The notes under the pieces are model-generated. The model worked only from the letters and a program-made list of their open reading frames with translations, ran no database searches and was not told where the DNA came from. Of a stretch of DNA of 64,000 nt, positions 1 through 64,000 are shown in pieces. The first letter of the stretch is position 1. The number at the start of each line of letters is the position of its first letter. A program made the position numbers and the translations under genes. Origin of the DNA: Cupriavidus necator A5-1 (lineage in GTDB: Bacteria; Pseudomonadota; Gammaproteobacteria; Burkholderiales; Burkholderiaceae); the NCBI RefSeq assembly GCF_000744095.1, contig NZ_JQLI01000008.1, positions 1,178,001-1,242,000 on the forward strand, given 5' to 3'.

Positions 1-1224
1 ATCCAGGCCCACCATCTGGGCCGCGGCCACGGCGCGCGCGGCGATGTCCGGATGCACGTCGTCGGTCACGTCGGTGGCGCTGCCGCCGGTGGACAGGTTG
101 GCGTTATTGCGCAGGACCACGCGCGTGCCCTTGGCCGGCACGGAATCGGCGGTCAGGTTCTGCTTGGCCAGCACGGCCAGCGCGATATCGTCGAAGCGGA
201 TCTTGGTCAGCGAGGTCGCATGGCCTTCGCCGCGCCGCGGGTCGCGGTTCACTTCCTCGACCAGCTGGCGCACGGTATGCACGCCGTCGCCGGTGACCTG
301 CGGCGGGTCGCGGCGCGCGGCCGCCACCAGTTGTTTGCCGACCACCAGCAGGCGGAAGTCATGGCCCGGGATATAGCGCTCGACGATCACGTCGGAGCTG
401 ATGTCCGAGGCGACCTCGTAGGCCGTCATCACTTCCTCGCGGGTGCGGATGCGCACGGCCACGCCCTTGCCCTGGTTGCCGTCGCGCGGCTTGACCACCA
501 CCGGGGCGTTGATTTCCTGCGCGGCGGCCCAGGCCTGTTCGGCGCTGCGCACCGAGCGGCCCAGCGGCACCGGCACGCCGGCGGCGTGCAGCAGGCTCTT
601 GGTCAGATCCTTGTCCTGCGCGATCGATTCGGCGACGGCGCTGGTGCGGTCGGTCTCGGCGGCCTGGATGCGGCGCTGCTTGCTGCCCCAGCCGAACTGC
701 ACCATCGAACCCTGTGTCAGGCGGCGGTAGGGAATGCCGCGCGCCATGGCGGCGTAGACGATGGAGCCGGTGCTCGGCCCCAGGCGCACGTCCTCGTCCA
801 GCTCGCGCAGGCGGTGCAGCGCGTCGGCCAGGTCAAAGGCGGTGTCGTCGCGCGCGGCCAGGCACAGGGCCTCGGCCAGTTCGAATGCCAGGCGGCCGAC
901 TTCTTCCTCGCTGTACTGCACCACCACCTGATAGGTGCCGGGCTCGACCGTCTGGCCGGTGCGGCTGAACGTGACCGGGCAGCCGGCGGCGGCCTGCAGG
1001 CGCAGTGCCGTCATTTCCAGCACGTGGGCCAGCGACATTTCGCCGGCTTCCTCGTCCGGGTGCAGCGGCCCGACTTCCGGGAAACGGGCGCGCAGCCGGT
1101 CTTCAAAGCCGGGCAGTGCCGACAGCATGTCGGACTGGTCCTGGCAGGCCACGATGGCCTCGATCGCGGTGTGGCGGCACCACAGGTTCGGGCCCCGCAG
1201 GGCCCGGATACGTGAGACTTCCAT
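1..1224 (-). CDS. cphA': Cyanophycin synthetase, second copy (CphA'), 3' end outside the window
   Basis: Ligase of the cyanophycin synthetase family, which builds the Asp-Arg storage polymer in the cytoplasm using ATP. The ATG is at 1222-1224 and 408 codons are visible; the gene runs off the left edge, so the C-terminal Mur-ligase half is not seen. The visible part has the family N-terminal domain (start MEVSRIRALRGPNLW) and an ATP-grasp domain with the blocks AAETDRTSA, DKDLTKSLL and VVVKPRDGNQGKGV. It lies 48 bp downstream of cphA on the same strand, so the two are probably co-transcribed. It aligns along its length with the upstream copy but is clearly diverged, so this is an old paralogue rather than a recent duplication. 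Whether it polymerises alone or supports CphA cannot be told from the sequence. Confidence 0.93.
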   Translation of the reverse strand, partial: MEVSRIRALRGPNLWCRHTAIEAIVACQDQSDMLSALPGFEDRLRARFPEVGPLHPDEEAGEMSLAHVLEMTALRLQAAAGCPVTFSRTGQTVEPGTYQVVVQYSEEEVGRLAFELAEALCLAARDDTAFDLADALHRLRELDEDVRLGPSTGSIVYAAMARGIPYRRLTQGSMVQFGWGSKQRRIQAAETDRTSAVAESIAQDKDLTKSLLHAAGVPVPLGRSVRSAEQAWAAAQEINAPVVVKPRDGNQGKGVAVRIRTREEVMTAYEVASDISSDVIVERYIPGHDFRLLVVGKQLVAAARRDPPQVTGDGVHTVRQLVEEVNRDPRRGEGHATSLTKIRFDDIALAVLAKQNLTADSVPAKGTRVVLRNNANLSTGGSATDVTDDVHPDIAARAVAAAQMVGLD

Positions 1225-1272
1225 AGAACGGTTTCCGTGTTCTTCTGTGCGCGGTTCAGCTTGGGGCCGCGC

Positions 1273-3900
1273 TCAGGCGCGGCGCGCAGGCTGGCCCATC
1301 CAGTGGTGCACCAGGTCGACGGTGGCGCCGGTGGCGGCCTCGTCGCACTGCAGTACCAGCAGGTCGCCCGGCACCAGTTGGCCGAGCGCGGTTTCGATGG
1401 CGCTGGCGCGCTTGCCTTCGTCGATGATCTTGGTCACGCGGCGCCCTTCATACAGGCCTTGCTTGAGCTGCGCGCGCGCCTCGGCATCGGGCACGGCGCG
1501 CTTGACGCTGCGGTCTTCGCACAGGAAGACGCGGTCGAAACGCTGGCCCAGCACCTTGCCCTGGCGCACCAGGTCTTCATCGCGACGCTGCACGCCGGCA
1601 CCGTAGACCACCATGCGGCGATCGGCCGGGAAGCGGTCCAGCGCAGCGACCAGCGCTTCCAGCGCGGGGGCGTTGTGGGCGTCGTCGACCACCACGGTGG
1701 CGCCGTTGCGCTCGAACAGCGTGAAGCGGCCCGGCACGTCGACCTGGCCGACGTCGAAGGTCACCACACCGGCGCGGATCAGGTCGTTGGAGATGCCCAG
1801 CGCCCAGCCCGCGGCCACGGCGGCCAGCACGTTCTCGATCTGGAACGCGACGCGGCCGGCATAGGTCAGCGGCACCGCGGCCACGTCGACCAGAGGGGTT
1901 TCGCTGTTCCCGTTAGCCAGCACGATCTTGCCTTCGCGCAGGTACACCGCGCGCTTGCCGGCGGCGCGGTGCGACACGATCGCGGGCAGCTCCGGCGTCA
2001 GGCCGAAGAAGATCACGTCGCCGTCGCACAGTTCGGCCATTTCCACCAGGCGTTCGTCGCGCGCGTTGAGCACGGCGGCGCCGTGCTTGAGCACCACGTC
2101 GACCTGCGTGCGCAGCACGTTGTACATGCGGTCTTCGTCCTCGACGTAGTAGTCGCCGAGGTGGTCGGGCTGGTCGAAGTTGGTGACCACGCCAACCTGG
2201 CATCGGTCATAGGGCAGGCCTTCGGACAGGATGCTGCCGCTGTCGGTCTCGAACACGGCGGCTTCCACCGCGCGGTTCATCAGGATGCGGTGGCCCGCTT
2301 CCCAGTTGGCGCGGTCGCCGCTTTCCACCTGGCGGCGGTCCAGGTACAGGCCGTCGCTGCAGGCCAGGCCGGTGTGCTTGCCCGACAGCTGCAGCAGGCG
2401 CGCGACCAAGCGCGCGACCACGGTCTTGCCATTGGTGCCGGTCACGCCCACCAGCGGAATGCGGCCTTGGTCGTTCTCGGGGAACAGGTGATCGACGATG
2501 GCACGGCCCACCGGGCGCGGCGTGCCTTCGGCCGGCTTGATATGCATCAGCAGGCCGGGGCCGGCGTTGACCTCGACGATGGCGCCGCGTTGTTCGGCCA
2601 GCGGGCGCGAGATGTCCTCGGCCACCAGGTCGACGCCGGCGATGTCCAGGCCGACCACGCGCGCGGCCAGCGCGGCATGCGCGGCCACGCTCGGGTGCAC
2701 GCGGTCGGTCACGTCGAAGGCGACGTTGCCGTTGCGCTGGATCAGCACATTCTTGCCTTCCGGCGGCACCGAGCTGCCATCCATGCCCTGGCGCTTCAGT
2801 TCCAGGCGCGCGGCCGAATCGAGGCGCACGCGGTTCAGCGGATGGTCTTCGGTGTTGCCGCGGCGCGGATCGGAATTGATCTGCAATTCGATCAGCTCGT
2901 CGATGGTCGACTTGCCGTCGCCGACGACGCTGGCGGTCTCGCCCATCGCGGCGGCGACCAGGCGGCCGCCGACCACCAGCAGGCGGTGCTCGTTGCCGGG
3001 GATAAAGCGCTCGACGATGACGCCGCTGCCTTCCTCGATGGCCACGCCGTAGGCGGTCTCGACTTCCTCGCGGACCACCAGGTTGGTGAACACGCCGCGG
3101 CCGTGGTTGCCGTCATAGGGCTTGACCACCACCGGCACGCCGATGTCCTCGGCGGCGTCCCAGGCGTCTTCCGGCGACTCGACCATGCGGCCTTCCGGCA
3201 CCGGCACGCCGCAGGATTCCAGCAGACTCTTGGTCAGGTCCTTGTCGCGCGAGATGCTCTCGCCGATGGCGCTGGTGCGGTCGGTCTCGGCGGTCCAGAT
3301 GCGGCGCTGGCGTGCGCCGTAACCGAGTTGGACCAGGTTGCCGTCGGACAGGCGCAGCGCCGGGATATCGCGGTCGTCCGCGGCATCGACGATGCAGGCG
3401 GTGCTCGGGCCCAGGCAGTGCTCGTCGACCAGGCGGCGCAGGTTGTCCACGGCGGCGGGGACGTCGAAGGGACGGTCCTCGATCGCGGCCATGACCAGGT
3501 CGCGGGCGGTGAACAGGGCGGCGCGGGTTACTTCTTCGTGCCAGGCGCGTACGATGACCTTGTAGACGCCGCGCACCGGGGTCTCGCGGGCCTTGCCGAA
3601 GCCGCCCGGCATGCCCGCCAGGTTCTGCAGCTCAAGCGTCACGTGTTCCAGGATATGGCCCGGCCAGGTGCCTTCCTTAAGGCGTTGCAGGAAGCCGCCG
3701 CGCTCGCCGATGCTGCAGCGATGCTCGACCAGCGACGGCAGCCAGGCCGACAGGCGCTCGTAGAACCCCGGAATCGTGTTGGAGGGAAAATCCTCCAGTT
3801 CCCCGATATCGACCCATGCCTCCAGGACGGGCCGATATGTCCACATATTCGGGCCGCGCAGCGACATGACATCGAAAATCTCAATGTCCTTCTTTTTCAT
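1273..3900 (-). CDS. cphA: Cyanophycin synthetase CphA
   Basis: 875 residues, the usual length for CphA, which adds Asp and then Arg to the cyanophycin backbone using ATP. The N-terminal domain (to about 200) is followed by an ATP-grasp domain (about 220-475, with VVVKPYDGNHGRGV and IVEVNAGPGLLMH). A Mur-ligase-like domain then starts with the P-loop GVTGTNGKT near residue 485. It is first in a minus-strand pair with cphA' and diverges from the ABC exporter gene that starts at 4104. No clear Shine-Dalgarno is visible before the ATG at 3898-3900. Both active-site modules are intact in outline, so I expect a working enzyme. Confidence 0.96.
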   Translation of the reverse strand: MKKKDIEIFDVMSLRGPNMWTYRPVLEAWVDIGELEDFPSNTIPGFYERLSAWLPSLVEHRCSIGERGGFLQRLKEGTWPGHILEHVTLELQNLAGMPGGFGKARETPVRGVYKVIVRAWHEEVTRAALFTARDLVMAAIEDRPFDVPAAVDNLRRLVDEHCLGPSTACIVDAADDRDIPALRLSDGNLVQLGYGARQRRIWTAETDRTSAIGESISRDKDLTKSLLESCGVPVPEGRMVESPEDAWDAAEDIGVPVVVKPYDGNHGRGVFTNLVVREEVETAYGVAIEEGSGVIVERFIPGNEHRLLVVGGRLVAAAMGETASVVGDGKSTIDELIELQINSDPRRGNTEDHPLNRVRLDSAARLELKRQGMDGSSVPPEGKNVLIQRNGNVAFDVTDRVHPSVAAHAALAARVVGLDIAGVDLVAEDISRPLAEQRGAIVEVNAGPGLLMHIKPAEGTPRPVGRAIVDHLFPENDQGRIPLVGVTGTNGKTVVARLVARLLQLSGKHTGLACSDGLYLDRRQVESGDRANWEAGHRILMNRAVEAAVFETDSGSILSEGLPYDRCQVGVVTNFDQPDHLGDYYVEDEDRMYNVLRTQVDVVLKHGAAVLNARDERLVEMAELCDGDVIFFGLTPELPAIVSHRAAGKRAVYLREGKIVLANGNSETPLVDVAAVPLTYAGRVAFQIENVLAAVAAGWALGISNDLIRAGVVTFDVGQVDVPGRFTLFERNGATVVVDDAHNAPALEALVAALDRFPADRRMVVYGAGVQRRDEDLVRQGKVLGQRFDRVFLCEDRSVKRAVPDAEARAQLKQGLYEGRRVTKIIDEGKRASAIETALGQLVPGDLLVLQCDEAATGATVDLVHHWMGQPARRA

Positions 3901-3956
3901 TGAATTAGCTTGAGGCAGTGGGCGGAACGCCCGAGAAATGGAAGCCTAACCTTTCA

Positions 3957-3966
3957 GTAACGTTAC
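3957..3966. promoter_or_regulatory. Palindrome GTAACGTTAC in the divergent cphA / ABC exporter intergenic region
   Basis: A perfect 10-bp palindrome lies 57 bp upstream of the cphA start, in the roughly 200-bp space between divergent promoters. TTGACT at 3980-3985 and TATACT at 4045-4050 are promoter-like hexamers on the plus strand but are not correctly spaced with each other. The palindrome is a candidate operator by position only. Confidence 0.3.
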
Positions 3967-4103
3967 AGCGTTGTACGGGTTGACTTTCTTGGCTTAAAAG
4001 TGTTTGTGCAATGCATCAGGACTACCCGCTCGTTCGTCGTTATGTATACTGCGGGCGAATTCGCGGGCCGCCAGCGCGTGCCCGGCTTAAATTGTTTCAA
4101 GTT

Positions 4104-6434
4104 ATGTCCGTACCCCCTGGACGCACGCCGCCTTACATGACCCAGTCCTCCTTGCCTGCCCTCAACACCCCCGTGGCCGAAGAGCCCTGGCGAACTGATT
4201 CCGGATCGTGGCTCCGACCCGGCGAGTCCGTCCTGGCCGGACTGGAGCTGGACCTCGACGCGAGGCTGCATTTTACCCAAGGGTGGCTGGTTGTGACGGA
4301 CCAGCGCATCGTTGCCCGGGCTCCCGGTGAAAAAAATGTGCGGGAATGGAACATTGGGCCTTCCCTGCGCCTGACCCACGCTGACCATGCCGGCGTCGGC
4401 ACGCTCGAACTGAGCGGGCCAGGGGGGCGGCTGGCCACCTGGCGATATACGCTTGGTTACAATCCGTCCGCCTTGCGGCTTGCCGACCAGTTCCAGGCCC
4501 GGCGCGACGCCGCCAGCGCCAGCGCCATGCCCGACGTCGGCGAAGTGCCGTGCCCGACCTGCAAGGCGCCGCTGCCGCCTGAGGAGGAACAGTGTCCGCA
4601 ATGCAGCCGTGAGCTGGAAACGCCGCCTTCCACCTGGGCGCTGCTGCGCTTGTGGCGCTTCGCCCGGCCGTACCAATGGCAGCTGCTGGCCGGTTTCCTG
4701 CTCACCGTGCTGTCCACTGCCGCCACGCTGGTGCCGCCGTACTTGACCATGCCGCTGATGGACAAGGTGCTGATCCCGTTCCAGAACGGCGTGCCGATCG
4801 ACTACGACCTGGTGCGGCTGTACTTGGCGGGCCTCTTCGGCGCGGCAATGGTGGCGTGGAGCCTGGGTTGGGCACGCACCTACCTGCTGGCGCGCGTATC
4901 GGAGCGCATCGGCGCCGACCTGCGTACAACTACCTACGAACACCTGTTAAAGCTTTCACTGGAATACTTCGGCGGAAAGCGCACCGGCGACCTGATGGCG
5001 CGCATCGGCTCGGAAAGCGATCGCATCTGTGTGTTCCTGTCGCTGCACCTGCTGGATTTCGCCACCGACGTGCTGATGATCGTGATGACCGCGGTGATCC
5101 TGGTGTCGATCAACCCGTGGCTGGCGCTGGTGACGCTGGTGCCGCTGCCGTTTATCGCGTGGATGATCCACCTGGTGCGCGACCGCCTGCGCCACGGCTT
5201 CGAGAAGATCGACCGGATCTGGTCGGAAATCACCAACGTGCTGGCCGATACCATTCCCGGTATCCGCGTGGTCAAGGCGTTTGCGCAGGAGAAGCGTGAA
5301 GTGGCGCGCTTCCGCGAGGCCAACAAGCACAACCTGGCGATCAACGACCGCGTCAATGCGGTGTGGTCGCTGTTCACGCCGACGGTGACGTTGCTGACTG
5401 AGATTGGCCTGCTGATCGTGTGGGTGTTCGGTATCTGGCAGGTGTCGCACAGCGCCATCACGGTGGGCGTGCTGGTGGCGTTCCTGACCTATATCAGCCG
5501 CTTCTACACGCGGCTGGATTCGATGAGCCGCATCGTCTCGGTGACGCAGAAGGCCGCGGCCGGCGCCAAGCGTATCTTCGACATCCTCGACCATGTGTCG
5601 AGCGTGCCGGAGCCGGTGCGGCCCGCGAAGCTCGACAAGGTCGAGGGCGCCATCGACATGCGCGACCTGGGCTTCCGCTATGGCAACCGCGCGGTGATCC
5701 GCGGGCTGGACCTGTCGATCGCGCCGGGCGAGATGATCGGCCTGGTGGGCCACAGCGGCTCGGGCAAGAGCACGCTGGTCAACCTGATCTGCCGCTTCTA
5801 TGACGTGTCAGAGGGCGCGATCCGCGTCGACGGTGTCGATATCCGTTCGCTGCCGGTGTCCGAGTACCGCCGCCATATCGGGCTGGTGTTGCAGGAGCCG
5901 TTCCTGTTCTTCGGCACCATCGCCGACAACATTGCCTACGGCAAGCCCGATGCCACGCGCGAGGAGATCATCGCCGCCGCGCGCGCCGCGCATGCGCATG
6001 AATTCGTCCTGCGGCTGCCGCATGGCTACGACTCGCTGGTCGGTGAGCGCGGCCAGGCGCTGTCGGGCGGCGAGCGCCAGCGCATCTCGATCGCGCGCGC
6101 GCTGCTGATCAACCCGCGCATCCTGATCATGGACGAGGCCACCTCGTCGGTCGACACCGCTACGGAGAAGGAAATCCAGAAGGCGCTCGACAACCTGGTG
6201 CAGGGCCGCACCACCATCGCCATCGCGCACCGGCTGTCGACGCTGCGCAAGGCCGATCGCCTGGTGGTGATGGACCGCGGCCAGATCGTAGAGGTCGGCA
6301 GCCACGACGAGCTGCTGCTGCGAGAAGGCGCCTACTACAAGCTGTATCAGGCGCAAGCCCGCAATGTCGATACTGAAGACAACATCGAAGAAGACAAAGC
6401 CCTGATGGAAACGCCGGAGGCCGCCAATGCCTGA
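4104..6434 (+). CDS. Cyanophycin-associated ABC exporter (ATPase and permease fused), with N-terminal PH-like domain and zinc ribbon
   Basis: Half-transporter ABC exporter of 776 residues, much longer than the usual 580-600. The first ~135 residues form a predicted beta-rich, PH-like domain (GWLVVTDQRIVAR). A zinc-ribbon pair follows: CPTC at 150-153 and CPQC at 164-167. A six-helix membrane domain (about 190-470) and an ATPase domain come next, with Walker A GHSGSGKST near 549, signature LSGGE near 653, then Walker B ILIMDEATS and the H-loop AHRLS. It overlaps the DUF1854 gene by 8 bp and is divergent from cphA. I recall RefSeq naming such pairs 'cyanophycin metabolism-associated'. The substrate is unknown; a role in moving cyanophycin or a precursor is inference. 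An alternative start is ATG 4137; neither start has a good ribosome site. Confidence 0.88.
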   Translation: MSVPPGRTPPYMTQSSLPALNTPVAEEPWRTDSGSWLRPGESVLAGLELDLDARLHFTQGWLVVTDQRIVARAPGEKNVREWNIGPSLRLTHADHAGVGTLELSGPGGRLATWRYTLGYNPSALRLADQFQARRDAASASAMPDVGEVPCPTCKAPLPPEEEQCPQCSRELETPPSTWALLRLWRFARPYQWQLLAGFLLTVLSTAATLVPPYLTMPLMDKVLIPFQNGVPIDYDLVRLYLAGLFGAAMVAWSLGWARTYLLARVSERIGADLRTTTYEHLLKLSLEYFGGKRTGDLMARIGSESDRICVFLSLHLLDFATDVLMIVMTAVILVSINPWLALVTLVPLPFIAWMIHLVRDRLRHGFEKIDRIWSEITNVLADTIPGIRVVKAFAQEKREVARFREANKHNLAINDRVNAVWSLFTPTVTLLTEIGLLIVWVFGIWQVSHSAITVGVLVAFLTYISRFYTRLDSMSRIVSVTQKAAAGAKRIFDILDHVSSVPEPVRPAKLDKVEGAIDMRDLGFRYGNRAVIRGLDLSIAPGEMIGLVGHSGSGKSTLVNLICRFYDVSEGAIRVDGVDIRSLPVSEYRRHIGLVLQEPFLFFGTIADNIAYGKPDATREEIIAAARAAHAHEFVLRLPHGYDSLVGERGQALSGGERQRISIARALLINPRILIMDEATSSVDTATEKEIQKALDNLVQGRTTIAIAHRLSTLRKADRLVVMDRGQIVEVGSHDELLLREGAYYKLYQAQARNVDTEDNIEEDKALMETPEAANA

Positions 6435-6921
6435 TCACATCCAAGCGGCCACGCAGACAGCCATGTTCACACTTGACCGCAATGCTTTCGGCCGCCTGGT
6501 GCTGACCGACGCCGACGGCAACATCCACGAAGGCGTGGTGCCGGTGCGCGCCTTCCCGATTTCCGCGCCGCAAGGCGGCATCGGCCTGATGAGCACCGAC
6601 GGGCACGAAGTGGTGTGGATTCCGCGCCTGGAAGACCTGCCGCAGGCCGAGCGCAGCCTGATCGAAGAAGAGCTCGCGTCGCGCGAGTTCATGCCCGAGA
6701 TCCGCCACATCGTCAGCGTGTCGACCTACGCCACGCCCAGCGTGTGGACGGTGCAGACCGACCGCGGCCAGACCTCGCTGGTGCTGCGGGGGGAAGAGGC
6801 TATCCGGCGCCTGACTGGCAGCACGCTGCTGGTGTCGGACAGCCATGGCATCCACTACCTGATCCGCGACCTGATGGCGCTGGACAAGCACAGCCGCAAG
6901 ATCCTGGACCGCTTCCTCTGA
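6427..6921 (+). CDS. DUF1854 family protein linked to cyanophycin metabolism
   Basis: 164 residues, soluble, with no signal peptide or membrane helix. The DUF1854 assignment is from memory of this family as the partner of the cyanophycin-associated ABC protein. Visible features are the early segment FTLDRNAFGRLVLTDADG, a middle rich in acidic residues, and a basic/hydrophobic C-terminus LMALDKHSRKILDRFL. Its ATG sits inside the last codons of the ABC gene (8-bp overlap), so translation is probably coupled and the two products likely work together. No enzymatic motif is evident. The molecular function is unknown. Confidence 0.85.
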   Translation: MPDHIQAATQTAMFTLDRNAFGRLVLTDADGNIHEGVVPVRAFPISAPQGGIGLMSTDGHEVVWIPRLEDLPQAERSLIEEELASREFMPEIRHIVSVSTYATPSVWTVQTDRGQTSLVLRGEEAIRRLTGSTLLVSDSHGIHYLIRDLMALDKHSRKILDRFL

Positions 6922-7331
6922 AGCGGCGCGGCCGCAAGGCGCTGCTACCGGCAGGCTGGCAGCGCTACTGGTAGTCCAGCGTGAACACCATCGAACTCGA
7001 TACCGTTTCTGGCGTCGGCATGCCGCCCAGGTGCAGCCAGGAATGCAAACACCAGGAGCCAGCGCCTGAGCGCGCGAGGGAAGCGGATTCGGATCATAGG
7101 TCGTAGAGTTGCGGCATGCCGGATCTTGCCCGGCAAGGGCGCCGGACGCGCCCCCGATGAACAGGTCCACCGAGCCTGTTGAGGACGAAACAACTCTGGG
7201 CGTACAGCGCTACGCCTGTGCTCGGAATATTCCTAATGCGGTGGGCAAGCTTGGGGGAGTCGTGCAGGCAAGTGCTTGCTACCTCCCAGTCACTGCGATT
7301 TGCGCCGGGATGCGCGATGGTGTGTGGGGGA
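6922..7331. other. 410-bp gap between convergent genes
   Basis: No convincing complete gene. It holds a likely gene remnant on the minus strand (6965-7097, listed separately) and two short GC-rich inverted repeats around 7118-7155 (GCCGG/CCGGC, GGCGC/GCGCC). These could end transcription from either side, although no T-run follows them. From 7160 to 7331 I see nothing I can support. Confidence 0.5.
6965..7097 (-). pseudogene. Possible remnant of a small secreted protein (frameshifted)
   Basis: From the ATG at 7095-7097 the frame encodes a typical signal peptide (MIRIRFPRALRRWLLVFAFLAA) and then loses protein-like character. A different frame over the same DNA reads GGMPTPETVSSSMVFTLDYQ and stops at 6965-6967, which looks like a genuine C-terminus. 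The two pieces are one base out of register. I read this as a decayed or heavily deleted gene for an exported protein; the family is not recognised. Confidence 0.3.
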
Positions 7332-7733
7332 TTAGTGAAGCAGGTCCGGCGAGTCGTCGTCCTCTTCCCAGTCCTCGTGCATGACCGGCACGTCGGGCAC
7401 CATGTCGAACACCATCGAGTGATAGCGCACGCTGAACCACGCACGGAACATCTCCAGCGTCAGCGTCTCGGGCCACATCGAGTCGTCGAACCACTCGCCG
7501 AGCATGAATTCGAAGAACGCCTGCCAGCGCTTCTCGACCCAGCGCACCGCGTTCTCATGCGTGTCGGCCAGCTCTTCGGGCACCAGGAACACGCTCTGGT
7601 CTTCGCGCACGTGTTCGAGTGTGAGGCCGGCGACCGGCTGCGGATCGACCGCCTGGATCCAATCCAGGAACGGTTGTTCCGGGACCAGGGCAACCATGGA
7701 ACGGTTGATGGTGAAGCGGGGATGGTCTGACAT
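7332..7733 (-). CDS. Conserved hypothetical protein, acidic, about 15 kDa
   Basis: 133 residues, starting MSDHPRFTINRSMVALVPEQPFLDW and ending in a strongly acidic stretch (EDWEEDDDSPD). It is rich in Trp and Phe (KRWQAFFEFMLGEWFDD), with no signal peptide or membrane helix. The ATG at 7731-7733 is preferred because the upstream part of the frame is unlike protein. I believe homologues are common in Burkholderiales, but I do not know a function. It lies downstream of the tmRNA gene on the same strand, beyond that gene's terminator. Codon use matches its neighbours. Confidence 0.8.
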   Translation of the reverse strand: MSDHPRFTINRSMVALVPEQPFLDWIQAVDPQPVAGLTLEHVREDQSVFLVPEELADTHENAVRWVEKRWQAFFEFMLGEWFDDSMWPETLTLEMFRAWFSVRYHSMVFDMVPDVPVMHEDWEEDDDSPDLLH

Positions 7734-7885
7734 GGCGAAGGGCGTGGAGGACGGCAACCGGCTATTGTAGTCGCTCGCGGTCCCGGCGCAGTGCCAGACC
7801 GGTGGGCCCGTTACAGATAAGATCTGCACGCCCGCGCCGCTGGCCACGCCGCCCGACCCCGCGTTGGCGATGCCTAGCCGGTAAA

Positions 7886-7911
7886 CGAAAAAACGGGCCA
7901 GGAGGCCCGTT
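7886..7911 (-). terminator. Rho-independent terminator of ssrA
   Basis: On the minus strand, a 7-bp stem ACGGGCC/GGCCCGT with a TCCT loop is followed by a run of six T. It lies about 40 bp beyond the CCA end of tmRNA. Confidence 0.85.
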
Positions 7912-7951
7912 GCTTCGATCGCCCTGGCCGACGATGCCGGGGAGCGTGTAC

Positions 7952-8310
7952 TGGTGGAGCCGGCGGGAATCGAACCCGCGTCCGCAAGCCCTCCACAGAG
8001 AGTTCTACATACTTAGTTCTGTCATTTGATTTAACCGGCGCATCGCGGACGAACACGCTCTACGACGGCGAGTCACTAGATTTTCGTCCCCGGACCCGTG
8101 ACACTTCCGGAGCTTATCTGACGTAAATGACCTCGCTTGGTCTTGCGACCCTAGCCCGTCAGCGAGCCAGTGCGAGGACGGCCGCAATTAAGCGGCCAGT
8201 GCGTAACGTTCGTCGTTAGCAGTTATTGCATTCCCATTGATTAACGAGGTGACGGGTCCTCGGTATGCCCTCCACTGCTTTGTAACCCACGTCGAAACCA
8301 GGTCGGCCCC
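7952..8310 (-). ncRNA. ssrA: Transfer-messenger RNA (tmRNA)
   Basis: Rescues stalled ribosomes by adding a degradation tag. The 3' end has a tRNA-like T-arm GGTTCGATTCC, acceptor strand CCGGCTCC and encoded CCA at 7952-7954. The 5' end GGGGCCGACCTGG at 8310 pairs with the acceptor. The tag reading frame begins at the resume codon GCT (8218-8220) and ends TAA at 8188-8190, giving ANDERYALAA, so the full tag is A-ANDERYALAA with the usual LAA protease signal. The length of 359 nt is normal for a one-piece tmRNA. It has its own promoter and terminator. Confidence 0.96.
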
Positions 8311-8324
8311 AGTGAGGAAGCTGG

Positions 8325-8353
8325 ATTGTACCCGGTTGGACGCAAGCTGTCTC
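8325..8353 (-). promoter_or_regulatory. Probable sigma70 promoter of ssrA
   Basis: On the minus strand, GAGACA (8348-8353) and TACAAT (8325-8330) are separated by 17 bp. They lie just upstream of the mature 5' end at 8310, which RNase P would produce. Confidence 0.55.
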
Positions 8354-8394
8354 GGGGAGTTCCAGCCGGGGCTGGGGTGCCCCGTGCACGGCAC

Positions 8395-9069
8395 TCAGGC
8401 GACCGCGGCGGGGACGAGCAAGGGGATCAGCTCGGCGGGGTGGCGCACCAGGTGGTCGGCACCCCACGTCTCCGGCGGTTCGCCGTCGCCGCAATAGCCA
8501 TAAGCGGCGGTGACCGTGATCATCCCCGCGGCCTTGCCGGCCTGGATGTCGCGCAGGTCGTCGCCGACGTAGACGCAGCGGCGCGGATCGACGCCGGCGC
8601 TGGCGGCGGCGTGCAGCAGCGGGGCGGGGTGGGGCTTGGCATGCGGCGTGGTGTCGCCGCTGACCACGGCGCTGGCGCGCGGTGCCAGGCCGATGGCGGC
8701 CACCAGCGGCACCGTGAAGCGGGCGATTTTGTTGGTGACGATGCCCCACGGGATGCCCGCCGCCTCCAGCGCCGACAGCACCTGCGGCATGCCGTCGAAC
8801 AGGCGCGTGTGCACTGCGATGTCGGCCTCGTAGTAGTCCAGGAAGATGTCGCGCAGCGCGGGGAAATCCGCGTCCTCCGGGCGCAGCCCGAAAGCCGCGC
8901 CGAGCAGGCCGCGCGCGCCGTGCGAGGCGACCGGGCGCAGCTTCTCATAGGCCACTGGCGGGTTGCCGCGCTCGACCACCAGCCGGTTGGCCGCTGCCGC
9001 GAGATCCGGGGCCGTGTCCGCGAGCGTGCCGTCCAGGTCGAAAAAGACGCCTGCGATGCCTGCCCTCAT
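8395..9069 (-). CDS. gph: Phosphoglycolate phosphatase
   Basis: HAD-family hydrolase of 224 residues that dephosphorylates 2-phosphoglycolate from DNA repair and photorespiratory-type metabolism. Motif I is DLDGT (11-15, Asp nucleophile and acid/base). Motif II is the IVTN region, and motif III/IV is the Lys before HPAP and VGDDLRDI. The ATG at 9067-9069 overlaps the ubiG stop (ATGA), so the two are translationally coupled. This ubiG-gph order is common in beta- and gammaproteobacteria. Other HAD phosphatases share these motifs, so the exact substrate rests on context. Confidence 0.92.
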
Positions 9070-9815
9070 GCCGCCACCCGGCGGAACGCCATCATGTAGT
9101 TCACATCGGTGTCGCGGTTCAGCGAATAGACCTGCGACAACGGGTTGTAGGTCATGCCGCGCATCTCGATCAGGTCCAGGCCGGCCTGGCGGGCGAAACG
9201 CGCCAGCTCGGACGGGGTGATGAACTTGTCGTAGTCGTGCGTGCCGCGCGGCAGCATATTGAGCACGTACTCGGCGCCGACGATGGCCAGCAGGTAGGCC
9301 TTGAGGTTGCGATTGATGGTCGAGAAAAACACGTAGCCGCCGGGCTTCACCAGCGTCGCGCAGGCCCGGACGATCGACGCGGGATCGGGCACGTGTTCCA
9401 GCATCTCCATGCAGGTCACGACATCCACGCTGGCCGGCTCACGGGCGGCCAGCGCTTCAGCGGCGATCTCCTCGTAGTTGACCACAACGCCGGACTCGAG
9501 GCTGTGCAGGTCTGCCACCTTGAGTGCCTTGGTCGAGAGATCGATGCCGCGCACAGTAGCGCCCAGGCGCGCCATGCTCTCGGACAGGATGCCGCCGCCG
9601 CAGCCGACGTCAACCACGCGCTTGCCGGCAAGCCCGGCGATGCCGTCGATCCACTCCAGGCGCAGGGGGTTCAGCTCATGCAGCGGCTTGAATTCGCTCT
9701 CCGGGTCCCACCAGCGGTGGGCCAGTTCGCTGAACTTGTCGATTTCCTTGGGGTCGGCATTCCGGCGCAGCGGATCCTGCGTGGCGGCGGACAGGGTTTG
9801 CGATTGCAACGTCAT
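9066..9815 (-). CDS. ubiG: Ubiquinone biosynthesis O-methyltransferase UbiG
   Basis: SAM-dependent methyltransferase (249 residues) that carries out both O-methylations of ubiquinone synthesis. The SAM-binding loop is [13 protein letters not shown] at 67-79, with acidic motif GIDLS further on and the family block [13 protein letters not shown]. The N-terminus [18 protein letters not shown] is diagnostic of UbiG. The start chosen is ATG 9813-9815; the frame stays open upstream but reads through the ompA terminator region, which is unlike protein. No clear ribosome site is visible. It is coupled to gph downstream. Confidence 0.95.
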
Positions 9816-9897
9816 CGTAGGGGGGGGCGGCGGCTGGCTACCTGCGCCGGCGAATGTGAAGGGGGAGGTCGAGGCAACTGTACCAAAAAAACGGTAC

Positions 9898-9930
9898 CAA
9901 AAAAAAAGCCCAGCTTGCGCTGGGCTTTTC
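9898..9930 (-). terminator. Rho-independent terminator after ompA
   Basis: Perfect 9-bp stem AAGCCCAGC/GCTGGGCTT with a 4-base loop, followed by a long T-run on the minus strand. It also has TTTTCTTC on the plus strand. It separates ompA from ubiG, so ubiG needs its own promoter. Confidence 0.9.
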
Positions 9931-9949
9931 TTCATCGGAAGGGATCCGA

Positions 9950-10606
9950 TTAACGTGCGCTGCGGGTGCCGACCACTTCGACTTCCACGCGGCGGTTCGG
10001 CTGCTGGCAGGCGATCTGGGCCTTGCGGTTGCCCTTGCACGACTTCGGATCGACCTTCAGCTGGCGCTTGCCCTTGCCTTCGGTGTAGACACGGTTGGCT
10101 TCAACGCCCTTGCTCACCAGGTAAGCCTTGACCGATTCAGCACGACGGATCGACAGGCGATCGTTGTACTTGTCCGAACCGAACGAGTCGGTGTGACCAA
10201 CGGCGATGATGACTTCCAGGGTGATGCCTTGCAGCTTCGAGACCAGGTCGTCCAGCTTGGCCTTGCCTTCGGGCTTCAGCACGGCCTTGTCAAAGTCGAA
10301 CAGGGTGTCAGCAGCGAAAGTGACCTTCTCGCTCGACACAACCGGCGGTGCCACCGGAGCCGGTGCCGGTGCGGCCGGGGCTGCGGGGGCCAGGGCGCCG
10401 TCGCACAGGGCGTTGGCGGTGGCCGGAGTCCAGGAGCTGTCGCGCCAGCAGAGCTCGTTCGTGCCATTCTTCCACACGTACTCGCTCGTACCGTTGCCCC
10501 AGTTGTCGTTCACTGCCTTCTTTTCATAGGGGACGGACTGGGCTTGAGCGGATGCAGCCATTACTGCGGTAGCTGCAACGAGCGCGAGCTTGGCAAATTT
10601 TTTCAT
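9950..10606 (-). CDS. ompA: OmpA-family outer membrane protein
   Basis: 218 residues. A Sec signal peptide (cleavage after AQA, residue 22) is followed by a short N-terminal domain with two Cys (ELCW, ALCDG), then a Pro/Ala linker (about 72-90). The C-terminal OmpA peptidoglycan-binding domain has [24 protein letters not shown] and NRRVEVEV. There is no eight-stranded N-terminal barrel, so it anchors to peptidoglycan rather than forming the classical E. coli-type porin. The ribosome site GAGGAGA is strong, as expected of an abundant protein. It has its own extended -10 promoter and terminator. Confidence 0.93.
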
Positions 10607-10681
10607 ATTTCTCCTCTCAGGATGAGATCACCGCAGGGTTACTGCGAGCAAATGGACGAAAACAAGTCATACATTCTTCGG

Positions 10682-10690
10682 AGTATAACA
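10682..10690 (-). promoter_or_regulatory. Extended -10 promoter of ompA
   Basis: TGTTATACT on the minus strand matches the extended -10 form TGnTATAAT. No good -35 element is seen at 16-18 bp, which suits an extended -10 promoter. Confidence 0.6.
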
Positions 10691-10941
10691 TTCTCGATGT
10701 GGTGGATGCTCCACTTCGAACAATGTCTGGCTCTTCGCTGGGGAATTGTGCCACAAGGGTCGTTTCCTAAGAAGTAAATATATTCGATTCGCCCCATGGG
10801 TTTTGGGCCTGTGGTGTTTGTGCAACATAGGTCTTGTGTCGCCCGCAAAGCCTTGTGGCATCAGGGTTTCAGGGTTTTCGCAGGGGCTCGCCGGCGCCTT
10901 CCGGGGAGCTGTCCGGAGGGGGCGAGCCGGGGGTGTCGGCA

Positions 10942-10950
10942 TGTTAGAAT
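10942..10950 (+). promoter_or_regulatory. Extended -10 promoter of gyrA
   Basis: TGTTAGAAT matches TGnTATAAT at five of six hexamer positions plus the TG. It lies 90 bp before the gyrA ATG, with no convincing -35. Confidence 0.5.
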
Positions 10951-11039
10951 GGCGTGTTGCCCCGCTGTCAGGCGCCGCCCGGCGCCACCCGCAAAAGGGC
11001 CTGACATTCGCTTAAACCTGCCGCATAAACCACGCCGCA

Positions 11040-13688
11040 ATGGATCCATTCGCAAAAGAAACCCTTCCGGTCTCCCTAGAAGAGGAAATGCGCCGTTCCT
11101 ATCTCGATTACGCCATGAGCGTAATCGTCGGTCGCGCGCTTCCCGATGTGCGGGACGGCCTGAAACCGGTACACCGGCGCGTGCTGTTTGCGATGCACGA
11201 GCTCAACAACGACTGGAATCGTCCGTACAAGAAGTCGGCCCGTATCGTCGGGGATGTGATCGGTAAATATCACCCGCACGGGGACACTGCTGTATACGAC
11301 ACCATCGTGCGCATGGCGCAGAATTTCTCGCTGCGCTACATGCTGGTCGACGGCCAGGGCAATTTCGGCTCGGTCGACGGCGATAACGCCGCGGCCATGC
11401 GATATACCGAAATCCGCCTGGCGAAAATCGCCCACGAGATGCTGCACGACATCGACAAGGAAACCGTCGATTTCGACAGCAACTACGACGGCTCTGAAAA
11501 AGAGCCCACGATTCTGCCGGCCCGTATTCCGAATCTGCTAATCAACGGTTCATCCGGTATTGCGGTCGGCATGGCCACCAATATCCCGCCGCATAACCTG
11601 AATGAAATCGTTGACGGCTGCCTGCACCTGCTGCGCAACCCGCAGGCGACTGTGGACGAACTGATTGAATTGATTCCGGCTCCGGATTTTCCGACCGCCG
11701 GGATTATCTATGGCATCCAGGGCGTGCGCGAAGGCTACCGCACCGGTCGCGGCCGTGTGGTGATGCGGGCCAAGACGCACTTCGAGGACATCGACCGCGG
11801 CCAGCGCCAGGCGATCATCGTCGACGAGCTGCCCTACCAGGTTAACAAGCGCACCCTGCTCGAGCGCATCGCCGAGCTGGTCACCGAGAAGAAGGTCGAG
11901 GGCATTTCCGACATCCGCGACGAGTCGGACAAGTCCGGCATGCGCGTGGTGATCGAGCTCAAGCGCAACGAGGTGCCCGAGGTCGTCCTCAACAACCTAT
12001 ATAAGAACACCCAGCTGCAGGATACCTTCGGCATGAACATGGTGGCGCTGGTCGACCGCCAGCCGCGCCTGCTGAACCTGCGCCAGATGCTGGAGTACTT
12101 CCTCGCGCACCGCCGCGAGGTCGTCACCCGCCGCACGGTGTTCGAACTGCGCAAGGCGCGCGAACGCGGCCATGTGCTGGAAGGCCTGGCCGTGGCGCTG
12201 GCCAATATCGACGAGTTCATCGCGATCATCAAGGCTGCGCCGACCCCGCCGATCGCCAAGCAGGAACTGATGGTCAAGGCCTGGGATTCTGGCCTGGTGC
12301 GCGACATGCTGGCACGTGCCGAAAGCGACACTCCGGGCGGGCGCGCTTCGTATCGCCCGGACGGCCTCCCGGCCGTGTTCGGCATGCAGCCGGACGGCCT
12401 GTACAAGCTGTCCGACGGCCAGGCGCAGGAAATCCTGCAAATGCGCCTGCAACGCCTCACTGGCCTCGAACAGGACAAGATCGTCCAGGAATATCGCGAC
12501 ATCATGGCGGAAATCGCCGACCTGCTCGATATCCTGGCGCGCCCGGAACGCATTACCACCATCATCTCCGACGAACTCACCGCCATCCGCGCTGAATTCG
12601 GCGACGAGCGCCGCTCGCAGATCGAGCTCAACGCGACCGAACTGGATACGGAAGACCTGATCACCCCGCAGGACATGGTGGTCACGCTGTCGCACAGCGG
12701 CTATATGAAGAGCCAGCCGATTTCCGAGTACCGCGCACAAAAGCGTGGCGGACGCGGCAAGCAGGCGGCGGCGACCAAGGAAGACGACTGGATCGACACG
12801 CTGTTCGTGGCCAACACCCACGACTACATCCTGTGCTTCTCCAACCGCGGCCGGCTCTACTGGCTGAAGGTGTATGAGGTGCCGCAGGGCTCGCGCAACT
12901 CGCGCGGGCGCCCGATCGTCAATATGTTCCCGTTGTCCGAAGGCGAGAAGATCAATGTGATCTTGCCGGTGCGCCAGTTCGACGCCGAACACTTCATCTT
13001 CATGGCCACCGCCCGCGGCACGGTCAAGAAGACGGCGCTGACCGAGTTCTCCAACCCGCGCAAGGCCGGCATCATCGCGGTCGACCTGGACGAGGGCGAT
13101 TACCTGATCGGCGCCGCGGTCACCGACGGCCAGCACGACGTGATGCTGTTCTCCGACGCCGGCAAGGCGGTGCGCTTCGACGAGAACGACGTGCGCCCGA
13201 TGGGCCGCCAGGCGCGTGGCGTGCGCGGCATGAACCTGGAAGACGGGCAGACCGTGATCGCCATGCTGGTGGCGCCGGCCGAGACCGCCGAGGAGGCCGA
13301 AGCCGGCACCCGCGGCAGCGTGCTGACCGCGACCGAGAATGGCTACGGCAAGCGCACCCCGATCGCCGAGTACACTCGACATGGCCGCGGCACCAAGGGC
13401 ATGATTGCGATCCAAACGAGCGAGCGCAACGGGCGCGTGGTGGCGGCAGCACTGGTTTCGCCTGAAGACGAAATCATGCTGATCACCACCGGTGGCGTGC
13501 TGATCCGTACCCGCGTGGGCGAAATCCGCGAAATGGGCCGCGCCACCCAGGGCGTGACGCTGATCAACGTGGACGAGGGCACCAAACTGTCCGGGTTGCA
13601 GCGCATCGTGGAAAGTGATGCCGACAACGGTGGCTCCGAAGAGGCGGAAGAGGCGGACGGTGCTGCCGGCGCCGACGCCAATCCGTAG
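11040..13688 (+). CDS. gyrA: DNA gyrase subunit A
   Basis: 882 residues. The A subunit of the type II topoisomerase that introduces negative supercoils, acting as A2B2 with GyrB. The catalytic tyrosine is Y122 (RYTEIR). The quinolone-contact region reads GDTAVYD, so Thr rather than the E. coli Ser is at 83, with Asp at 87. The GyrA box appears as QKRGGRG near 565 and is followed by the six-bladed C-terminal DNA-wrapping domain. The tail is strongly acidic (EEAEEADG). It is transcribed alone from an extended -10 promoter. Confidence 0.98.
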
Positions 13689-13802
13689 CCATTCCGTGCC
13701 CAATCTGTAGCCAATCGTAAATTGTTGCAACATTAGGACGCCGGCCGGAACTCGTTTCGCGGCTGTCCGGACTAAAACGGACGTATTTACCAGGGAGTCA
13801 CA

Positions 13803-14369
13803 ATGCTCAAAACCTTTCGACGTATCGCTGTTCTGACTGCTTTCGTTCCGACCTTCATGGTGGCGCAGCATGCACACGCCCAGGGGGATGCGGAAAAGAC
13901 CTCAGCTATCAAGGAACTGCTTTCCGTCATGCAGGCCGACCAGGCCGTCAAGGGCCAGGCCGAGAACTGGCAGCAAGGCGCCAAGCAGGAAGCCCCACTG
14001 GTGCTGGAGCAAGTGCTGGTCGAGAACAAGACCATGAACGACAAGCAGAAGCAGGCCGCGGTTGAAAAGCTGAAGAAGAACGGCGCGGTACAGCGCATGG
14101 TCGACGGCGCCGGCACGGCGTTCAACACCGATGGCTTCCGCAAGGATGCGATCCAGGCGCACTATGATGCCTTCGGCAAGTACTACACGACGCAGGAACT
14201 GAAGGACCTGACCACGTTCCTGAAGTCGCCCACCGGCCAGAAGTTCATGGCCAACCAGGGCAAGGCCACCCAGGAGATCTGGGGTTCGATGATGCAGAAG
14301 TACGGCCCGCAGGTCGGCAAGTCGATGCGCGACGCCGCGGAGAAGGAAATCACCGCCGCTTCGAAGTAA
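13803..14369 (+). CDS. Secreted DUF2059 domain protein
   Basis: 188 residues. A signal peptide with cleavage near AHA (residue 26) precedes a helical, Lys/Gln-rich mature protein. It has the DUF2059-type block YYTTQELKDLTTFLKSPTGQKF at about 127-148. It is probably periplasmic. The function of the family is not known. The start is supported by CCAGGGAG 7-8 bp upstream. Its position between gyrA and serC is, as I recall, conserved in related Burkholderiales. Confidence 0.85.
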   Translation: MLKTFRRIAVLTAFVPTFMVAQHAHAQGDAEKTSAIKELLSVMQADQAVKGQAENWQQGAKQEAPLVLEQVLVENKTMNDKQKQAAVEKLKKNGAVQRMVDGAGTAFNTDGFRKDAIQAHYDAFGKYYTTQELKDLTTFLKSPTGQKFMANQGKATQEIWGSMMQKYGPQVGKSMRDAAEKEITAASK

Positions 14370-14462
14370 GCGCGTGAGCAAACCGCCGCCCGCCCGCAGC
14401 CTTGCGGGCCGGTGCGGCATCGGGGCACGGCCCCGGGTGCCCAACGGGGCGCGGGTTTGAGG

Positions 14463-14468
14463 GATAAT
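14463..14468 (+). promoter_or_regulatory. Possible -10 element for serC
   Basis: GATAAT lies 47 bp upstream of the serC ATG. The -35 is weak, so the call is tentative. Confidence 0.3.
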
Positions 14469-14514
14469 GGCTGCTTGGGTAACACCGGCAGCCATTTTTC
14501 CATTCCCCCGTCTC

Positions 14515-15672
14515 ATGAACGATCCCCAGAATCCCGCTCTTGCCGGCATGATGCAGCGTGCATTGGCCGAACGCGTCTACAACTTCTCCCCAGGCCCGGC
14601 GGCGCTGCCCGCCGAAGTGCTGCAACAGGCCGCCGAGGAGATGCTGTCATGGCACGGGACCGGGGTGTCGGTGATGGAGATGAGCCACCGCAGCCGCGAA
14701 TTCGAAAGCATCCATAACGAAGCGATCGCCGACCTCCGCGAGCTGCTGCACATCCCCGCCAATTTCAAGGTGCTGTTCCTGCAAGGCGGCGCCATCGGCG
14801 AAAACGCCATCGTGCCGCTGAACCTGATGCGGCTGCGCAGCGCCGAGCAGCCCAAAGCCGATTTCGTCGTGACCGGCACCTGGTCGATCAAGACCGAGCA
14901 GGAAGCGCGTCGCTACGGCACGGTCAATATCGCGGCGTCCAACGAGGCAGAGAAATTCCACCGCATCCCCGCGGTTGCCGACTGGAAGCTGTCCGCTGAT
15001 GCCGCTTACGTGCACCTTTGCACCAACGAGACCATCGTCGGCGTAGAGTTCCAGGAGATCCCGGACATCGGCCAGGTCAAGGGCAATCGCGTCGTGGTGG
15101 CCGATGCCTCCAGCCATATCCTGTCGCGCCCGATCGACTGGTCGCGCGCGCAGGTGGTCTACGGCGGCGCGCAGAAGAACATCGGGCCGGCCGGCGTCAC
15201 CATCGTGATCGTGCGCGAAGACCTGATCGGGCATGCGCATCCGCTGTGCCCGTCGGCGTTCAACTGGCGCATGGTGGCCGAGCACAACTCGATGTACAAC
15301 ACGCCGCCGACCTACGCGATCTATATCGCCGGGCTGGTCTTCAAATGGCTCAAGCGCCAGGGCGGCGTGCAGGGGATCGAGCAGCGTAATATCGCCAAGG
15401 CGGCGGCGCTGTACGACTTCCTGGACCAGAGCGATTTCTACCGCAACGAGATTCATCCGAGCTGCCGTTCGCGCATGAACGTGCCGTTCTTCCTGGGCGA
15501 CGAATCGCGCAACGAAGCGTTCCTCGCGCAGGCGCGCGCCAGCGGCCTGGTGCAGCTCAAGGGCCACAAGACCGTGGGCGGCATGCGTGCCAGCATCTAC
15601 AACGCGATGCCGCTGGAAGGCGTGATGGCGCTGGTCGATTTCATGCGCGAGTTCGAACGCACGTCCGCCTGA
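14515..15672 (+). CDS. serC: Phosphoserine aminotransferase
   Basis: PLP enzyme that makes 3-phosphoserine from 3-phosphohydroxypyruvate and also serves pyridoxine synthesis. The family N-terminus [11 protein letters not shown] begins near residue 20. The PLP lysine is K221 in [11 protein letters not shown], and MSHRS and QGGA motifs are present. The 385-residue length includes about 17 extra N-terminal residues compared with E. coli. The start could instead be the ATG pair at 14548/14551. It heads the run serC-pheA-hisC-tyrA-aroA, an arrangement known in beta- and gammaproteobacteria. Confidence 0.96.
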
Positions 15673-15769
15673 CGGGCACCCCGCGGCCTGCCGCGCGCGA
15701 CGCCGCGCCGGTGGGCGCGGACAGTTTTTCTCCGGCCGCCGCGCCCCGGCGGCCCACCGGATTCATACA

Positions 15770-16930
15770 ATGACAAGCCAAGACAGCACCCCTGCGCGCG
15801 AGGAGACGCAGCCAAACGAGCAGCCCAACGACAACCACCTGAGCGAGGCCGAGCGCAAGCTGTCGGTCGAGCTGGCGCCGCTGCGGGTGCAGATCGACAC
15901 GGTGGACCGCGAACTGCTGGCCATGCTGAACCACCGGGCCAAGCTGGCGCTCGAGGTCGGCGAGGTCAAGAAGAAGTACGGCGCGCCGGTGTTCCGCCCG
16001 GAGCGCGAGCTGCAGGTGATCCGCAAGGTGCAGGGTGCCAACCCGGGCCCGCTGCTTGGCGAAAGCGTGGCAGCGATCTGGCGCGAGGTGATGTCCGCCT
16101 GCCGCGGGCTGGAAAAACCGCTGGAAGTCGCGTTCCTGGGCCCGGCCGGCACATTCTCCGAGCAGGCGCTGTACGCGCATTTCGGCCACGAGGTGTCGGG
16201 GGTGGCTTGCCCGAGCATCGATGAGGTGTTTCGCGCGGTGGAGGCGGGAACGGTCGAATACGGCGTGGTGCCCGTGGAGAATTCGACCGAAGGCGCGGTG
16301 TCGCGCACGCTCGACCTGTTCCTCCAGACCTCGCTGAAGATCAGCGGCGAGATCGCGCTGAAGGTGCATCACAACCTGATGGCGTCCACGCCCGACATGC
16401 AGGGCGTGACCGTGGTGCGCGCGCATGCGCAGGCGCTGGCGCAGTGCCAGCACTGGCTGACGGCCAACTACCCGCACCTGGAGCGCCAGGCGGTATCGAG
16501 CAATGCCGAGGCCGCGCGCATGGCCAGCGAAGACCCGACCGTGGCCGCGATTGCCGGCGAGTCCGCCGCCAACCGCTATCACCTCCATATGGTGCGCACC
16601 CATATCCAGGATGATCCGCACAACCGCACGCGCTTTGCCGTGATCGGCCGCTACGAGACCGAGCCGTCTGGCAGCGACCAGACCTCGATGATCCTGTCCG
16701 TGCCCAACAAGGCGGGCGCGGTGTACCAGCTGCTCGCGCCGCTGGCGGAGAACGGCGTGTCGATGTGCCGCTTTGAGTCGCGCCCGGCGCGCAGCGGCGC
16801 GTGGGAGTACTACTTCTACGTCGACGTGGAAGGGCACCAGCATGAGCCGGCAGTCGCGCGCGCGATCGAGGAGCTGCGCCGCAACGCGGCCTACCTGAAG
16901 GTACTGGGCTCGTATCCGTCGAGCAAGTAA
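15770..16930 (+). CDS. pheA: Bifunctional chorismate mutase / prephenate dehydratase (P-protein)
   Basis: 386 residues. Converts chorismate to prephenate and then to phenylpyruvate for phenylalanine synthesis. The chorismate mutase domain spans about 30-115 (RVQIDTVDRELLAMLNHR). The dehydratase domain covers about 118-300 (AFLGPAGTFSEQAL, PVENSTEGAV, and TRF, the catalytic Thr-Arg-Phe). A C-terminal ACT domain contains ESRP near 335, expected to bind Phe for feedback control. It follows serC by 97 bp. The first 25 residues are acidic and unstructured. Confidence 0.96.
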   Translation: MTSQDSTPAREETQPNEQPNDNHLSEAERKLSVELAPLRVQIDTVDRELLAMLNHRAKLALEVGEVKKKYGAPVFRPERELQVIRKVQGANPGPLLGESVAAIWREVMSACRGLEKPLEVAFLGPAGTFSEQALYAHFGHEVSGVACPSIDEVFRAVEAGTVEYGVVPVENSTEGAVSRTLDLFLQTSLKISGEIALKVHHNLMASTPDMQGVTVVRAHAQALAQCQHWLTANYPHLERQAVSSNAEAARMASEDPTVAAIAGESAANRYHLHMVRTHIQDDPHNRTRFAVIGRYETEPSGSDQTSMILSVPNKAGAVYQLLAPLAENGVSMCRFESRPARSGAWEYYFYVDVEGHQHEPAVARAIEELRRNAAYLKVLGSYPSSK

Positions 16931-16979
16931 GTCCGCCAAGGCACGCTTTGGCACAGGAAAGCAAGAACAAGGAGACGAG

Positions 16980-18107
16980 ATGGCAGAGCAGGGTAAGCAA
17001 GGCCGCGTGGTGTTCGGACCCGACTATGTGCGTGCGATCTCGCCGTACGTGGCTGGCAAGCCGATTTCCGAAGTCGCGCGCGAGTTCGGCCTGGACGAGG
17101 CCGGCATCGTCAAGCTCGCTTCCAACGAGAATCCGCTGGGCATGCCGGCATCCGCGCAGCGCGCGGTGGCGGACGCCGTGGCCGAGCTCGGCCGCTACCC
17201 CGATTCCAACGGCTTCGCGCTGAAGGCCGCGCTGTCCGCGCGCTTCGGCGTGCCGGAGGAATGGCTGACGCTCGGCAACGGCAGCAACGACATCCTGGAG
17301 CTGGCCGCGCATGCGCTGGTCGAGCCGGGCCAGTCGATCGTCTACGCCGAATATTCGTTCGCGGTCTACGCGCTGGCCACGCAGGAAATCGGCGCGCGCG
17401 CCATCGAAGTGCCGGCGCGCGACTATGGTCATGACCTGGACGCGATGGCCGCGGCGATCGCGCCGGACACGCGTCTGGTGTTTATCGCCAACCCGAACAA
17501 CCCGACCGGCACCTTCGTGCCGGCCGCGCAGATCGAGGCCTTCCTGCGGCAGGTGCCAGCGCACGTGGTGGTGGTGCTGGACGAGGCATACAACGAATAC
17601 CTGGATGCCGACCAGCAATACGATTCGGTCGCGTGGGTCCGCCGCTATCCCAACCTGCTGGTGTCGCGCACGTTCTCCAAGGCCTATGGCCTGGCCGGGC
17701 TGCGCGTCGGCTATGCGGTGGCGCAGCCGGAACTGACCGACCTGCTCAATCGCGTGCGCCAGCCGTTCAACGTCAACAGCGTGGCGCAGGCCGCGGCTGT
17801 CGCCGCGCTCGGTGACACCGACTTCCTGCGCCGCAGCGCGGAACTGAATCGTTCCGGCAAGGCGCAGCTGACCGAGGCCTTCGATCGCCTCGGACTGGAA
17901 TACGTGCCGTCGTCGGGCAACTTCGTGCTGGTGCGTGTCGGCGATGACGACGGTGCCGGTGCACGCGTCAACCTGGCGCTGCTCAAGCAGGGTGTGATCG
18001 TGCGCCCGGTCGGCAACTACAACCTGCCGCGCTGGCTGCGCGTGACTATCGGCCTGCCCGAGGAGAACGCAGCCTTTGTCGCGGCGCTGGAGCGGGCGCT
18101 CGCGTGA
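16980..18107 (+). CDS. hisC: Histidinol-phosphate / aromatic aminotransferase
   Basis: 375 residues, fold-type I PLP aminotransferase of the HisC family. PLP lysine K234 is in SRTFSKAYGLAGLRVGY, with NPNNPTGT and LDEAYNEY also visible. A HisC-family enzyme embedded between pheA and tyrA is usually taken as the aromatic transaminase acting on phenylpyruvate and hydroxyphenylpyruvate (often called hisC2). A second hisC in the histidine operon would be expected elsewhere. The ribosome site is AAGGAGACGAG directly before the ATG. Confidence 0.92.
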   Translation: MAEQGKQGRVVFGPDYVRAISPYVAGKPISEVAREFGLDEAGIVKLASNENPLGMPASAQRAVADAVAELGRYPDSNGFALKAALSARFGVPEEWLTLGNGSNDILELAAHALVEPGQSIVYAEYSFAVYALATQEIGARAIEVPARDYGHDLDAMAAAIAPDTRLVFIANPNNPTGTFVPAAQIEAFLRQVPAHVVVVLDEAYNEYLDADQQYDSVAWVRRYPNLLVSRTFSKAYGLAGLRVGYAVAQPELTDLLNRVRQPFNVNSVAQAAAVAALGDTDFLRRSAELNRSGKAQLTEAFDRLGLEYVPSSGNFVLVRVGDDDGAGARVNLALLKQGVIVRPVGNYNLPRWLRVTIGLPEENAAFVAALERALA

Positions 18108-18215
18108 GCGCGGCTACAATCGCGGCATTTCCTGGCTGGCATGGCGCTGGCCGACCTGCCAGTCATCGAATTACCTCGGTCCGGACCGAGCCACTGCCCG
18201 TTGCGGCCTGAGATT

Positions 18216-19112
18216 GTGAGTGCATTGCATTTTTCCCGTGTTGTCATTGTCGGCGTCGGCCTGATCGGCGGTTCGCTCGCGCTTGCGCTCAAGCGCGCGG
18301 GCGTGGCGGGCACGGTGGTTGGCGTGGGGCGCTCGCCCGCATCGCTGCAGAAGGCGCTGGACCTTGGCGTGATCGACGAGGCCGCAACGCTGGAGGACGC
18401 CGCACGCGGCGCCAGCGTGATCGTGCTGTGCGCGCCGGTGGCGCAGAACTTCGCGCTGCTGCACGCGCTGGAGCCGCACCTGCAGCCTGGCACCATCGTC
18501 ACCGATGCAGGCAGCACCAAGTCCGACGTGATCATGGCCGCAAAGACCGCGCTCGGCGACAAGGTCGCGCAGTTCGTGCCGGCGCATCCGATCGCCGGGC
18601 GCGAGCTCAATGGCGTCGAGGCCGCGCTGGCGGACCTCTACGTCGGCAAGAAGACCGTGCTGTGCCCGCTGCAGGAAAACGCGCGTGCCGATGTGGCCGC
18701 GGTGCGCGCGATGTGGGAAAGCGCCGGCGCGCAGTGCCACGTGATGTCGGCGGTGCAGCACGACGCGGTGTTCGCCGCGGTCAGCCACCTGCCGCATGTG
18801 CTGTCGTACGCGCTGGTGGCGCAGGTCGCCAACGCCGAAGACGCGGCGCTGAAGCTGGATTTTGCCGGCGGCGGCTTTCGCGATTTCACGCGCATCGCGG
18901 CGTCTTCGCCGGAGATGTGGCGCGACATCTGCGTGGCCAACCGCGAAGCGCTGCTGCGTGAGCTGAACACCTACCAGTCGGTGCTGGCGCACCTGAAGGA
19001 GAAGATCGAGAAGGGCGACGGCGACGCGCTCGAACGCATCTTTACACGCGCCAGCAAGACCCGACTCGCCTGGGGCGCCGAGCGTGCCGCGGGCAACAAT
19101 ATCGAACCCTGA
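18216..19112 (+). CDS. tyrA: Prephenate / arogenate dehydrogenase
   Basis: About 298 residues. NAD(P)-dependent oxidative decarboxylation of prephenate in tyrosine synthesis. The dinucleotide fold starts at once with [17 protein letters not shown], and the family motifs [17 protein letters not shown] and [13 protein letters not shown] follow. I chose GTG 18216 because homologues start just before the Rossmann fold. ATG 18141 in the same frame would add 25 residues of unlikely sequence. TACAAT at 18115-18120 may be its promoter. There is no ACT domain, so feedback control differs from that of the P-protein. Confidence 0.93.
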
Positions 19113-19174
19113 GCGGCATCGTGCCGCAGCCTGATCGAATCGCCTTACCGCGGCGCCCCGGCGCCCACCAAGAC

Positions 19175-20479
19175 ATGGAACACCTGACGCTAGGCCCCCT
19201 GACCCGCGCCACCGGCACCGTCCGGTTGCCGGGCTCGAAGAGCATCTCCAACCGCGTGCTGCTGCTCGCCGCGCTGGCCACGGGCGAAACCCGCGTGCGC
19301 GACCTGCTCGATTCCGACGACACGCGCGTCATGCTGCAGGCGCTGCGCACGCTGGGCGTGGCATGGCGGCAAGAGGGCGCCGACTACATCGTCACCGGCG
19401 CCGGCGGCAATTTCCCGAACAAGTCGGCTGAGCTGTTCATGGGTAATGCCGGCACCGCGATCCGGCCGCTGACGGCCGCGCTCGCGCTGCAGGGCGGCAG
19501 CTACAAGCTGTCGGGCGTGCCGCGCATGCACGAGCGGCCGATCGGCGACCTGGTCGACGGCGTGCGCCAGGTCGGCGCCGTGATCGACTATCTCGGCAAC
19601 GAAGGCTTCCCGCCGCTGCATATCCAGCCGGCCAGCATCCGTATCGATGCGCCAATCCGCGTGCGCGGCGATGTGTCGAGCCAGTTCCTGACCGCGCTGC
19701 TGATGAGCCTGCCGATGGCGCAGTCCGACAGTGGCCGGATCGAGATCGAGGTGGTTGGCGAGCTGATCTCCAAGCCGTATATCGAGATCACGCTGAACCT
19801 GCTGGCGCGCTTCGGCATCCAGGTCGAGCGGCTGGGCTGGGAGCGCTTCGTGCTGCCGGCCGGCGCGGCCTACCGTTCGCCGGGCGAGATCTTTGTCGAG
19901 GGCGATGCGTCGTCGGCCTCGTACTTCCTCGCCGCCGGCGCGATCGGCGGCGGCCCGGTGCGGGTGGAGGGCGTGGGCATGGCCAGCATCCAGGGTGACG
20001 TGCGCTTTGCCGAGGCGCTCAATCGCATGGGCGCCAATGTGATGGCGGGCGACAACTGGATCGAAGTGCGCGGCACGGAACGCGACGACGGCCGCCTGCA
20101 CGGCATCGAGCTGGACTGCAACCATATCCCGGATGCCGCGATGACCCTGGCGGTGGCGGCACTTTTCGCCGAAGGCACCACCACGCTGACCAATATCGCC
20201 AGCTGGCGCGTCAAGGAAACCGACCGCATCGCGGCGATGGCGACGGAACTGCGCAAGCTGGGCGCGGTCGTGGAAGAAGGGGCGGATTACCTGCGTGTGA
20301 CGCCGCCGCAACCATGGCAGACTCCGGCCGACGGCATTGGCACCTATGATGACCATCGCATGGCGATGTGTTTCTCGCTGGCCGCTTTCGGGCCGCTGCC
20401 GGTGCGGATCAACGATCCGGGCTGTGTGGCGAAGACGTTCCCGGATTACTTCAGCGTGTTCGCGGGCGTTACGCGCTGA
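19175..20479 (+). CDS. aroA: 3-phosphoshikimate 1-carboxyvinyltransferase (EPSP synthase)
   Basis: 434 residues. Joins PEP to shikimate-3-phosphate in the shikimate pathway. The PEP/S3P motifs [18 protein letters not shown] and [13 protein letters not shown] are present, as are DGDxSS-type [10 protein letters not shown] and the late block [20 protein letters not shown]. The residues around NAGTAIRPL place it with class I enzymes. The ATG at 19175 is favoured because the family begins just ahead of this motif. Its last 11 bp overlap the 3' end of the opposing DUF2061 gene. Confidence 0.96.
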
Positions 20480-20711
20480 CGAGGTTGCCGCTGGCGCGGT
20501 GCTTGGCAGCGCCGTCGCGAGCCGCCGCCTGGCGGCGCTCGCGCCCCGCGCGCTTCTCCCAGTAGCGGTCGAAGAAGTAGTGGGCCACCGTATTGACGGC
20601 CGGCTCGATGAAGGTGATGGCACCGCTGATGGCAAGGCTGCCGGTCAGCGCATACGTCACGCTGAACGCGATGCCGAGGTGCATGATGCCGAACGTCAGG
20701 GTTTTTGCCAT
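20469..20711 (-). CDS. DUF2061 small membrane protein
   Basis: 80 residues. Two predicted membrane helices ([20 protein letters not shown] and [20 protein letters not shown]) are followed by a basic cytoplasmic tail ([20 protein letters not shown]). The HLGIAFSV and [16 protein letters not shown] patterns fit the DUF2061 family, whose role is unknown. The ATG at 20709-20711 is chosen because the helix begins right after it. It is convergent with aroA, overlapping by 11 bp. A Fur-box-like site lies about 90 bp upstream. Confidence 0.85.
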
Positions 20712-20760
20712 GGTTGATTGCCTCGGGATCAATGCTTTAGGACCGATACTTTAGTGTTTG

Positions 20761-20786
20761 GCTTCACCCGTCGATTTGGGTGAAGC
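20761..20786. repeat. Perfect 9-bp inverted repeat upstream of cmk and DUF2061
   Basis: GCTTCACCC at 20761-20769 and GGGTGAAGC at 20778-20786 with an 8-base spacer. No T-run follows, so it is more likely an operator or RNA hairpin than a terminator. Confidence 0.6.
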
Positions 20787-20796
20787 GCCATGAATC

Positions 20797-20817
20797 AAAT
20801 GATAATGATTCGCAATA
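20797..20817. promoter_or_regulatory. Fur-box-like site
   Basis: AATGATAATGATTCGCAAT closely resembles the common proteobacterial Fur site (GATAATGAT followed by a degenerate second half). It lies between divergent DUF2061 and cmk, about 45 bp before the cmk start. Confidence 0.5.
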
Positions 20818-20855
20818 GAATTAACAATCAATCGTTACTGTGGGTGTCATAAGTA

Positions 20856-21524
20856 ATGACTATCATCAACGTCATCACCATTGACGGGCCGACCGCCTCG
20901 GGCAAGGGCACTGTCGCGCACAAGGTTGCCGACGCGGTGGGATTCCACCTGCTCGACAGTGGCGCGCTGTACCGACTGGTGGCGCTGGCCAGCGACCGTG
21001 CGGACGTCGACCCGGCGGATATGGGCACCCTTGCAAAAATCGCCGCCCGCCTCGATGTGAAGTTCGGCCCGGACCGGGTCTGGCTGCAAGGAGAGGAAGT
21101 GAGCCGGGCGATCCGGTCCGAGGCGATCGGCAACCGGGCCTCCGCCATCGCCGTGCACCAGCCGGTGCGCGACGCGCTGACCCAGCTGCAGCGCAGCTTC
21201 CGCAAGCTGCCGGGCCTGGTGGCCGACGGCCGCGACATGGGCACCGTGATCTTCCCGGACGCCCAGCTGAAAGTGTTCCTCACGGCAAGTGTTGAGGCGC
21301 GTGCTCGCAGGCGCTATAAACAATTGATTGATAAGGGAATTTCTGCTAATATTGAAGACCTTTTGCGTGACCTCGAGGCGCGCGATGCGCGGGATCGCAC
21401 CCGCGCCGCCGCGCCGCTACGTCCCGCCGAGGATGCAAAGCTGCTCGATACCTCCGACATGACGGTGGACCAGGCAGTGGCGCAGGTGCTGGAGTGGTTT
21501 GCCGCTGTGCGGTCCGATGCATGA
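20856..21524 (+). CDS. cmk: Cytidylate kinase
   Basis: 222 residues. Phosphorylates CMP and dCMP with ATP. The P-loop GPTASGKGT is at 11-19, and the CMP-binding features [21 protein letters not shown] and the lid RARRRYKQL follow. It precedes rpsA, the usual arrangement in proteobacteria. No strong ribosome site is seen before the ATG. The upstream region carries an inverted repeat and a Fur-box-like site. Confidence 0.96.
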
Positions 21525-21688
21525 GATGCATGCGGACGCATAGGTAAAGCGGCGCACCCCGACAGCACCGGATGGAGCCAGCCCGGGCTTGCCCGAAGCC
21601 GGCATGTGTCAAACCTGACCCCGCTGCACTGGCAGACTGAGCGCGATAGTCGCGCCGGCCAGCGTACTGCGGATTTCACCTTACGTTT

Positions 21689-23383
21689 ATGTCCGACCTG
21701 CAAACTAACGAATCCTTTGCCGCACTGTTCGAGGAATCGATCGCCCGCTCCAATATGAAGGCTGGCGAAGTGATTTCCGCTGAAGTCGTGCGCATCGACC
21801 ACAACTTCGTGGTCGTCAACGCCGGCCTCAAGTCCGAAGCATTTGTGCCGGTGGAGGAGTTCCTGAACGACCAGGGCGAACTCGAAGTGCAGGCCGGCGA
21901 CTATGTCTCCGTGGCCATCGATGCGCTCGAGAACGGCTATGGCGACACGATCCTTTCCCGCGACAAGGCCAAGCGCCTGGCATCGTGGCTGAACCTCGAG
22001 AAGGCGCTGGAAGACGGCGAGATCATCTCGGGTACCGTGACCGGCAAGGTCAAGGGCGGCCTGACGGTGATGGTCAACGGCATCCGCGCGTTCCTGCCGG
22101 GCTCGCTGGTTGACGTGCGCCCGATCAAGGACACCACCCCGTACGAAGGCAAGACCCTGGAATTCAAGGTCATCAAGCTGGATCGCAAGCGCAACAACGT
22201 GGTGCTGTCGCGCCGCGCCGTGGTCGAAGCGACCCTGGGCGAAGAGCGCCAGAAGCTGATGGAAACCCTGAAGGAAGGCGCCATCGTCAACGGTATCGTC
22301 AAGAACATCACCGACTACGGTGCGTTCGTTGACCTGGGCGGTATCGACGGCCTGCTGCACATCACCGACCTGGCCTGGCGCCGTGTCCGCCACCCGAGCG
22401 AAGTGCTGTCGGTTGGCCAGGAAATCACCGCCAAGATCCTCAAGTTCGACCAGGAAAAGAACCGCGTCTCGCTGGGCGTGAAGCAGCTGGGCGAAGATCC
22501 GTGGGTCGGCATCTCGCGCCGCTACCCGCAAGGCACCCGCCTGTTCGGCAAGGTGACCAACCTGACCGACTACGGCGCGTTCGTCGAGATCGAAGCCGGC
22601 ATCGAAGGCCTGGTGCACGTGTCGGAAATGGACTGGACCAACAAGAACGTTGCGCCGTCCAAGGTTGTCCAGCTGGGCGACGAAGTCGAAGTCATGGTGC
22701 TGGATATCGACGAAGACAAGCGTCGTATCAGCCTGGGCATGAAGCAGTGCAAGGCCAATCCGTGGGACGATTTCTCGCGTAACCACAAGAAGGGCGACAA
22801 GCTGAGCGGCCAGATCAAGTCGATCACCGACTTCGGCGTGTTCATCGGCCTGCCGGGCGGCATCGACGGCCTGGTGCACCTGTCCGACCTGTCCTGGCAA
22901 GAGTCCGGCGAAGAGGCCGTGCGCAAGTACAAGAAGGGCGACGAAGTCGAAGCCGTGGTTCTGGGCATCGACGTCGACAAGGAACGCATCTCGCTGGGCA
23001 TCAAGCAGCTGTCGGGCGATCCGTTCAACAACTTCATCTCGGCCAACGACAAGGGCTCGCTCGTTCAGGGCACCATCAAGGCCGTTGACGCCAAGGGCGC
23101 CGTGGTCCAGCTGGCTGACGATGTGGAAGGCTACCTGCGTGCATCGGAAATCTCCGCTGACCGCGTGGAAGACGCCCGCAACGTGCTGAAGGAAGGCGAG
23201 CAGATCACCGCCCTCGTGGTGAACGTCGACCGCAAGTCGCGCAACATCAACCTGTCGATCAAGGCCAAGGACAGCGCAGAGCAGCAAGAAGCGATGCAGA
23301 AGTTCCAGGCTGACACCGGCACGGCTGGCACGACCAACCTCGGCGCCCTGCTGAAGGCCAAGCTCGGCCAGGACAACCAGTAA
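21689..23383 (+). CDS. rpsA: 30S ribosomal protein S1
   Basis: 564 residues, about the length of E. coli S1. Six S1 RNA-binding repeats are visible. The first two bind the ribosome and the later ones bind mRNA; the recurring signature is [22 protein letters not shown] and its variants ([36 protein letters not shown]). It starts [17 protein letters not shown]. It follows cmk by 164 bp and precedes ihfB by 23 bp. In E. coli, S1 represses its own translation through its leader; I could not identify equivalent structures here. Confidence 0.97.
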
Positions 23384-23406
23384 TCGCAGGCCCCGCGCTT
23401 GCGCGT

Positions 23407-23832
23407 ATGCCCATGACCAAGTCGGAGCTCGTCGAAAAACTGGCTGCCCGCTTCCCCCAGTTGCTGCTGCGGGACGCGGACATCTCGGTCAAAACGATAC
23501 TCGACGCGATGTCCGAGGCGTTGGCCGATGGCCACCGCATCGAGATCCGCGGATTCGGCAGTTTTGGTCTGAACAAGCGTCCGCCTCGCGTGGGGCGCAA
23601 TCCCAAGTCCGGCGAGCGTGTGCTGGTGCCCGAAAAACGGGTGCCGCACTTCAAGGCGGGCAAGGAATTGCGCGAACGGGTTGACCGCAGCCAGCCGGCG
23701 CCTCCGGGCGCCAATGGCAACGGCCATTCCGCCGGCCCGGCCCAGGCCGTGCCGGGCAAGGTAGGCCAGGGCAGCGCTCCCGCCGCACCGGCGGGACTGC
23801 ATGAGGGCGGACTGAATTTCGTCCGCTCCTGA
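23407..23832 (+). CDS. ihfB: Integration host factor subunit beta, with C-terminal extension
   Basis: DNA-bending protein that pairs with IhfA. The HU/IHF core covers residues 1-95 ([56 protein letters not shown]). A further ~45 residues rich in Gly, Ala, Pro and Asn extend past the normal end of IHF-beta (94 residues in E. coli). The tail is low-complexity and probably disordered. The start may be ATG 23407 or 23413; the second matches MTKSEL of homologues. It lies between rpsA and lapA, as in many proteobacteria, and ends at a strong terminator. Confidence 0.95.
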
Positions 23833-23871
23833 TTGCCCGGGCTTTGCCTGCTGCTTGTGTTGTCTGTAAGA

Positions 23872-23899
23872 AAGCGCTCCTTCGGGGGCGCTTTTTTTT
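23872..23899 (+). terminator. Rho-independent terminator after ihfB
   Basis: AAGCGCTCC-TTCG-GGGGCGCTT stem-loop with a UUCG tetraloop, followed by eight T. Confidence 0.9.
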
Positions 23900-23994
23900 G
23901 CGTGCGCCCAGCATGGGCGCACTCTTGATAAGCATCATCGTCTCAGCCGCGGTAGCAAGCCCCCTGCCTTTAGGTGGGGAGGATGTCAATCCGT

Positions 23995-24000
23995 TACAAT
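23995..24000 (+). promoter_or_regulatory. Possible -10 of lapA-lapB
   Basis: TACAAT lies 68 bp upstream of lapA and after the ihfB terminator, where a new promoter is needed. No clear -35 is seen. Confidence 0.3.
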
Positions 24001-24067
24001 GCCGGGGTCTTTGCCGGGCCTCGCGCATGTGCGCCGGCGCGGCGCCAACGTCACGCTGCCCAACCGC

Positions 24068-24415
24068 ATGAAACTGTTCGCCTGGATCGTCCGCATCGTC
24101 GTATTCGTGCTGCTGTTCGTGCTGGCGCTGCGCAATACCGCCGAAGCCTCGCTGCAGCTGTTCTTCAACGCCGTCTGGCATGCCCCGCTGATCCTGATCC
24201 TGTTCGCTGCCTTCGTGCTCGGCGCGGTGGCGGCGCTGGCGTCGGTGGCGCCCAACCTGATGCGCCAGCGCATGGAGCTTGCCCGGCTGCGCCGCGCGCT
24301 TCCCGACGCCAGCGCGCAGGCGAGCGTGTCAGCGGCATCGCCGCCGTCGCCGGCAGCAGCCGCGCCGCGCGACGGCAAGCCTGTTCCCTATAACGTAGTC
24401 GGCCCGAAAGTCTGA
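24068..24415 (+). CDS. lapA: LapA family inner membrane protein
   Basis: 115 residues. Two membrane helices (LFAWIVRIVVFVLLFVLAL and LILILFAAFVLGAVAALASV) are linked by the short periplasmic loop RNTAEASLQLFFNAVWHAP and followed by an Ala/Pro/Ser tail in the cytoplasm. The helix-hairpin pattern with RNT and a WxAP loop fits LapA (DUF1049). It lies 3 bp before lapB; together they act in control of LPS assembly and LpxC turnover in E. coli. The start at 24068 is set by the first helix. Confidence 0.87.
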   Translation: MKLFAWIVRIVVFVLLFVLALRNTAEASLQLFFNAVWHAPLILILFAAFVLGAVAALASVAPNLMRQRMELARLRRALPDASAQASVSAASPPSPAAAAPRDGKPVPYNVVGPKV

Positions 24416-24418
24416 TCC

Positions 24419-25633
24419 ATGATGTTTGAAACCTGGTGGTTGCTGGCGCTGCCACTTGTCTTTGGCCTTGGCTGGATGGCGGCGCGCTTCGATGTGCGCC
24501 AGCTCATCAGCGAGCAGGGCGCGCTGCCACGCTCGTACTTCAAGGGCCTCAATTTCCTGCTCAACGAGCAGCCCGACAAGGCCATCGACGCCTTTATCGA
24601 GGTCGCCCGGCTCGACCCCGAAACCACCGAACTGCACTTCGCGCTGGGCGCACTGTTCCGCCGCCGCGGCGAAACCGAGCGCGCCATCCGCGTGCACCAG
24701 AACCTGGCCACCCGGCCCGACCTGCCTGAGCCCGAGCGCGAGCATGCGCTGTACGAGCTGGGCCAGGACTTCCTGCGCGCGGGCCTGCTGGACCGCGCCG
24801 AGGAGTCGCTGCGCCGGCTGATGTCGGGACCGTACGCCGCCTCGGCCAAGCGCGTGCTGCTCGAGCTCTACGAGGTCGAGAAGGAGTGGCAGAAGGCCAT
24901 CGATGCCGCGCGCGAACTGCAGACGCTGGAGCAGAAGAGCTACAGCGTGCAGATCGCCCAGTTCTGCTGCGAACTGGCGCAGGACGCGCTGCAGCGCAAG
25001 CGGCGCGAGGATGCGGTGAAGTGGCTGAACCAGGCCGTTGCCGAGAACCCTGCCAATGTGCGCGCCCCGATCCTGCTGGGCGACGTGGCCGCGGCGGCCG
25101 GCGATGCGCGTGCCGCGCTCGGCCACTGGCTGGGCATCGAACGGCAGGACGCTTCTTTCCTGCCGCTGGTGGCCGACCGCGTGGTCAAGGCCTATGCCAG
25201 CCTGCAAGAGGAGGGCACCGCGCTGGAATGGCTGCGCGGCCTGCTCAAGGGCAAGCTGGCGCCCGAGCTGCTCGATACGGCGTACAAGGCCGAGCTCGAC
25301 GTGAACGGCCCCGAAGCCGCGGCACGGCTGATGCGCGACCAGCTGCGCCGCCAGCCCACGCTGCTGGCGTTGACCAGGTATTTCGAGGCGCAGGCAGCCG
25401 TGGCCGAGGCCGAGACCCCGGTGGGCGATGCCCCCGCGGCCGCGGAGGCGGAGGGCGACGAGGAAGCTAAGGAAACCACTGCCATCCGCGACCTGCTGCA
25501 GCTGCGCACCCGCAACCTGGCGCGCTACACCTGCCGCGAGTGCGGCTTCCGCGCCCGCTTGTTCTACTGGCAATGCCCGGGCTGCAACCGCTGGGAAACC
25601 TACGCCCCGCGACGTTCCGAGACGCTCGGTTGA
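24419..25633 (+). CDS. lapB: LPS assembly protein LapB (YciM)
   Basis: 404 residues. An N-terminal membrane anchor (WWLLALPLVFGLGWMAARF) leads into a cytoplasmic tetratricopeptide array (about 35-350), starting with RSYFKGLNFLLNEQPDKAIDAF. A C-terminal rubredoxin-type metal knuckle has Cys at 372, 375, 386 and 389 (CRECG...CPGC). In E. coli LapB adapts LpxC for FtsH degradation and coordinates LPS export. An acidic low-complexity insert (AEAEGDEEAKE) sits before the metal knuckle. It is in an operon with lapA. Confidence 0.95.
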   Translation: MMFETWWLLALPLVFGLGWMAARFDVRQLISEQGALPRSYFKGLNFLLNEQPDKAIDAFIEVARLDPETTELHFALGALFRRRGETERAIRVHQNLATRPDLPEPEREHALYELGQDFLRAGLLDRAEESLRRLMSGPYAASAKRVLLELYEVEKEWQKAIDAARELQTLEQKSYSVQIAQFCCELAQDALQRKRREDAVKWLNQAVAENPANVRAPILLGDVAAAAGDARAALGHWLGIERQDASFLPLVADRVVKAYASLQEEGTALEWLRGLLKGKLAPELLDTAYKAELDVNGPEAAARLMRDQLRRQPTLLALTRYFEAQAAVAEAETPVGDAPAAAEAEGDEEAKETTAIRDLLQLRTRNLARYTCRECGFRARLFYWQCPGCNRWETYAPRRSETLG

Positions 25634-25670
25634 TCGCGGCGGACGGTGCAACAGATCTTGAACTGAAGCT

Positions 25671-27062
25671 ATGAAAGTCACCATTATCGGCAGCGGCTAT
25701 GTCGGCCTTGTCACCGGCGCATGCCTGGCGGAACTGGGCAACGATGTGTTCTGCCTGGACCTGGACGAACAGAAGATCGCGATGCTCAATGCGGGCGGCG
25801 TGCCGATCTACGAGCCGGGCCTGAAGGAGTTGATCGAGCGCAACCGCGCCGCCGGCCGCCTGACCTTTTCCACCGACGTGGCCGCCAGCGTCGAGCACGC
25901 CGACGTGCAGTTCATCGCCGTGGGCACGCCGCCGGATGAAGACGGCTCGGCCGACCTGAAGTACGTACTGGCCGCGGCACGTAATATCGGCCGCCATATG
26001 ACCGGCTTCAAGGTGGTGGTGGACAAGTCGACCGTGCCGGTCGGCACCGGCGACCGCGTCGCCGCCACGATTCGCGAGGAACTTGCCGCGCGCGGCCTGG
26101 AAGACCTGCAGTTCTCGGTGGTGTCCAACCCCGAGTTCCTGAAGGAGGGCGCCGCGGTCGAGGACTTCATGCGTCCGGACCGCATCGTGCTGGGCTGCAA
26201 CCCGGACGTGGCCGGCCGCCACGCGCAGGCCACCATGCGCCAGCTCTACGCGCCGTTCAACCGCCACCACGAACGCACTTTCTACATGGACGTGCGCTCG
26301 GCCGAGTTCACCAAGTACGCCGCCAACTCGATGCTGGCCACCCGCATCTCGTTCATGAACGAGCTGGCCAACCTCGCCGACGAAGTGGGCGCCGATATCG
26401 AACTGGTGCGCATGGGCATCGGCTCGGACCCGCGCATCGGCTACAGTTTCCTGTATGCCGGCGCCGGTTACGGTGGCTCGTGCTTTCCCAAGGACGTGCA
26501 GGCGCTGATGCGCACCGCCGCCGACCACGGCAAGCCGATGCGCGTGCTGGAGGCGGTGGAAGCCGTCAACGGCGCGCAGAAGCGCGTGCTCGGCGACAAG
26601 ATCGTGCGCCGCTTCGGCGAGGACCTCACCGGGCGCACCTTCGCGGTGTGGGGCCTGGCGTTCAAGCCCAATACCGACGACATGCGCGAGGCGCCGTCGC
26701 GGATCCTGGCGCGCGAGCTGGTGGCGCGCGGCGCATCGCTGCGCATGCATGACCCGGTGTCGCTGGCCGAAGCGCGGCGCGTGCTGGATGCCGACCTGGC
26801 CGACCTGCCGGGTGGCGCCGCGCGCGTGAGCTTCCACGACAACCAGATGGATGTCCTCGACGGCGCCGACGCGCTGGTGATCGTGACCGAATGGAAGGTG
26901 TTCCGCAGCCCCGACTTCGGCCAGATCAAGCGGCGCCTGAAGACGCCGGTGATCTTCGACGGGCGCAACCTGTATGAGCCCGAGGCGATGGTCGAGAGCG
27001 GCGTGGAGTACCACGCCATCGGCCGCCCGACCCGGGCGCGGCTACAAGCCGCGAACGAATGA
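25671..27062 (+). CDS. ugd: UDP-glucose 6-dehydrogenase
   Basis: 463 residues. NAD-dependent oxidation of UDP-glucose to UDP-glucuronate, a precursor for capsule/exopolysaccharide and for aminoarabinose on lipid A. The N-terminal dinucleotide fold is [17 protein letters not shown], the catalytic cysteine is C271 in GGSCFPKDV, and the central-domain block [19 protein letters not shown] follows. The C-terminal UDP-binding domain has [17 protein letters not shown]. It is followed by hldA and hldD, forming an LPS sugar-precursor group. Confidence 0.96.
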
Positions 27063-27142
27063 AGCGCGGGCGGGTCAACGGACACATCAACCGATAAGAT
27101 GAGGAGGCGGCGGCGGCCGCCTCGATATTGCCAAGGATCGTC

Positions 27143-28090
27143 ATGAACAAGACCGTCATTTCGCAAGAACAGATCCGGCAGTCCCATATCCTGGTGGTCG
27201 GCGACATGATGCTGGACCGCTACTGGTTCGGCGACGTGGAGCGCATCTCGCCGGAAGCGCCGGTGCCGGTGGTGCAGGTCAAGCGCAGCGACGAGCGCCT
27301 GGGCGGCGCCGCCAACGTGGCGCGCAACGCCGCCGCGCTGGGCGCGCGCGTGGGCATGCTGGGCGTGGTCGGCGACGACGAGCCGGCGCGCACGCTCGAG
27401 GCCCTGCTGGCTGAAAGCCACGTGGAGCCCTACCTGCACCGCGATGCCAAGCTCAATACCACCATCAAGCTGCGCGTGGTGGCGCACCAGCAGCAGCTGC
27501 TGCGGGTGGACTTCGAGAACGCGCCCGCGCACGAAGTGCTGGCCGCGGTACAGGACCGCTTCGTCAGCCTGATCAACGACTACCAGGTGCTGGTGCTGTC
27601 CGACTACGGCAAGGGCGGCCTGACGCACGTCACGCGCATGGTCGACGCCGGCCGTGCCGCCGGGCGCAAGGTGCTGATCGACCCCAAGGGCGAGGACTAC
27701 TCGCGCTACCGCGGCGCCACGCTGATCACGCCCAACCGGGCCGAGATGCGTGCCGTGGTCGGCGCCTGGAAGACCGAGGCCGACCTGACCATCCGCGCCC
27801 AGAACCTGCGCCGCGAACTGCAGCTCGAGGCACTGCTGCTGACGCGCTCGGAAGAGGGCATGACGCTCTACACCGAGGCCGAGGTGCTGCACGTGTCCGC
27901 CCAGGCGCGCGAGGTCTATGATGTATCCGGTGCGGGCGATACCGTGATCGCCACGCTCGCCACCATGCTGGGCGCCGGCTTGACGCTGAAGGAAGCCGTG
28001 CAGCATGCCAACCGTGCCGGCGGCATCGTGGTGGGCAAGCTCGGCACCGCCGTCGTCACCTATCCCGAATTGTTCGGCGCCGCCCCGTGA
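27143..28090 (+). CDS. rfaE1: D-glycero-beta-D-manno-heptose-7-phosphate kinase
   Basis: 315 residues. PfkB-fold sugar kinase that makes heptose-1,7-bisphosphate in ADP-heptose synthesis (HldA / RfaE domain 1). Visible motifs are [32 protein letters not shown] and the anion-hole [14 protein letters not shown] with the catalytic Asp. The C-terminal nucleotidyltransferase domain of fused HldE is absent, so a separate hldC/rfaE2 should lie elsewhere. The start ATG 27143 has AAGGA 7 bp upstream; the earlier ATG 27128 lacks a site. It is followed directly by hldD. Confidence 0.95.
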
Positions 28091-28118
28091 GGCGCGACGC
28101 CACCAGACTGAAGCGACC

Positions 28119-29114
28119 ATGACCATCATCGTGACCGGCGCTGCCGGCTTTATCGGCAGCAACCTCGTCAAGGGTCTGAACGAACGCGGCGAGACCAACG
28201 TCATTGCCGTCGACAACCTGACCCGTGCGGACAAGTTCCACAACCTGGTCGACTGCGAAATCTCCGACTACCTGGACAAGCAGGACTTCCTCGAGCGCTT
28301 TGCCCGCGGCGAGTTCGGCAAGGTACGCGCGGTGTTCCATGAAGGCGCCTGCTCCGACACCATGGAGACCGATGGCCGCTACATGATGGAGAACAACTAC
28401 CGCTACACGCTGTCGCTGATGGAGAGCTGCCTGGAGCAGGGCGCGCAGTTCCTGTACGCATCGTCGGCGGCCACCTACGGCGCCTCGCAGGTGTTCCGCG
28501 AAGACCGCGAGTTCGAGCGTCCGCTGAACGTGTATGGCTACTCCAAGTTCCTGTTCGACCAGATCGTGCGGCGCCGGCTGCCGTCGGCGCTGTCGCAGAT
28601 CGTCGGCTTCCGCTACTTCAACGTGTATGGCCCGCGCGAGACCCACAAGGGCCGCATGGCCTCGGTCGCGTTCCACAACTTCAACCAGTTCCGCGCCGAC
28701 GGTACGGTGAAGCTGTTCGGCGAGTACAACGGCTACGGCCCGGGCATGCAGAGCCGCGACTTCATCTCGGTGGAAGACGTGGTCAAGGTCAACCTGTACT
28801 TCTTCGACCATCCGGAAAAATCCGGCATCTTCAACCTCGGCACCGGCCGCGCGCAGCCCTTCAACGACATTGCCGCCACCGTGGTCAACACGCTGCGCGA
28901 GGCCGACGGCAAGCCGCGCCTGTCGCTGGAAGAACTGGTGCAGGAAGGCCTGGTCGAGTACATCAAGTTCCCCGACGCGCTGCGCGGCAAGTACCAGTGC
29001 TTTACGCAGTCGGATGTGTCGAAGCTGCGCAGTGCCGGCTATAGCGAGCCTTTCCTGACCGTCGAGGAAGGCGTGGCGCGCTACTGCCGCTGGCTGCTTG
29101 AACGCGCCGGCTGA
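28119..29114 (+). CDS. rfaD: ADP-L-glycero-D-manno-heptose 6-epimerase
   Basis: 331 residues, extended short-chain dehydrogenase fold. Epimerises ADP-D-glycero-D-manno-heptose to the L,D form used by heptosyltransferases such as WaaC (62847-63845). The NADP site is GAAGFIG at 7-13, and the catalytic YGYSK (Tyr, Lys) and [11 protein letters not shown] blocks are present. [13 protein letters not shown] is typical of HldD. It lies 28 bp after rfaE1 on the same strand, and a GC-rich hairpin (29142-29168) follows. Confidence 0.96.
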
Positions 29115-29141
29115 CCGCCTCGCTTTACCGCTGTTGTCGAG

Positions 29142-29168
29142 CCGGCCGACACGTTTTCGTGCGGCCGG
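29142..29168 (+). repeat. GC-rich hairpin after rfaD
   Basis: CCGGCCG(A)CAC and GTGCGGCCGG pair with one bulged A around a GTTTTC loop. No T-run follows, so termination strength is uncertain. Confidence 0.45.
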
Positions 29169-29303
29169 TGTCAACTTGTGTTGCCGTATGCGCCGCCGCG
29201 GCAGCCTGCCCCTATCCTGACCTGGCCTCGCCGCAATGGCGGGGTGGTACCCAAGCTGGTACCCCGGAGTTGTACCTCTGACATCCACAGGAAAGGAGCT
29301 TCC

Positions 29304-29579
29304 ATGTTCAAGCACTGGGTCTGGCAATTTGTCCGGCGTTTCTCCCTGATTGCAGCCATCTGCCTGTCCGCCGGCGGCATCGCGCACGCGGCGATCGACG
29401 TCAACACGGCGGACGAGGCGGCGCTGACCTCCGTCAAGGGCGTGGGGCCGAAATCGGTGGCCAAGCTGCAGGAGGCGGGGCTCACCTTTGGTGCCGCCGC
29501 CGCGGCGCCGGCCGCGTCTGCCAAGCCGGCGAAGGCAGCTGCAGCCGCGCCGGCAGGCGCAGCCAAGGCATCGCGCTGA
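29304..29579 (+). CDS. ComEA-like exported helix-hairpin-helix protein, short form
   Basis: 91 residues. A signal peptide with cleavage after AHA (residue 29) precedes a short helix-hairpin-helix segment (IDVNTADEAALTSVKGVGPKSVAKL). An Ala/Lys/Pro tail follows. Members usually have two GxGP hairpins across about 60 residues; here only one is present and the flanks look joined across it. The ribosome site GGAAAGGAG is strong. A role in DNA uptake is the family inference and is weaker for a single-hairpin form. It could be non-specific DNA binding in the periplasm. Confidence 0.8.
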   Translation: MFKHWVWQFVRRFSLIAAICLSAGGIAHAAIDVNTADEAALTSVKGVGPKSVAKLQEAGLTFGAAAAAPAASAKPAKAAAAAPAGAAKASR

Positions 29580-29838
29580 GCCACCGGCTGACTTGTCCAC
29601 AGGCCTGTGCCCGGTAGCGTTGCATCCGGGCATAGCCCCCTGTTGGTACGCCTTGTGCTAGACCTCTGCGGCTTCGCACGGCTGCAGGCGCCGGAGTATC
29701 ATGCGGACGCCGCGCCGGCAGGATCTGCCGCGCGCGGCAGCTGACAGGCAATAAGCAGCCAGTCAGCGCCGGATAACCAACCACAATCGCGGCGGCTGCT
29801 AACTGCGCGGCCCGCCCGGAGCACAGGGAGCAGAACAC

Positions 29839-31140
29839 ATGGCGAATGGCGAGGACGCGGGATTCCTGCCCAAATGGCGGCTCAAGACCGAAGGCGTGAT
29901 CGGGCCCGACGAGCGGCTGCCGGCCGGGCAGACGCTGCTGGCCGGCATCCAGCACGTGGTGGCGATGTTCGGCTCGACCGCCATCGCGCCGATCCTGATG
30001 GGCTTCAACCCCAATATCGCCATCCTGTTCTCCGGCATCGGCACGCTGATCTTCTTCCTGTGCGTGCGCGGCCGGGTGCCCAGCTACCTGGGTTCCAGCT
30101 TCGCCTTTATCGCCGTGGTGATCGCCGCCACCGGCTATGCGGGCAACGGTCCCAACCCCAATATCCCGGTGGCGCTGGGCGGCATCATCGCCGCGGGCGC
30201 GCTGTACACGGTGATCGGGCTGGTGGTGCAGGCGGCCGGCTACGCCTGGGTGGAAAAGCTGATGCCGCCAGTGGTGACCGGTGCCGTCGTCGCGGCCATC
30301 GGCCTGAACCTGGCGCCGGTGGCCGTCAAGGCGGTCAGCGGCGCGGCGCTCGATACCTGGGTGGGCCTGCTGACGGTGGTGGCCGTTGGCCTGGTGGCGG
30401 TGCGCGCGCCCGGCATGATCGGGCGCCTGCCGGTGCTGATCGGCGGTCTGGCCGGCTACCTGGCCTACTACCTGGGCACCAACGTGATGGGGCTGGGCAA
30501 GTCGATCGACTTTTCCGGCGTGGCTGCGGCCAGCTGGTTCGGCACGCCGGCGTTCACCGCACCGGTCTTCGAGGCCAGCGCGATACTGCTGATCGCCCCG
30601 GTGGCGATCGTGCTGGTGGCCGAGAACCTGGGCCATATCAAGGCCATCGGGGTGATGACGGGGCGCAACCTCGACCCGTATATCGGCCGCGCCTTTATCG
30701 GCGACGGCATCGCCACCATGCTGTCGGCCAGCGGCGGCGGCACCGGCGTGACCACCTACGCCGAGAACATGGGCGTGATGGCGGTCACCAAGATCTACTC
30801 GACGCTGATCTTCGTCGTGGCGGCGGCGGTGGCCATCTTGCTGGGCTTCTCGCCCAAGTTCGGTGCGCTGATCCTGACTATCCCGGGCCCCGTGATCGGC
30901 GGGCTGACCATCGTCGTGTTCGGCCTGATCGCGGCCACGGCAGGGCGGATCTGGGTGCAGAACAAGGTGGACTTTTCCAGTTCGCGCAACCTGATCACGG
31001 TGGGGGCCACGCTGACCGTGGCCGCCGGCGACCTGACGCTCAAGCTGGGCGGCATGACGCTGGGCGGCATCGGCACCGCTACCTTCGGCTGCATCCTGCT
31101 GTACCACCTGCTGGGTGAAGGCAACCACGAGGAAGGCTGA
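29839..31140 (+). CDS. NCS2-family uracil/xanthine permease (UraA/RutG type)
   Basis: 433 residues, inner membrane proton-nucleobase symporter with about 14 predicted helices. The signature block TYAENMGVMAVTKIYST matches UraA/RutG-type carriers, and the conserved glutamate of VAENLGHIKAIG is present. It starts MANGEDAGFLPKWRLKTEG with a cytoplasmic N-terminus containing the usual LPAGQTLLAGIQHVVAMFGST. Uracil is the best guess for substrate; xanthine or another base is possible. It stands alone, 259 bp after the ComEA-like gene. Confidence 0.9.
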   Translation: MANGEDAGFLPKWRLKTEGVIGPDERLPAGQTLLAGIQHVVAMFGSTAIAPILMGFNPNIAILFSGIGTLIFFLCVRGRVPSYLGSSFAFIAVVIAATGYAGNGPNPNIPVALGGIIAAGALYTVIGLVVQAAGYAWVEKLMPPVVTGAVVAAIGLNLAPVAVKAVSGAALDTWVGLLTVVAVGLVAVRAPGMIGRLPVLIGGLAGYLAYYLGTNVMGLGKSIDFSGVAAASWFGTPAFTAPVFEASAILLIAPVAIVLVAENLGHIKAIGVMTGRNLDPYIGRAFIGDGIATMLSASGGGTGVTTYAENMGVMAVTKIYSTLIFVVAAAVAILLGFSPKFGALILTIPGPVIGGLTIVVFGLIAATAGRIWVQNKVDFSSSRNLITVGATLTVAAGDLTLKLGGMTLGGIGTATFGCILLYHLLGEGNHEEG

Positions 31141-31215
31141 GTGGCTGCGCCAGGCCAAGGCAGGCGGCGCGTCCGGCGCAAAGCCCGCCTGCCGGCGAGG
31201 GAAAGGGGTCTGGAT

Positions 31216-31221
31216 TACAAT
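31216..31221 (+). promoter_or_regulatory. Possible -10 of cysM
   Basis: TACAAT lies 27 bp before the cysM ATG. The leader would be about 20 nt with no ribosome site visible. Confidence 0.3.
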
Positions 31222-31248
31222 GGCCGGCGACATCGATCCCCGACACCC

Positions 31249-32151
31249 ATGGCCTACAAGACTATTGAAGACACCATCGGCAATACGCCGCTGGTCAGAC
31301 TGCAGCGCATTCCCGGTGCCGCCAACGACGCGCGCGGCAATGTGATACTCGGCAAGCTCGAAGGCAACAATCCCGCCGGTTCGGTCAAGGACCGCCCGGC
31401 GGTGTCGATGATTGCCCGGGCCGAAGCCCGCGGGCGTATCAAGCCGGGCGACACGCTGATCGAAGCGACCTCCGGCAATACCGGCATTGCGCTGGCCATG
31501 GCGGCCGCCATCCGCGGCTACAAGATGGTGCTGATCATGCCCGAGGACCTGAGCCTCGAGCGCCGCCAGAGCATGGCGGCCTATGGTGCGGAAATTATCC
31601 TGACCCCGGTCAAGGGCGGCATGGAATACGCCCGCGACCTGGCCGATGCGATGGAGCGCGAGGGCAAGGGCGTGATCCTCGACCAGTTCGCCAACCCGGA
31701 CAACCCGCAGGCGCACTACGAGGGCACCGGCCCGGAGATCTGGCGCGATACCGACGGGCGCGTCACGCACTTCGTATCGGCGATGGGCACCACCGGCACC
31801 ATCACCGGCGTGTCGCGCTACCTGAAGGAGCAGAACCCGGCGATCCAGGTCATCGGCGCGCAGCCGGCCGAAGGCTCGCGCATCCCGGGCATCCGCAAGT
31901 GGCCCGAGGCGTATCTGCCCAAGATCTACGATGCCAGCCATATCGACCGCACCGAGCCGGTGAGCCAGTCCGAGGCCGAGCATATGGCCCGCCGCATGGC
32001 GGCCGAAGAGGGCATCTTCTGTGGCATTTCCGCTGCGGGCGCGCTTTGCGTGGCGCTGCGTATCGCCGAGGAAGTGGAGAACGCCACCATTGTGTTCGTG
32101 GTGTGCGACCGCGGCGATCGCTACCTGTCGACCGGCGTGTTCCCGGCCTGA
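31249..32151 (+). CDS. cysM: O-acetylserine sulfhydrylase B (cysteine synthase CysM)
   Basis: 300 residues, fold-type II PLP enzyme making cysteine (or S-sulfocysteine from thiosulfate). The PLP lysine is K47 in NPAGSVKDRPA, with EATSGNTGIALA and the phosphate loop GTTGTITGV also visible. It matches CysM rather than CysK by its start (YKTIEDTIGNTPLVRLQR), NPAGSVKDRP and RRQSMAAYGAE. A perfect 15-bp bidirectional terminator follows, shared with mltB. Confidence 0.95.
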   Translation: MAYKTIEDTIGNTPLVRLQRIPGAANDARGNVILGKLEGNNPAGSVKDRPAVSMIARAEARGRIKPGDTLIEATSGNTGIALAMAAAIRGYKMVLIMPEDLSLERRQSMAAYGAEIILTPVKGGMEYARDLADAMEREGKGVILDQFANPDNPQAHYEGTGPEIWRDTDGRVTHFVSAMGTTGTITGVSRYLKEQNPAIQVIGAQPAEGSRIPGIRKWPEAYLPKIYDASHIDRTEPVSQSEAEHMARRMAAEEGIFCGISAAGALCVALRIAEEVENATIVFVVCDRGDRYLSTGVFPA

Positions 32152-32168
32152 TCCGGGCAACGCGGCAA

Positions 32169-32202
32169 GCAAAAAGGCCTCGCGCGTGCGAGGCCTTTTT
32201 GC
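32169..32202. terminator. Bidirectional rho-independent terminator between cysM and mltB
   Basis: GCAAAAAGGCCTCGC and its exact complement 15 bp long with a GCGT loop. A/T runs on both flanks serve both strands. Confidence 0.92.
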
Positions 32203-32220
32203 TTTGTGGGCGCGCCGGCG

Positions 32221-33327
32221 TCAGCCCATCGCCGCCTTTACCGCCTCGCCCAGCTGGTACACCGCCAGCGCATAGAAGAAGCTGCGGTTGTAGCGTGTCA
32301 GCACATAGAAGTTGCGCAGCCCCAGCAGGTACTCCGTCGGCTGGTCCGGCGTCGGCAGGTCCACCACCAGCACGCCGGTCTCGCCTTCTCGCGCCGGGTC
32401 GATCGGCTCGTCCACGCGCAGGCCGGCGCGGGTCAGCTGGTTGAGCGTGCGCGTCGGCCACGGCTCGCCGTCCGCTGCCGCGGTAGCAACGCCAAGGCTG
32501 CCGGCATCGCCGGCAATGCGCCACACCACCGGGCGCCCCGGTTCCCAGCCGTGCAGCTGCAGGAAGCGCGCCACGCTGCCGATCGCGTCGGTCGGACTGT
32601 TGCGCAGATCGGTGCGGCCGTTGTTGTCGTAGTCAATGGCGTATTCGCGCAGGCTGGTCGGCATGAACTGCGGGATGCCGATCGCGCCCGCATACGAGCC
32701 CAGCACCGAGTACACGTCGGTGCGCGTGTCGCGGCACCACAGCAGGTAGTCCGCCAGCTGATTGCGGAACAGCGCGCTGCGCGCGTCGCGGTTGGGCGTG
32801 TCCGGGTAGTCGAAGGCGAGCGTGGACAGCGAGTCGAGCACGCGAAAGGTGCCCATGTCGCGGCCATAGATCGTTTCCACGCCGATGATGCCGACGATGA
32901 CCGAGGCCGGCACGCCGAATTCGGCTTCGGCGCGGCGCAGCGTGTCGCGGTTGTCCTGCCAGAAGCGCACGCCCGCATTGATGCGGATCGGCTCGATAAA
33001 GCGCGAGCGGTAGGCGCGCCAGCTTTTGCGGCCGGAGGTCGCGGGCGGCATGATCAGCCGCACCACCGTCGACGAATAGACCGCCTGGCCGAACCAGTCC
33101 TGCAGCGTGTCGCGGTCAAAGTTGTGACGCGCCACCATCTCGTCGATAAAGGCGCGGGTTTGCGGGTTGTCGCGGTAACGGCCGGGTTCGATTTCTTCCT
33201 CGCGCACGCTGACGCGGCGCTTGCCGGCGGCGAGCAGGCTGGGGGAGAGGCCGCAGAGTCCGAGTGCGGCAGCGGAAAGCGCGGCGCCCAGCAGGGGGCG
33301 TCGCAGAGAGCGCTGGGTGTCGGTCAT
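32221..33327 (-). CDS. mltB: Membrane-bound or periplasmic lytic murein transglycosylase B
   Basis: 368 residues. Cleaves peptidoglycan to 1,6-anhydromuropeptides. A signal sequence (LGAALSAAALGLCGLSPSLLAAG) starts the protein. The catalytic glutamate is E151 in GIIGVETIYGRDMG, and the family block YAGAIGIPQFMPTSLREYAIDYD follows. There is a Cys at about residue 25 (ALGLCGL), but it does not sit in a clear lipobox, so lipid anchoring is uncertain. Start ATG 33325-33327 has AAGGA upstream. Confidence 0.93.
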   Translation of the reverse strand: MTDTQRSLRRPLLGAALSAAALGLCGLSPSLLAAGKRRVSVREEEIEPGRYRDNPQTRAFIDEMVARHNFDRDTLQDWFGQAVYSSTVVRLIMPPATSGRKSWRAYRSRFIEPIRINAGVRFWQDNRDTLRRAEAEFGVPASVIVGIIGVETIYGRDMGTFRVLDSLSTLAFDYPDTPNRDARSALFRNQLADYLLWCRDTRTDVYSVLGSYAGAIGIPQFMPTSLREYAIDYDNNGRTDLRNSPTDAIGSVARFLQLHGWEPGRPVVWRIAGDAGSLGVATAAADGEPWPTRTLNQLTRAGLRVDEPIDPAREGETGVLVVDLPTPDQPTEYLLGLRNFYVLTRYNRSFFYALAVYQLGEAVKAAMG

Positions 33328-33485
33328 GGTGTCCTTTGCAAGTCGCACCGAGTATAGCGGATGCCACTGCAGCAGCAGCCCGCCGGGCCGTCGCAACCGC
33401 AAGAACGTGGGGTGGCACGCCGATGGGTCGCTGGCCCGTGCCTGTGCTAACGTAGCGCTTGGAGACAACCTTGCGACGATAAGAG

Positions 33486-34409
33486 ATGCCGACAGGCTAT
33501 TACACGCACCCGGAGTTCCAGCGGCACGAGATGGGGCATTTCCATCCCGAGTGCCCGGAGCGCCTGCAGGCGATCGAGGATCACCTGATTTCGCACGGCC
33601 TGGATGGGCTGCTTGAGCGTCGCGAGCCCACGCCCGCCACGCGCGAACAGCTCGAACGCGTGCACCGGCCCGACTATGTCGATTCGCTGGAGAGCGCCAG
33701 CCCTGCCAGCGGCTACTACCCGATCGACCCGGATACCACGATGAACAGCCATACGCTCGCCGCGGCAAAGCTGGCCGCGGGCGCAGCGGTGGCGGCCACC
33801 GATGCTGTGATCGCGGGCGAGCTGGAAAACGCGTTCTGCTGCGTGCGCCCGCCCGGCCACCACGCCGAGCCCGACCGCGCCATGGGCTTCTGCTTCTTCA
33901 ACAACGTCGCCGTCGCCGCGCGCCACGCGCTGGAGGCACACGGACTGGAGCGTGTCGCCATCATCGATTTCGACGTGCACCACGGCAACGGCACCGAAGC
34001 GGCCTTCCGCGGCGACGAGCGCGTGCTGATGTGCAGCATCTTCCAGCACCCGTTCTACCCGTACAGCGGCACCGAGCATATCGCGCCCAATATGGTCAAT
34101 ATCCCGCTGCCCGCGTACACCAACGGCATGGCCGTGCGCGAGGTGGTCGAGACCATCTGGCTGCCGCGGCTGAACGAGTTCCGCCCGCAGATGCTGTTTA
34201 TCTCCGCCGGGTTCGATGCACACCGCGAGGACGACCTCGGGCAGATGGGGCTGGTGGAGCAGGACTACGCCTGGATCACCCGCCAACTCGTCGACGTCGC
34301 GCGCACGCATGCGCAGGGCCGCATCGTCAGCTGCCTGGAGGGTGGCTACAACCTGAGCGCACTGGGCCGCAGCGTGCTGGCGCACCTGAAGGTCCTGATG
34401 GAACACTAG
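33486..34409 (+). CDS. Histone deacetylase family protein (acetylpolyamine / acyl-lysine amidohydrolase-like)
   Basis: 307 residues, arginase-deacetylase fold. The catalytic His pair H125-H126 lies in RPPGHHAE. Zinc ligands are D161, D163 and H165 (DFDVHHGNG) plus the Asp in SAGFDAHREDDLG. The N-terminus HPECPERLQAI is typical of class II-like bacterial members. The substrate could be acetylpolyamines or acetylated proteins such as acetyl-CoA synthetase; the sequence alone does not decide. It is followed 12 bp later by a crotonase-fold gene, likely one operon. Confidence 0.9.
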   Translation: MPTGYYTHPEFQRHEMGHFHPECPERLQAIEDHLISHGLDGLLERREPTPATREQLERVHRPDYVDSLESASPASGYYPIDPDTTMNSHTLAAAKLAAGAAVAATDAVIAGELENAFCCVRPPGHHAEPDRAMGFCFFNNVAVAARHALEAHGLERVAIIDFDVHHGNGTEAAFRGDERVLMCSIFQHPFYPYSGTEHIAPNMVNIPLPAYTNGMAVREVVETIWLPRLNEFRPQMLFISAGFDAHREDDLGQMGLVEQDYAWITRQLVDVARTHAQGRIVSCLEGGYNLSALGRSVLAHLKVLMEH

Positions 34410-34421
34410 GAGACCCTCGCC

Positions 34422-35225
34422 ATGGCCGAGAACGATGCACGCGTGGATGCGCCGCTGCTGACCGAATCGCGCGATGCCGCTGGCGTGGCGCGCCTGACCA
34501 TGAACCGCCCGCAGGCTTTCAATGCCTTGTCCGAAGGGCTGCTGGACGCGCTGACGGAGGCGCTGGCGCGGATCGCTTCGGACGACTCCGTGCGCGTGGT
34601 GGTGCTGGCCGGCGCCGGCAAGGCGTTCTGCGCCGGGCACGACCTGCGCGAGATGCGGGCCTCGCCCTCGCACGACTACTACCGCCGGCTGTTCGACCGT
34701 TGCACGCGCATGATGATGGCGATCCAGAAGATGCCGCAGCCCGTGATCGCGCGCGTGCAGGGGATTGCCACCGCGGCCGGCTGCCAGTTGGTGGCGATGT
34801 GCGACCTGGCGGTGGCGGCCGATGACGCGCGCTTTGCGGTATCCGGCGTCAACCTGGGGCTGTTCTGCTCGACGCCCGGTGTGGCGCTGTCGCGCAACCT
34901 GCTGCGCAAGCAGGCGATGGAGATGCTGCTGACCGGCGACATGATCGACGCCGCCACCGCGCGCGAGCGCGGGCTGGTCAACCGGGTGGTGCCCGCCGAC
35001 CAGCTGGACGACGAGGTGGCGCGCCTGGCCGCCAGCATCTGCGCCAAGCCGGCCGCCGCGGTGGCAGCCGGCAAGGGGCTGTTCTACCGCCAGCTCGAGA
35101 TGGGCATTGAGGCTGCCTACCAGCTTGCCGGCCTGACCATGGCCTGCAACATGATGGACGACTCGGCGCTGGAGGGCGTGCAGGCCTTTATCGACAAGCG
35201 CGCGCCCTCGTGGCGTGGATCATAA
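34422..35225 (+). CDS. Enoyl-CoA hydratase/isomerase family protein lacking both canonical catalytic Glu
   Basis: 267 residues, crotonase fold. CoA-binding and oxyanion-hole segments AGAGKAFCAGHDLREM and GIATAAGCQLVAMCD are clear. In classical hydratases two glutamates activate water (in GCEL and QPEI). Here the equivalents are Q122 (GCQL) and G142 (VSGV), so ordinary hydratase action is doubtful. The sequence resembles the ECHDC3-like group, whose substrate is not settled. It probably forms an operon with the upstream deacetylase. Confidence 0.88.
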   Translation: MAENDARVDAPLLTESRDAAGVARLTMNRPQAFNALSEGLLDALTEALARIASDDSVRVVVLAGAGKAFCAGHDLREMRASPSHDYYRRLFDRCTRMMMAIQKMPQPVIARVQGIATAAGCQLVAMCDLAVAADDARFAVSGVNLGLFCSTPGVALSRNLLRKQAMEMLLTGDMIDAATARERGLVNRVVPADQLDDEVARLAASICAKPAAAVAAGKGLFYRQLEMGIEAAYQLAGLTMACNMMDDSALEGVQAFIDKRAPSWRGS

Positions 35226-35239
35226 GCAACTTACAAGGC

Positions 35240-35264
35240 CTTTATATGCCGGGAAGGTATAAAG
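35240..35264. repeat. Inverted repeat CTTTATA...TATAAAG upstream of metN
   Basis: Perfect 7-bp arms (35240-35246 and 35258-35264) with an 11-base spacer, about 130 bp before metN. It could be an operator or part of a promoter. Confidence 0.35.
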
Positions 35265-35332
35265 ACATCGGTAAAAAGTCGTTTATGGTATGAAGCGGAT
35301 CGCTTAAAATACGCGCTTCACAAAAATAACGT

Positions 35333-35378
35333 GCGGCAACAGCGCTGGAGACCTCCGCGACTGTTGCCGTTTTCTTTT
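35333..35378 (+). terminator. Terminator-like hairpin in the metN leader (possible attenuator)
   Basis: CGGCAACAG (35334-35342) and CTGTTGCCG (35361-35369) form a perfect 9-bp stem. The apical part can pair further (GGA/TCC). TTTTCTTTT follows, ending 13 bp before the metN ATG. It lies downstream of the TAAAAT -10-like hexamer at 35305-35310, so it would be transcribed in the leader. Confidence 0.6.
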
Positions 35379-35390
35379 GGTCACCTTTCC

Positions 35391-36425
35391 ATGATCGAAT
35401 TGCAAGGACTGTCGCAGCGCTTCCCGGGCGCGTCAGGCGACGTGCATGCATTGCGGGACGTCAGCCTGTCGATTGCGGCGGGCGAGGTCTTCGGCATCAT
35501 CGGCCGCAGCGGCGCCGGCAAGAGCACGCTGGTCCGTGCCATCAACCTGCTGAACCGGCCCACCAGCGGCCGCGTGATCGTCGCCGGCCAGGACCTGACC
35601 GGGCTGGACAACGGCGCGCTGCGCCTGGCACGCCGCGAGATCGGCATGATCTTCCAGCACTTCAACCTGCTGTCGTCGCGCACCGTGTATGACAACGTGG
35701 CGCTGCCGCTGGAACTGGCCGGCAAGCCCAAGGCGGAAATTGCCGCCACCGTGCTGCCGCTGCTGGACCTGGTCGGCCTGTCGGCGCTCAAGGACCGCTA
35801 CCCGGCTCAGATCAGCGGCGGGCAGAAGCAGCGCGTGGGCATTGCGCGCGCGCTGGCGAGCAAGCCCAAGGTGCTGCTGTCGGACGAAGCGACTTCTGCG
35901 CTCGACCCTGAAACCACCCGCTCCATCCTCGACCTGCTCAAGCAGATCAACCGCGACCTGGGCCTGACCGTGGTGATGATCACGCACCAGATGGAAGTCA
36001 TCAAGCAGGTCTGCGACCGCGTGGCCGTGCTCGAAGCCGGCCAGGTGGTGGAGACCGGGCGCGTGATCGACGTGTTCCTGCGCCCGCAGCATGACGTCAC
36101 CCGCGCCATGATCGGCGACGTGATTTCGCAGGAACTGCCGGCGAGCGTGCTCAAGCGCGTGGAGAGCCGGCTCGGCAACGGCCGCGACCACGTCTACCGC
36201 CTCGCCTTCACCGGCGAGGGCGTGGACCAGCCGGTGCTGGCCCAGGCGATCCGCCGCTATGGGCTGGACTTCAATATCCTGCACGGCCATATCGACGAGA
36301 TCCAGGGCCAGGCCTTCGGCTCGCTGGCGATCATGGCCACCGGCGAGCTGGCCGACGTGAAGGCGGCGATGGAATACCTGCAGGCGCAAGGCGTCGTGGT
36401 GGAGGAGTTCGAGCATGTGGTCTGA
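35391..36425 (+). CDS. metN: Methionine ABC transporter ATP-binding protein
   Basis: 344 residues, ATPase of the D/L-methionine importer MetNIQ. Walker [10 protein letters not shown] is at 38-46; signature [15 protein letters not shown], Walker [16 protein letters not shown] and the H-loop MITHQ follow. The C-terminal ACT-like (C2/NIL) domain, about residues 260-344, is the site of methionine inhibition in E. coli. metI overlaps its end by 11 bp. No clear ribosome site precedes the ATG; a hairpin with a T-run sits just upstream. Confidence 0.96.
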
Positions 36426-37068
36426 GATGTCTGACCTGTTCCTGACCTCGTTCAATGAGACGCTGCTGATGGTGGCGATCTCGGGCGTGGTGGGCTCGCT
36501 GCTGGGCGTGCCGCTGGGCGTGCTGCTGCACCTGACCAACCGCGGCGGCGTGCTGTCGCACCCGCTGTTCAACCGCACCATCGGCGTGGTGGTCAACGCG
36601 GTGCGCTCGATCCCGTTCATCATCCTGCTGGTGGTGGTGATCCCGTTCACGCGCTTTATCGTCGGCTCGTCGATCGGCACCACCGCGGCAATCGTGCCGC
36701 TGACCATCGCGGCGATCCCGTTTATCGCGCGCCTGGTGGAAAGCGCGCTGCGTGAAGTCGACAAGGGCCTGGTCGAGGCTGCGCAGTCGATGGGCGCGAC
36801 CACCGGCCAGATCGTGTGGAAGGTGCTGCTGCCCGAAGCCATGCCCGGCATCGTTGCCGGCCTGACCATCACCTTTGTCAGCCTGGTCGGCTATTCGGCC
36901 ATGGCCGGTGCGATCGGCGGCGGTGGCCTGGGCGACCTGGGCATCCGCTATGGCTACCAGCGCTACATCACCGAAGTGATGGTGGCGGTGGTGGTGATCC
37001 TGATTGTTTTCGTGCAGGCGGTGCAAAGCTTCGGCGACTGGCTCGTCCGGCGCATCAGCCACCGCTAG
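36415..37068 (+). CDS. metI: Methionine ABC transporter permease
   Basis: 217 residues with five predicted membrane helices, inner membrane channel of MetNIQ. The coupling-helix motif [22 protein letters not shown] binds MetN. The early [13 protein letters not shown] and [12 protein letters not shown] helices match MetI. The ATG lies 11 bp inside metN, indicating translational coupling. It is followed by metQ. Confidence 0.95.
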
Positions 37069-37101
37069 GCTCCATATTTTGTGAAACAGGAAACACACAT
37101 C

Positions 37102-37899
37102 ATGCAACGTCGCAACCTGCTGCAATGGATTCTCGGCGCCGCGCTCGGCGCCTCGCTGGCTACTGGTGCCGTGGCCCAGGAAAAGCCGATCAAGATCGGC
37201 GTGACCGGCGGCCCGCACGCCCAGATCATGGAACAGGTGAAGAAGGTCGCCGCCAAGGACGGCCTCAACATCCAGGTGGTCGAATTCAGCGACTACATCC
37301 AGCCCAATGCCGCGCTCGCCGCCGGCGACCTGGATGCCAACAGCTACCAGCACCTGCCGTACCTGGAAGCCCAGATCAAGGACCGCGGCTACAAGTTCAC
37401 GCATGTAGCCTATACCGTCACTTTCCCGATGGGCGTGTACTCCAAGAAGATCAAGTCGCTCGACCAGCTCAAGCAGGGCGCGCGCGTGGGCGTACCCAAC
37501 GACCCGACCAACGGCGGCCGCGGCCTGCTGCTGCTGCAGAGCAAGGGCGTGATCAAGCTCAAGCCCAACGCCGGCCTGAAGGCGACGCCGCTGGATATCG
37601 TCGAGAACCCCAAGAAGATCCGCATCGTCGAGCTGGACGCCGCGCAGCTGCCGCGCTCGCTGGATGACCTGGACGCCGCCGCGATCAACGGCAACTATGC
37701 GGAATCGGCCGGCCTGTCGCCGACCAAGGACGCGATCGCCATGGAAGGCCCGAAAGGCCCGTACGCCAACCTGATCGCCATCCGCGAGGCCGACAAGAAC
37801 AAGCCCTGGGTGGCCAAGCTGGTGAAGGCCTACCACTCGCCGGAAATCAAGCAATACGTCACTTCGACCTTCAAGGAGTCCGTGATTACCGCCTGGTAA
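37102..37899 (+). CDS. metQ: Methionine-binding periplasmic protein MetQ/NlpA family
   Basis: 265 residues, NlpA-type solute-binding protein. Signal peptide with cleavage after AVA (near residue 25), then KIGVTGGPHAQIMEQVKKVA and the family core EFSDYIQPNAALAAGDLDANSYQH. Unlike most MetQ proteins there is no lipobox cysteine near the cleavage site, so the product should be free in the periplasm. ATG 37102 has AGGAAAC upstream; a GTG at 37081 is in frame but less likely. Third gene of metNIQ. Confidence 0.94.
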   Translation: MQRRNLLQWILGAALGASLATGAVAQEKPIKIGVTGGPHAQIMEQVKKVAAKDGLNIQVVEFSDYIQPNAALAAGDLDANSYQHLPYLEAQIKDRGYKFTHVAYTVTFPMGVYSKKIKSLDQLKQGARVGVPNDPTNGGRGLLLLQSKGVIKLKPNAGLKATPLDIVENPKKIRIVELDAAQLPRSLDDLDAAAINGNYAESAGLSPTKDAIAMEGPKGPYANLIAIREADKNKPWVAKLVKAYHSPEIKQYVTSTFKESVITAW

Positions 37900-38012
37900 G
37901 TCGAGCGTTTCATCCAATCAGACGATCCCCGCAAGCCCCGGTTTGCGGCACAATCGTCGGACGGCTGGGGTCTGCCGGGCTATGCCCGGCATCATTTTGC
38001 CGATAAAATAGT

Positions 38013-38020
38013 ACGATCGT
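38013..38020. promoter_or_regulatory. Palindromic operator candidate upstream of etfB
   Basis: ACGATCGT within GTACGATCGTTCGAA. It lies about 33 bp before the TATAAT at 38053-38058. This style of palindrome resembles TetR-family fatty-acid regulators of betaproteobacteria, but the assignment is inference. Confidence 0.35.
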
Positions 38021-38052
38021 TCGAAAAACAGGGAAGCCGCCAGCCCGGTGGT

Positions 38053-38058
38053 TATAAT
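38053..38058 (+). promoter_or_regulatory. -10 element of etfBA
   Basis: Consensus TATAAT lies 48 bp before the etfB ATG. The -35 is poor, which would fit activation or repression at the palindrome upstream. Confidence 0.5.
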
Positions 38059-38105
38059 GACGAGCGAACAAAATTTCTGACTACAGCTATCAGTGGAGTG
38101 AGCGC

Positions 38106-38855
38106 ATGAAAGTACTCGTCGCAGTCAAGCGGGTGGTGGATTTCAACGTCAAGGTCCGCGTCAAGGCGGACGGCTCGGGCGTCGATCTGGCCAACGTCAA
38201 GATGAGCATGAACCCCTTCGACGAAATCGCCGTCGAAGAGGCCGTGCGCCTGAAGGAAGCCGGCGTTGTCACCGAAGTCGTCGCCGTCTCGTGCGGTGTC
38301 ACGCAGTGCCAGGAAACCCTGCGCACCGCGATGGCCATCGGTGCCGACCGCGGCATCCTGGTGGAATCGAATGAAGACCTGCAACCGCTGGCCGTGGCCA
38401 AGCTGCTGAAGGCGCTGATCGACAAGGAACAGCCGCAACTGGTGATCCTGGGCAAGCAGGCCATCGACGACGACTCCAACCAGACCGGCCAGATGGTGGC
38501 CGCGCTGGCTGGCCTGCCGCAAGCCACGTTCGCCTCCAAGGTGGTGGTTGCCGATGGCAAGGCCTCGGTGACCCGTGAAGTGGATGGCGGCCTGGAAACG
38601 CTGTCGATCAAGCTGCCGGCCGTGGTGACTACCGACCTGCGCCTGAACGAGCCGCGCTACGTCACGCTGCCGAACATCATGAAGGCGAAGAAGAAGCCGC
38701 TGGATATCGTCAAGCCGGAAGATCTCGGCGTGGACGTGAAGCCGCGCCTGTCGACCCTGAAGGTCGTGGAGCCGCCCAAGCGCAGCGCGGGTGTGATGGT
38801 GCCGGACGTCGCGACGCTGGTGCAGAAGCTGAAGAACGAAGCCAAGGTTATCTGA
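38106..38855 (+). CDS. etfB: Electron transfer flavoprotein subunit beta
   Basis: 249 residues. With EtfA it carries electrons from acyl-CoA dehydrogenases to ETF:ubiquinone oxidoreductase. The N-terminus [20 protein letters not shown], the AMP-binding region and the signature [26 protein letters not shown] (in part) are clear. The ribosome site GGAGTGAG precedes the ATG. etfA follows after 20 bp, and an acyl-CoA dehydrogenase lies beyond the etf terminator. Confidence 0.97.
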
Positions 38856-38875
38856 GCGCTGGGGAGATAGAAAAC

Positions 38876-39811
38876 ATGACTGCACTCGTCATTGCTGAAC
38901 ACGACAATCAATCCATCAAGGCCTCCACGCTGCATACCGTGACGGCTGCTGCCCAGTGCGGCGGCGACGTCCACGTGCTGGTGGCGGGCTCTAACGCCAA
39001 GGCCGCGGCCGACGCTGCCGCGAAGATCGCCGGCGTGAGCAAGGTCCTGCTGGCCGACGCTGCCTACTTCGACCACGGTTTGGCCGAGAACGTCGCAGAG
39101 CAGGCTCTGGCCATCGCCAGCGACTACAGCCACATCCTGGCTCCCGCCACCCCGTACGGCAAGAACATCCTGCCGCGCGTGGCCGCCAAGCTGGACGTGG
39201 CCCAGATCTCGGAAATCTCCAAGGTCGACGCCCCGGACACCTTTGAGCGCCCGATCTACGCCGGCAACGCCATCGCCACCGTGAAGTCGGAAGACAAGAT
39301 CAAGGTCATCAGCGTGCGCGGTACGGCCTTCGACTCCGCTGCTGCCGAAGGCGGCTCGGCTGCCGTCGAGAGCCTGCCGGCCGTGGCCGACCTGGGCATC
39401 TCGCAGTTCGTCTCCAGCGAAGTGGCCAAGAGCGACCGTCCGGAACTGACCGCCGCCAAGATCATCGTCTCGGGCGGCCGTGGCGTGGGTTCGGGCGAGA
39501 ACTACACCAAGGTGCTGACGCCGCTGGCTGACAAGCTGGGCGCCGCGCTGGGTGCCTCGCGCGCCGCCGTGGACGCCGGCTTCGTGCCCAACGACTACCA
39601 GGTCGGCCAGACCGGCAAGATCGTCGCGCCGCAGCTGTATATCGCCGTCGGTATCTCCGGCGCGATCCAGCATCTGGCCGGCATGAAGGACTCCAAGGTG
39701 ATCGTCGCGATCAACAAGGATGCCGAAGCCCCGATCTTCTCCGTGGCCGACTACGGCCTGGTGGGCGATCTGAACACCGTGGTGCCGGAACTGGTTGCCG
39801 CACTGGGCTGA
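38876..39811 (+). CDS. etfA: Electron transfer flavoprotein subunit alpha
   Basis: 311 residues, FAD-binding partner of EtfB. The C-terminal FAD domain has [36 protein letters not shown] and the final [23 protein letters not shown] (in part). The N-terminus is the usual [16 protein letters not shown]. The gene ends at a rho-independent terminator, so etfBA is probably its own transcript. Confidence 0.97.
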
Positions 39812-39863
39812 TGCTGCTGCGCCGGCCACCGCCTCGCGCGGCGGCCGGCAAGGATGCATATAG

Positions 39864-39911
39864 AGCCGTTCCGGGCGGGGTTACACAACCCCCCCGCGAA
39901 CGGCTTTTTTA
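39864..39911 (+). terminator. Rho-independent terminator after etfBA
   Basis: AGCCGTT (39864-39870) pairs with AACGGCT (39899-39905), with GC-rich pairing inside and six T after. It lies only about 20 bp before the acyl-CoA dehydrogenase gene. Confidence 0.85.
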
Positions 39912-39930
39912 TACACATTGGGAGACATCG

Positions 39931-41715
39931 ATGACCTACCGTGCTCCGCTCAAGGACATGCTGTTCGTCATGAACGAGCTGGCTGGCCTTGAAGCCGTCA
40001 GCCAACTGCCCGGCTTCGAGGAAGCCACGCCGGAAACGGCCGAGGCCGTGCTCGAGGAAGCCGCCAAGTTCAACGAGCAGGTCGTCGCGCCGCTCAACCG
40101 TGCCGGCGACCTGGACCCGAGCAGCTGGAAGGACGGCGTCGTCACCACCACGCCCGGCTTCAAGGACGCCTTCCGCCAGTTCGGCGAAGGCGGCTGGCAA
40201 GGCGTGCTGCACCCGCAGGAGTTCGGCGGCCAGGGCCTGCCCAAGCTGATCGCGACCGCCTGCAACGAGATGCTGAACACCGCGAACCTGTCGTTCGCGC
40301 TGTGCCCGCTGCTGACCGACGGCGCCATCGAGGCGCTGCTGACGGCAGGCACGGATGAGCAGAAGGCCACCTTCCTGCCCAAGCTGATCTCGGGCGAGTG
40401 GACCGGCACCATGAACCTGACCGAGCCGCAGGCCGGCTCGGACCTGGCCGCGGTGCGCACCCGCGCCGAGCCGCAGGGTGACGGCACGTTCAAGCTGTTC
40501 GGCACCAAGATCTTCATCACCTACGGCGAGCACGACATGGCGAAGAACATCGTCCATCTCGTGCTGGCGCGCACGCCCAGCGCGCCCGAGGGCGTCAAGG
40601 GCATTTCCCTGTTCATCGTGCCGAAGTTCCTGGTCAATGCCGACGGCACCCCGGGCGAGCGCAATGATGTGTACTGCGTGTCGATCGAGCACAAGCTGGG
40701 CATCAAGGCCAGCCCGACCGCGGTGCTGCAGTTCGGCGACCACGGCGGCGCCATCGGCACGCTGGTGGGCGAAGAGAACCGCGGCCTGGAGTACATGTTC
40801 ATCATGATGAACTCGGCGCGCTTCTCGGTCGGCATGCAGGGTGTGGCGGTGTCCGAGCGCGCCTACCAGCAGGCCGTGGCGTATGCGCGCGAACGCGTGC
40901 AGAGCCGCCCGGTCGACGGTTCGGCGCGCGAGGCAGTGACCATCATCCACCACCCCGACGTCAAGCGCATGCTGATGACGATGCGCGCGCTGACTGAAGG
41001 CGCGCGCGCCGTGGCCTACGTGGCTGCCGCCGCCAGCGACGCGGCGCACCAGCATCCGGACGAAGCCGCGCGCCAGCAGAACCAGGCGTTCTATGAGTTC
41101 CTGGTGCCGGTGATCAAGGGCTGGAGCACCGAGCTGTCGATCGACGTCACCAGCCTGGGCGTGCAGGTGCACGGCGGCATGGGCTTCATCGAGGAAACCG
41201 GCGCGGCGCAGCATTACCGCGATGCTCGCATCCTGCCGATCTACGAAGGCACCACCGCGATCCAGGCCAACGACCTGGTCGGCCGCAAGACCGTGCGCGA
41301 CGGCGGCGCCGTGGCGCGCGCGATCTGCGCGCAGATCGCCGAGACCGAGGCCGCGCTGGGCCAGCACAGCTGTGCGGGGTTCACCGCGGTGCAGGCGCAG
41401 CTGGCCAAGGGCCGCGCGGCGCTGGAAGAGGTAGTGGCGTTTGTCGCGGCCAATGCCAAGTCGGACCCGAACGCCGTCTTTGCCGGCAGCGTGCCTTACC
41501 TGAAGCTGTGCGGCATCGTGTTCTCGGGCTGGCAGCTGGGCCGTGCCATGCTGGCGGCCGATGCGAAGCGTGCCGAGGATCCGGGCTTTTATGACGCCAA
41601 GATCGCCACTGCGCATTTCTTCGCCGAGCACATCCTGTCGCAGGCGTCGGCTTTACGCGATGCCATCGTCAGCGGTGCGGCACCGGTGAATGCGCTGACG
41701 GCCGAGCAGTTCTGA
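39931..41715 (+). CDS. Acyl-CoA dehydrogenase, long bacterial form with C-terminal extension
   Basis: 594 residues, longer than the ~380 of classical enzymes. It belongs to the group containing DmdC (methylthiopropionyl-CoA dehydrogenase) and AcdA-type proteins. The N-terminal helical domain is followed by the FAD-binding core MNLTEPQAGSDLAAVRT. The catalytic base is probably E439 in LPIYEGTTAIQANDL, with HGGMGFIEETGAAQ nearby. The last ~130 residues are the extra domain of this subgroup. Electrons should go to the adjacent EtfBA. The substrate is unknown. RBS GGGAG is clear. Confidence 0.94.
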   Translation: MTYRAPLKDMLFVMNELAGLEAVSQLPGFEEATPETAEAVLEEAAKFNEQVVAPLNRAGDLDPSSWKDGVVTTTPGFKDAFRQFGEGGWQGVLHPQEFGGQGLPKLIATACNEMLNTANLSFALCPLLTDGAIEALLTAGTDEQKATFLPKLISGEWTGTMNLTEPQAGSDLAAVRTRAEPQGDGTFKLFGTKIFITYGEHDMAKNIVHLVLARTPSAPEGVKGISLFIVPKFLVNADGTPGERNDVYCVSIEHKLGIKASPTAVLQFGDHGGAIGTLVGEENRGLEYMFIMMNSARFSVGMQGVAVSERAYQQAVAYARERVQSRPVDGSAREAVTIIHHPDVKRMLMTMRALTEGARAVAYVAAAASDAAHQHPDEAARQQNQAFYEFLVPVIKGWSTELSIDVTSLGVQVHGGMGFIEETGAAQHYRDARILPIYEGTTAIQANDLVGRKTVRDGGAVARAICAQIAETEAALGQHSCAGFTAVQAQLAKGRAALEEVVAFVAANAKSDPNAVFAGSVPYLKLCGIVFSGWQLGRAMLAADAKRAEDPGFYDAKIATAHFFAEHILSQASALRDAIVSGAAPVNALTAEQF

Positions 41716-41740
41716 GCGGCCTGACAGTCGCCGGAAAGAA

Positions 41741-41771
41741 GAAGGGCGGCCCCGCGGGGTCGCCCTTTTTA
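41741..41771. terminator. Terminator between the acyl-CoA dehydrogenase gene and dadA
   Basis: AAGGGCGGCCCC and GGGGTCGCCCTT form a long stem with a GC loop (one G-T pair). T-run on the plus strand; convergent genes probably share it. Confidence 0.85.
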
Positions 41772-41792
41772 CTTATCGAGACAGCGCCTGCT

Positions 41793-43097
41793 TCAGGCAG
41801 TGGCCGGCCGGGGCGCCAGGTGATGGCGCGTCGGCTTCAGGTAGCGGCCCACCGACAGGTCATCGGCGCGGATCGCCGGCGACGTACCCGAGACCAGGTC
41901 CGACAGCAGCTTGCCCGAGCCGCAGGCCATGGTCCAGCCGAGCGTGCCGTGGCCGGTGTTCAGCCACAAGCCGCGCACCTGGGTCGGGCCGACGATCGGC
42001 GTGCCGTCCGGCGTCATCGGCCGCAGGCCAGTCCAGAAGGTGGCCTGGCTGACATCGCCGGCGCCCGGGAACAGGTCGGTGACCACGTGCTCGAGCGTGC
42101 GGCGCTTGGCCGGATCCAGGCTGCGGTCGTAGCCGACGATCTGCGCCATGCCGCCCACGCGGATGCGGTCGTCGAAGCGGGTGATGGCAACCTTGTAGGT
42201 TTCGTCCAGCACCGTGGACACCGGGCTGCGTGACGGATCGGTCAGCGGCACCGTGATCGAGAAGCCCTTGAGCGGGTACACCGGCAGGTTGGACATGCCA
42301 CGCAGGAACGGCTTGACCAGTTGCGTCGTCCAGCTGCCCAGCGCCACCACTACCAGGTCGGCGTCCATCGGCTCGCCATCGACCATGGCGCCGGTGACGG
42401 CATCGCCCTGGGTCATCAGGCTGTCGATCGAGCGGTTGTACAGGAATTTCACGCCAAGCAGCTCGGCCATGCTCGCCAGCCGTTTGGTAAAGAGCGCGCA
42501 GTCGCCGGTTTCATCGTTGGGAAGGCGCAGGCCGCCGGCCAGCTTGTGGCGGACGGCGGCCAGCGCCGGTTCGCTCGCGGCGAGTTCGTCGCGCGAAAGC
42601 AACTGGTAGGGCACGCCGGCTTCTTCCAGCACGGCGATGTCCTTGGTCGCGCCCTGCAACTGCTCGTCGGTGCGGAACACCTGCAGCGTGCCTTGCTGGC
42701 GGCCTTCATAAGCGATGCCCGTCTCGGCGCGCAGCGCGCGGATGCAGTCGCGGCTGTATTCGGCCAGCCGCACCATGCGCTCCTTGTTGACGGCGTAGCG
42801 TTCGGCGCTGCAGTTCAGCAGCATCTGCCACATCCATTGCAGCTGGAACAGGGTGCCGTCCGGACGGATGCTGAGCGGGGCATGTTCCTGGAACATCCAC
42901 TTGATCGCCTTCAGCGGCACGCCCGGCGCCGCCCACGGCGACGCATAGCCGGGCGAGATCTGCCCCGCGTTGGCAAAACTGGTGCCAAGCGCGGGACCCG
43001 CCTCGCGATCGACGACGGTCACTTCGTGACCGGCCTTGGCCAGGTACCACGCACTGGTGACGCCAATAACGCCACTGCCAAGTACGAGAACGCGCAT
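41793..43097 (-). CDS. dadA: D-amino acid dehydrogenase, small subunit (DadA type)
   Basis: 434 residues, FAD-dependent oxidase/dehydrogenase acting on D-alanine and other D-amino acids at the membrane. The N-terminal dinucleotide motif LGSGVIG is at 6-12, with [10 protein letters not shown] next and the block [19 protein letters not shown] typical of DadA. The C-terminal GTGH-type motif reads [25 protein letters not shown] 43095-43097 has GGAG upstream. The Lrp-family gene is divergent from it, as commonly seen for dadA control by Lrp/DadR. Confidence 0.95.
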
Positions 43098-43205
43098 GTC
43101 CGGGGGCTCCAACTGCGATGACAAGTTGATGAAGGATTTATCTCTATACTATTGAATCCAATCCAGTCATAGTTATCGAATTTCTCAGGAAAACAGGAAA
43201 AACTC

Positions 43206-43709
43206 ATGAGAACGAGTCGCCAGCCCGTGCGCACCCTCGACCGGCTCGACCGCAGGATCCTGACGGCGCTGCAGAGTGACGGCAGGATGTCGATGAAGGA
43301 CCTGGCTGAGGCGGTCGGCCTGACCATCACGCCCTGCATCGAACGCGTCAAGCGCCTGGAGCGTGATGGTGTCATCATGGGCTACTACGCCCGGCTGAAC
43401 CCGGCGCTGCTGGGCAGCGCGCTGCTGGTGTTCGTGGAGATCTCGCTCGGCAACAAGTCGGGCAATATGTTCGAGCAGTTCCGGCGCGAGGTACTGCGCA
43501 TCCCGGAAGTGCTGGAATGTCACCTGGTATCGGGCGATTTCGACTACCTGATCAAGGCGCGTATCCGCGAGATCGGCGAGTACCGGAGGCTGCTGGGTGA
43601 CATCCTGCTGCAGCTGCCTGGCGCGGCGCAGTCGAAGAGCTATGTGGTGATGGAAGAAATCAAGGAGACGCTGGCCATCTCGGTCGAAGAGAAAAGCCAG
43701 CCGGGTTGA
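43206..43709 (+). CDS. Lrp/AsnC family transcriptional regulator
   Basis: 167 residues. The N-terminal winged helix (RLDRRILTALQSDGRMSMKDLAEAVGLTITPCIERVKRLERDG, in part) is followed by an AsnC/RAM effector domain with FVEISLGNKSG and the GDFDYLIKARI turn. It shares a 108-bp intergenic region with dadA and may regulate it, as DadR does in Pseudomonas. The cytosine-rich ITPCIERVKRLE helix matches Lrp of E. coli. The stop overlaps the start region of the radical SAM gene. Confidence 0.93.
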   Translation: MRTSRQPVRTLDRLDRRILTALQSDGRMSMKDLAEAVGLTITPCIERVKRLERDGVIMGYYARLNPALLGSALLVFVEISLGNKSGNMFEQFRREVLRIPEVLECHLVSGDFDYLIKARIREIGEYRRLLGDILLQLPGAAQSKSYVVMEEIKETLAISVEEKSQPG

Positions 43710-43720
43710 CGAAGTACACG

Positions 43721-44968
43721 ATGGGGCGCCCCGCACACGAACCGAAGGACAATGAACGCCGCCATGCGCGGCACGATGCCGACGCCGAACCGGAATGGCC
43801 ACAGGCAGGCACGCGGCCGCCCGTTGCGCGCAAGGGACGCGGCGCTGTCAGCAACCTGCAGGGGCGTTTCGAGCGCGACCAGCGTGAGGCGTTCGACGAT
43901 GGCTGGGGCAGTGGGCCTGATGATGAACCCGTGGTGGCCGACGAGACGAACGGACCAGCGGAACCTGACGCTGCCTTGCCTGTGCCGGAGGCGCCACTGC
44001 TGCCGCTGCGCACCACGGTACGCATCGAGCGCGCCCGCTCGATCCTGACGCGCAACCCCTCGCCCGACATCCCGTTCGATGTCTCGCTCAATCCCTACCG
44101 CGGCTGCGAGCATGGCTGCATTTACTGCTTCGCGCGGCCGACGCACGCTTACCTCGACCTGTCGCCAGGCCTGGACTTCGAAACGAAGCTGTTTGCCAAG
44201 GCCAACGCCGCCGAGCGCTTGCGCGAGGCGCTGGCGCGCCCCTCGTACCGCTGCGAAACCATCGCGCTGGGCGTCAACACCGACGCCTACCAGCCGATCG
44301 AGCGCGAGCAGCGCATCACGCGCGGCATCCTGGAAGTCCTGAGCGAGCACGACCATCCGGTCGCGCTGATCACCAAGTCGTCACTGATCGAGCGCGATAT
44401 CGACCTGCTGGCGCCGATGGCGGCAAAGAAGCTGGCGGTGGCCGCGGTCACCATTACCACGCTGGACGCCGGCATCGCGCGCACGCTGGAGCCGCGCGCG
44501 GCCACCCCGTCGCGCCGGCTGCGCACCATCCGCACGCTGACCGACGCGGGCATCCCGGTGGGCGTGAGCATTGCCCCGGTGATTCCTTTCATCACCGAGC
44601 CCGATCTTGAGCGTGTACTGGAAGCGGCGCGCGAGGCGGGCGCCGTCTATGCGAACTACATCGTGCTGCGGCTGCCATGGGAAGTGCGGCCGCTGTTCGA
44701 GGAATGGCTGCAGGCCCATTTCCCCGACCGCGCCGAGCGGGTCATGAACCGCGTGCGCGAAATGCGCGAAGGCAAAGCCTACGATGCCAGCTTTGCCACG
44801 CGCATGCGGGGGACGGGCGTGTGGGCGGACTTGCTGCGTCAGCGCTTCTACAAGGCCGCCGAACGGCTCGGCTTCCGCTACAACCGGTTCGAACTGGATA
44901 CTTCTCGTTTTCGCCCCCCAGCCAGGGGTCCCCGCGGCAAGGACGATCCGCAAGGTTCGCTTTTCTGA
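43721..44968 (+). CDS. PA0069-type radical SAM protein
   Basis: 415 residues. The CxxxCxxC iron-sulfur motif CEHGCIYC places cysteines at 129, 133 and 136. The preceding segment VSLNPYRGCEHG and the following ARPTHAYLDL fit the PA0069 family. The first 95 residues are charged, low-complexity and probably disordered. The C-terminus ends in basic residues. The reaction is unknown; no partner gene gives it away. ATG 43721 is chosen; a TTG at 43706 is also in frame. Confidence 0.88.
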   Translation: MGRPAHEPKDNERRHARHDADAEPEWPQAGTRPPVARKGRGAVSNLQGRFERDQREAFDDGWGSGPDDEPVVADETNGPAEPDAALPVPEAPLLPLRTTVRIERARSILTRNPSPDIPFDVSLNPYRGCEHGCIYCFARPTHAYLDLSPGLDFETKLFAKANAAERLREALARPSYRCETIALGVNTDAYQPIEREQRITRGILEVLSEHDHPVALITKSSLIERDIDLLAPMAAKKLAVAAVTITTLDAGIARTLEPRAATPSRRLRTIRTLTDAGIPVGVSIAPVIPFITEPDLERVLEAAREAGAVYANYIVLRLPWEVRPLFEEWLQAHFPDRAERVMNRVREMREGKAYDASFATRMRGTGVWADLLRQRFYKAAERLGFRYNRFELDTSRFRPPARGPRGKDDPQGSLF

Positions 44969-45117
44969 GCCCTCAGAGCCGCTTCGGTTGCCTGCTGGTC
45001 GCTGATCATGCTGCTAGCGAGGTCCAGCGCGGCCTTGGCGCTCGATGGCGACAGTCCTGAGGACAGCGCCAGCCGGACGGCGATCGCCGCCAGGCGTCCT
45101 TCCTCATAGGTCGGCAT
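44878..45117 (-). CDS. Small hypothetical protein, overlapping the radical SAM gene antisense
   Basis: 79 residues. AAAGGAG lies 11 bp before the ATG at 45115-45117. The first ~50 residues are Ala/Leu/Ser-rich and helical, with high GC at third codon positions as in the neighbouring genes. The last 91 bp overlap the end of the radical SAM gene on the other strand, where the sequence becomes Arg/Gly-rich and less protein-like. No family is recognised. It could be spurious. Confidence 0.4.
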   Translation of the reverse strand: MPTYEEGRLAAIAVRLALSSGLSPSSAKAALDLASSMISDQQATEAALRAQKSEPCGSSLPRGPLAGGRKREVSSSNRL

Positions 45118-45273
45118 GTCGGTCTGTGCTCCTTTGCGCCGCCGAAGCCATGCTTCGCCGGGGCGTGGTGCCGCCGGGAATGGGCGGTCTTTCCAGTATG
45201 GGCGATCTGCGCCAAAGCGGAACTATCGATTGCGCCCGCCTTGATCGCGCTCAAATGTGCTTTGCGCAAGGCG

Positions 45274-46185
45274 TCAGGCCGTGTCCAATCGGTCCCAGTA
45301 GGGCGGATTGCCGAAGCGCGCGGCAAAGAAATCGACAAAGGCGTGCGTCTTGGCTGGCACCAGGTGGCGGCTCGGAAACACCGCCCAGATCGACACGGCC
45401 GGCAGCACCGGGTATTCGTCCAGCACCGTCACCAGTTCGCCACTGCGCAACAGCGGTCCCACGTCCCAGGTCGACTTGAGCGCGATGCCGACACCAGCCA
45501 CCAGCGCATCGCGAATCACTTCGCCGTTGTCCACGCGCAGGTTGCCGCGCACGTTCACCACGGTTTCGCCCAGCGGCGTGTCGAAGCGCCATGCCGACTG
45601 GTCGGCCAGTACCAGGCAGTTGTGCTGGCACAGGTCGTCGGGATGGCGCGGCACGCCGTGGCGTTGCAGGTAGCCGGGCGCGGCGCAGATCACGCGCCGG
45701 CTGGGCGTCAGCGGACGCGCCACCAGCGTGGAATCGGGCAGCACGCCCATGCGCAGCGCCACGTCGATACTGGCATCGACCAACCCGATCACCTGGTCGG
45801 TCAGGCGCAGGTCGAGCGTGATGTCGGGATAGGAGGCCAGGAAATCGGGCAGGGCGGGCGACACATGCTGGCGCCCGAACGAAGCCGGTGCAGTCACGCG
45901 CAGTTGCCCGCGCGGGTGCTCGGCGCTGGTGCCGACCGATTGCCCGGCCAGTTCCGCCGTGGCCAGCAGCTGTTCAGCATGCGGCAGGAAGCGATCGCCG
46001 TCCGCAGTCAGCGCCAGCCGCCGCGTGGTGCGATGCAGCAGCCGACTGCCCAGCGACTGTTCGAGCCGGGCCAGCCGGGCACTGGCGGTCGAGGTGGACA
46101 GGCCGAGGTCGCGCGCCGCCGCCGACAGGTTGCCCAGCGCCGCGGCGCGGGCGAAGACGGCGACGTCGAGCAGGTCGAAGTACAT
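45274..46185 (-). CDS. LysR family transcriptional regulator
   Basis: 303 residues. N-terminal winged helix-turn-helix (about 5-60, with AAARDLGLSTSTASARLARLEQSLGSRLLHRTTRR, in part). A substrate-binding domain follows (about 90-300), including HPRGQLRVTAPASFGRQHV and the LRMGVLPDSTLVARPL region. This is the CrgA-like subgroup by its opening and RGxLRV pattern. The target is not known; TM2 protein upstream on the same strand is only 25 bp away, so co-transcription is possible. No clear ribosome site is seen. Confidence 0.93.
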   Translation of the reverse strand: MYFDLLDVAVFARAAALGNLSAAARDLGLSTSTASARLARLEQSLGSRLLHRTTRRLALTADGDRFLPHAEQLLATAELAGQSVGTSAEHPRGQLRVTAPASFGRQHVSPALPDFLASYPDITLDLRLTDQVIGLVDASIDVALRMGVLPDSTLVARPLTPSRRVICAAPGYLQRHGVPRHPDDLCQHNCLVLADQSAWRFDTPLGETVVNVRGNLRVDNGEVIRDALVAGVGIALKSTWDVGPLLRSGELVTVLDEYPVLPAVSIWAVFPSRHLVPAKTHAFVDFFAARFGNPPYWDRLDTA

Positions 46186-46210
46186 GGCGCGCGCTTCGCC
46201 GCCGCCGTTG

Positions 46211-46702
46211 CTACTGCGAAAGGGCTCGCGCGGCCTCGACCTGCGATTCGAAGAAGGTCTGGAAGCTGATCGCCAACCCGGCCATCAGCAGGCCGGTGCC
46301 GATCAGCAGCGACAGGATCACCAGGATCACCACCGGCCAGCCGGAGCGCGTGGGTTTGCCATGGGGGTTAAAGCGCGCGTCCCATTTGTCGTCGGGGCGC
46401 AGCCCATAGACGATGGCGGCCAGGAACGCACCGATCACGGACGCGCCGCCGGCGACGGCGAAGGTCCAGTTCAGCGCAGGGGATCCTGCATCGGCCGCCA
46501 TCGAGGCGACGCCGATGACGCCCGCCAGCAGCGCCAGCAGGTGAGCCCAGCCGTACAGGTCGCGCAGCCCGCCCAGATAAAAGCGATGCGCGCCGAGGCT
46601 GCCGAACAGGAACGCCAGCGCCACGGTCAGCAGCTTCGATTTGCCGCGGGTGGGCGGCGAAGCGAGCGTTGAGGCGTGGCGGGCGGGCGTGGCTGCTGGC
46701 AT
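46211..46702 (-). CDS. TM2 domain membrane protein
   Basis: 163 residues. The TM2 core KSKLLTVALAFLFGSLGAHRFYLGGLRDLYGWAHLL (in part) carries the FLGxxGAHRFYLG hallmark, followed by a second helix, a third around GASVIGAFLAAIVYGL, and a C-terminal helix (WPVVILVILSLLIGTGLLMAGL). The start ATG 46700-46702 is favoured; upstream sequence is not protein-like. Function of TM2 proteins in bacteria is unclear. Confidence 0.82.
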   Translation of the reverse strand: MPAATPARHASTLASPPTRGKSKLLTVALAFLFGSLGAHRFYLGGLRDLYGWAHLLALLAGVIGVASMAADAGSPALNWTFAVAGGASVIGAFLAAIVYGLRPDDKWDARFNPHGKPTRSGWPVVILVILSLLIGTGLLMAGLAISFQTFFESQVEAARALSQ

Positions 46703-46838
46703 GGTCGGATATCGGACGGTTGCAGGCCGGCAGTGCGCCGGTACAGGAACGGCGGCACACGGGTACCGGCCGGCACACATTGTACGCCGGCAGTCAGCGC
46801 AAGGAGGGGAGGTGCGTCAGAAGACGCGCAGGGCGGCG

Positions 46839-46994
46839 CTAATGCCAGCCGTCAAGCAGGATCTTGATGAAGGGGGCCGCATGCTCGCTGATATGGGTCT
46901 CCCCGTAGAGGACCAGGGTCAGGATGCCCATGAACAGGATTGACAGCGATAACTGGCCAGCGTGTTCGGCCAGGTCGCTAAACAGGGGTGACAT
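46839..46994 (-). CDS. 51-residue membrane protein
   Basis: One membrane helix (LSLSILFMGILTLVLYG) with a short N-terminus and the tail ETHISEHAAPFIKILLDGWH. GAGG 7-8 bp before ATG 46992-46994 supports translation. No family recognised. Its size and layout resemble small regulatory or stress membrane proteins, but nothing beyond that can be said. Confidence 0.6.
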   Translation of the reverse strand: MSPLFSDLAEHAGQLSLSILFMGILTLVLYGETHISEHAAPFIKILLDGWH

Positions 46995-47260
46995 GACAAA
47001 CCTCACAGAATTATTGTCGTTCTGGAGGCTGCGCCCGAGCCGTCTTGATCGGGTCCGACAGGAGGTGTCGGGCAGAGGCAGGTCAGTTCGATTGCCGTCT
47101 GCACTGGACGGCACGCTGTTAGCCCCGGGCAGCGCCGGGCGGCAGCCTGTGCGTGGCACCCGGAAAGCGGGGCATGCACTTATGTAGAGACATGGAAAGT
47201 GGGGGCGGAGTTCCGCCTAATGGGGAAAGTCGCGCGAGGGGGGGCGGCCACCGCAGGCAG
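46995..47260. other. 266-bp intergenic region
   Basis: Lies between minus-strand genes. I see no supported gene, only the likely promoter zone for the 51-residue protein. Confidence 0.4.
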
Positions 47261-47659
47261 CTAGCGGCCACCTTCGCGGCCACGCGCCTGCCAGCCGGGT
47301 CCGACGTTGCTCGGGCGGACGTCGTTGCGGGCTTCGTTGGGCGGATTGGCGCGCTCCGGTGCCCGGCCGCGGTTGTCGTCGCGCGCGCCGGACAGCGCCG
47401 CGCGACGTCCGTTCAGGCGGTCGTCGGCACGGGCGCGTGCCTCCATCCGGTCGATCTGGGCCTGCACGTGTTCACGGCTTTCGGCGCGCACGCTGGCCAC
47501 TTGCCAGCCATCGCCGGATTGCAGGCGCGCGGGGCGCGCCTCGGGGCGGACCTTTTGCCAGAACGCGACCTGGGCATGACTGGTGGCTACCGCGCCGACC
47601 AGGCCCGAGGCCACCAGGATGCCAGCCACCAGGTCGCGCAGGAGAGAGCGGGTGAGCAT
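47261..47659 (-). CDS. Small secreted hypothetical protein
   Basis: 132 residues. Signal peptide with cleavage after SHA (near residue 29), followed by an Arg/Ala/Asp-rich, probably disordered mature region (QIDRMEARARADDRLNGRR, GRAPERANPPNEARND). The N-terminus LVAGILVASGLVGAVATSHA is a convincing signal sequence. No family is recognised. There is no strong ribosome site. Codon use is GC-rich like the neighbours. Confidence 0.6.
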   Translation of the reverse strand: MLTRSLLRDLVAGILVASGLVGAVATSHAQVAFWQKVRPEARPARLQSGDGWQVASVRAESREHVQAQIDRMEARARADDRLNGRRAALSGARDDNRGRAPERANPPNEARNDVRPSNVGPGWQARGREGGR

Positions 47660-47746
47660 GCGGATTCCCAGGTTCCTGTCGCGCTTTGATGCTGTTGGAA
47701 GATGGGTTCATGGTACGCATGGGCCATCAGGCCGCCTATGCCAATC

Positions 47747-47764
47747 CCGTTACCGGTGTAACGG
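47747..47764. promoter_or_regulatory. Perfect 18-bp inverted repeat
   Basis: CCGTTAC-CGGT-GTAACGG, in the gap between the secreted protein and the sugar dehydrogenase gene. It has operator-like symmetry; no regulator is assigned. Confidence 0.4.
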
Positions 47765-47832
47765 ATTGTTTCGGCCCCGCTGGCCCCCGTCAGGCCCCGC
47801 GCCGCGCGGGTTTCCGGGGAGCTCAGGCCGCT

Positions 47833-48966
47833 TCACGGCGTATAGCGAATCCGGTAGATCGCGCCGGCCAGGTCGTCGCTGACGAGCAGCGAACCGTCGG
47901 GCGCAACCAGGACATCGGCGGGCCGTCCCCACGGCTTGCGCCCACGCAGCCAGCCTTGCGCGAACACCTCCTGCCGCACCGCCTTGCCGGACCCGTCCAG
48001 CGCTACGCTGACCACGCGGTAGCCGGACGGCTCGCTGCGGTCCCAGCTGCCGTGCTCGGCGATAAAGACGCTGTTGCGGTAGGCCGGCGGGAACTGCGTG
48101 CCGGTATAGAAGCGCATGCCTAGCGCGGCCACATGCGCGCCCAGGCGGGCCACCGGCGGCACGAATTCCGAGCACTGGCGCTTGCTGCCGTATTCCGGAT
48201 CGGCAACGTTGCCGGCATGGCAATACGGGTAGCCGAAATGCTGGCCGGCGGCGGTGGCGCGGTTCAGCTCGTCGTCCGGCACGTCGTCGCCCATGCGGTC
48301 GCGGCCATTGTCGGTGAACCAGAGCTCGCGCGTGGCCGGGTGCCAGTCGAAGCCGACGGTATTGCGCACGCCGCGCGCCACCACCTGCAGGTCGCTGCCG
48401 TCGGGCTTCATCTTCATGATGTTGGCATAGCGGTTTTCGTCCGGCGCGCAGACATTGCACGGCGCGCCGACCGGCACGTACAGGTAGCCGTCCGGCCCGA
48501 AGGCGATGAATTTCCAGCCATGGTGCGCTTCGGTCGGGAAGCGGTCGCTCACCACCACCGGCGCGGGCGGGTCGTCGAGGCGGGACTCGATATTGTCCAG
48601 TCGCACGATCTTCGAGACCGAGGACGCGTACAGGCTGCCGTCGCGGAACGCCACCCCGGCCGGCGCGCGCAGGCCGTTCGCGACCACGCGTACTCGCGGC
48701 TTGCCACCTAGCGGGTCGCTCACCGCATAGACCTTGCCTTCGCTGAGCGAGCCAACGAAGAGCGTGCCGGACGGCGACATCGCCATGGCGCGCGCGCCGG
48801 GCACGTCATCGGTCACCAGGTCGATGCGGAATCCCGGCGGCAACCGGACCTGGTCCAGCGGCAGGGTCGCCAGCGCCCGGAGGGCGGACGCGCCCGCCAG
48901 CAGTACAATGCCGAGCACGAACATACGTCGTACGGCGCTAACCATGAAGTGCAGAGCCGGGCGCAT
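47833..48966 (-). CDS. PQQ-type sorbosone / glucose dehydrogenase-like protein
   Basis: 377 residues, six-bladed beta-propeller of the soluble glucose dehydrogenase family. An N-terminal hydrophobic segment ([18 protein letters not shown]) acts as a signal or anchor. Propeller motifs include [42 protein letters not shown] and [25 protein letters not shown] (in part). The start ATG 48964-48966 has AGGAGG 6 bp upstream. The actual sugar substrate is unknown. In many members cofactor binding is not confirmed. Confidence 0.87.
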
Positions 48967-49034
48967 GTCGGGCCTCCTGTCGCGGTTTTTGCCACGATGC
49001 CTGCACCGCCACCGCGCGTCAATCACCTAAGTGT

Positions 49035-49063
49035 TTGTTTGGCCTCGGGAACTGGGCTATACT
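49035..49063 (+). promoter_or_regulatory. Promoter of the rpsP-rimM-trmD-rplS operon
   Basis: TTGTTT (49035-49040) and TATACT (49058-49063) with a 17-bp spacer. The start would fall near 49070, about 50 bp before rpsP. Confidence 0.7.
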
Positions 49064-49118
49064 CTTGTGTTTCGTGTTCGAACGTCCTCGAACACTCCGT
49101 TTTCTGAGGAATTACTCC

Positions 49119-49370
49119 ATGGTCGTTATCCGTCTGGCTCGCGGCGGCAGCAAGAAGCGCCCGTTCTTCAACATCGTCGCCACCGACTCGCGCAACCGTC
49201 GCGATGGTCGTTTCATTGAGCGCGTTGGTTTCTACAACCCGCTGGCTACGGAAGGTGAAGAAGGCCTGCGCCTGGCGCAAGACCGCCTGGCCTACTGGCA
49301 AGGTGTTGGCGCCCAGCTGTCGCCGACCGTTGCCCGCCTGGTCAAGCAAGGCGCCAAGGCTGCTGCCTGA
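49119..49370 (+). CDS. rpsP: 30S ribosomal protein S16
   Basis: 83 residues, beginning [20 protein letters not shown], with the S16 signature [19 protein letters not shown]. First gene of the conserved rpsP-rimM-trmD-rplS operon. RBS TGAGGA sits 6-8 bp before the ATG. A perfect 14-bp hairpin follows at 49391-49428. Confidence 0.97.
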
Positions 49371-49390
49371 TCGCCCGATAGCTGCCTGTA

Positions 49391-49428
49391 ACGCGCCTGG
49401 CCTCTCCCGTTGGTGAGGCCAGGCGCGT
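49391..49428 (+). terminator. Hairpin between rpsP and rimM, attenuator-like
   Basis: ACGCGCCTGGCCTC and its exact complement (14 bp) with a 10-base loop. TCTTATT follows, a weak T-run. It probably lowers readthrough into rimM-trmD-rplS, or protects the rpsP end. Confidence 0.65.
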
Positions 49429-49441
49429 TCTTATTGCACAC

Positions 49442-50101
49442 GTGACTGAACTCAAACAGGGCGCCGCACCCCGGCCGCTGAACCGGCCCCAGGGCGAGCC
49501 GCAAAAGGCTCAGAAACTGCCTGCGGCGCTGCTGTATGCCGATCCGCTGCCGGAAGACCTGGTAGAGGTTGGCTACGTCGGCGCGGCCTATGGCATCCGT
49601 GGCTGGATCAAGGTCCAGCCGCATGCCGATGACGCGTCCGCGTTGCTGCATGCCCGCCGCTGGTGGCTGCTGGCGCCGCCGCAGGCGGGATTGGTGGCAG
49701 CTGACGCGGCGCGTGCCCAGTCGCTCTGCGTGAAGATCGCGCAGTCGCGCGAGCACAGCGGCACGGTGGTGGCGCAGGCCAGTGGCGTTGCCGATCGCAA
49801 TCTTGCGGAAGCGCTCAAGGGCCGTCGCGTGTGGATCCGGCGTGCGGATTTTCCGGCGCCGGAAGAAGATGAGTTTTACTGGGTCGACCTGATCGGCTGC
49901 ACCGTCAGCAACGAGCAAGGCGAGTTGCTGGGCGAGGTGTCCGGCCTGATCGACAACGGTGCCCACCAGATCCTGCAGGTTGCCTTTGTGCAGCCTGACG
50001 GCAAGGCCGGTGAACGGCTGATCCCGTTTGTCGATGCGTTCCTGCGCTCGGTCGATACCGCAGGCAAGCGCATCGTGGTCGACTGGGGGCTCGATTACTG
50101 A
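49442..50101 (+). CDS. rimM: Ribosome maturation factor RimM
   Basis: 219 residues with a GTG start. Assists 30S assembly, binding S19. RimM N domain (DLVEVGYVGAAYGIRGWIKVQP) and PRC-barrel C domain (EFYWVDLIGCTVSNEQGELLGEV) are clear. An N-terminal extension of about 40 residues (rich in Pro, Gln and Ala) precedes the core. Operon order and the tight link to trmD support the call. Confidence 0.96.
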   Translation: MTELKQGAAPRPLNRPQGEPQKAQKLPAALLYADPLPEDLVEVGYVGAAYGIRGWIKVQPHADDASALLHARRWWLLAPPQAGLVAADAARAQSLCVKIAQSREHSGTVVAQASGVADRNLAEALKGRRVWIRRADFPAPEEDEFYWVDLIGCTVSNEQGELLGEVSGLIDNGAHQILQVAFVQPDGKAGERLIPFVDAFLRSVDTAGKRIVVDWGLDY

Positions 50102-50143
50102 ACCCGTGCCTTCGCGGTGCGGGGTTCGGAAGGGAGAGAGCGG

Positions 50144-50926
50144 ATGCAGTTCGATGTGATCACGCTGTTTCCCGAGATGTTTCGCGCGCTGACCGACTGG
50201 GGCATTACCAGCCGGGCAGCCAAGCAGCAGCGGTATGCGTTGCGCACGTGGAATCCGCGCGATTTCACGGTCGACAACTATCGCACCATCGACGATCGCC
50301 CTTATGGCGGCGGCCCTGGCATGGTGATGCTGGCCAAGCCGCTGGACGATGCGATCGATGCCGCGGTGGCGGCGCAGGCGCAGGCCGGCGTGCCGAAGCC
50401 GCATGTGGTGCTGATGTCGCCGCAGGGCAAGGCGCTGTCGCATGCCAAGGTGATGGAACTGGCCGAACGGCCGGGCCTAGTCCTGCTGTGCGGCAGGTAT
50501 GAGGCCATCGACCAGCGGCTGATCGACCGCCGCGTGGACGAGGAAATCAGCCTCGGCGACTTTGTGCTGTCGGGCGGCGAACTGCCGGCGATGGCGCTGA
50601 TCGACGCCGTGGTGCGGCACCTGCCCGGCGTGCTGGGCGATGCGCAGTCCGCGGTGCAGGACAGCTTCGTCAACGGCCTGCTGGATTGTCCGCACTACAC
50701 GCGGCCGGAAGAATATGAAGGCGTGCGGGTACCCGAGATCCTGCTCGGGGGCCATCACGCCGAGATCGAGAAATGGCGGCGCCAGCAGGCGCTGGCCAAT
50801 ACTGCGAGCAAGCGCCCCGACCTGATCGAGGCCGCTCGCCAGCAAGGTTTGCTGACCCGCGCCGACGAGAAGTTCTTGTCGGAATGGGCGGCGAAGGAAG
50901 GGCGGGGGGAAACTCCCGCTAGGTAA
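50144..50926 (+). CDS. trmD: tRNA (guanine-N1)-methyltransferase
   Basis: 260 residues. Methylates G37 of tRNAs, preventing frameshifts. N-terminus [25 protein letters not shown] and the trefoil-knot SAM-binding region (CGRYEGID-like [28 protein letters not shown]) are diagnostic. Start ATG 50144 has AGGGAGAG upstream. Third gene of the S16 operon. Confidence 0.97.
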
Positions 50927-51001
50927 AACCCCATCCTCTGCCGGGGCCCGGGCAATGCCTGGGGCATACAACGCCGGCACGATGGTTACGGAGAAAAAAC
51001 G

Positions 51002-51394
51002 ATGAACATCATCGAGCAGATCGAGAAGGAAGAGATCGCGCGTCTGACCGCGAACAAGACCATCCCCGCATTCGCACCTGGCGACACCGTGATCGTCAAC
51101 GTGAACGTGGTGGAAGGTACCCGCAAGCGCGTGCAGGCCTATGAAGGTGTGGTGATCGCCAAGCGTAACCGCGGCCTGAACTCGTCCTTTATCGTGCGCA
51201 AGATCTCGTCGGGTGAAGGCGTGGAACGTACGTTCCAGCTGTACTCGCCGTTGATCGCCGGCATCGAAGTGAAGCGTCGCGGCGACGTGCGTCGCGCGAA
51301 GCTGTACTACCTGCGCCAGCGTTCGGGCAAGTCCGCACGTATCAAGGAAAAGCTGGTGTCGAAGGCTGCTGTCGCTGCCAAGGCTGCACAGTAA
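51002..51394 (+). CDS. rplS: 50S ribosomal protein L19
   Basis: 130 residues. Motifs [46 protein letters not shown] (in part) and RRAKLYYLR identify L19, found at the 30S-50S interface. Strong RBS GGAGAAAA. Last gene of the operon, ending at a strong terminator. Confidence 0.98.
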
Positions 51395-51438
51395 GCTGGA
51401 CATGCCGGCCGGGGCAGCCCGGCCAGCGTTTCCTCAGG

Positions 51439-51463
51439 AAGGGCACCTTACGGTGCCCTTTTT
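51439..51463 (+). terminator. Rho-independent terminator after rplS
   Basis: AAGGGCACC and GGTGCCCTT with a TTAC loop, followed by T. Confidence 0.9.
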
Positions 51464-51549
51464 GCATGGTGCCGTGGCAACGCGGCCACGAGCGCGGCGG
51501 ATTTTGCTGCGGCGCCGAAACGCGCGCTTCTGTCATACTTGCGCTTGTT

Positions 51550-52230
51550 ATGCGTCCCGCCTTCGATCCCGAATCCCTCCCCGTCATCGACACCGATCTG
51601 CGCAACGGCGCCCTGAGCGCGCCGCGGCTGCAGGTGGACTTTATCCGGCACCGCTTCGAGGTGCCCCCGGCCTGGGCGCCGGAGCTGACCGATGAATCGC
51701 GCGTCTACGACCGCAGCCGCGGGCTGCGCGACGCCTCCGTGCTGGTGCCGCTGGTGGAGCGGCGCGATGGCCTGACGGTGCTGCTGACGCAGCGCAATGC
51801 CAACCTGAGCGCGCATGCCGGGCAGATCAGCTTCCCGGGCGGACGCCAGGAGGAGTGGGATGCCAACCGCATCGACACGGCACTGCGCGAGACGGAAGAA
51901 GAGGTGGGACTGGCGCGCGACTACGTTGAAGTGCTCGGCGCGCTGCCGGACTACATCACCGGCACCGGCTTCCACGTAAGCCCGGTGGTGGGCCTGGTGC
52001 GCGACGGCTTTACGCTGCGCCCGGACGCATCGGAAGTGGCCGATGTCTTCGAAGTGCCGCTGGCCTTCCTGATGGACCCTTCGCACCATGAGCGGCGCCT
52101 GTTCCGCTGGGTCGACGGCGAACGGATCTTCTACGCCATGCCCTATCCGCGCGAGGACGGCGGCCGCCGCTTTATCTGGGGCGCGACCGCGGGCATGCTG
52201 CGCAATCTCTACCACCTGCTGGCGGCCTGA
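51550..52230 (+). CDS. CoA pyrophosphatase-type Nudix hydrolase
   Basis: 226 residues. The Nudix box (GGRQEE...ALRETEEEVGL) at about 95-120 follows the CoA-type signature LTQRNANLSAHAGQISFPGG. The C-terminal PLAFLMDPSHHERR fits NudL/YeaB-like enzymes that hydrolyse CoA and its derivatives. ATG 51550 is chosen because the preceding frame overlaps the rplS terminator. It diverges in function from neighbours and is probably its own transcript. Confidence 0.9.
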   Translation: MRPAFDPESLPVIDTDLRNGALSAPRLQVDFIRHRFEVPPAWAPELTDESRVYDRSRGLRDASVLVPLVERRDGLTVLLTQRNANLSAHAGQISFPGGRQEEWDANRIDTALRETEEEVGLARDYVEVLGALPDYITGTGFHVSPVVGLVRDGFTLRPDASEVADVFEVPLAFLMDPSHHERRLFRWVDGERIFYAMPYPREDGGRRFIWGATAGMLRNLYHLLAA

Positions 52231-52267
52231 GCCGTCAGGCGAATCCCAAGCCGCCGCCAGGCGAGTC

Positions 52268-53116
52268 TTAAGCCGCCGCCTTGTCCTTGCTGCCGACGCA
52301 GTGCGGGCAGCTCTCGCCGATCACGTAGTGCGGGCTTTGCTGCTCCTCTGGCGTGACCACCGCGCGGCAGGCAAAGCACTGCTTGGGGCCGGCCGGCTCC
52401 AGGTTCGGGTTCAGGGCGGTGCGATAGTCGAAGACAAAGCAGTCGCCGCGATAGTGGCTGCCGCCTACTTCCTCGAAATACTTCAGGATGCCGCCCTCGA
52501 GCTGGTACACGCGCTCGACGCCGACTTCCTGCATATGGATCGCCGCCTTCTCGCAGCGGATGCCGCCGGTGCAGAACGACACCACGGTCTTGCCCTCCAG
52601 CTCCGACTTGTGCGCGGCAACGGCCTCGGGAAATTCGCTGAACTTGGCGATGTCGTACTCGACCGCCGACTCAAAGGTGCCGACCGCGACCTCGAAGTCA
52701 TTGCGCGTATCGAGCATCACCACCGGACGGCCTTCGTCGTCGTGCCCCTGGTCGAGCCAGCGCTTCAGATCGACCGGCCGCACCGAAGGTGCGCGGCCCG
52801 CCTCGGGGCGGATCAGCGGCATCTTCATGGTAATGATTTCCTTCTTGGCGCGCACCAGCATGCGCTTGAAGGGCTGGTTCTCCGACAGGCTTTCCTTGGG
52901 TGCGATATCGGCAAAGCGCGTATCGGCGTGCAGCCAGGTCATGAAAACGTCGATGGCTTCGCGCGGGCCGGCCAGGAACATGTTGATGCCCTCGGGCGCG
53001 AGCAGGATCGTGCCTTTCAGGCCTGCCGCTTCGCAGCGCTCGCGCATGGCCGGGCGCAGGGTCTCGATGTCGTCCAGCGAGACGAATTTGTAAGCGGAAA
53101 TGTTGACGATCTGCAT
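52268..53116 (-). CDS. trhO: tRNA uridine(34) hydroxylase (rhodanese-like)
   Basis: 282 residues. Installs 5-hydroxyuridine at tRNA position 34 using oxygen. N-terminal domain [20 protein letters not shown] followed by a rhodanese domain with the active cysteine C182 ([11 protein letters not shown], second Cys 188). The C-terminal zinc-binding-type cysteines appear in [13 protein letters not shown] and SCPHCVG. It diverges from dnaE; TATAAT at 53192-53197 on the minus strand is its likely -10. Confidence 0.93.
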
Positions 53117-53191
53117 GAGAGACTGCGCGCGCACGGCCGCGTCCGGGAGGGCGCCGACGGCTTGCGATAACTGCCTGATTGGAAAGGCGAA

Positions 53192-53197
53192 ATTATA
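53192..53197 (-). promoter_or_regulatory. -10 element for trhO
   Basis: Consensus TATAAT on the minus strand, 75 bp before the trhO ATG; -35 weak. Confidence 0.4.
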
Positions 53198-53310
53198 ACG
53201 CGCCCGGGCGCTCCTGCCGCGCATTCCCAAGCACCCCGATCAGCTTTGCGATGCGGCCTCCACGCGCGGCCTGCACGCAATATTGGAGGCCGGCAAGCGG
53301 GCCGAGCCGG

Positions 53311-53316
53311 TACAAT
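53311..53316 (+). promoter_or_regulatory. TACAAT just upstream of dnaE
   Basis: -10-like hexamer 7 bp before ATG 53324. If used, the mRNA would be nearly leaderless. Confidence 0.3.
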
Positions 53317-53323
53317 GTCGCCC

Positions 53324-56300
53324 ATGTCTGCACCCCGCTTCGTACACCTCCGCCTGCATTCCGAATACTCCATCGTGGACGGCATCGTCCGCCTGGAAGA
53401 CGCCGTCAAGGCCGCCGCCGCCGATGGCATGGGCGCGCTCGCCCTGACGGACCTCGCCAACGCCTTCGGGCTGATCCGTTACTACAAGGAGGCGCGCGGC
53501 AAGGGCGTGAAGCCGGTGGTCGGTGCCGACGTCTGGCTCACCAACGCCGAGGACCGCGACAAGCCGTCGCGCCTGCTGCTGCTGGTGCAGGACCGCCGCG
53601 GCTACCTGAACCTGTGCATGCTGCTGTCGCGCGCGTGGTTGGGCAACCAGCACCGCGGCCGCGCCGAGATCGACCCGGCCTGGTTCCTCGAGCCCGGCGA
53701 GGACGACCTGCCGCTGGCAACCGGCCTGATCGCGCTGTCGGGCGCGATGGGCGGCGATATCGGCATGGCGCTCGCCAACGGCAATGCCGACGCCGCACGC
53801 CGCGCCGCGCAGCACTGGGCGAGCGTGTTCCCGCAGCGCTTCTACATCGAACTGCAGCGCGCCGGCCATGCCGGCACCGATGCCTACGTGCAGCACGCCG
53901 TGCAACTGGCGGCCGAGCTGCAGCTGCCGGTGGTCGCCACGCATCCGGTGCAGTTCATGACGCCGGACGACTACACCGCGCACGAGGCGCGCGTGTGCAT
54001 CGCCGAAGGCGAGCTGCTGGCCAACCCGCGCCGCACCCGGCGCTTTACCACCGACCAGTACTTCAAGACCCAGGACGAGATGTGCGCGCTGTTCGCGGAC
54101 ATCCCCTCGGCACTGGAGAACGCGGTCGAGATCGCGCGCCGCTGCAACCTGACGCTGGAACTGGGCAAGCCGCGCCTGCCGCTTTTCCCCACGCCCGACG
54201 GCATGTCGCTGGACGACTACCTGGTCTTCATGGCCAAGGAAGGGCTGGAGAAGCGCCTGGCGGTGCTGTTCCCCGACGAGGCGGTACGCGAATCGAAGCG
54301 CCCGGAATACTACGCACGGCTGGAATTCGAGACCGGCACCATCATCAAGATGGGCTTCCCCGGCTACTTCCTGATCGTGGCGGACTTTATCAACTGGGCC
54401 AAGAACAACGGCGTGCCGGTGGGGCCGGGCCGCGGTTCGGGCGCCGGTTCGCTGGTGGCGTATGCGCTCGGCATTACCGATCTTGATCCGCTCAAGTATG
54501 CCCTGCTGTTCGAGCGTTTCCTGAACCCGGAACGGGTCTCGATGCCCGACTTCGACATCGACTTCTGCCAGCACGGCCGCGATCGCGTGATCACGTACGT
54601 GAAGGAAAAGTACGGCAAGGACGCGGTATCGCAGATCGCCACCTTCGGCACCATGGCGGCCAAGGCCGCGGTGCGCGACGTGGGTCGCGTGCTCGACCTC
54701 GGCTATGGCTTTGTCGATGGCATCGCCAAGCTGATCCCGTTCAAGCCGGGCAAGCTGGTCACCATCGAGGAGGCCAAGAAGGAAGAGCCGCTGCTGACCG
54801 AGCGCGAGAACAACGAGGAAGAAGTACGCCAGCTGCTGGAGCTGGCACAGCGCGTCGAAGGCATGACCCGCAACGTCGGCATGCACGCCGGCGGCGTGCT
54901 GATCGCGCCCGGAAGGCTGACCGACTTCTGCCCGCTGTACACGCAGGGCGCGCAGAACGACGGCATGAGCGGCGTGGTCAGCCAGTACGACAAGGACGAC
55001 GTCGAGGCCGCCGGCCTGGTCAAGTTCGACTTCTTGGGCCTGACCACGCTGACCATCCTGGACTGGGCCGAGCGCTATATCCGCCGCCTCGATCCGAGCA
55101 AGGCCGACTGGAACTGCAGCCATATCCCGCTCGACGACGGCCCCGCCTTCGACATCCTCAAGACGGCCAACACGGTCGCCGTGTTCCAGCTGGAAAGCCG
55201 CGGCATGCAGGGCATGCTCAAGGACGCCAAGCCTGACCGCTTCGAGGACATCATCGCGCTGGTGGCACTGTACCGACCGGGCCCGATGGACCTGATCCCC
55301 AGCTTCTGCGCGCGCAAGCACGGCCGCGAGAAGGTGGAATATCCCGATCCGCGCGTCGAGCCCGTCCTGAAAGAGACCTACGGCATCATGGTCTACCAGG
55401 AACAGGTGATGCAGATGGCGCAGATCATCGGCGGCTACTCGCTCGGTGGCGCCGACCTGCTGCGTCGCGCCATGGGCAAGAAGAAGCCCGAGGAGATGGC
55501 GCAGCATCGCGTGATGTTCCGCGAGGGCGCCGACAAGAACGGCCTCTCCGCGCAGCAGGCCGACGACATCTTCGACCTGATGGAGAAGTTCGCGGGCTAC
55601 GGCTTCAACAAGTCGCACGCGGCCGCGTATGCGCTGCTGGCGTACTACACGGCCTGGCTCAAGGCCATCATCCGGCCGAATTCATGGCAGCCAACATGTC
55701 GCTGGCCATGGACGACACCGACAAGGTCAAGATCCTCTACGAGGATTGCAAGCTCAACAAGATCGCGGTGCTGCCGCCCGACGTCAACGCCAGCGAATAC
55801 CGCTTCGCGCCGACCGATCGCAAGACCATCCGCTACGGGCTGGGCGGCATCAAGGGCAGCGGCCAGGGCGCGATCGAAGACATCCTGCGCGCGCGCGAGG
55901 AGCGGCCCTTCACGGATCTCTTCGATTTCTGCGAACGCGTCGACCGCCGTCAGGTCAACCGCCGCACCATCGAGGCGCTGATCCGCGCCGGCGCCTTCGA
56001 CAGCCTGAACGACAACCGCGCCCAGCTGCTGGCCTCGGTGCCGATCGCGATGGAGGCCGCCGACCAGAAGGCCGAGTCGGCCAACCAGGTGTCGCTGTTC
56101 GACCTGATGGGCGATGGCGGCGACGCGCACCGCCCCGAACTGCTCGACGAGCCGCGCTGGAGCCCCAAGCGCACGCTGCAGGAAGAAAAGCAGGCGCTCG
56201 GCTACTACTTCTCAGGCCACCTGTTCGACGCCTACCGTGACGAGGTGCGCCGCTTCAACAAGGGCACGCTGGCCGCGCTGGAAAAGGAAGTGCAGGGCAA

Positions 56301-56835
56301 CGGCGGCGGCTTCGGCCGCGACGTGCGCGGCAAGACCATTGCCGGCGTGATCAGTGGCATCCGCACGCAGATGACCCAGCGCGGCAAGATGCTGATCGTG
56401 ACGCTGGACGACGGCACCGGGCTGGTCGAGATGACGGTGTTCAACGAGCTGTTCGACGCCAACCGGAATATGTTCCGCGAGGACGAGCTGCTGATCGCCA
56501 CGGGGAATGCGCGGCACGATACGTTTACCGGCGGGGTGCGGTTTACGGCGGAGTCGGTGATGGACCTGGTGGCCGCTCGCACCCGGTTTGCCAGCGCCGT
56601 GCGGCTGGCGATGAACGGCAATTCGTCGACCGGGATGCTGCGCGAACTGCTGACGCCGCACCTGGCCCGCGCCAGCGGCGTGCAGGGTTTGCCGGTGCGC
56701 ATCCACTACCAGGCCGCGGCAGCTTCGTGCGAGGCCATGCTCGGTCCGGACTGGAAGGTGGTGCCGTCCGACGAGGCGCTGACCGCGCTGCGGCTGGCGC
56801 TGTCGCCGGACAGCGTCAGCACCGTCTACGAATAA
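53324..56835 (+). CDS. dnaE: DNA polymerase III subunit alpha, with a one-base frameshift as given
   Basis: Replicative polymerase. Read through the shift, it has about 1170 residues, the normal DnaE length. A PHP domain starts the protein (FVHLRLHSEYSIVDGIV). The polymerase palm has catalytic D409/D411/D413 (DFDIDF), and further on KFAGYGFNKSHAAAYALLAYYTAWLKA. At 55664-55668 the frame breaks: the downstream frame reads HHPAEFMAANMSLAMDDTDK, the expected continuation. One C is missing after GCC relative to the expected AAGGCCCATCAT. The C-terminal part holds the tau-/clamp-binding and OB-fold regions. It is an essential gene, so a sequence error or real mutation must be separated. Start ATG 53324 is preferred over 53315. 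Confidence 0.9.
55664..55668 (+). other. Frameshift site in dnaE
   Basis: Frame 1 reads K-A-I-I from 55661; frame 2 (CAT CAT CCG GCC GAA TTC ATG from 55666) reads HHPAEFM. A single missing C in the GCC(C) run explains it. Alanine 781 is the last residue in frame. Confidence 0.85.
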
Positions 56836-56854
56836 GCCGACGGCAGCGGTGGTG

Positions 56855-57928
56855 TCAGGCCGCCTGCCGGGCGGCGCGCGCGCTGGCCGCCAGCGCCAGC
56901 AGGGCGTCGACGTGGGCCTCGATGCCCGGATCGTAGTTGAGCATCGCCATCGGATCCGCCAGCCGACCCTGGCCGGTGCGTGCCGCGTCGACCGCGGCAC
57001 GAATCGCGCGGTCAAGCGTATCGGCGCGATCGCGCGCGAACGCATGCACTGCCTGCGGCCGGATGACTTCCAGGCAGGCGATATTGTCGGCAAACACCAG
57101 CGGCGTGCCGCACAGCACCGATTCCACCCCGACCAGCCCGAAGGGTTCATAGCCCGAGGCCAGGATGGTGAAGTCCGCGGCGCGGTAGAGTGCGTCGATC
57201 CGGCTGCTGTAGCCTAGCTCCCGCACCCGCGGGATGCTGCGCCCGACCGGGCGGCCGGCCACGGCGAGCGTGATCGGCAGGTCCGATTTCGAGAAATAGT
57301 CGGCGAGAAGGTCGAAACCCTTGCGGGCATGGCCTGACGACGGGAACAGGAACACCACCTCGTCGTCGCCGAAACCGAACTCGTGGCGCAACGCGGCGCG
57401 CGCGTCGGCGTCGACCGGCGTGAAGCGCTGCGTGTCGACCGGCGGATAGATCAGTTCCACGCGGTCCGGCGGGATCCCGTACAGCTCGATCACCTCGCGG
57501 CGCATCAACGCCGAATGTGCCACCACGCGATGCGCACCGGCGTACTGCGCACTCTCGAGGTTGATCTGCCACTGGTCGGAGCGGCGCGGGGGCGTGCCGC
57601 GCGCGGTGAGGTATCCGCGGTGGGTGCCGCCGCAAATGGCGATGTCCGAACCGCGCACGCGGTTGCAGCCGATCAGCACTTCGTCGGCGGGCAGGCGCGC
57701 CTGCAGCCGCCATGAGAAATAGCGGTCGCGCAGCTTGCCGGGCAGCCACGAGACCACGATGCGATGGGGCGTGACACCGGCCGACTGCGCCACGCCCGCA
57801 TCGAAGCGGCGCGCGTAGACCGACACCTCGGTACCGGCGCGGGCCGCCATCGCGCGGCTGATGTCGAGCGCATAGCGCTCCAGGCCGCCGCCGGCGCCGA
57901 AGCGATTGCAGGAGATGCCAACTTTCAT
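56855..57928 (-). CDS. Glycosyltransferase family 4 protein
   Basis: 357 residues, GT-B fold, probably in LPS core or O-antigen synthesis. N-terminal KVGISCNRFGAGGGLERYALDI is the nucleotide-sugar-enzyme opening; C-terminal ILASGYEPFGLVGVESVLCGTPLVFADN holds the E-x7-E motif of GT4 retaining enzymes. The gene lies on the minus strand, next to GT2. Sugar and acceptor not known. Confidence 0.9.
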   Translation of the reverse strand: MKVGISCNRFGAGGGLERYALDISRAMAARAGTEVSVYARRFDAGVAQSAGVTPHRIVVSWLPGKLRDRYFSWRLQARLPADEVLIGCNRVRGSDIAICGGTHRGYLTARGTPPRRSDQWQINLESAQYAGAHRVVAHSALMRREVIELYGIPPDRVELIYPPVDTQRFTPVDADARAALRHEFGFGDDEVVFLFPSSGHARKGFDLLADYFSKSDLPITLAVAGRPVGRSIPRVRELGYSSRIDALYRAADFTILASGYEPFGLVGVESVLCGTPLVFADNIACLEVIRPQAVHAFARDRADTLDRAIRAAVDAARTGQGRLADPMAMLNYDPGIEAHVDALLALAASARAARQAA

Positions 57929-57961
57929 CGATGGAGGGAGTGGAGGATGAGGGCGGCCGCG

Positions 57962-58732
57962 TCAGGGGGCGGGCTTGGCATCTGCGGCAGCGGCAGCGTG
58001 CAGCTGCGCCAGCTTGGCGTACTTGTAGTAGCTTGCCTGCGCATTCATCAGCGCCACGCCGAAGCCTGCACTGCCGTCCAGGAAGCCTCGCTTCAGGAAA
58101 TAGGTACGGACAAAGGCCCACAGACCGTGGCCGGCGGCCGACGCGACCGAGCTGCGCTTGCCGCGGGCGTAGGCCTGCTGCGCACCGGCGCTGGAATAGG
58201 CGTCGATCTTGCGCAGCACGTCCGACAGCGAGCGGTAGCTGTAATGGACCAGCGGTTCTTTCAGATGGACGAGAGGGTCGTCGACCTTGAGATGCTCGTG
58301 CACCAGGTCATCGGTGAAGCGGCCGCGGCCCTTGCGGAAGACGCGGGTCACGTAGTCGGGATACCAGCCGGCGTGGCGCACGAAGGTGCCGCAAAACGCG
58401 GACAGGCGGGGCAGGGCGAGCGCCTGCGCGCCCGGCTGCTGCAGTTGCGCGAGGATTTCGTCGCGCAGGGCCGGCGTTACGCGTTCGTCCGCATCCAGGC
58501 TCAGGATCCAGTCGCCGCTGGCGGCCTCGACCGCGCGGTTCTTCTGCGGGCCGAAGCCCGGCCACGCCTCGGTCTGGATTACTGTGGCGCCGGCTGCACG
58601 CGCAATGGCCACAGTGTCATCCGTGCTAGCCCAATCCACTATAATCGCCTCTTCGCACCAGGACACGCTTTCGAGGCATGGCCCGATATTGTGAGCTTCA
58701 TTCCTGGTGATGATGACGGCCGAGACTCTCAT
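57962..58732 (-). CDS. Glycosyltransferase family 2 protein (WaaE/KdtX-like)
   Basis: 256 residues. N-terminal VSAVIITRNEAHNIGPCLESVSWCEEAIIVDWASTDDT resembles LPS core beta-glucosyltransferases (partial quote). The usual DSGSTD reads DWASTDD here. The D-x-D region LSLDADERVTP and the acceptor region WYPDYVTRVFRKGRGRF are present. ATG 58730-58732 lies in the divergent region to waaL. It is 33 bp upstream of the GT4 gene on the same strand. Confidence 0.9.
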   Translation of the reverse strand: MRVSAVIITRNEAHNIGPCLESVSWCEEAIIVDWASTDDTVAIARAAGATVIQTEAWPGFGPQKNRAVEAASGDWILSLDADERVTPALRDEILAQLQQPGAQALALPRLSAFCGTFVRHAGWYPDYVTRVFRKGRGRFTDDLVHEHLKVDDPLVHLKEPLVHYSYRSLSDVLRKIDAYSSAGAQQAYARGKRSSVASAAGHGLWAFVRTYFLKRGFLDGSAGFGVALMNAQASYYKYAKLAQLHAAAAADAKPAP

Positions 58733-58904
58733 GGAACGTAAAGGCGGCGCACAGGTCGGACAAACCGACAGGCCGCCGGCGTTGCCCACGGCGCCAGGCG
58801 GTGGATGTTGACCGCGCATTCTACCGCACCGGCGCAGTGCCCCTGGAGACGCCTGGCAGGGTTCCTGCCAGCCTCCCGGGGCAGTTTTCTCAATCACGAA
58901 TTTG

Positions 58905-60203
58905 ATGATAAGAGCACATTTGTCCCGCTTTACAGGGATGGAAAAGGTTTTGTCCCTGGTGGCGTGTGCCGCATTGATCTCCTTTCCGCTCCTGCTGCTG
59001 ACCTATCCCTCCGCAGCCAATACCGGTTTCACCCTGCTGCTGATGTGGTGCCTGATTGCCCTCGCGCTGCAGCGCCGGGCCGGCCTGGCCTCATGGGGTT
59101 CAATGCTGCGCGCCCACTGGCCCATGGCGGCCGCGATGGCGTCGCTGCCGGCCGCGCTGCTGCTGCGCCAGGTCCTCAGTGGCGAGCCGCCTGACGTGCC
59201 GTATCTCTATTTGCGCTTTGCCCTGTTCGTGCTGCTGGCATGGGGCCTGGCCCAGCTCGGCCGGCGCGTGCTGCAAGGCGTGCAGTGGGGGCTTGTGGCG
59301 GGCGCGATCGTGTCCGCGGTCTGGATCCACACGCTGGCGGAACACGGCCGGCCGATCCATGTCGGCGTCAGTAACGTGATTCCGTTTGCCAACCTGTCGC
59401 TGCTGATGGGCATGCTGGCCCTGGTCTCGATCGGCTGGGACCGCCGCCGCCACCACTTGGCCGTCGGCGCCAAGCTGCTGGCGGGGGCGGCCGGGCTGTA
59501 CACCTCGTATATCAGCGCCACGCGCGGCGGCTGGCTTGCCATTCCCGTGCTGCTGCTGTTTGTGCTGATGGTCATGCGCGGGCTGAACTGGCGCAGCCGC
59601 GCAGCACTGCTGGCCGTGCTGGTCGGTAGCATGGCGGTCGCCGGTTATTGCAGCAGCATCGTCAAGACGCGCGTGACCGAGGCATTCTCGAATATCGCGG
59701 CCTTCTCTTCGCAAACCGGCCTGGATACCTCGGAGGGCTGGCGGCTGCAACTGTGGAAGGCGTCACTCAATATGCTGCAATCGCACCCGCTGACCGGCGT
59801 GGGTCCGGAAGGCTTCTCGCCCGCCCTGGATGCGCTGGCGGCCAGCGGCTTTATCACGCCGGCCACGACTCAGTTCGGGCACTCGCACAACGACATCCTG
59901 TATCTGGGCGCCACGATGGGGCTGCCCGGCATGCTGGCGGTACTCGCCGTCTACCTGGTGCCGGCCGTTTTCTTCCTGCGCCATGTGCGTAACCGCGATG
60001 CGGTGGTGCGCGTAGCTGCCACCATGGGCCTTGCCACCAGCGTCGGCTTCCTGCTGTTCGGCCTGACCGAAGCCATGTTCTTTATCGCGATGACCAACGC
60101 GTTCTACACGCTGATGATCTCCACCTGCTTTGCCATCGTGGTGGCCAGGGATCACCAGCCCGAGCCGCTGGCACGACCGGATGCGCAGGCGGTGGCGGCA
60201 TGA
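58905..60203 (+). CDS. waaL: O-antigen ligase family protein (WaaL-like)
   Basis: 432 residues with about 11-12 predicted membrane helices. Transfers polymer from undecaprenyl pyrophosphate to the lipid A core. The large periplasmic loop has the family motif HPLTGVGPEGF and FGHSHNDILYLGATMGLPG (Wzy_C-type). ATG 58905 is used; ATG 58938 is an alternative. It is divergent from the GT2 gene and its last codons overlap the next gene (ATGA). Confidence 0.88.
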   Translation: MIRAHLSRFTGMEKVLSLVACAALISFPLLLLTYPSAANTGFTLLLMWCLIALALQRRAGLASWGSMLRAHWPMAAAMASLPAALLLRQVLSGEPPDVPYLYLRFALFVLLAWGLAQLGRRVLQGVQWGLVAGAIVSAVWIHTLAEHGRPIHVGVSNVIPFANLSLLMGMLALVSIGWDRRRHHLAVGAKLLAGAAGLYTSYISATRGGWLAIPVLLLFVLMVMRGLNWRSRAALLAVLVGSMAVAGYCSSIVKTRVTEAFSNIAAFSSQTGLDTSEGWRLQLWKASLNMLQSHPLTGVGPEGFSPALDALAASGFITPATTQFGHSHNDILYLGATMGLPGMLAVLAVYLVPAVFFLRHVRNRDAVVRVAATMGLATSVGFLLFGLTEAMFFIAMTNAFYTLMISTCFAIVVARDHQPEPLARPDAQAVAA

Positions 60204-60973
60204 TCGGCGCCTACGTCATCAACCTGGCAAGCGCGCAGCCGCGCCGGCAGCGCATTTCGGGGCAGCTGGAACGGCTCGGCGTTCCCTTCCAGGTGTTCCC
60301 GGCCGTCGACGGGCGCGCCCTGACCGAAGACGAGGTGGCGCAGCGCTATGATGCGGCCGCGGCGGCGTTCAGCTACCGGCCCATGAGCCGCGGCGAGGTC
60401 GGGTGCGCGCTGAGCCATCTCGGCGTGTACCGGAAAATGCTGGAGGACGGTGCGGAGTTCGCGCTGGTGCTGGAGGACGATGCACTGCTGGGCGACGACT
60501 TGCCGGCGGTACTCGCCGACCTGCAGCAGCATCTCGATCCGGCCCGGCCCGACGCTGTGCTGCTGTCCCATATCGACAAATACACTCGCTGGGGCACGCG
60601 CCCGCTCGGCCGCGACCGCAAGCTGGTCAGGCGCTATGGCGAGTGGTGGCGCGCACATGGCTATGTGGTCACCCGCGCCGCGGCGCAGCGGCTGCTCGAC
60701 GGCCTGCAGCCGCTGTGGTGCGCGGCCGACTACTGGTCCGCGTTCGAGAAGCGCGGCCTGGTCTCGGTCCGCGCCGTGGTGCCGTATTGCATCGGCCTGA
60801 CCGAACTGGCGGACGAGTCGGCGCTGGAGGGCCATCGCGCCGATCTCGACGCGACCGACAAGGCCCGGCGCAGCATCGGCTATTATCTGCGCCGCTACGT
60901 TTATCAGCGCTTCCTGTTCCAGTTCCTCGTCAGGCCGTTCCTGCGGGTGGCCCGGCAGAAGCGTCCGGGCTAG
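60200..60973 (+). CDS. Glycosyltransferase family 25 protein
   Basis: 257 residues. The GT25 hallmarks are the N-terminal YVINLASAQPRRQRISGQLERL, the RGEVGCALSHLGVYRKM block, and the acidic LVLEDDALL metal motif. GT25 members are commonly beta-galactosyltransferases of LPS core. It overlaps waaL by 4 bp and is followed by msbA. Confidence 0.92.
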   Translation: MIGAYVINLASAQPRRQRISGQLERLGVPFQVFPAVDGRALTEDEVAQRYDAAAAAFSYRPMSRGEVGCALSHLGVYRKMLEDGAEFALVLEDDALLGDDLPAVLADLQQHLDPARPDAVLLSHIDKYTRWGTRPLGRDRKLVRRYGEWWRAHGYVVTRAAAQRLLDGLQPLWCAADYWSAFEKRGLVSVRAVVPYCIGLTELADESALEGHRADLDATDKARRSIGYYLRRYVYQRFLFQFLVRPFLRVARQKRPG

Positions 60974-61015
60974 CATGCGCGCCCGGGCCAACGCATCCAC
61001 ACAGAAGACACTTCA

Positions 61016-62794
61016 GTGACCACATCCAAACCGCCCATTTCGCCGGGTTCTACCGTGCCGTCCAGCATGTCGGCCCGGCTCTGGTCTTACCTGCGCCCCG
61101 AGCTTCGCGTCTTTATCGGCGCCATCCTTGCCATGGCGGTGGTCGCGGCCAGTGAAGGGGTGATCCCCAAGGTCGTCAACGACCTGCTCGACAAAGGCTT
61201 CGGCGGCGAGTACGCCGGCACGCTGTGGCATGTGCCCGCGCTCCTGACCGGCGTGGCGCTGATCCGCGGCGTGGCGCAGTTTGCCTCGGGCTATCTGCTG
61301 AACCTGATCTCGAACCGTGTGCTGCTGAAGATGCGCATACAGATGTTCGAGCGCCTGCTGCACGCCCCGGCGGCGTTCTTCCACCGTAACACCGCGGCAT
61401 CGCTGATCAATGCGGTGATCTTCGAGGTCAACCAGGTGCTGCAGATCCTGACCAGCGTGTTCATCACGCTGGTGCGCGACTCGCTGACGGTCGTGGCGCT
61501 GCTGATCTACCTGTTCTATACGAACTGGCGCCTGACGCTGATCGTCGCGGTGATCCTGCCAGTGATCGGCTACCTGATGTCGAAGATCAACCGCCGGCTG
61601 CGCAAGCTCAACCGCGACCACCAGACCTACACCAACAACGCCGCGTATGTGGTGGAAGAGGCCGTGGGCGGCTTCAAGGTGGTCAAGCTGCACGGCGGCG
61701 AGGCCTACGAGCTGTCGCGCTTCCGCACCATGGCCGAGCGGCTGAAGAACTACTCGATGCGCATGGCGGTCGCCGGCGGGTTGAACCAGCCGGTCACGGC
61801 ATTCCTGGCTGCGCTGGCGCTGTCGGTCATCATCACCATCGCGATGGTGCAGGCGCAGGGCAACCAGACCACGGTGGGCGGCTTCACCGGCTTCGTGATG
61901 GCGATGCTGCTGCTGATCTCGCCGCTCAAGCACCTGACTGACATCAACCAGCCGCTGACGCGCGGCATCACCGCGGCGGAGATGATCTTCCGCCTGATCG
62001 ACGAACCGATCGAGCCGCAGGACGGCGGCAAGCCGCTCGGCCGTGCCCGTGGCGAACTGGCGTTGGAGAACGTCGGCTTCCGCTATGGCGAGGCGCCGCG
62101 CGCCGCGCTGGAGGGCATCAACCTGCGCGTCAGCCCGGGCGAGGTGGTGGCGCTGGTGGGCCCGTCGGGCAGCGGCAAGACCACGCTGGTCAACCTGGTG
62201 CCGCGCTTCTTCGATCCCACCGCCGGGCAGATCCTGCTGGACGGCATGCCGCTGCCCGAGCTGGCGCTGAAGGACCTGCGCAACCAGATCGCCTTCGTCA
62301 GCCAGGACGTGGTGCTGTTCAACGACACGGTGGCGGCCAACGTGGCGTATGGCGCGCAATCCGAGGACAAGATCGACATGGCGCGGGTCGAGCGCGCACT
62401 GGCGGCGGCCTACCTGACGGACACGGTCAAGGGGCTGCCGGAGGGCGTCAACACCAATATCGGCGACAACGGCATGAAGCTGTCAGGCGGCCAGCGCCAG
62501 CGCCTGGCGATTGCCCGCGCGCTGTACAAGGATGCACCGATCCTGATCCTGGACGAGGCCACTTCGGCACTGGATTCGGAATCCGAGCGCCAGGTGCAGG
62601 CGGCGCTGGAAGAGCTGATGAAGGGGCGGACCACGCTGGTGATCGCGCACCGGCTCTCGACCATCGAGAACGCCGACCGCATCGCCGTGCTGGACCACGG
62701 TCGGCTGGCGGAACTGGGCACGCATGAGGAACTGCTGGCCGCCAACGGCCTCTACGCCGGGCTGCACCGGATCCAGTTCGCGAGCCACCATTAA
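61016..62794 (+). CDS. msbA: Lipid A export ATP-binding/permease protein MsbA
   Basis: 592 residues, standard size. Flips lipid A-core across the inner membrane. Six-helix domain (20-310) and ATPase with Walker [10 protein letters not shown] near 382, signature [18 protein letters not shown], Walker [13 protein letters not shown] and AHRLSTI. It begins at GTG 61016; the next ATG is 61067. Its LPS-cluster position agrees. It ends at a rho-independent terminator. Confidence 0.94.
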
Positions 62795-62821
62795 GATGCC
62801 GGGGGGAACTCCCCGGACAGC

Positions 62822-62849
62822 AGGCCGGCGCTGAGCGCCGGCCTTTTTA
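62822..62849 (+). terminator. Rho-independent terminator after msbA
   Basis: AGGCCGGCGC-TGA-GCGCCGGCCT with TTTTTA after it on the plus strand. Confidence 0.9.
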
Positions 62850-63845
62850 TTTCCGCTCGGTGTGCTGTGAAGAGACCTGCGGCTGCACGCCCAGCACCTC
62901 GTCGATAGCGGCCAGCACTTCGGCTCGCTGTGGCACCACGCCGCCACCGCCCAGCGATACCGCGCGCCCCGGCGCATCGACACCGTACAGGTGGCGCGAA
63001 GTCGTCGTGAACAGGATCACGGTCGGCCGGCGCAGCGCGTCGGCGATATGCACGAAGCCGGTATCCATGCCGACCACCAGCGAGGCCTTGCCGACCATCT
63101 GCGCCACGCCGGTGATGCTCAGGCGCGGCATGACTTCGGCGCCGGGCACGCTGGCGGCGATGGTCTCGGCTTCCTTGCGCTCCGCCTCGTTGCCCCAGGG
63201 CACCAGTACGCGCAACCCGCGTGCGGAGATCGCGCTGCCGACGCTGATCCAGTCGGCTACCGGCCACTTCTTCTCTTCGCTCGAGGTGGCGTGGAACAGC
63301 ATCGCGTACGGACCCTTGGCCGCCGGGGCTGGCGTATCCGGGGGCATCTGCAGGCCGTAGTCCATCTCCTTGGTCAGCTCGAAGCCGAGCGCGCGGCTGA
63401 CCGCGCGACGCATACGCTGCCGTGCGCAGTCCTCTTCGACGAATGGCGCAAAGATGTGGTTGTAGGCAAAGCTGGCCCCGCTCTCGCCCAGTTCCTGCAC
63501 CGGATAGCCATAGCGATGCCGCGTGCGCGCCAGGAACGAGACGATGGCGCTCTTGTAGACGCCGTGGACGTCGAGCACCGCATCGTATCTCTCGCGGCGC
63601 AGTTCGCGCAGCGCGCTGAAGATGGCGCGCAGGTCCGACCATTTACGCGACTTTTTCAGCGCGCGCAGCGGCGCGGCGATCACCCGGTCGATATTCGGGT
63701 TCCAGCGTGGCACATCGGCACAGTAGGAGTCGGCGATCCAGTCGATCTTCACGCCGGGGAAAGCCCGCTGCAGGTCCGCGACCAGCGGCTGGGTGAAAAC
63801 CATGTCGCCCAGGGATGTCAGCTTGACGATGAGAATGCGTTTCAT
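62847..63845 (-). CDS. waaC: Lipopolysaccharide heptosyltransferase I
   Basis: 332 residues, GT9 family. Adds the first heptose to Kdo in the LPS inner core, using the ADP-heptose made by rfaE1/rfaD. N-terminus MKRILIVKLTSLGDMVFTQPL and the C-terminal VVGMDTGFVHIADALRRPTVILF are the hallmarks. It is convergent with msbA. ATG at 63843-63845; no strong ribosome site seen. Region after 63846 to the window end carries no gene I can support. Confidence 0.94.
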   Translation of the reverse strand: MKRILIVKLTSLGDMVFTQPLVADLQRAFPGVKIDWIADSYCADVPRWNPNIDRVIAAPLRALKKSRKWSDLRAIFSALRELRRERYDAVLDVHGVYKSAIVSFLARTRHRYGYPVQELGESGASFAYNHIFAPFVEEDCARQRMRRAVSRALGFELTKEMDYGLQMPPDTPAPAAKGPYAMLFHATSSEEKKWPVADWISVGSAISARGLRVLVPWGNEAERKEAETIAASVPGAEVMPRLSITGVAQMVGKASLVVGMDTGFVHIADALRRPTVILFTTTSRHLYGVDAPGRAVSLGGGGVVPQRAEVLAAIDEVLGVQPQVSSQHTERK

Positions 63846-64000
63846 CGGGAAGAGTACGGCGGCTCGGAGGGCGCTCGCCTTGTTCAGAAGGTGCGTAGTA
63901 TGCCTGATCCGGTGGACATCAGTACGAGCGATGCATGCGCAACATGGCTGGCGCCGAACCCGCGCCGATCCGTTAGTATCTGAAGCAGAAGAACACTACG

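Follow-up and report, generated by a model that had tools for sequence, protein, structure and literature searches.

How metNIQ, the methionine importer locus, is regulated in beta-proteobacteria is a question for which the literature leaves a gap: the part of Leyn et al. 2014 (PMC4239095) that bears on it reports that metNIQ regulation was sought in these bacteria and none was found, with no known methionine regulator. The locus of Cupriavidus necator A5-1 puts this question in a concrete form: a terminator-like hairpin stands directly before metN, the first gene of the importer (Table 1). What might a hairpin do at this place? We address the question in the window (the whole stretch of 64,000 nucleotides that was analysed, from a genome of 9.7 Mb) and in the metN leaders of related bacteria, following the hairpin, the translation start and the predicted promoter in turn and weighing the competing readings at the point where the evidence bears on them.

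Table 1 Features of the metNIQ locus in window coordinates; promoter elements and upstream repeats are predictions.
Feature	Position	Strand	Details
TTATA-N11-TATAA dyad	35242-35262	.	centred at about -65 from the predicted +1
-35-like element TTTATG, weak	35282-35287	+	17 nt 5' of the -10 box; within the block TCGTTT..GG, which is conserved in the genus; missed by a consensus scan
GAAGCG/CGCTTC inverted repeat	35292-35319	.	brackets the -10 box
-10 box TAAAAT	35305-35310	+	predicted +1 at about 35317
Terminator-like hairpin	35334-35369	+	arms 35334-35342 and 35361-35369, plus inner stem
T-tract TTTTCTTTT	35370-35378	+	adjoins the stem end
Spacer without Shine-Dalgarno site	35379-35390	+	12 nt, from the T-tract end to the metN ATG (35391)
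metN, methionine ABC transporter ATPase	35391-36425	+	NCBIfam TIGR02314, 405.5 bits, from residue 1, below the cut-off of 499.7
metI	36415-37068		downstream of metN; PRK10782, above its cut-off
metQ	37081-37899		downstream of metI; TIGR00363, above its cut-off

A terminator-like hairpin precedes metN in the window

The leader comprises the 165 nt between the stop codon of a co-directional enoyl-CoA hydratase gene (34422-35225) and the metN ATG. Its hairpin has an outer stem of nine Watson-Crick pairs between CGGCAACAG and CTGTTGCCG, and the 9-bp stem with its T-run is present in the sequence as the first-pass annotation had described it; the distance of 13 bp to the metN ATG given there is to be corrected, the stem ending 21 nt and the T-run 12 nt before the start codon. 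Folded as a whole, the 165-nt leader reaches -51.1 kcal/mol (z -2.62), and 3 of 200 shuffles fold equally well. A GC-rich stem with an immediate U-tract is the form of an intrinsic terminator, although a simple pattern scan of 34500-36000, whose terminator rule allows loops of 3-8 only, directly after the stem, missed the hairpin and returned no promoter-like and no terminator-like site. Two other arrangements of the metN start were discarded, i.e., a start at the GTG at 35331, whose frame is broken by single-base length differences between species, and a leaderless message, for which inspection by eye found no -10-like sequence directly 5' of the ATG.

On its own chromosome (1.264 Mb), 665 called genes have 60 nt or more of free sequence in front of them, and metN is one of 6 among these that combine a single hairpin (E <= -15) and a T-tract within 25 nt with a missing Shine-Dalgarno site (energy above -3); genes were called in this analysis by a caller that favours Shine-Dalgarno starts, so that Shine-Dalgarno counts are biased upward. 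Of the 12 single-hairpin cases listed, some of which may have a Shine-Dalgarno site, metN alone shows a -10-like box at most 40 nt upstream.

Two further hairpins were seen in the window. One, of -33 kcal/mol and with a T-run (39863-39906), lies between an etfA-like gene (38876-39811) and an acyl-CoA dehydrogenase-like gene (39931-41715; both names by eye), the latter having a Shine-Dalgarno site, and is probably an ordinary terminator. The other, near-perfect and of -35 kcal/mol (about 49390-49429), lies shortly 5' of a gene called at 49442 that has a GTG start and no clear Shine-Dalgarno site.

Hairpin and T-tract are conserved across the family

Within the genus, a search with the leader gives one match per genome in 60 of 60 genomes. 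The 75 leaders from Cupriavidus and Ralstonia reduce to 60 distinct ones, all of which retain the seven pairs of CGGCAAC/GTTGCCG (with a G-U wobble at one pair in four leaders), and the TTTT after the stem is 98-100% T. Together, stem base and TTTT make up the longest nearly invariant block of these leaders besides the start codon. Used as a search pattern in 13 Cupriavidus genomes, CGGCAAC..GTTGCCGTTT matches at metN in every one and has one additional match elsewhere in two of them; its reversed control gives a single match in the 13.

For the family, MetN was detected at E <= 1e-110 in 143 of 200 sampled genomes, and 88 of the 122 places outside Cupriavidus were read (15 from Ralstonia and 73 others, hand-picked for genus spread), which with the 60 own-genus leaders yields a set of 148 from 13 genera, some genus names being assigned from the leader sequence. 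Hairpin and T-tract lie just 5' of the metN ATG in 142 of the 148 leaders and in 11 of the 13 genera, counts into which both features are partly built, as the hairpin scan demanded a T-tract and outer pairs. In six leaders they were not found (L189, L229, L231 and L240-L242), and the single match in genus g15, which resembles a chance fold, is left out of later counts. The hairpins are more stable than expected from their composition: among 3300 dinucleotide shuffles made from 110 distinct hairpins of 11 genera, with the T-tract left in place, 42 equal or exceed the native sequence in stability, and when the outer pairs are held constant the inner part is likewise more stable than its shuffles, with a mean z of -2.1 to -4.8 in ten genera (g15, +0.4). 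At the first four positions after the stem, the T frequency, partly imposed by the search, is 0.95, 0.91, 0.97 and 0.80 as the mean of nine genera. Many U-tracts are interrupted, e.g., TTTTCTTTT, TTTCGTTTTT and TTTGCATTTT, and termination may therefore be weak. The loops have, by eye, no sequence common to the genera, and hairpin lengths vary. The hairpin is a real, conserved feature of these leaders.

Outside the family, a hairpin with a T-tract stands at 10 nt from the metN ATG in Herbaspirillum, 11 nt in one Comamonas, 15 nt in Pollutimonas, 16 nt in an f8 genome, 27 nt in Duganella and 33 nt in Herminiimonas; none was found before metN in Sutterella, Variovorax, Xylophilus, Polaromonas and one of two Comamonas. 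Some leaders of the family have peculiarities of their own. In genus g20, five leaders (L222 and L224-L227) have a much longer hairpin at the same place, about 76-86 nt when folded, and four of the five close on the usual ACGGCGG/CCGCCGT stem. One genome has metN twice (L195 and L196, G069:C1), the copies lying about 3.1 kb from each other and having identical leader hairpins.

The stem base is nearly invariant within genera and differs between them

The first-pass annotation had proposed covariation across homologous leaders as a check, and the outcome depends on the level of comparison. Within genera, no pair is altered on both sides, neither among the 8 pairs of the RNAalifold alignment (A2) nor among the 17 pairs of the alignment used for pair counts (A5), in which 89.6% of cells are paired, a share not above that of shuffles, yet above that of slid versions; with so little variation at the stem base, formal covariation is weak here. 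Support comes from the comparison between genera, made on 108 distinct hairpins in which the first stem pairs are partly demanded by the search: the stem pairs at positions 5-6, A-U in Cupriavidus and Ralstonia, are mostly G-C in the other genera (AA/UU to mostly GG/CC), and inner stems are replaced with pairing maintained. An alignment of 60 hairpins from nine genera (A4) displaces the CGGCGGC arms and was kept out of the pair counts; A1, with six sequences, was a first look. The near-invariance of CGGC/GCCG suggests, as far as sequence comparison reaches, a constraint beyond that on a plain terminator. A role of the stem arms as a DNA operator was discarded, the spacer between them being variable in length and the stem being followed by a T-tract.

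metN starts lack a Shine-Dalgarno site

That metN has no recognisable ribosome site, as had been noted from the window alone, is borne out here and extends to the family: the anti-Shine-Dalgarno duplex energy for metN is -2.2 kcal/mol, and none of the 148 family leaders has a site at -5 kcal/mol or below, nine g10 leaders reaching -4.7. AGGA, GGAG or GAGG occurs in none of the 90 distinct stretches between stem and ATG. As a control, 26 of 48 metN loci from other taxa have a site at <= -5, or 20 of 29 where the start codon mapped properly, and so do 386 of the 665 called own-chromosome genes with free upstream sequence, a share that the caller's preference for such starts favours.

A hairpin followed by a U-rich stretch could then be read as a 5'-UTR element that serves mRNA stability or start-codon presentation, the U-rich stretch being a landing site for the ribosome (protein S1) in place of the Shine-Dalgarno site. 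This would fit the Shine-Dalgarno energies, which fail to reach the threshold in 148 of 148 leaders, the distance from stem to ATG, which is always short (5-25 nt), and the T-richness of this stretch, which extends up to the ATG and is seen when the leaders are aligned on the ATG as well. With the frequent interruptions of the T-tract, this T-richness suits a translational role too. However, T is most frequent directly after the stem, in the manner of intrinsic terminators, and the distance to the ATG varies, an argument of modest weight as the T-tract was imposed by the search. We consider the UTR element, taken in place of a terminator, unlikely while granting it some weight, and the points against it leave room for a double role in which the leader may act in termination and in translation.

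A predicted promoter lies between the upstream gene and the hairpin

In 139 of 141 leaders (all but L190 and L239), an evenly spaced -10-like box, TA[N]A[AC]T, precedes the hairpin by 19-33 nt. In Cupriavidus, it reads TAAAAT in 59 of 60 leaders and TAGAAT in one; since Ralstonia has TACACT, the box is more variable than the stem block. Taking the seventh base after the box as the predicted +1, the hairpin would begin 13-27 nt downstream of the start in these 139 leaders, and the predicted leaders would be 62-94 nt long, apart from g20 with 114-122 nt. Thus placed, the hairpin of nine genera stands 3' of the -10-like box and ahead of the metN start codon, the promoter being a prediction in all of them.

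This arrangement bears on whether the hairpin could simply terminate transcription of the enoyl-CoA hydratase gene, which in the window has the same orientation as metN and stops 165 nt before it. Against this, the hairpin is situated 3' of the promoter predicted for metN itself, and it is also present at loci whose nearest upstream gene is divergent, as reading-frame picking indicates for 14 of 14 loci from Burkholderia, Paraburkholderia and Caballeronia in a set of 31 examined. With a divergent neighbour, the hairpin is not another gene's terminator in those loci, and, as it lies 3' of the -10-like box, metN expression there must cross it. We give hardly any credence to the upstream gene as the owner of the hairpin.

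Upstream of the predicted start, three elements might contribute to promoter control. The TTATA-N11-TATAA dyad is of the T-N11-A type, a possible LysR box; it is exact in 9 of 60 Cupriavidus leaders, and 14 of 15 that are listed show the variant TATG..[CT]ATAA (L137 differs on the right side). A LysR-type regulator may control metNIQ at this candidate dyad. The promoter spacer GGTATGAAGCGRATCGC (35282-35310) is unusually conserved across Cupriavidus, and an operator within it is possible.

The third element is the inverted repeat around the -10 box. The first-pass annotation had proposed alternative RNA pairings of AAGCG (35293-35297) with CGCTT (35301-35305), or of GAAGCG (35292-35297) with CGCTTC (35314-35319), and all of these motifs are in the sequence. 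The covariation of AAGCG/CGCTT is no better than that of shuffles. GAAGCG/CGCTTC is largely kept in Cupriavidus, with 88% of cells paired in an alignment of 34 of the 50 distinct upstream stretches; its covariation score is matched by 2 of 500 shuffles, and its two pairs with changes on both sides are equalled by 108 of 500. It is broken in some Cupriavidus, and the spacer differs in Ralstonia. AAGCG, GAAGCG and most of the repeat lie upstream of the predicted +1, and since both pairings straddle the predicted -10 box, they are probably not in the RNA. GAAGCG/CGCTTC is kept as a possible DNA operator, in Cupriavidus only.

Tests for a riboswitch or a leader peptide

Given the methionine-uptake gene that follows, a methionine or SAM riboswitch, or a leader-peptide attenuator with alternative pairings, was the idea raised when the window was first annotated. 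No known SAM riboswitch had been recognised at that time, in agreement with Rfam 15, which at gathering score has no match on the leader or in 17 related loci. The strongest candidate, BSR1350, scores 19.6 bits against a cut-off of 216 (E 1.1), i.e., at chance level. The gathering-score matches in the whole window are limited to tmRNA; its gene lies at 7952-8310 on the minus strand and encodes the tag ANDERYALAA.

When the predicted RNA is folded together with 60 nt of metN, the outer stem forms with genus medians of pair probability of 0.88-1.00, the lowest values for single leaders being 0.00 (g25), 0.37 (g20) and 0.54 (g11). Because this terminator helix dominates the ensemble, the alternative arms surround the predicted -10 box and there is room for just 13-27 nt before the hairpin, a methionine-responsive RNA is unsupported.

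For a leader peptide, a start codon between the predicted +1 and the hairpin occurs in 28 of 139 leaders and in 4 of 60 from Cupriavidus. There is none in Ralstonia, g20, g13 or g7, whereas 10 of 11 g10 leaders have one and 11 of 14 g11 leaders have an ATG. No frame is common to the genera, and frame lengths vary among the 139 leaders. The frame ATG AAG CGG ATC GCT TAA (35290-35307), which overlaps the -10 box, was also considered as a leader peptide and rejected: its start is lost in L131, L132, L134, L135 and L137, and it reads ATG TAG in most of the Ralstonia leaders listed. The gene context, the largely kept GAAGCG/CGCTTC in Cupriavidus and the ATG of the g11 leaders would suit a riboswitch or leader peptide; set against them are the chance-level Rfam matches, the short distance from the predicted +1 to the hairpin, loops with no sequence common to the genera and the scarcity of start codons. 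We judge a sensor of either kind to be highly improbable.

A minimal attenuator as the favoured reading

From this arrangement, we infer a transcription start, termination and some amount of read-through, and we hold, with somewhat better than even confidence, that the metNIQ leader is a minimal promoter-proximal intrinsic terminator, i.e., an attenuator, with no sensor in cis. RNA polymerase would start about 17 nt 5' of the hairpin and transcribe its GC-rich stem, and a fraction of the complexes would terminate in the U-tract, leaving an RNA of about 60 nt that ends just 5' of the metN start codon. Complexes that read through would produce the metNIQ mRNA, whose AUG, right behind the U-tract, would be used without a Shine-Dalgarno site. 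The hairpin probably shortens some messages in this way before the importer genes are reached. As the leader is too short for a sensor in cis, any regulated read-through would need a trans factor or a dependence on elongation conditions, and promoter control by a LysR-type regulator could perhaps operate alongside it. Of the earlier interpretation, the small attenuator is retained, with its hairpin between -10-like box and metN in nine genera, and the methionine-responsive RNA with alternative pairings is given up.

The predicted transcript also has the form of a small RNA, with promoter, short 5' tail, terminator and U-tail, and the leader could be the gene of a terminated RNA of about 60 nt that acts in trans (Hfq-type), metN being expressed by read-through. 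Among Burkholderia cenocepacia leaders longer than 72 nt, 82 give rise to short transcripts, according to the part of PMC5688073 that describes them. A seed region would be expected in the 5' single-stranded part, yet this part differs between genera and, in Cupriavidus and Ralstonia, shows lower conservation than the stem base. We regard a small RNA gene as very unlikely. For the attenuator itself, we consider a further elaboration a rather long shot, namely that one U-tract would serve both as the termination point and as the ribosome landing site after read-through, and that a trans factor acting on the nearly invariant stem base, CGGC-RR..YY-GCCG, would tune methionine import across Burkholderiaceae.

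Comparison with known systems

In literature searched by title and abstract start, no description of the metN leader was found, and metN does not occur in the portions of PMC2965389 and PMC7563307 covered. A leader anatomy common to about ten genera offers a concrete and cheap test for the metNIQ regulation gap left by PMC4239095, as far as its relevant part describes it. One likeness is the metXZ element of the same study: a candidate RNA element of methionine genes in the same bacteria, with a terminator hairpin and U-tract after it, the sequence of these terminators not being conserved. It differs in having six conserved regions before the terminator and in its place 5' of metX or metZ (PMC4239095), whereas the metN leader has just 13-27 nt from predicted start to hairpin.

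The short transcripts from B. cenocepacia 5' UTRs, ascribed to processing or terminator attenuation, are a second likeness, with the difference that the study, in the part used here, inspected leaders longer than 72 nt only (PMC5688073). In g11, where the leader sequences match Burkholderia loci, the predicted metN leaders measure 62-78 nt. The SAM-I, SAM-II and SAH riboswitches that carry terminators use them in the leader to control methionine genes; the metN leader differs from them in that it matches no Rfam family, has no alternative helix and leaves no space for an aptamer 5' of the hairpin. Set beside these systems, the metN leader would be a clean case, an attenuator that consists of just a promoter, a hairpin and a start codon.
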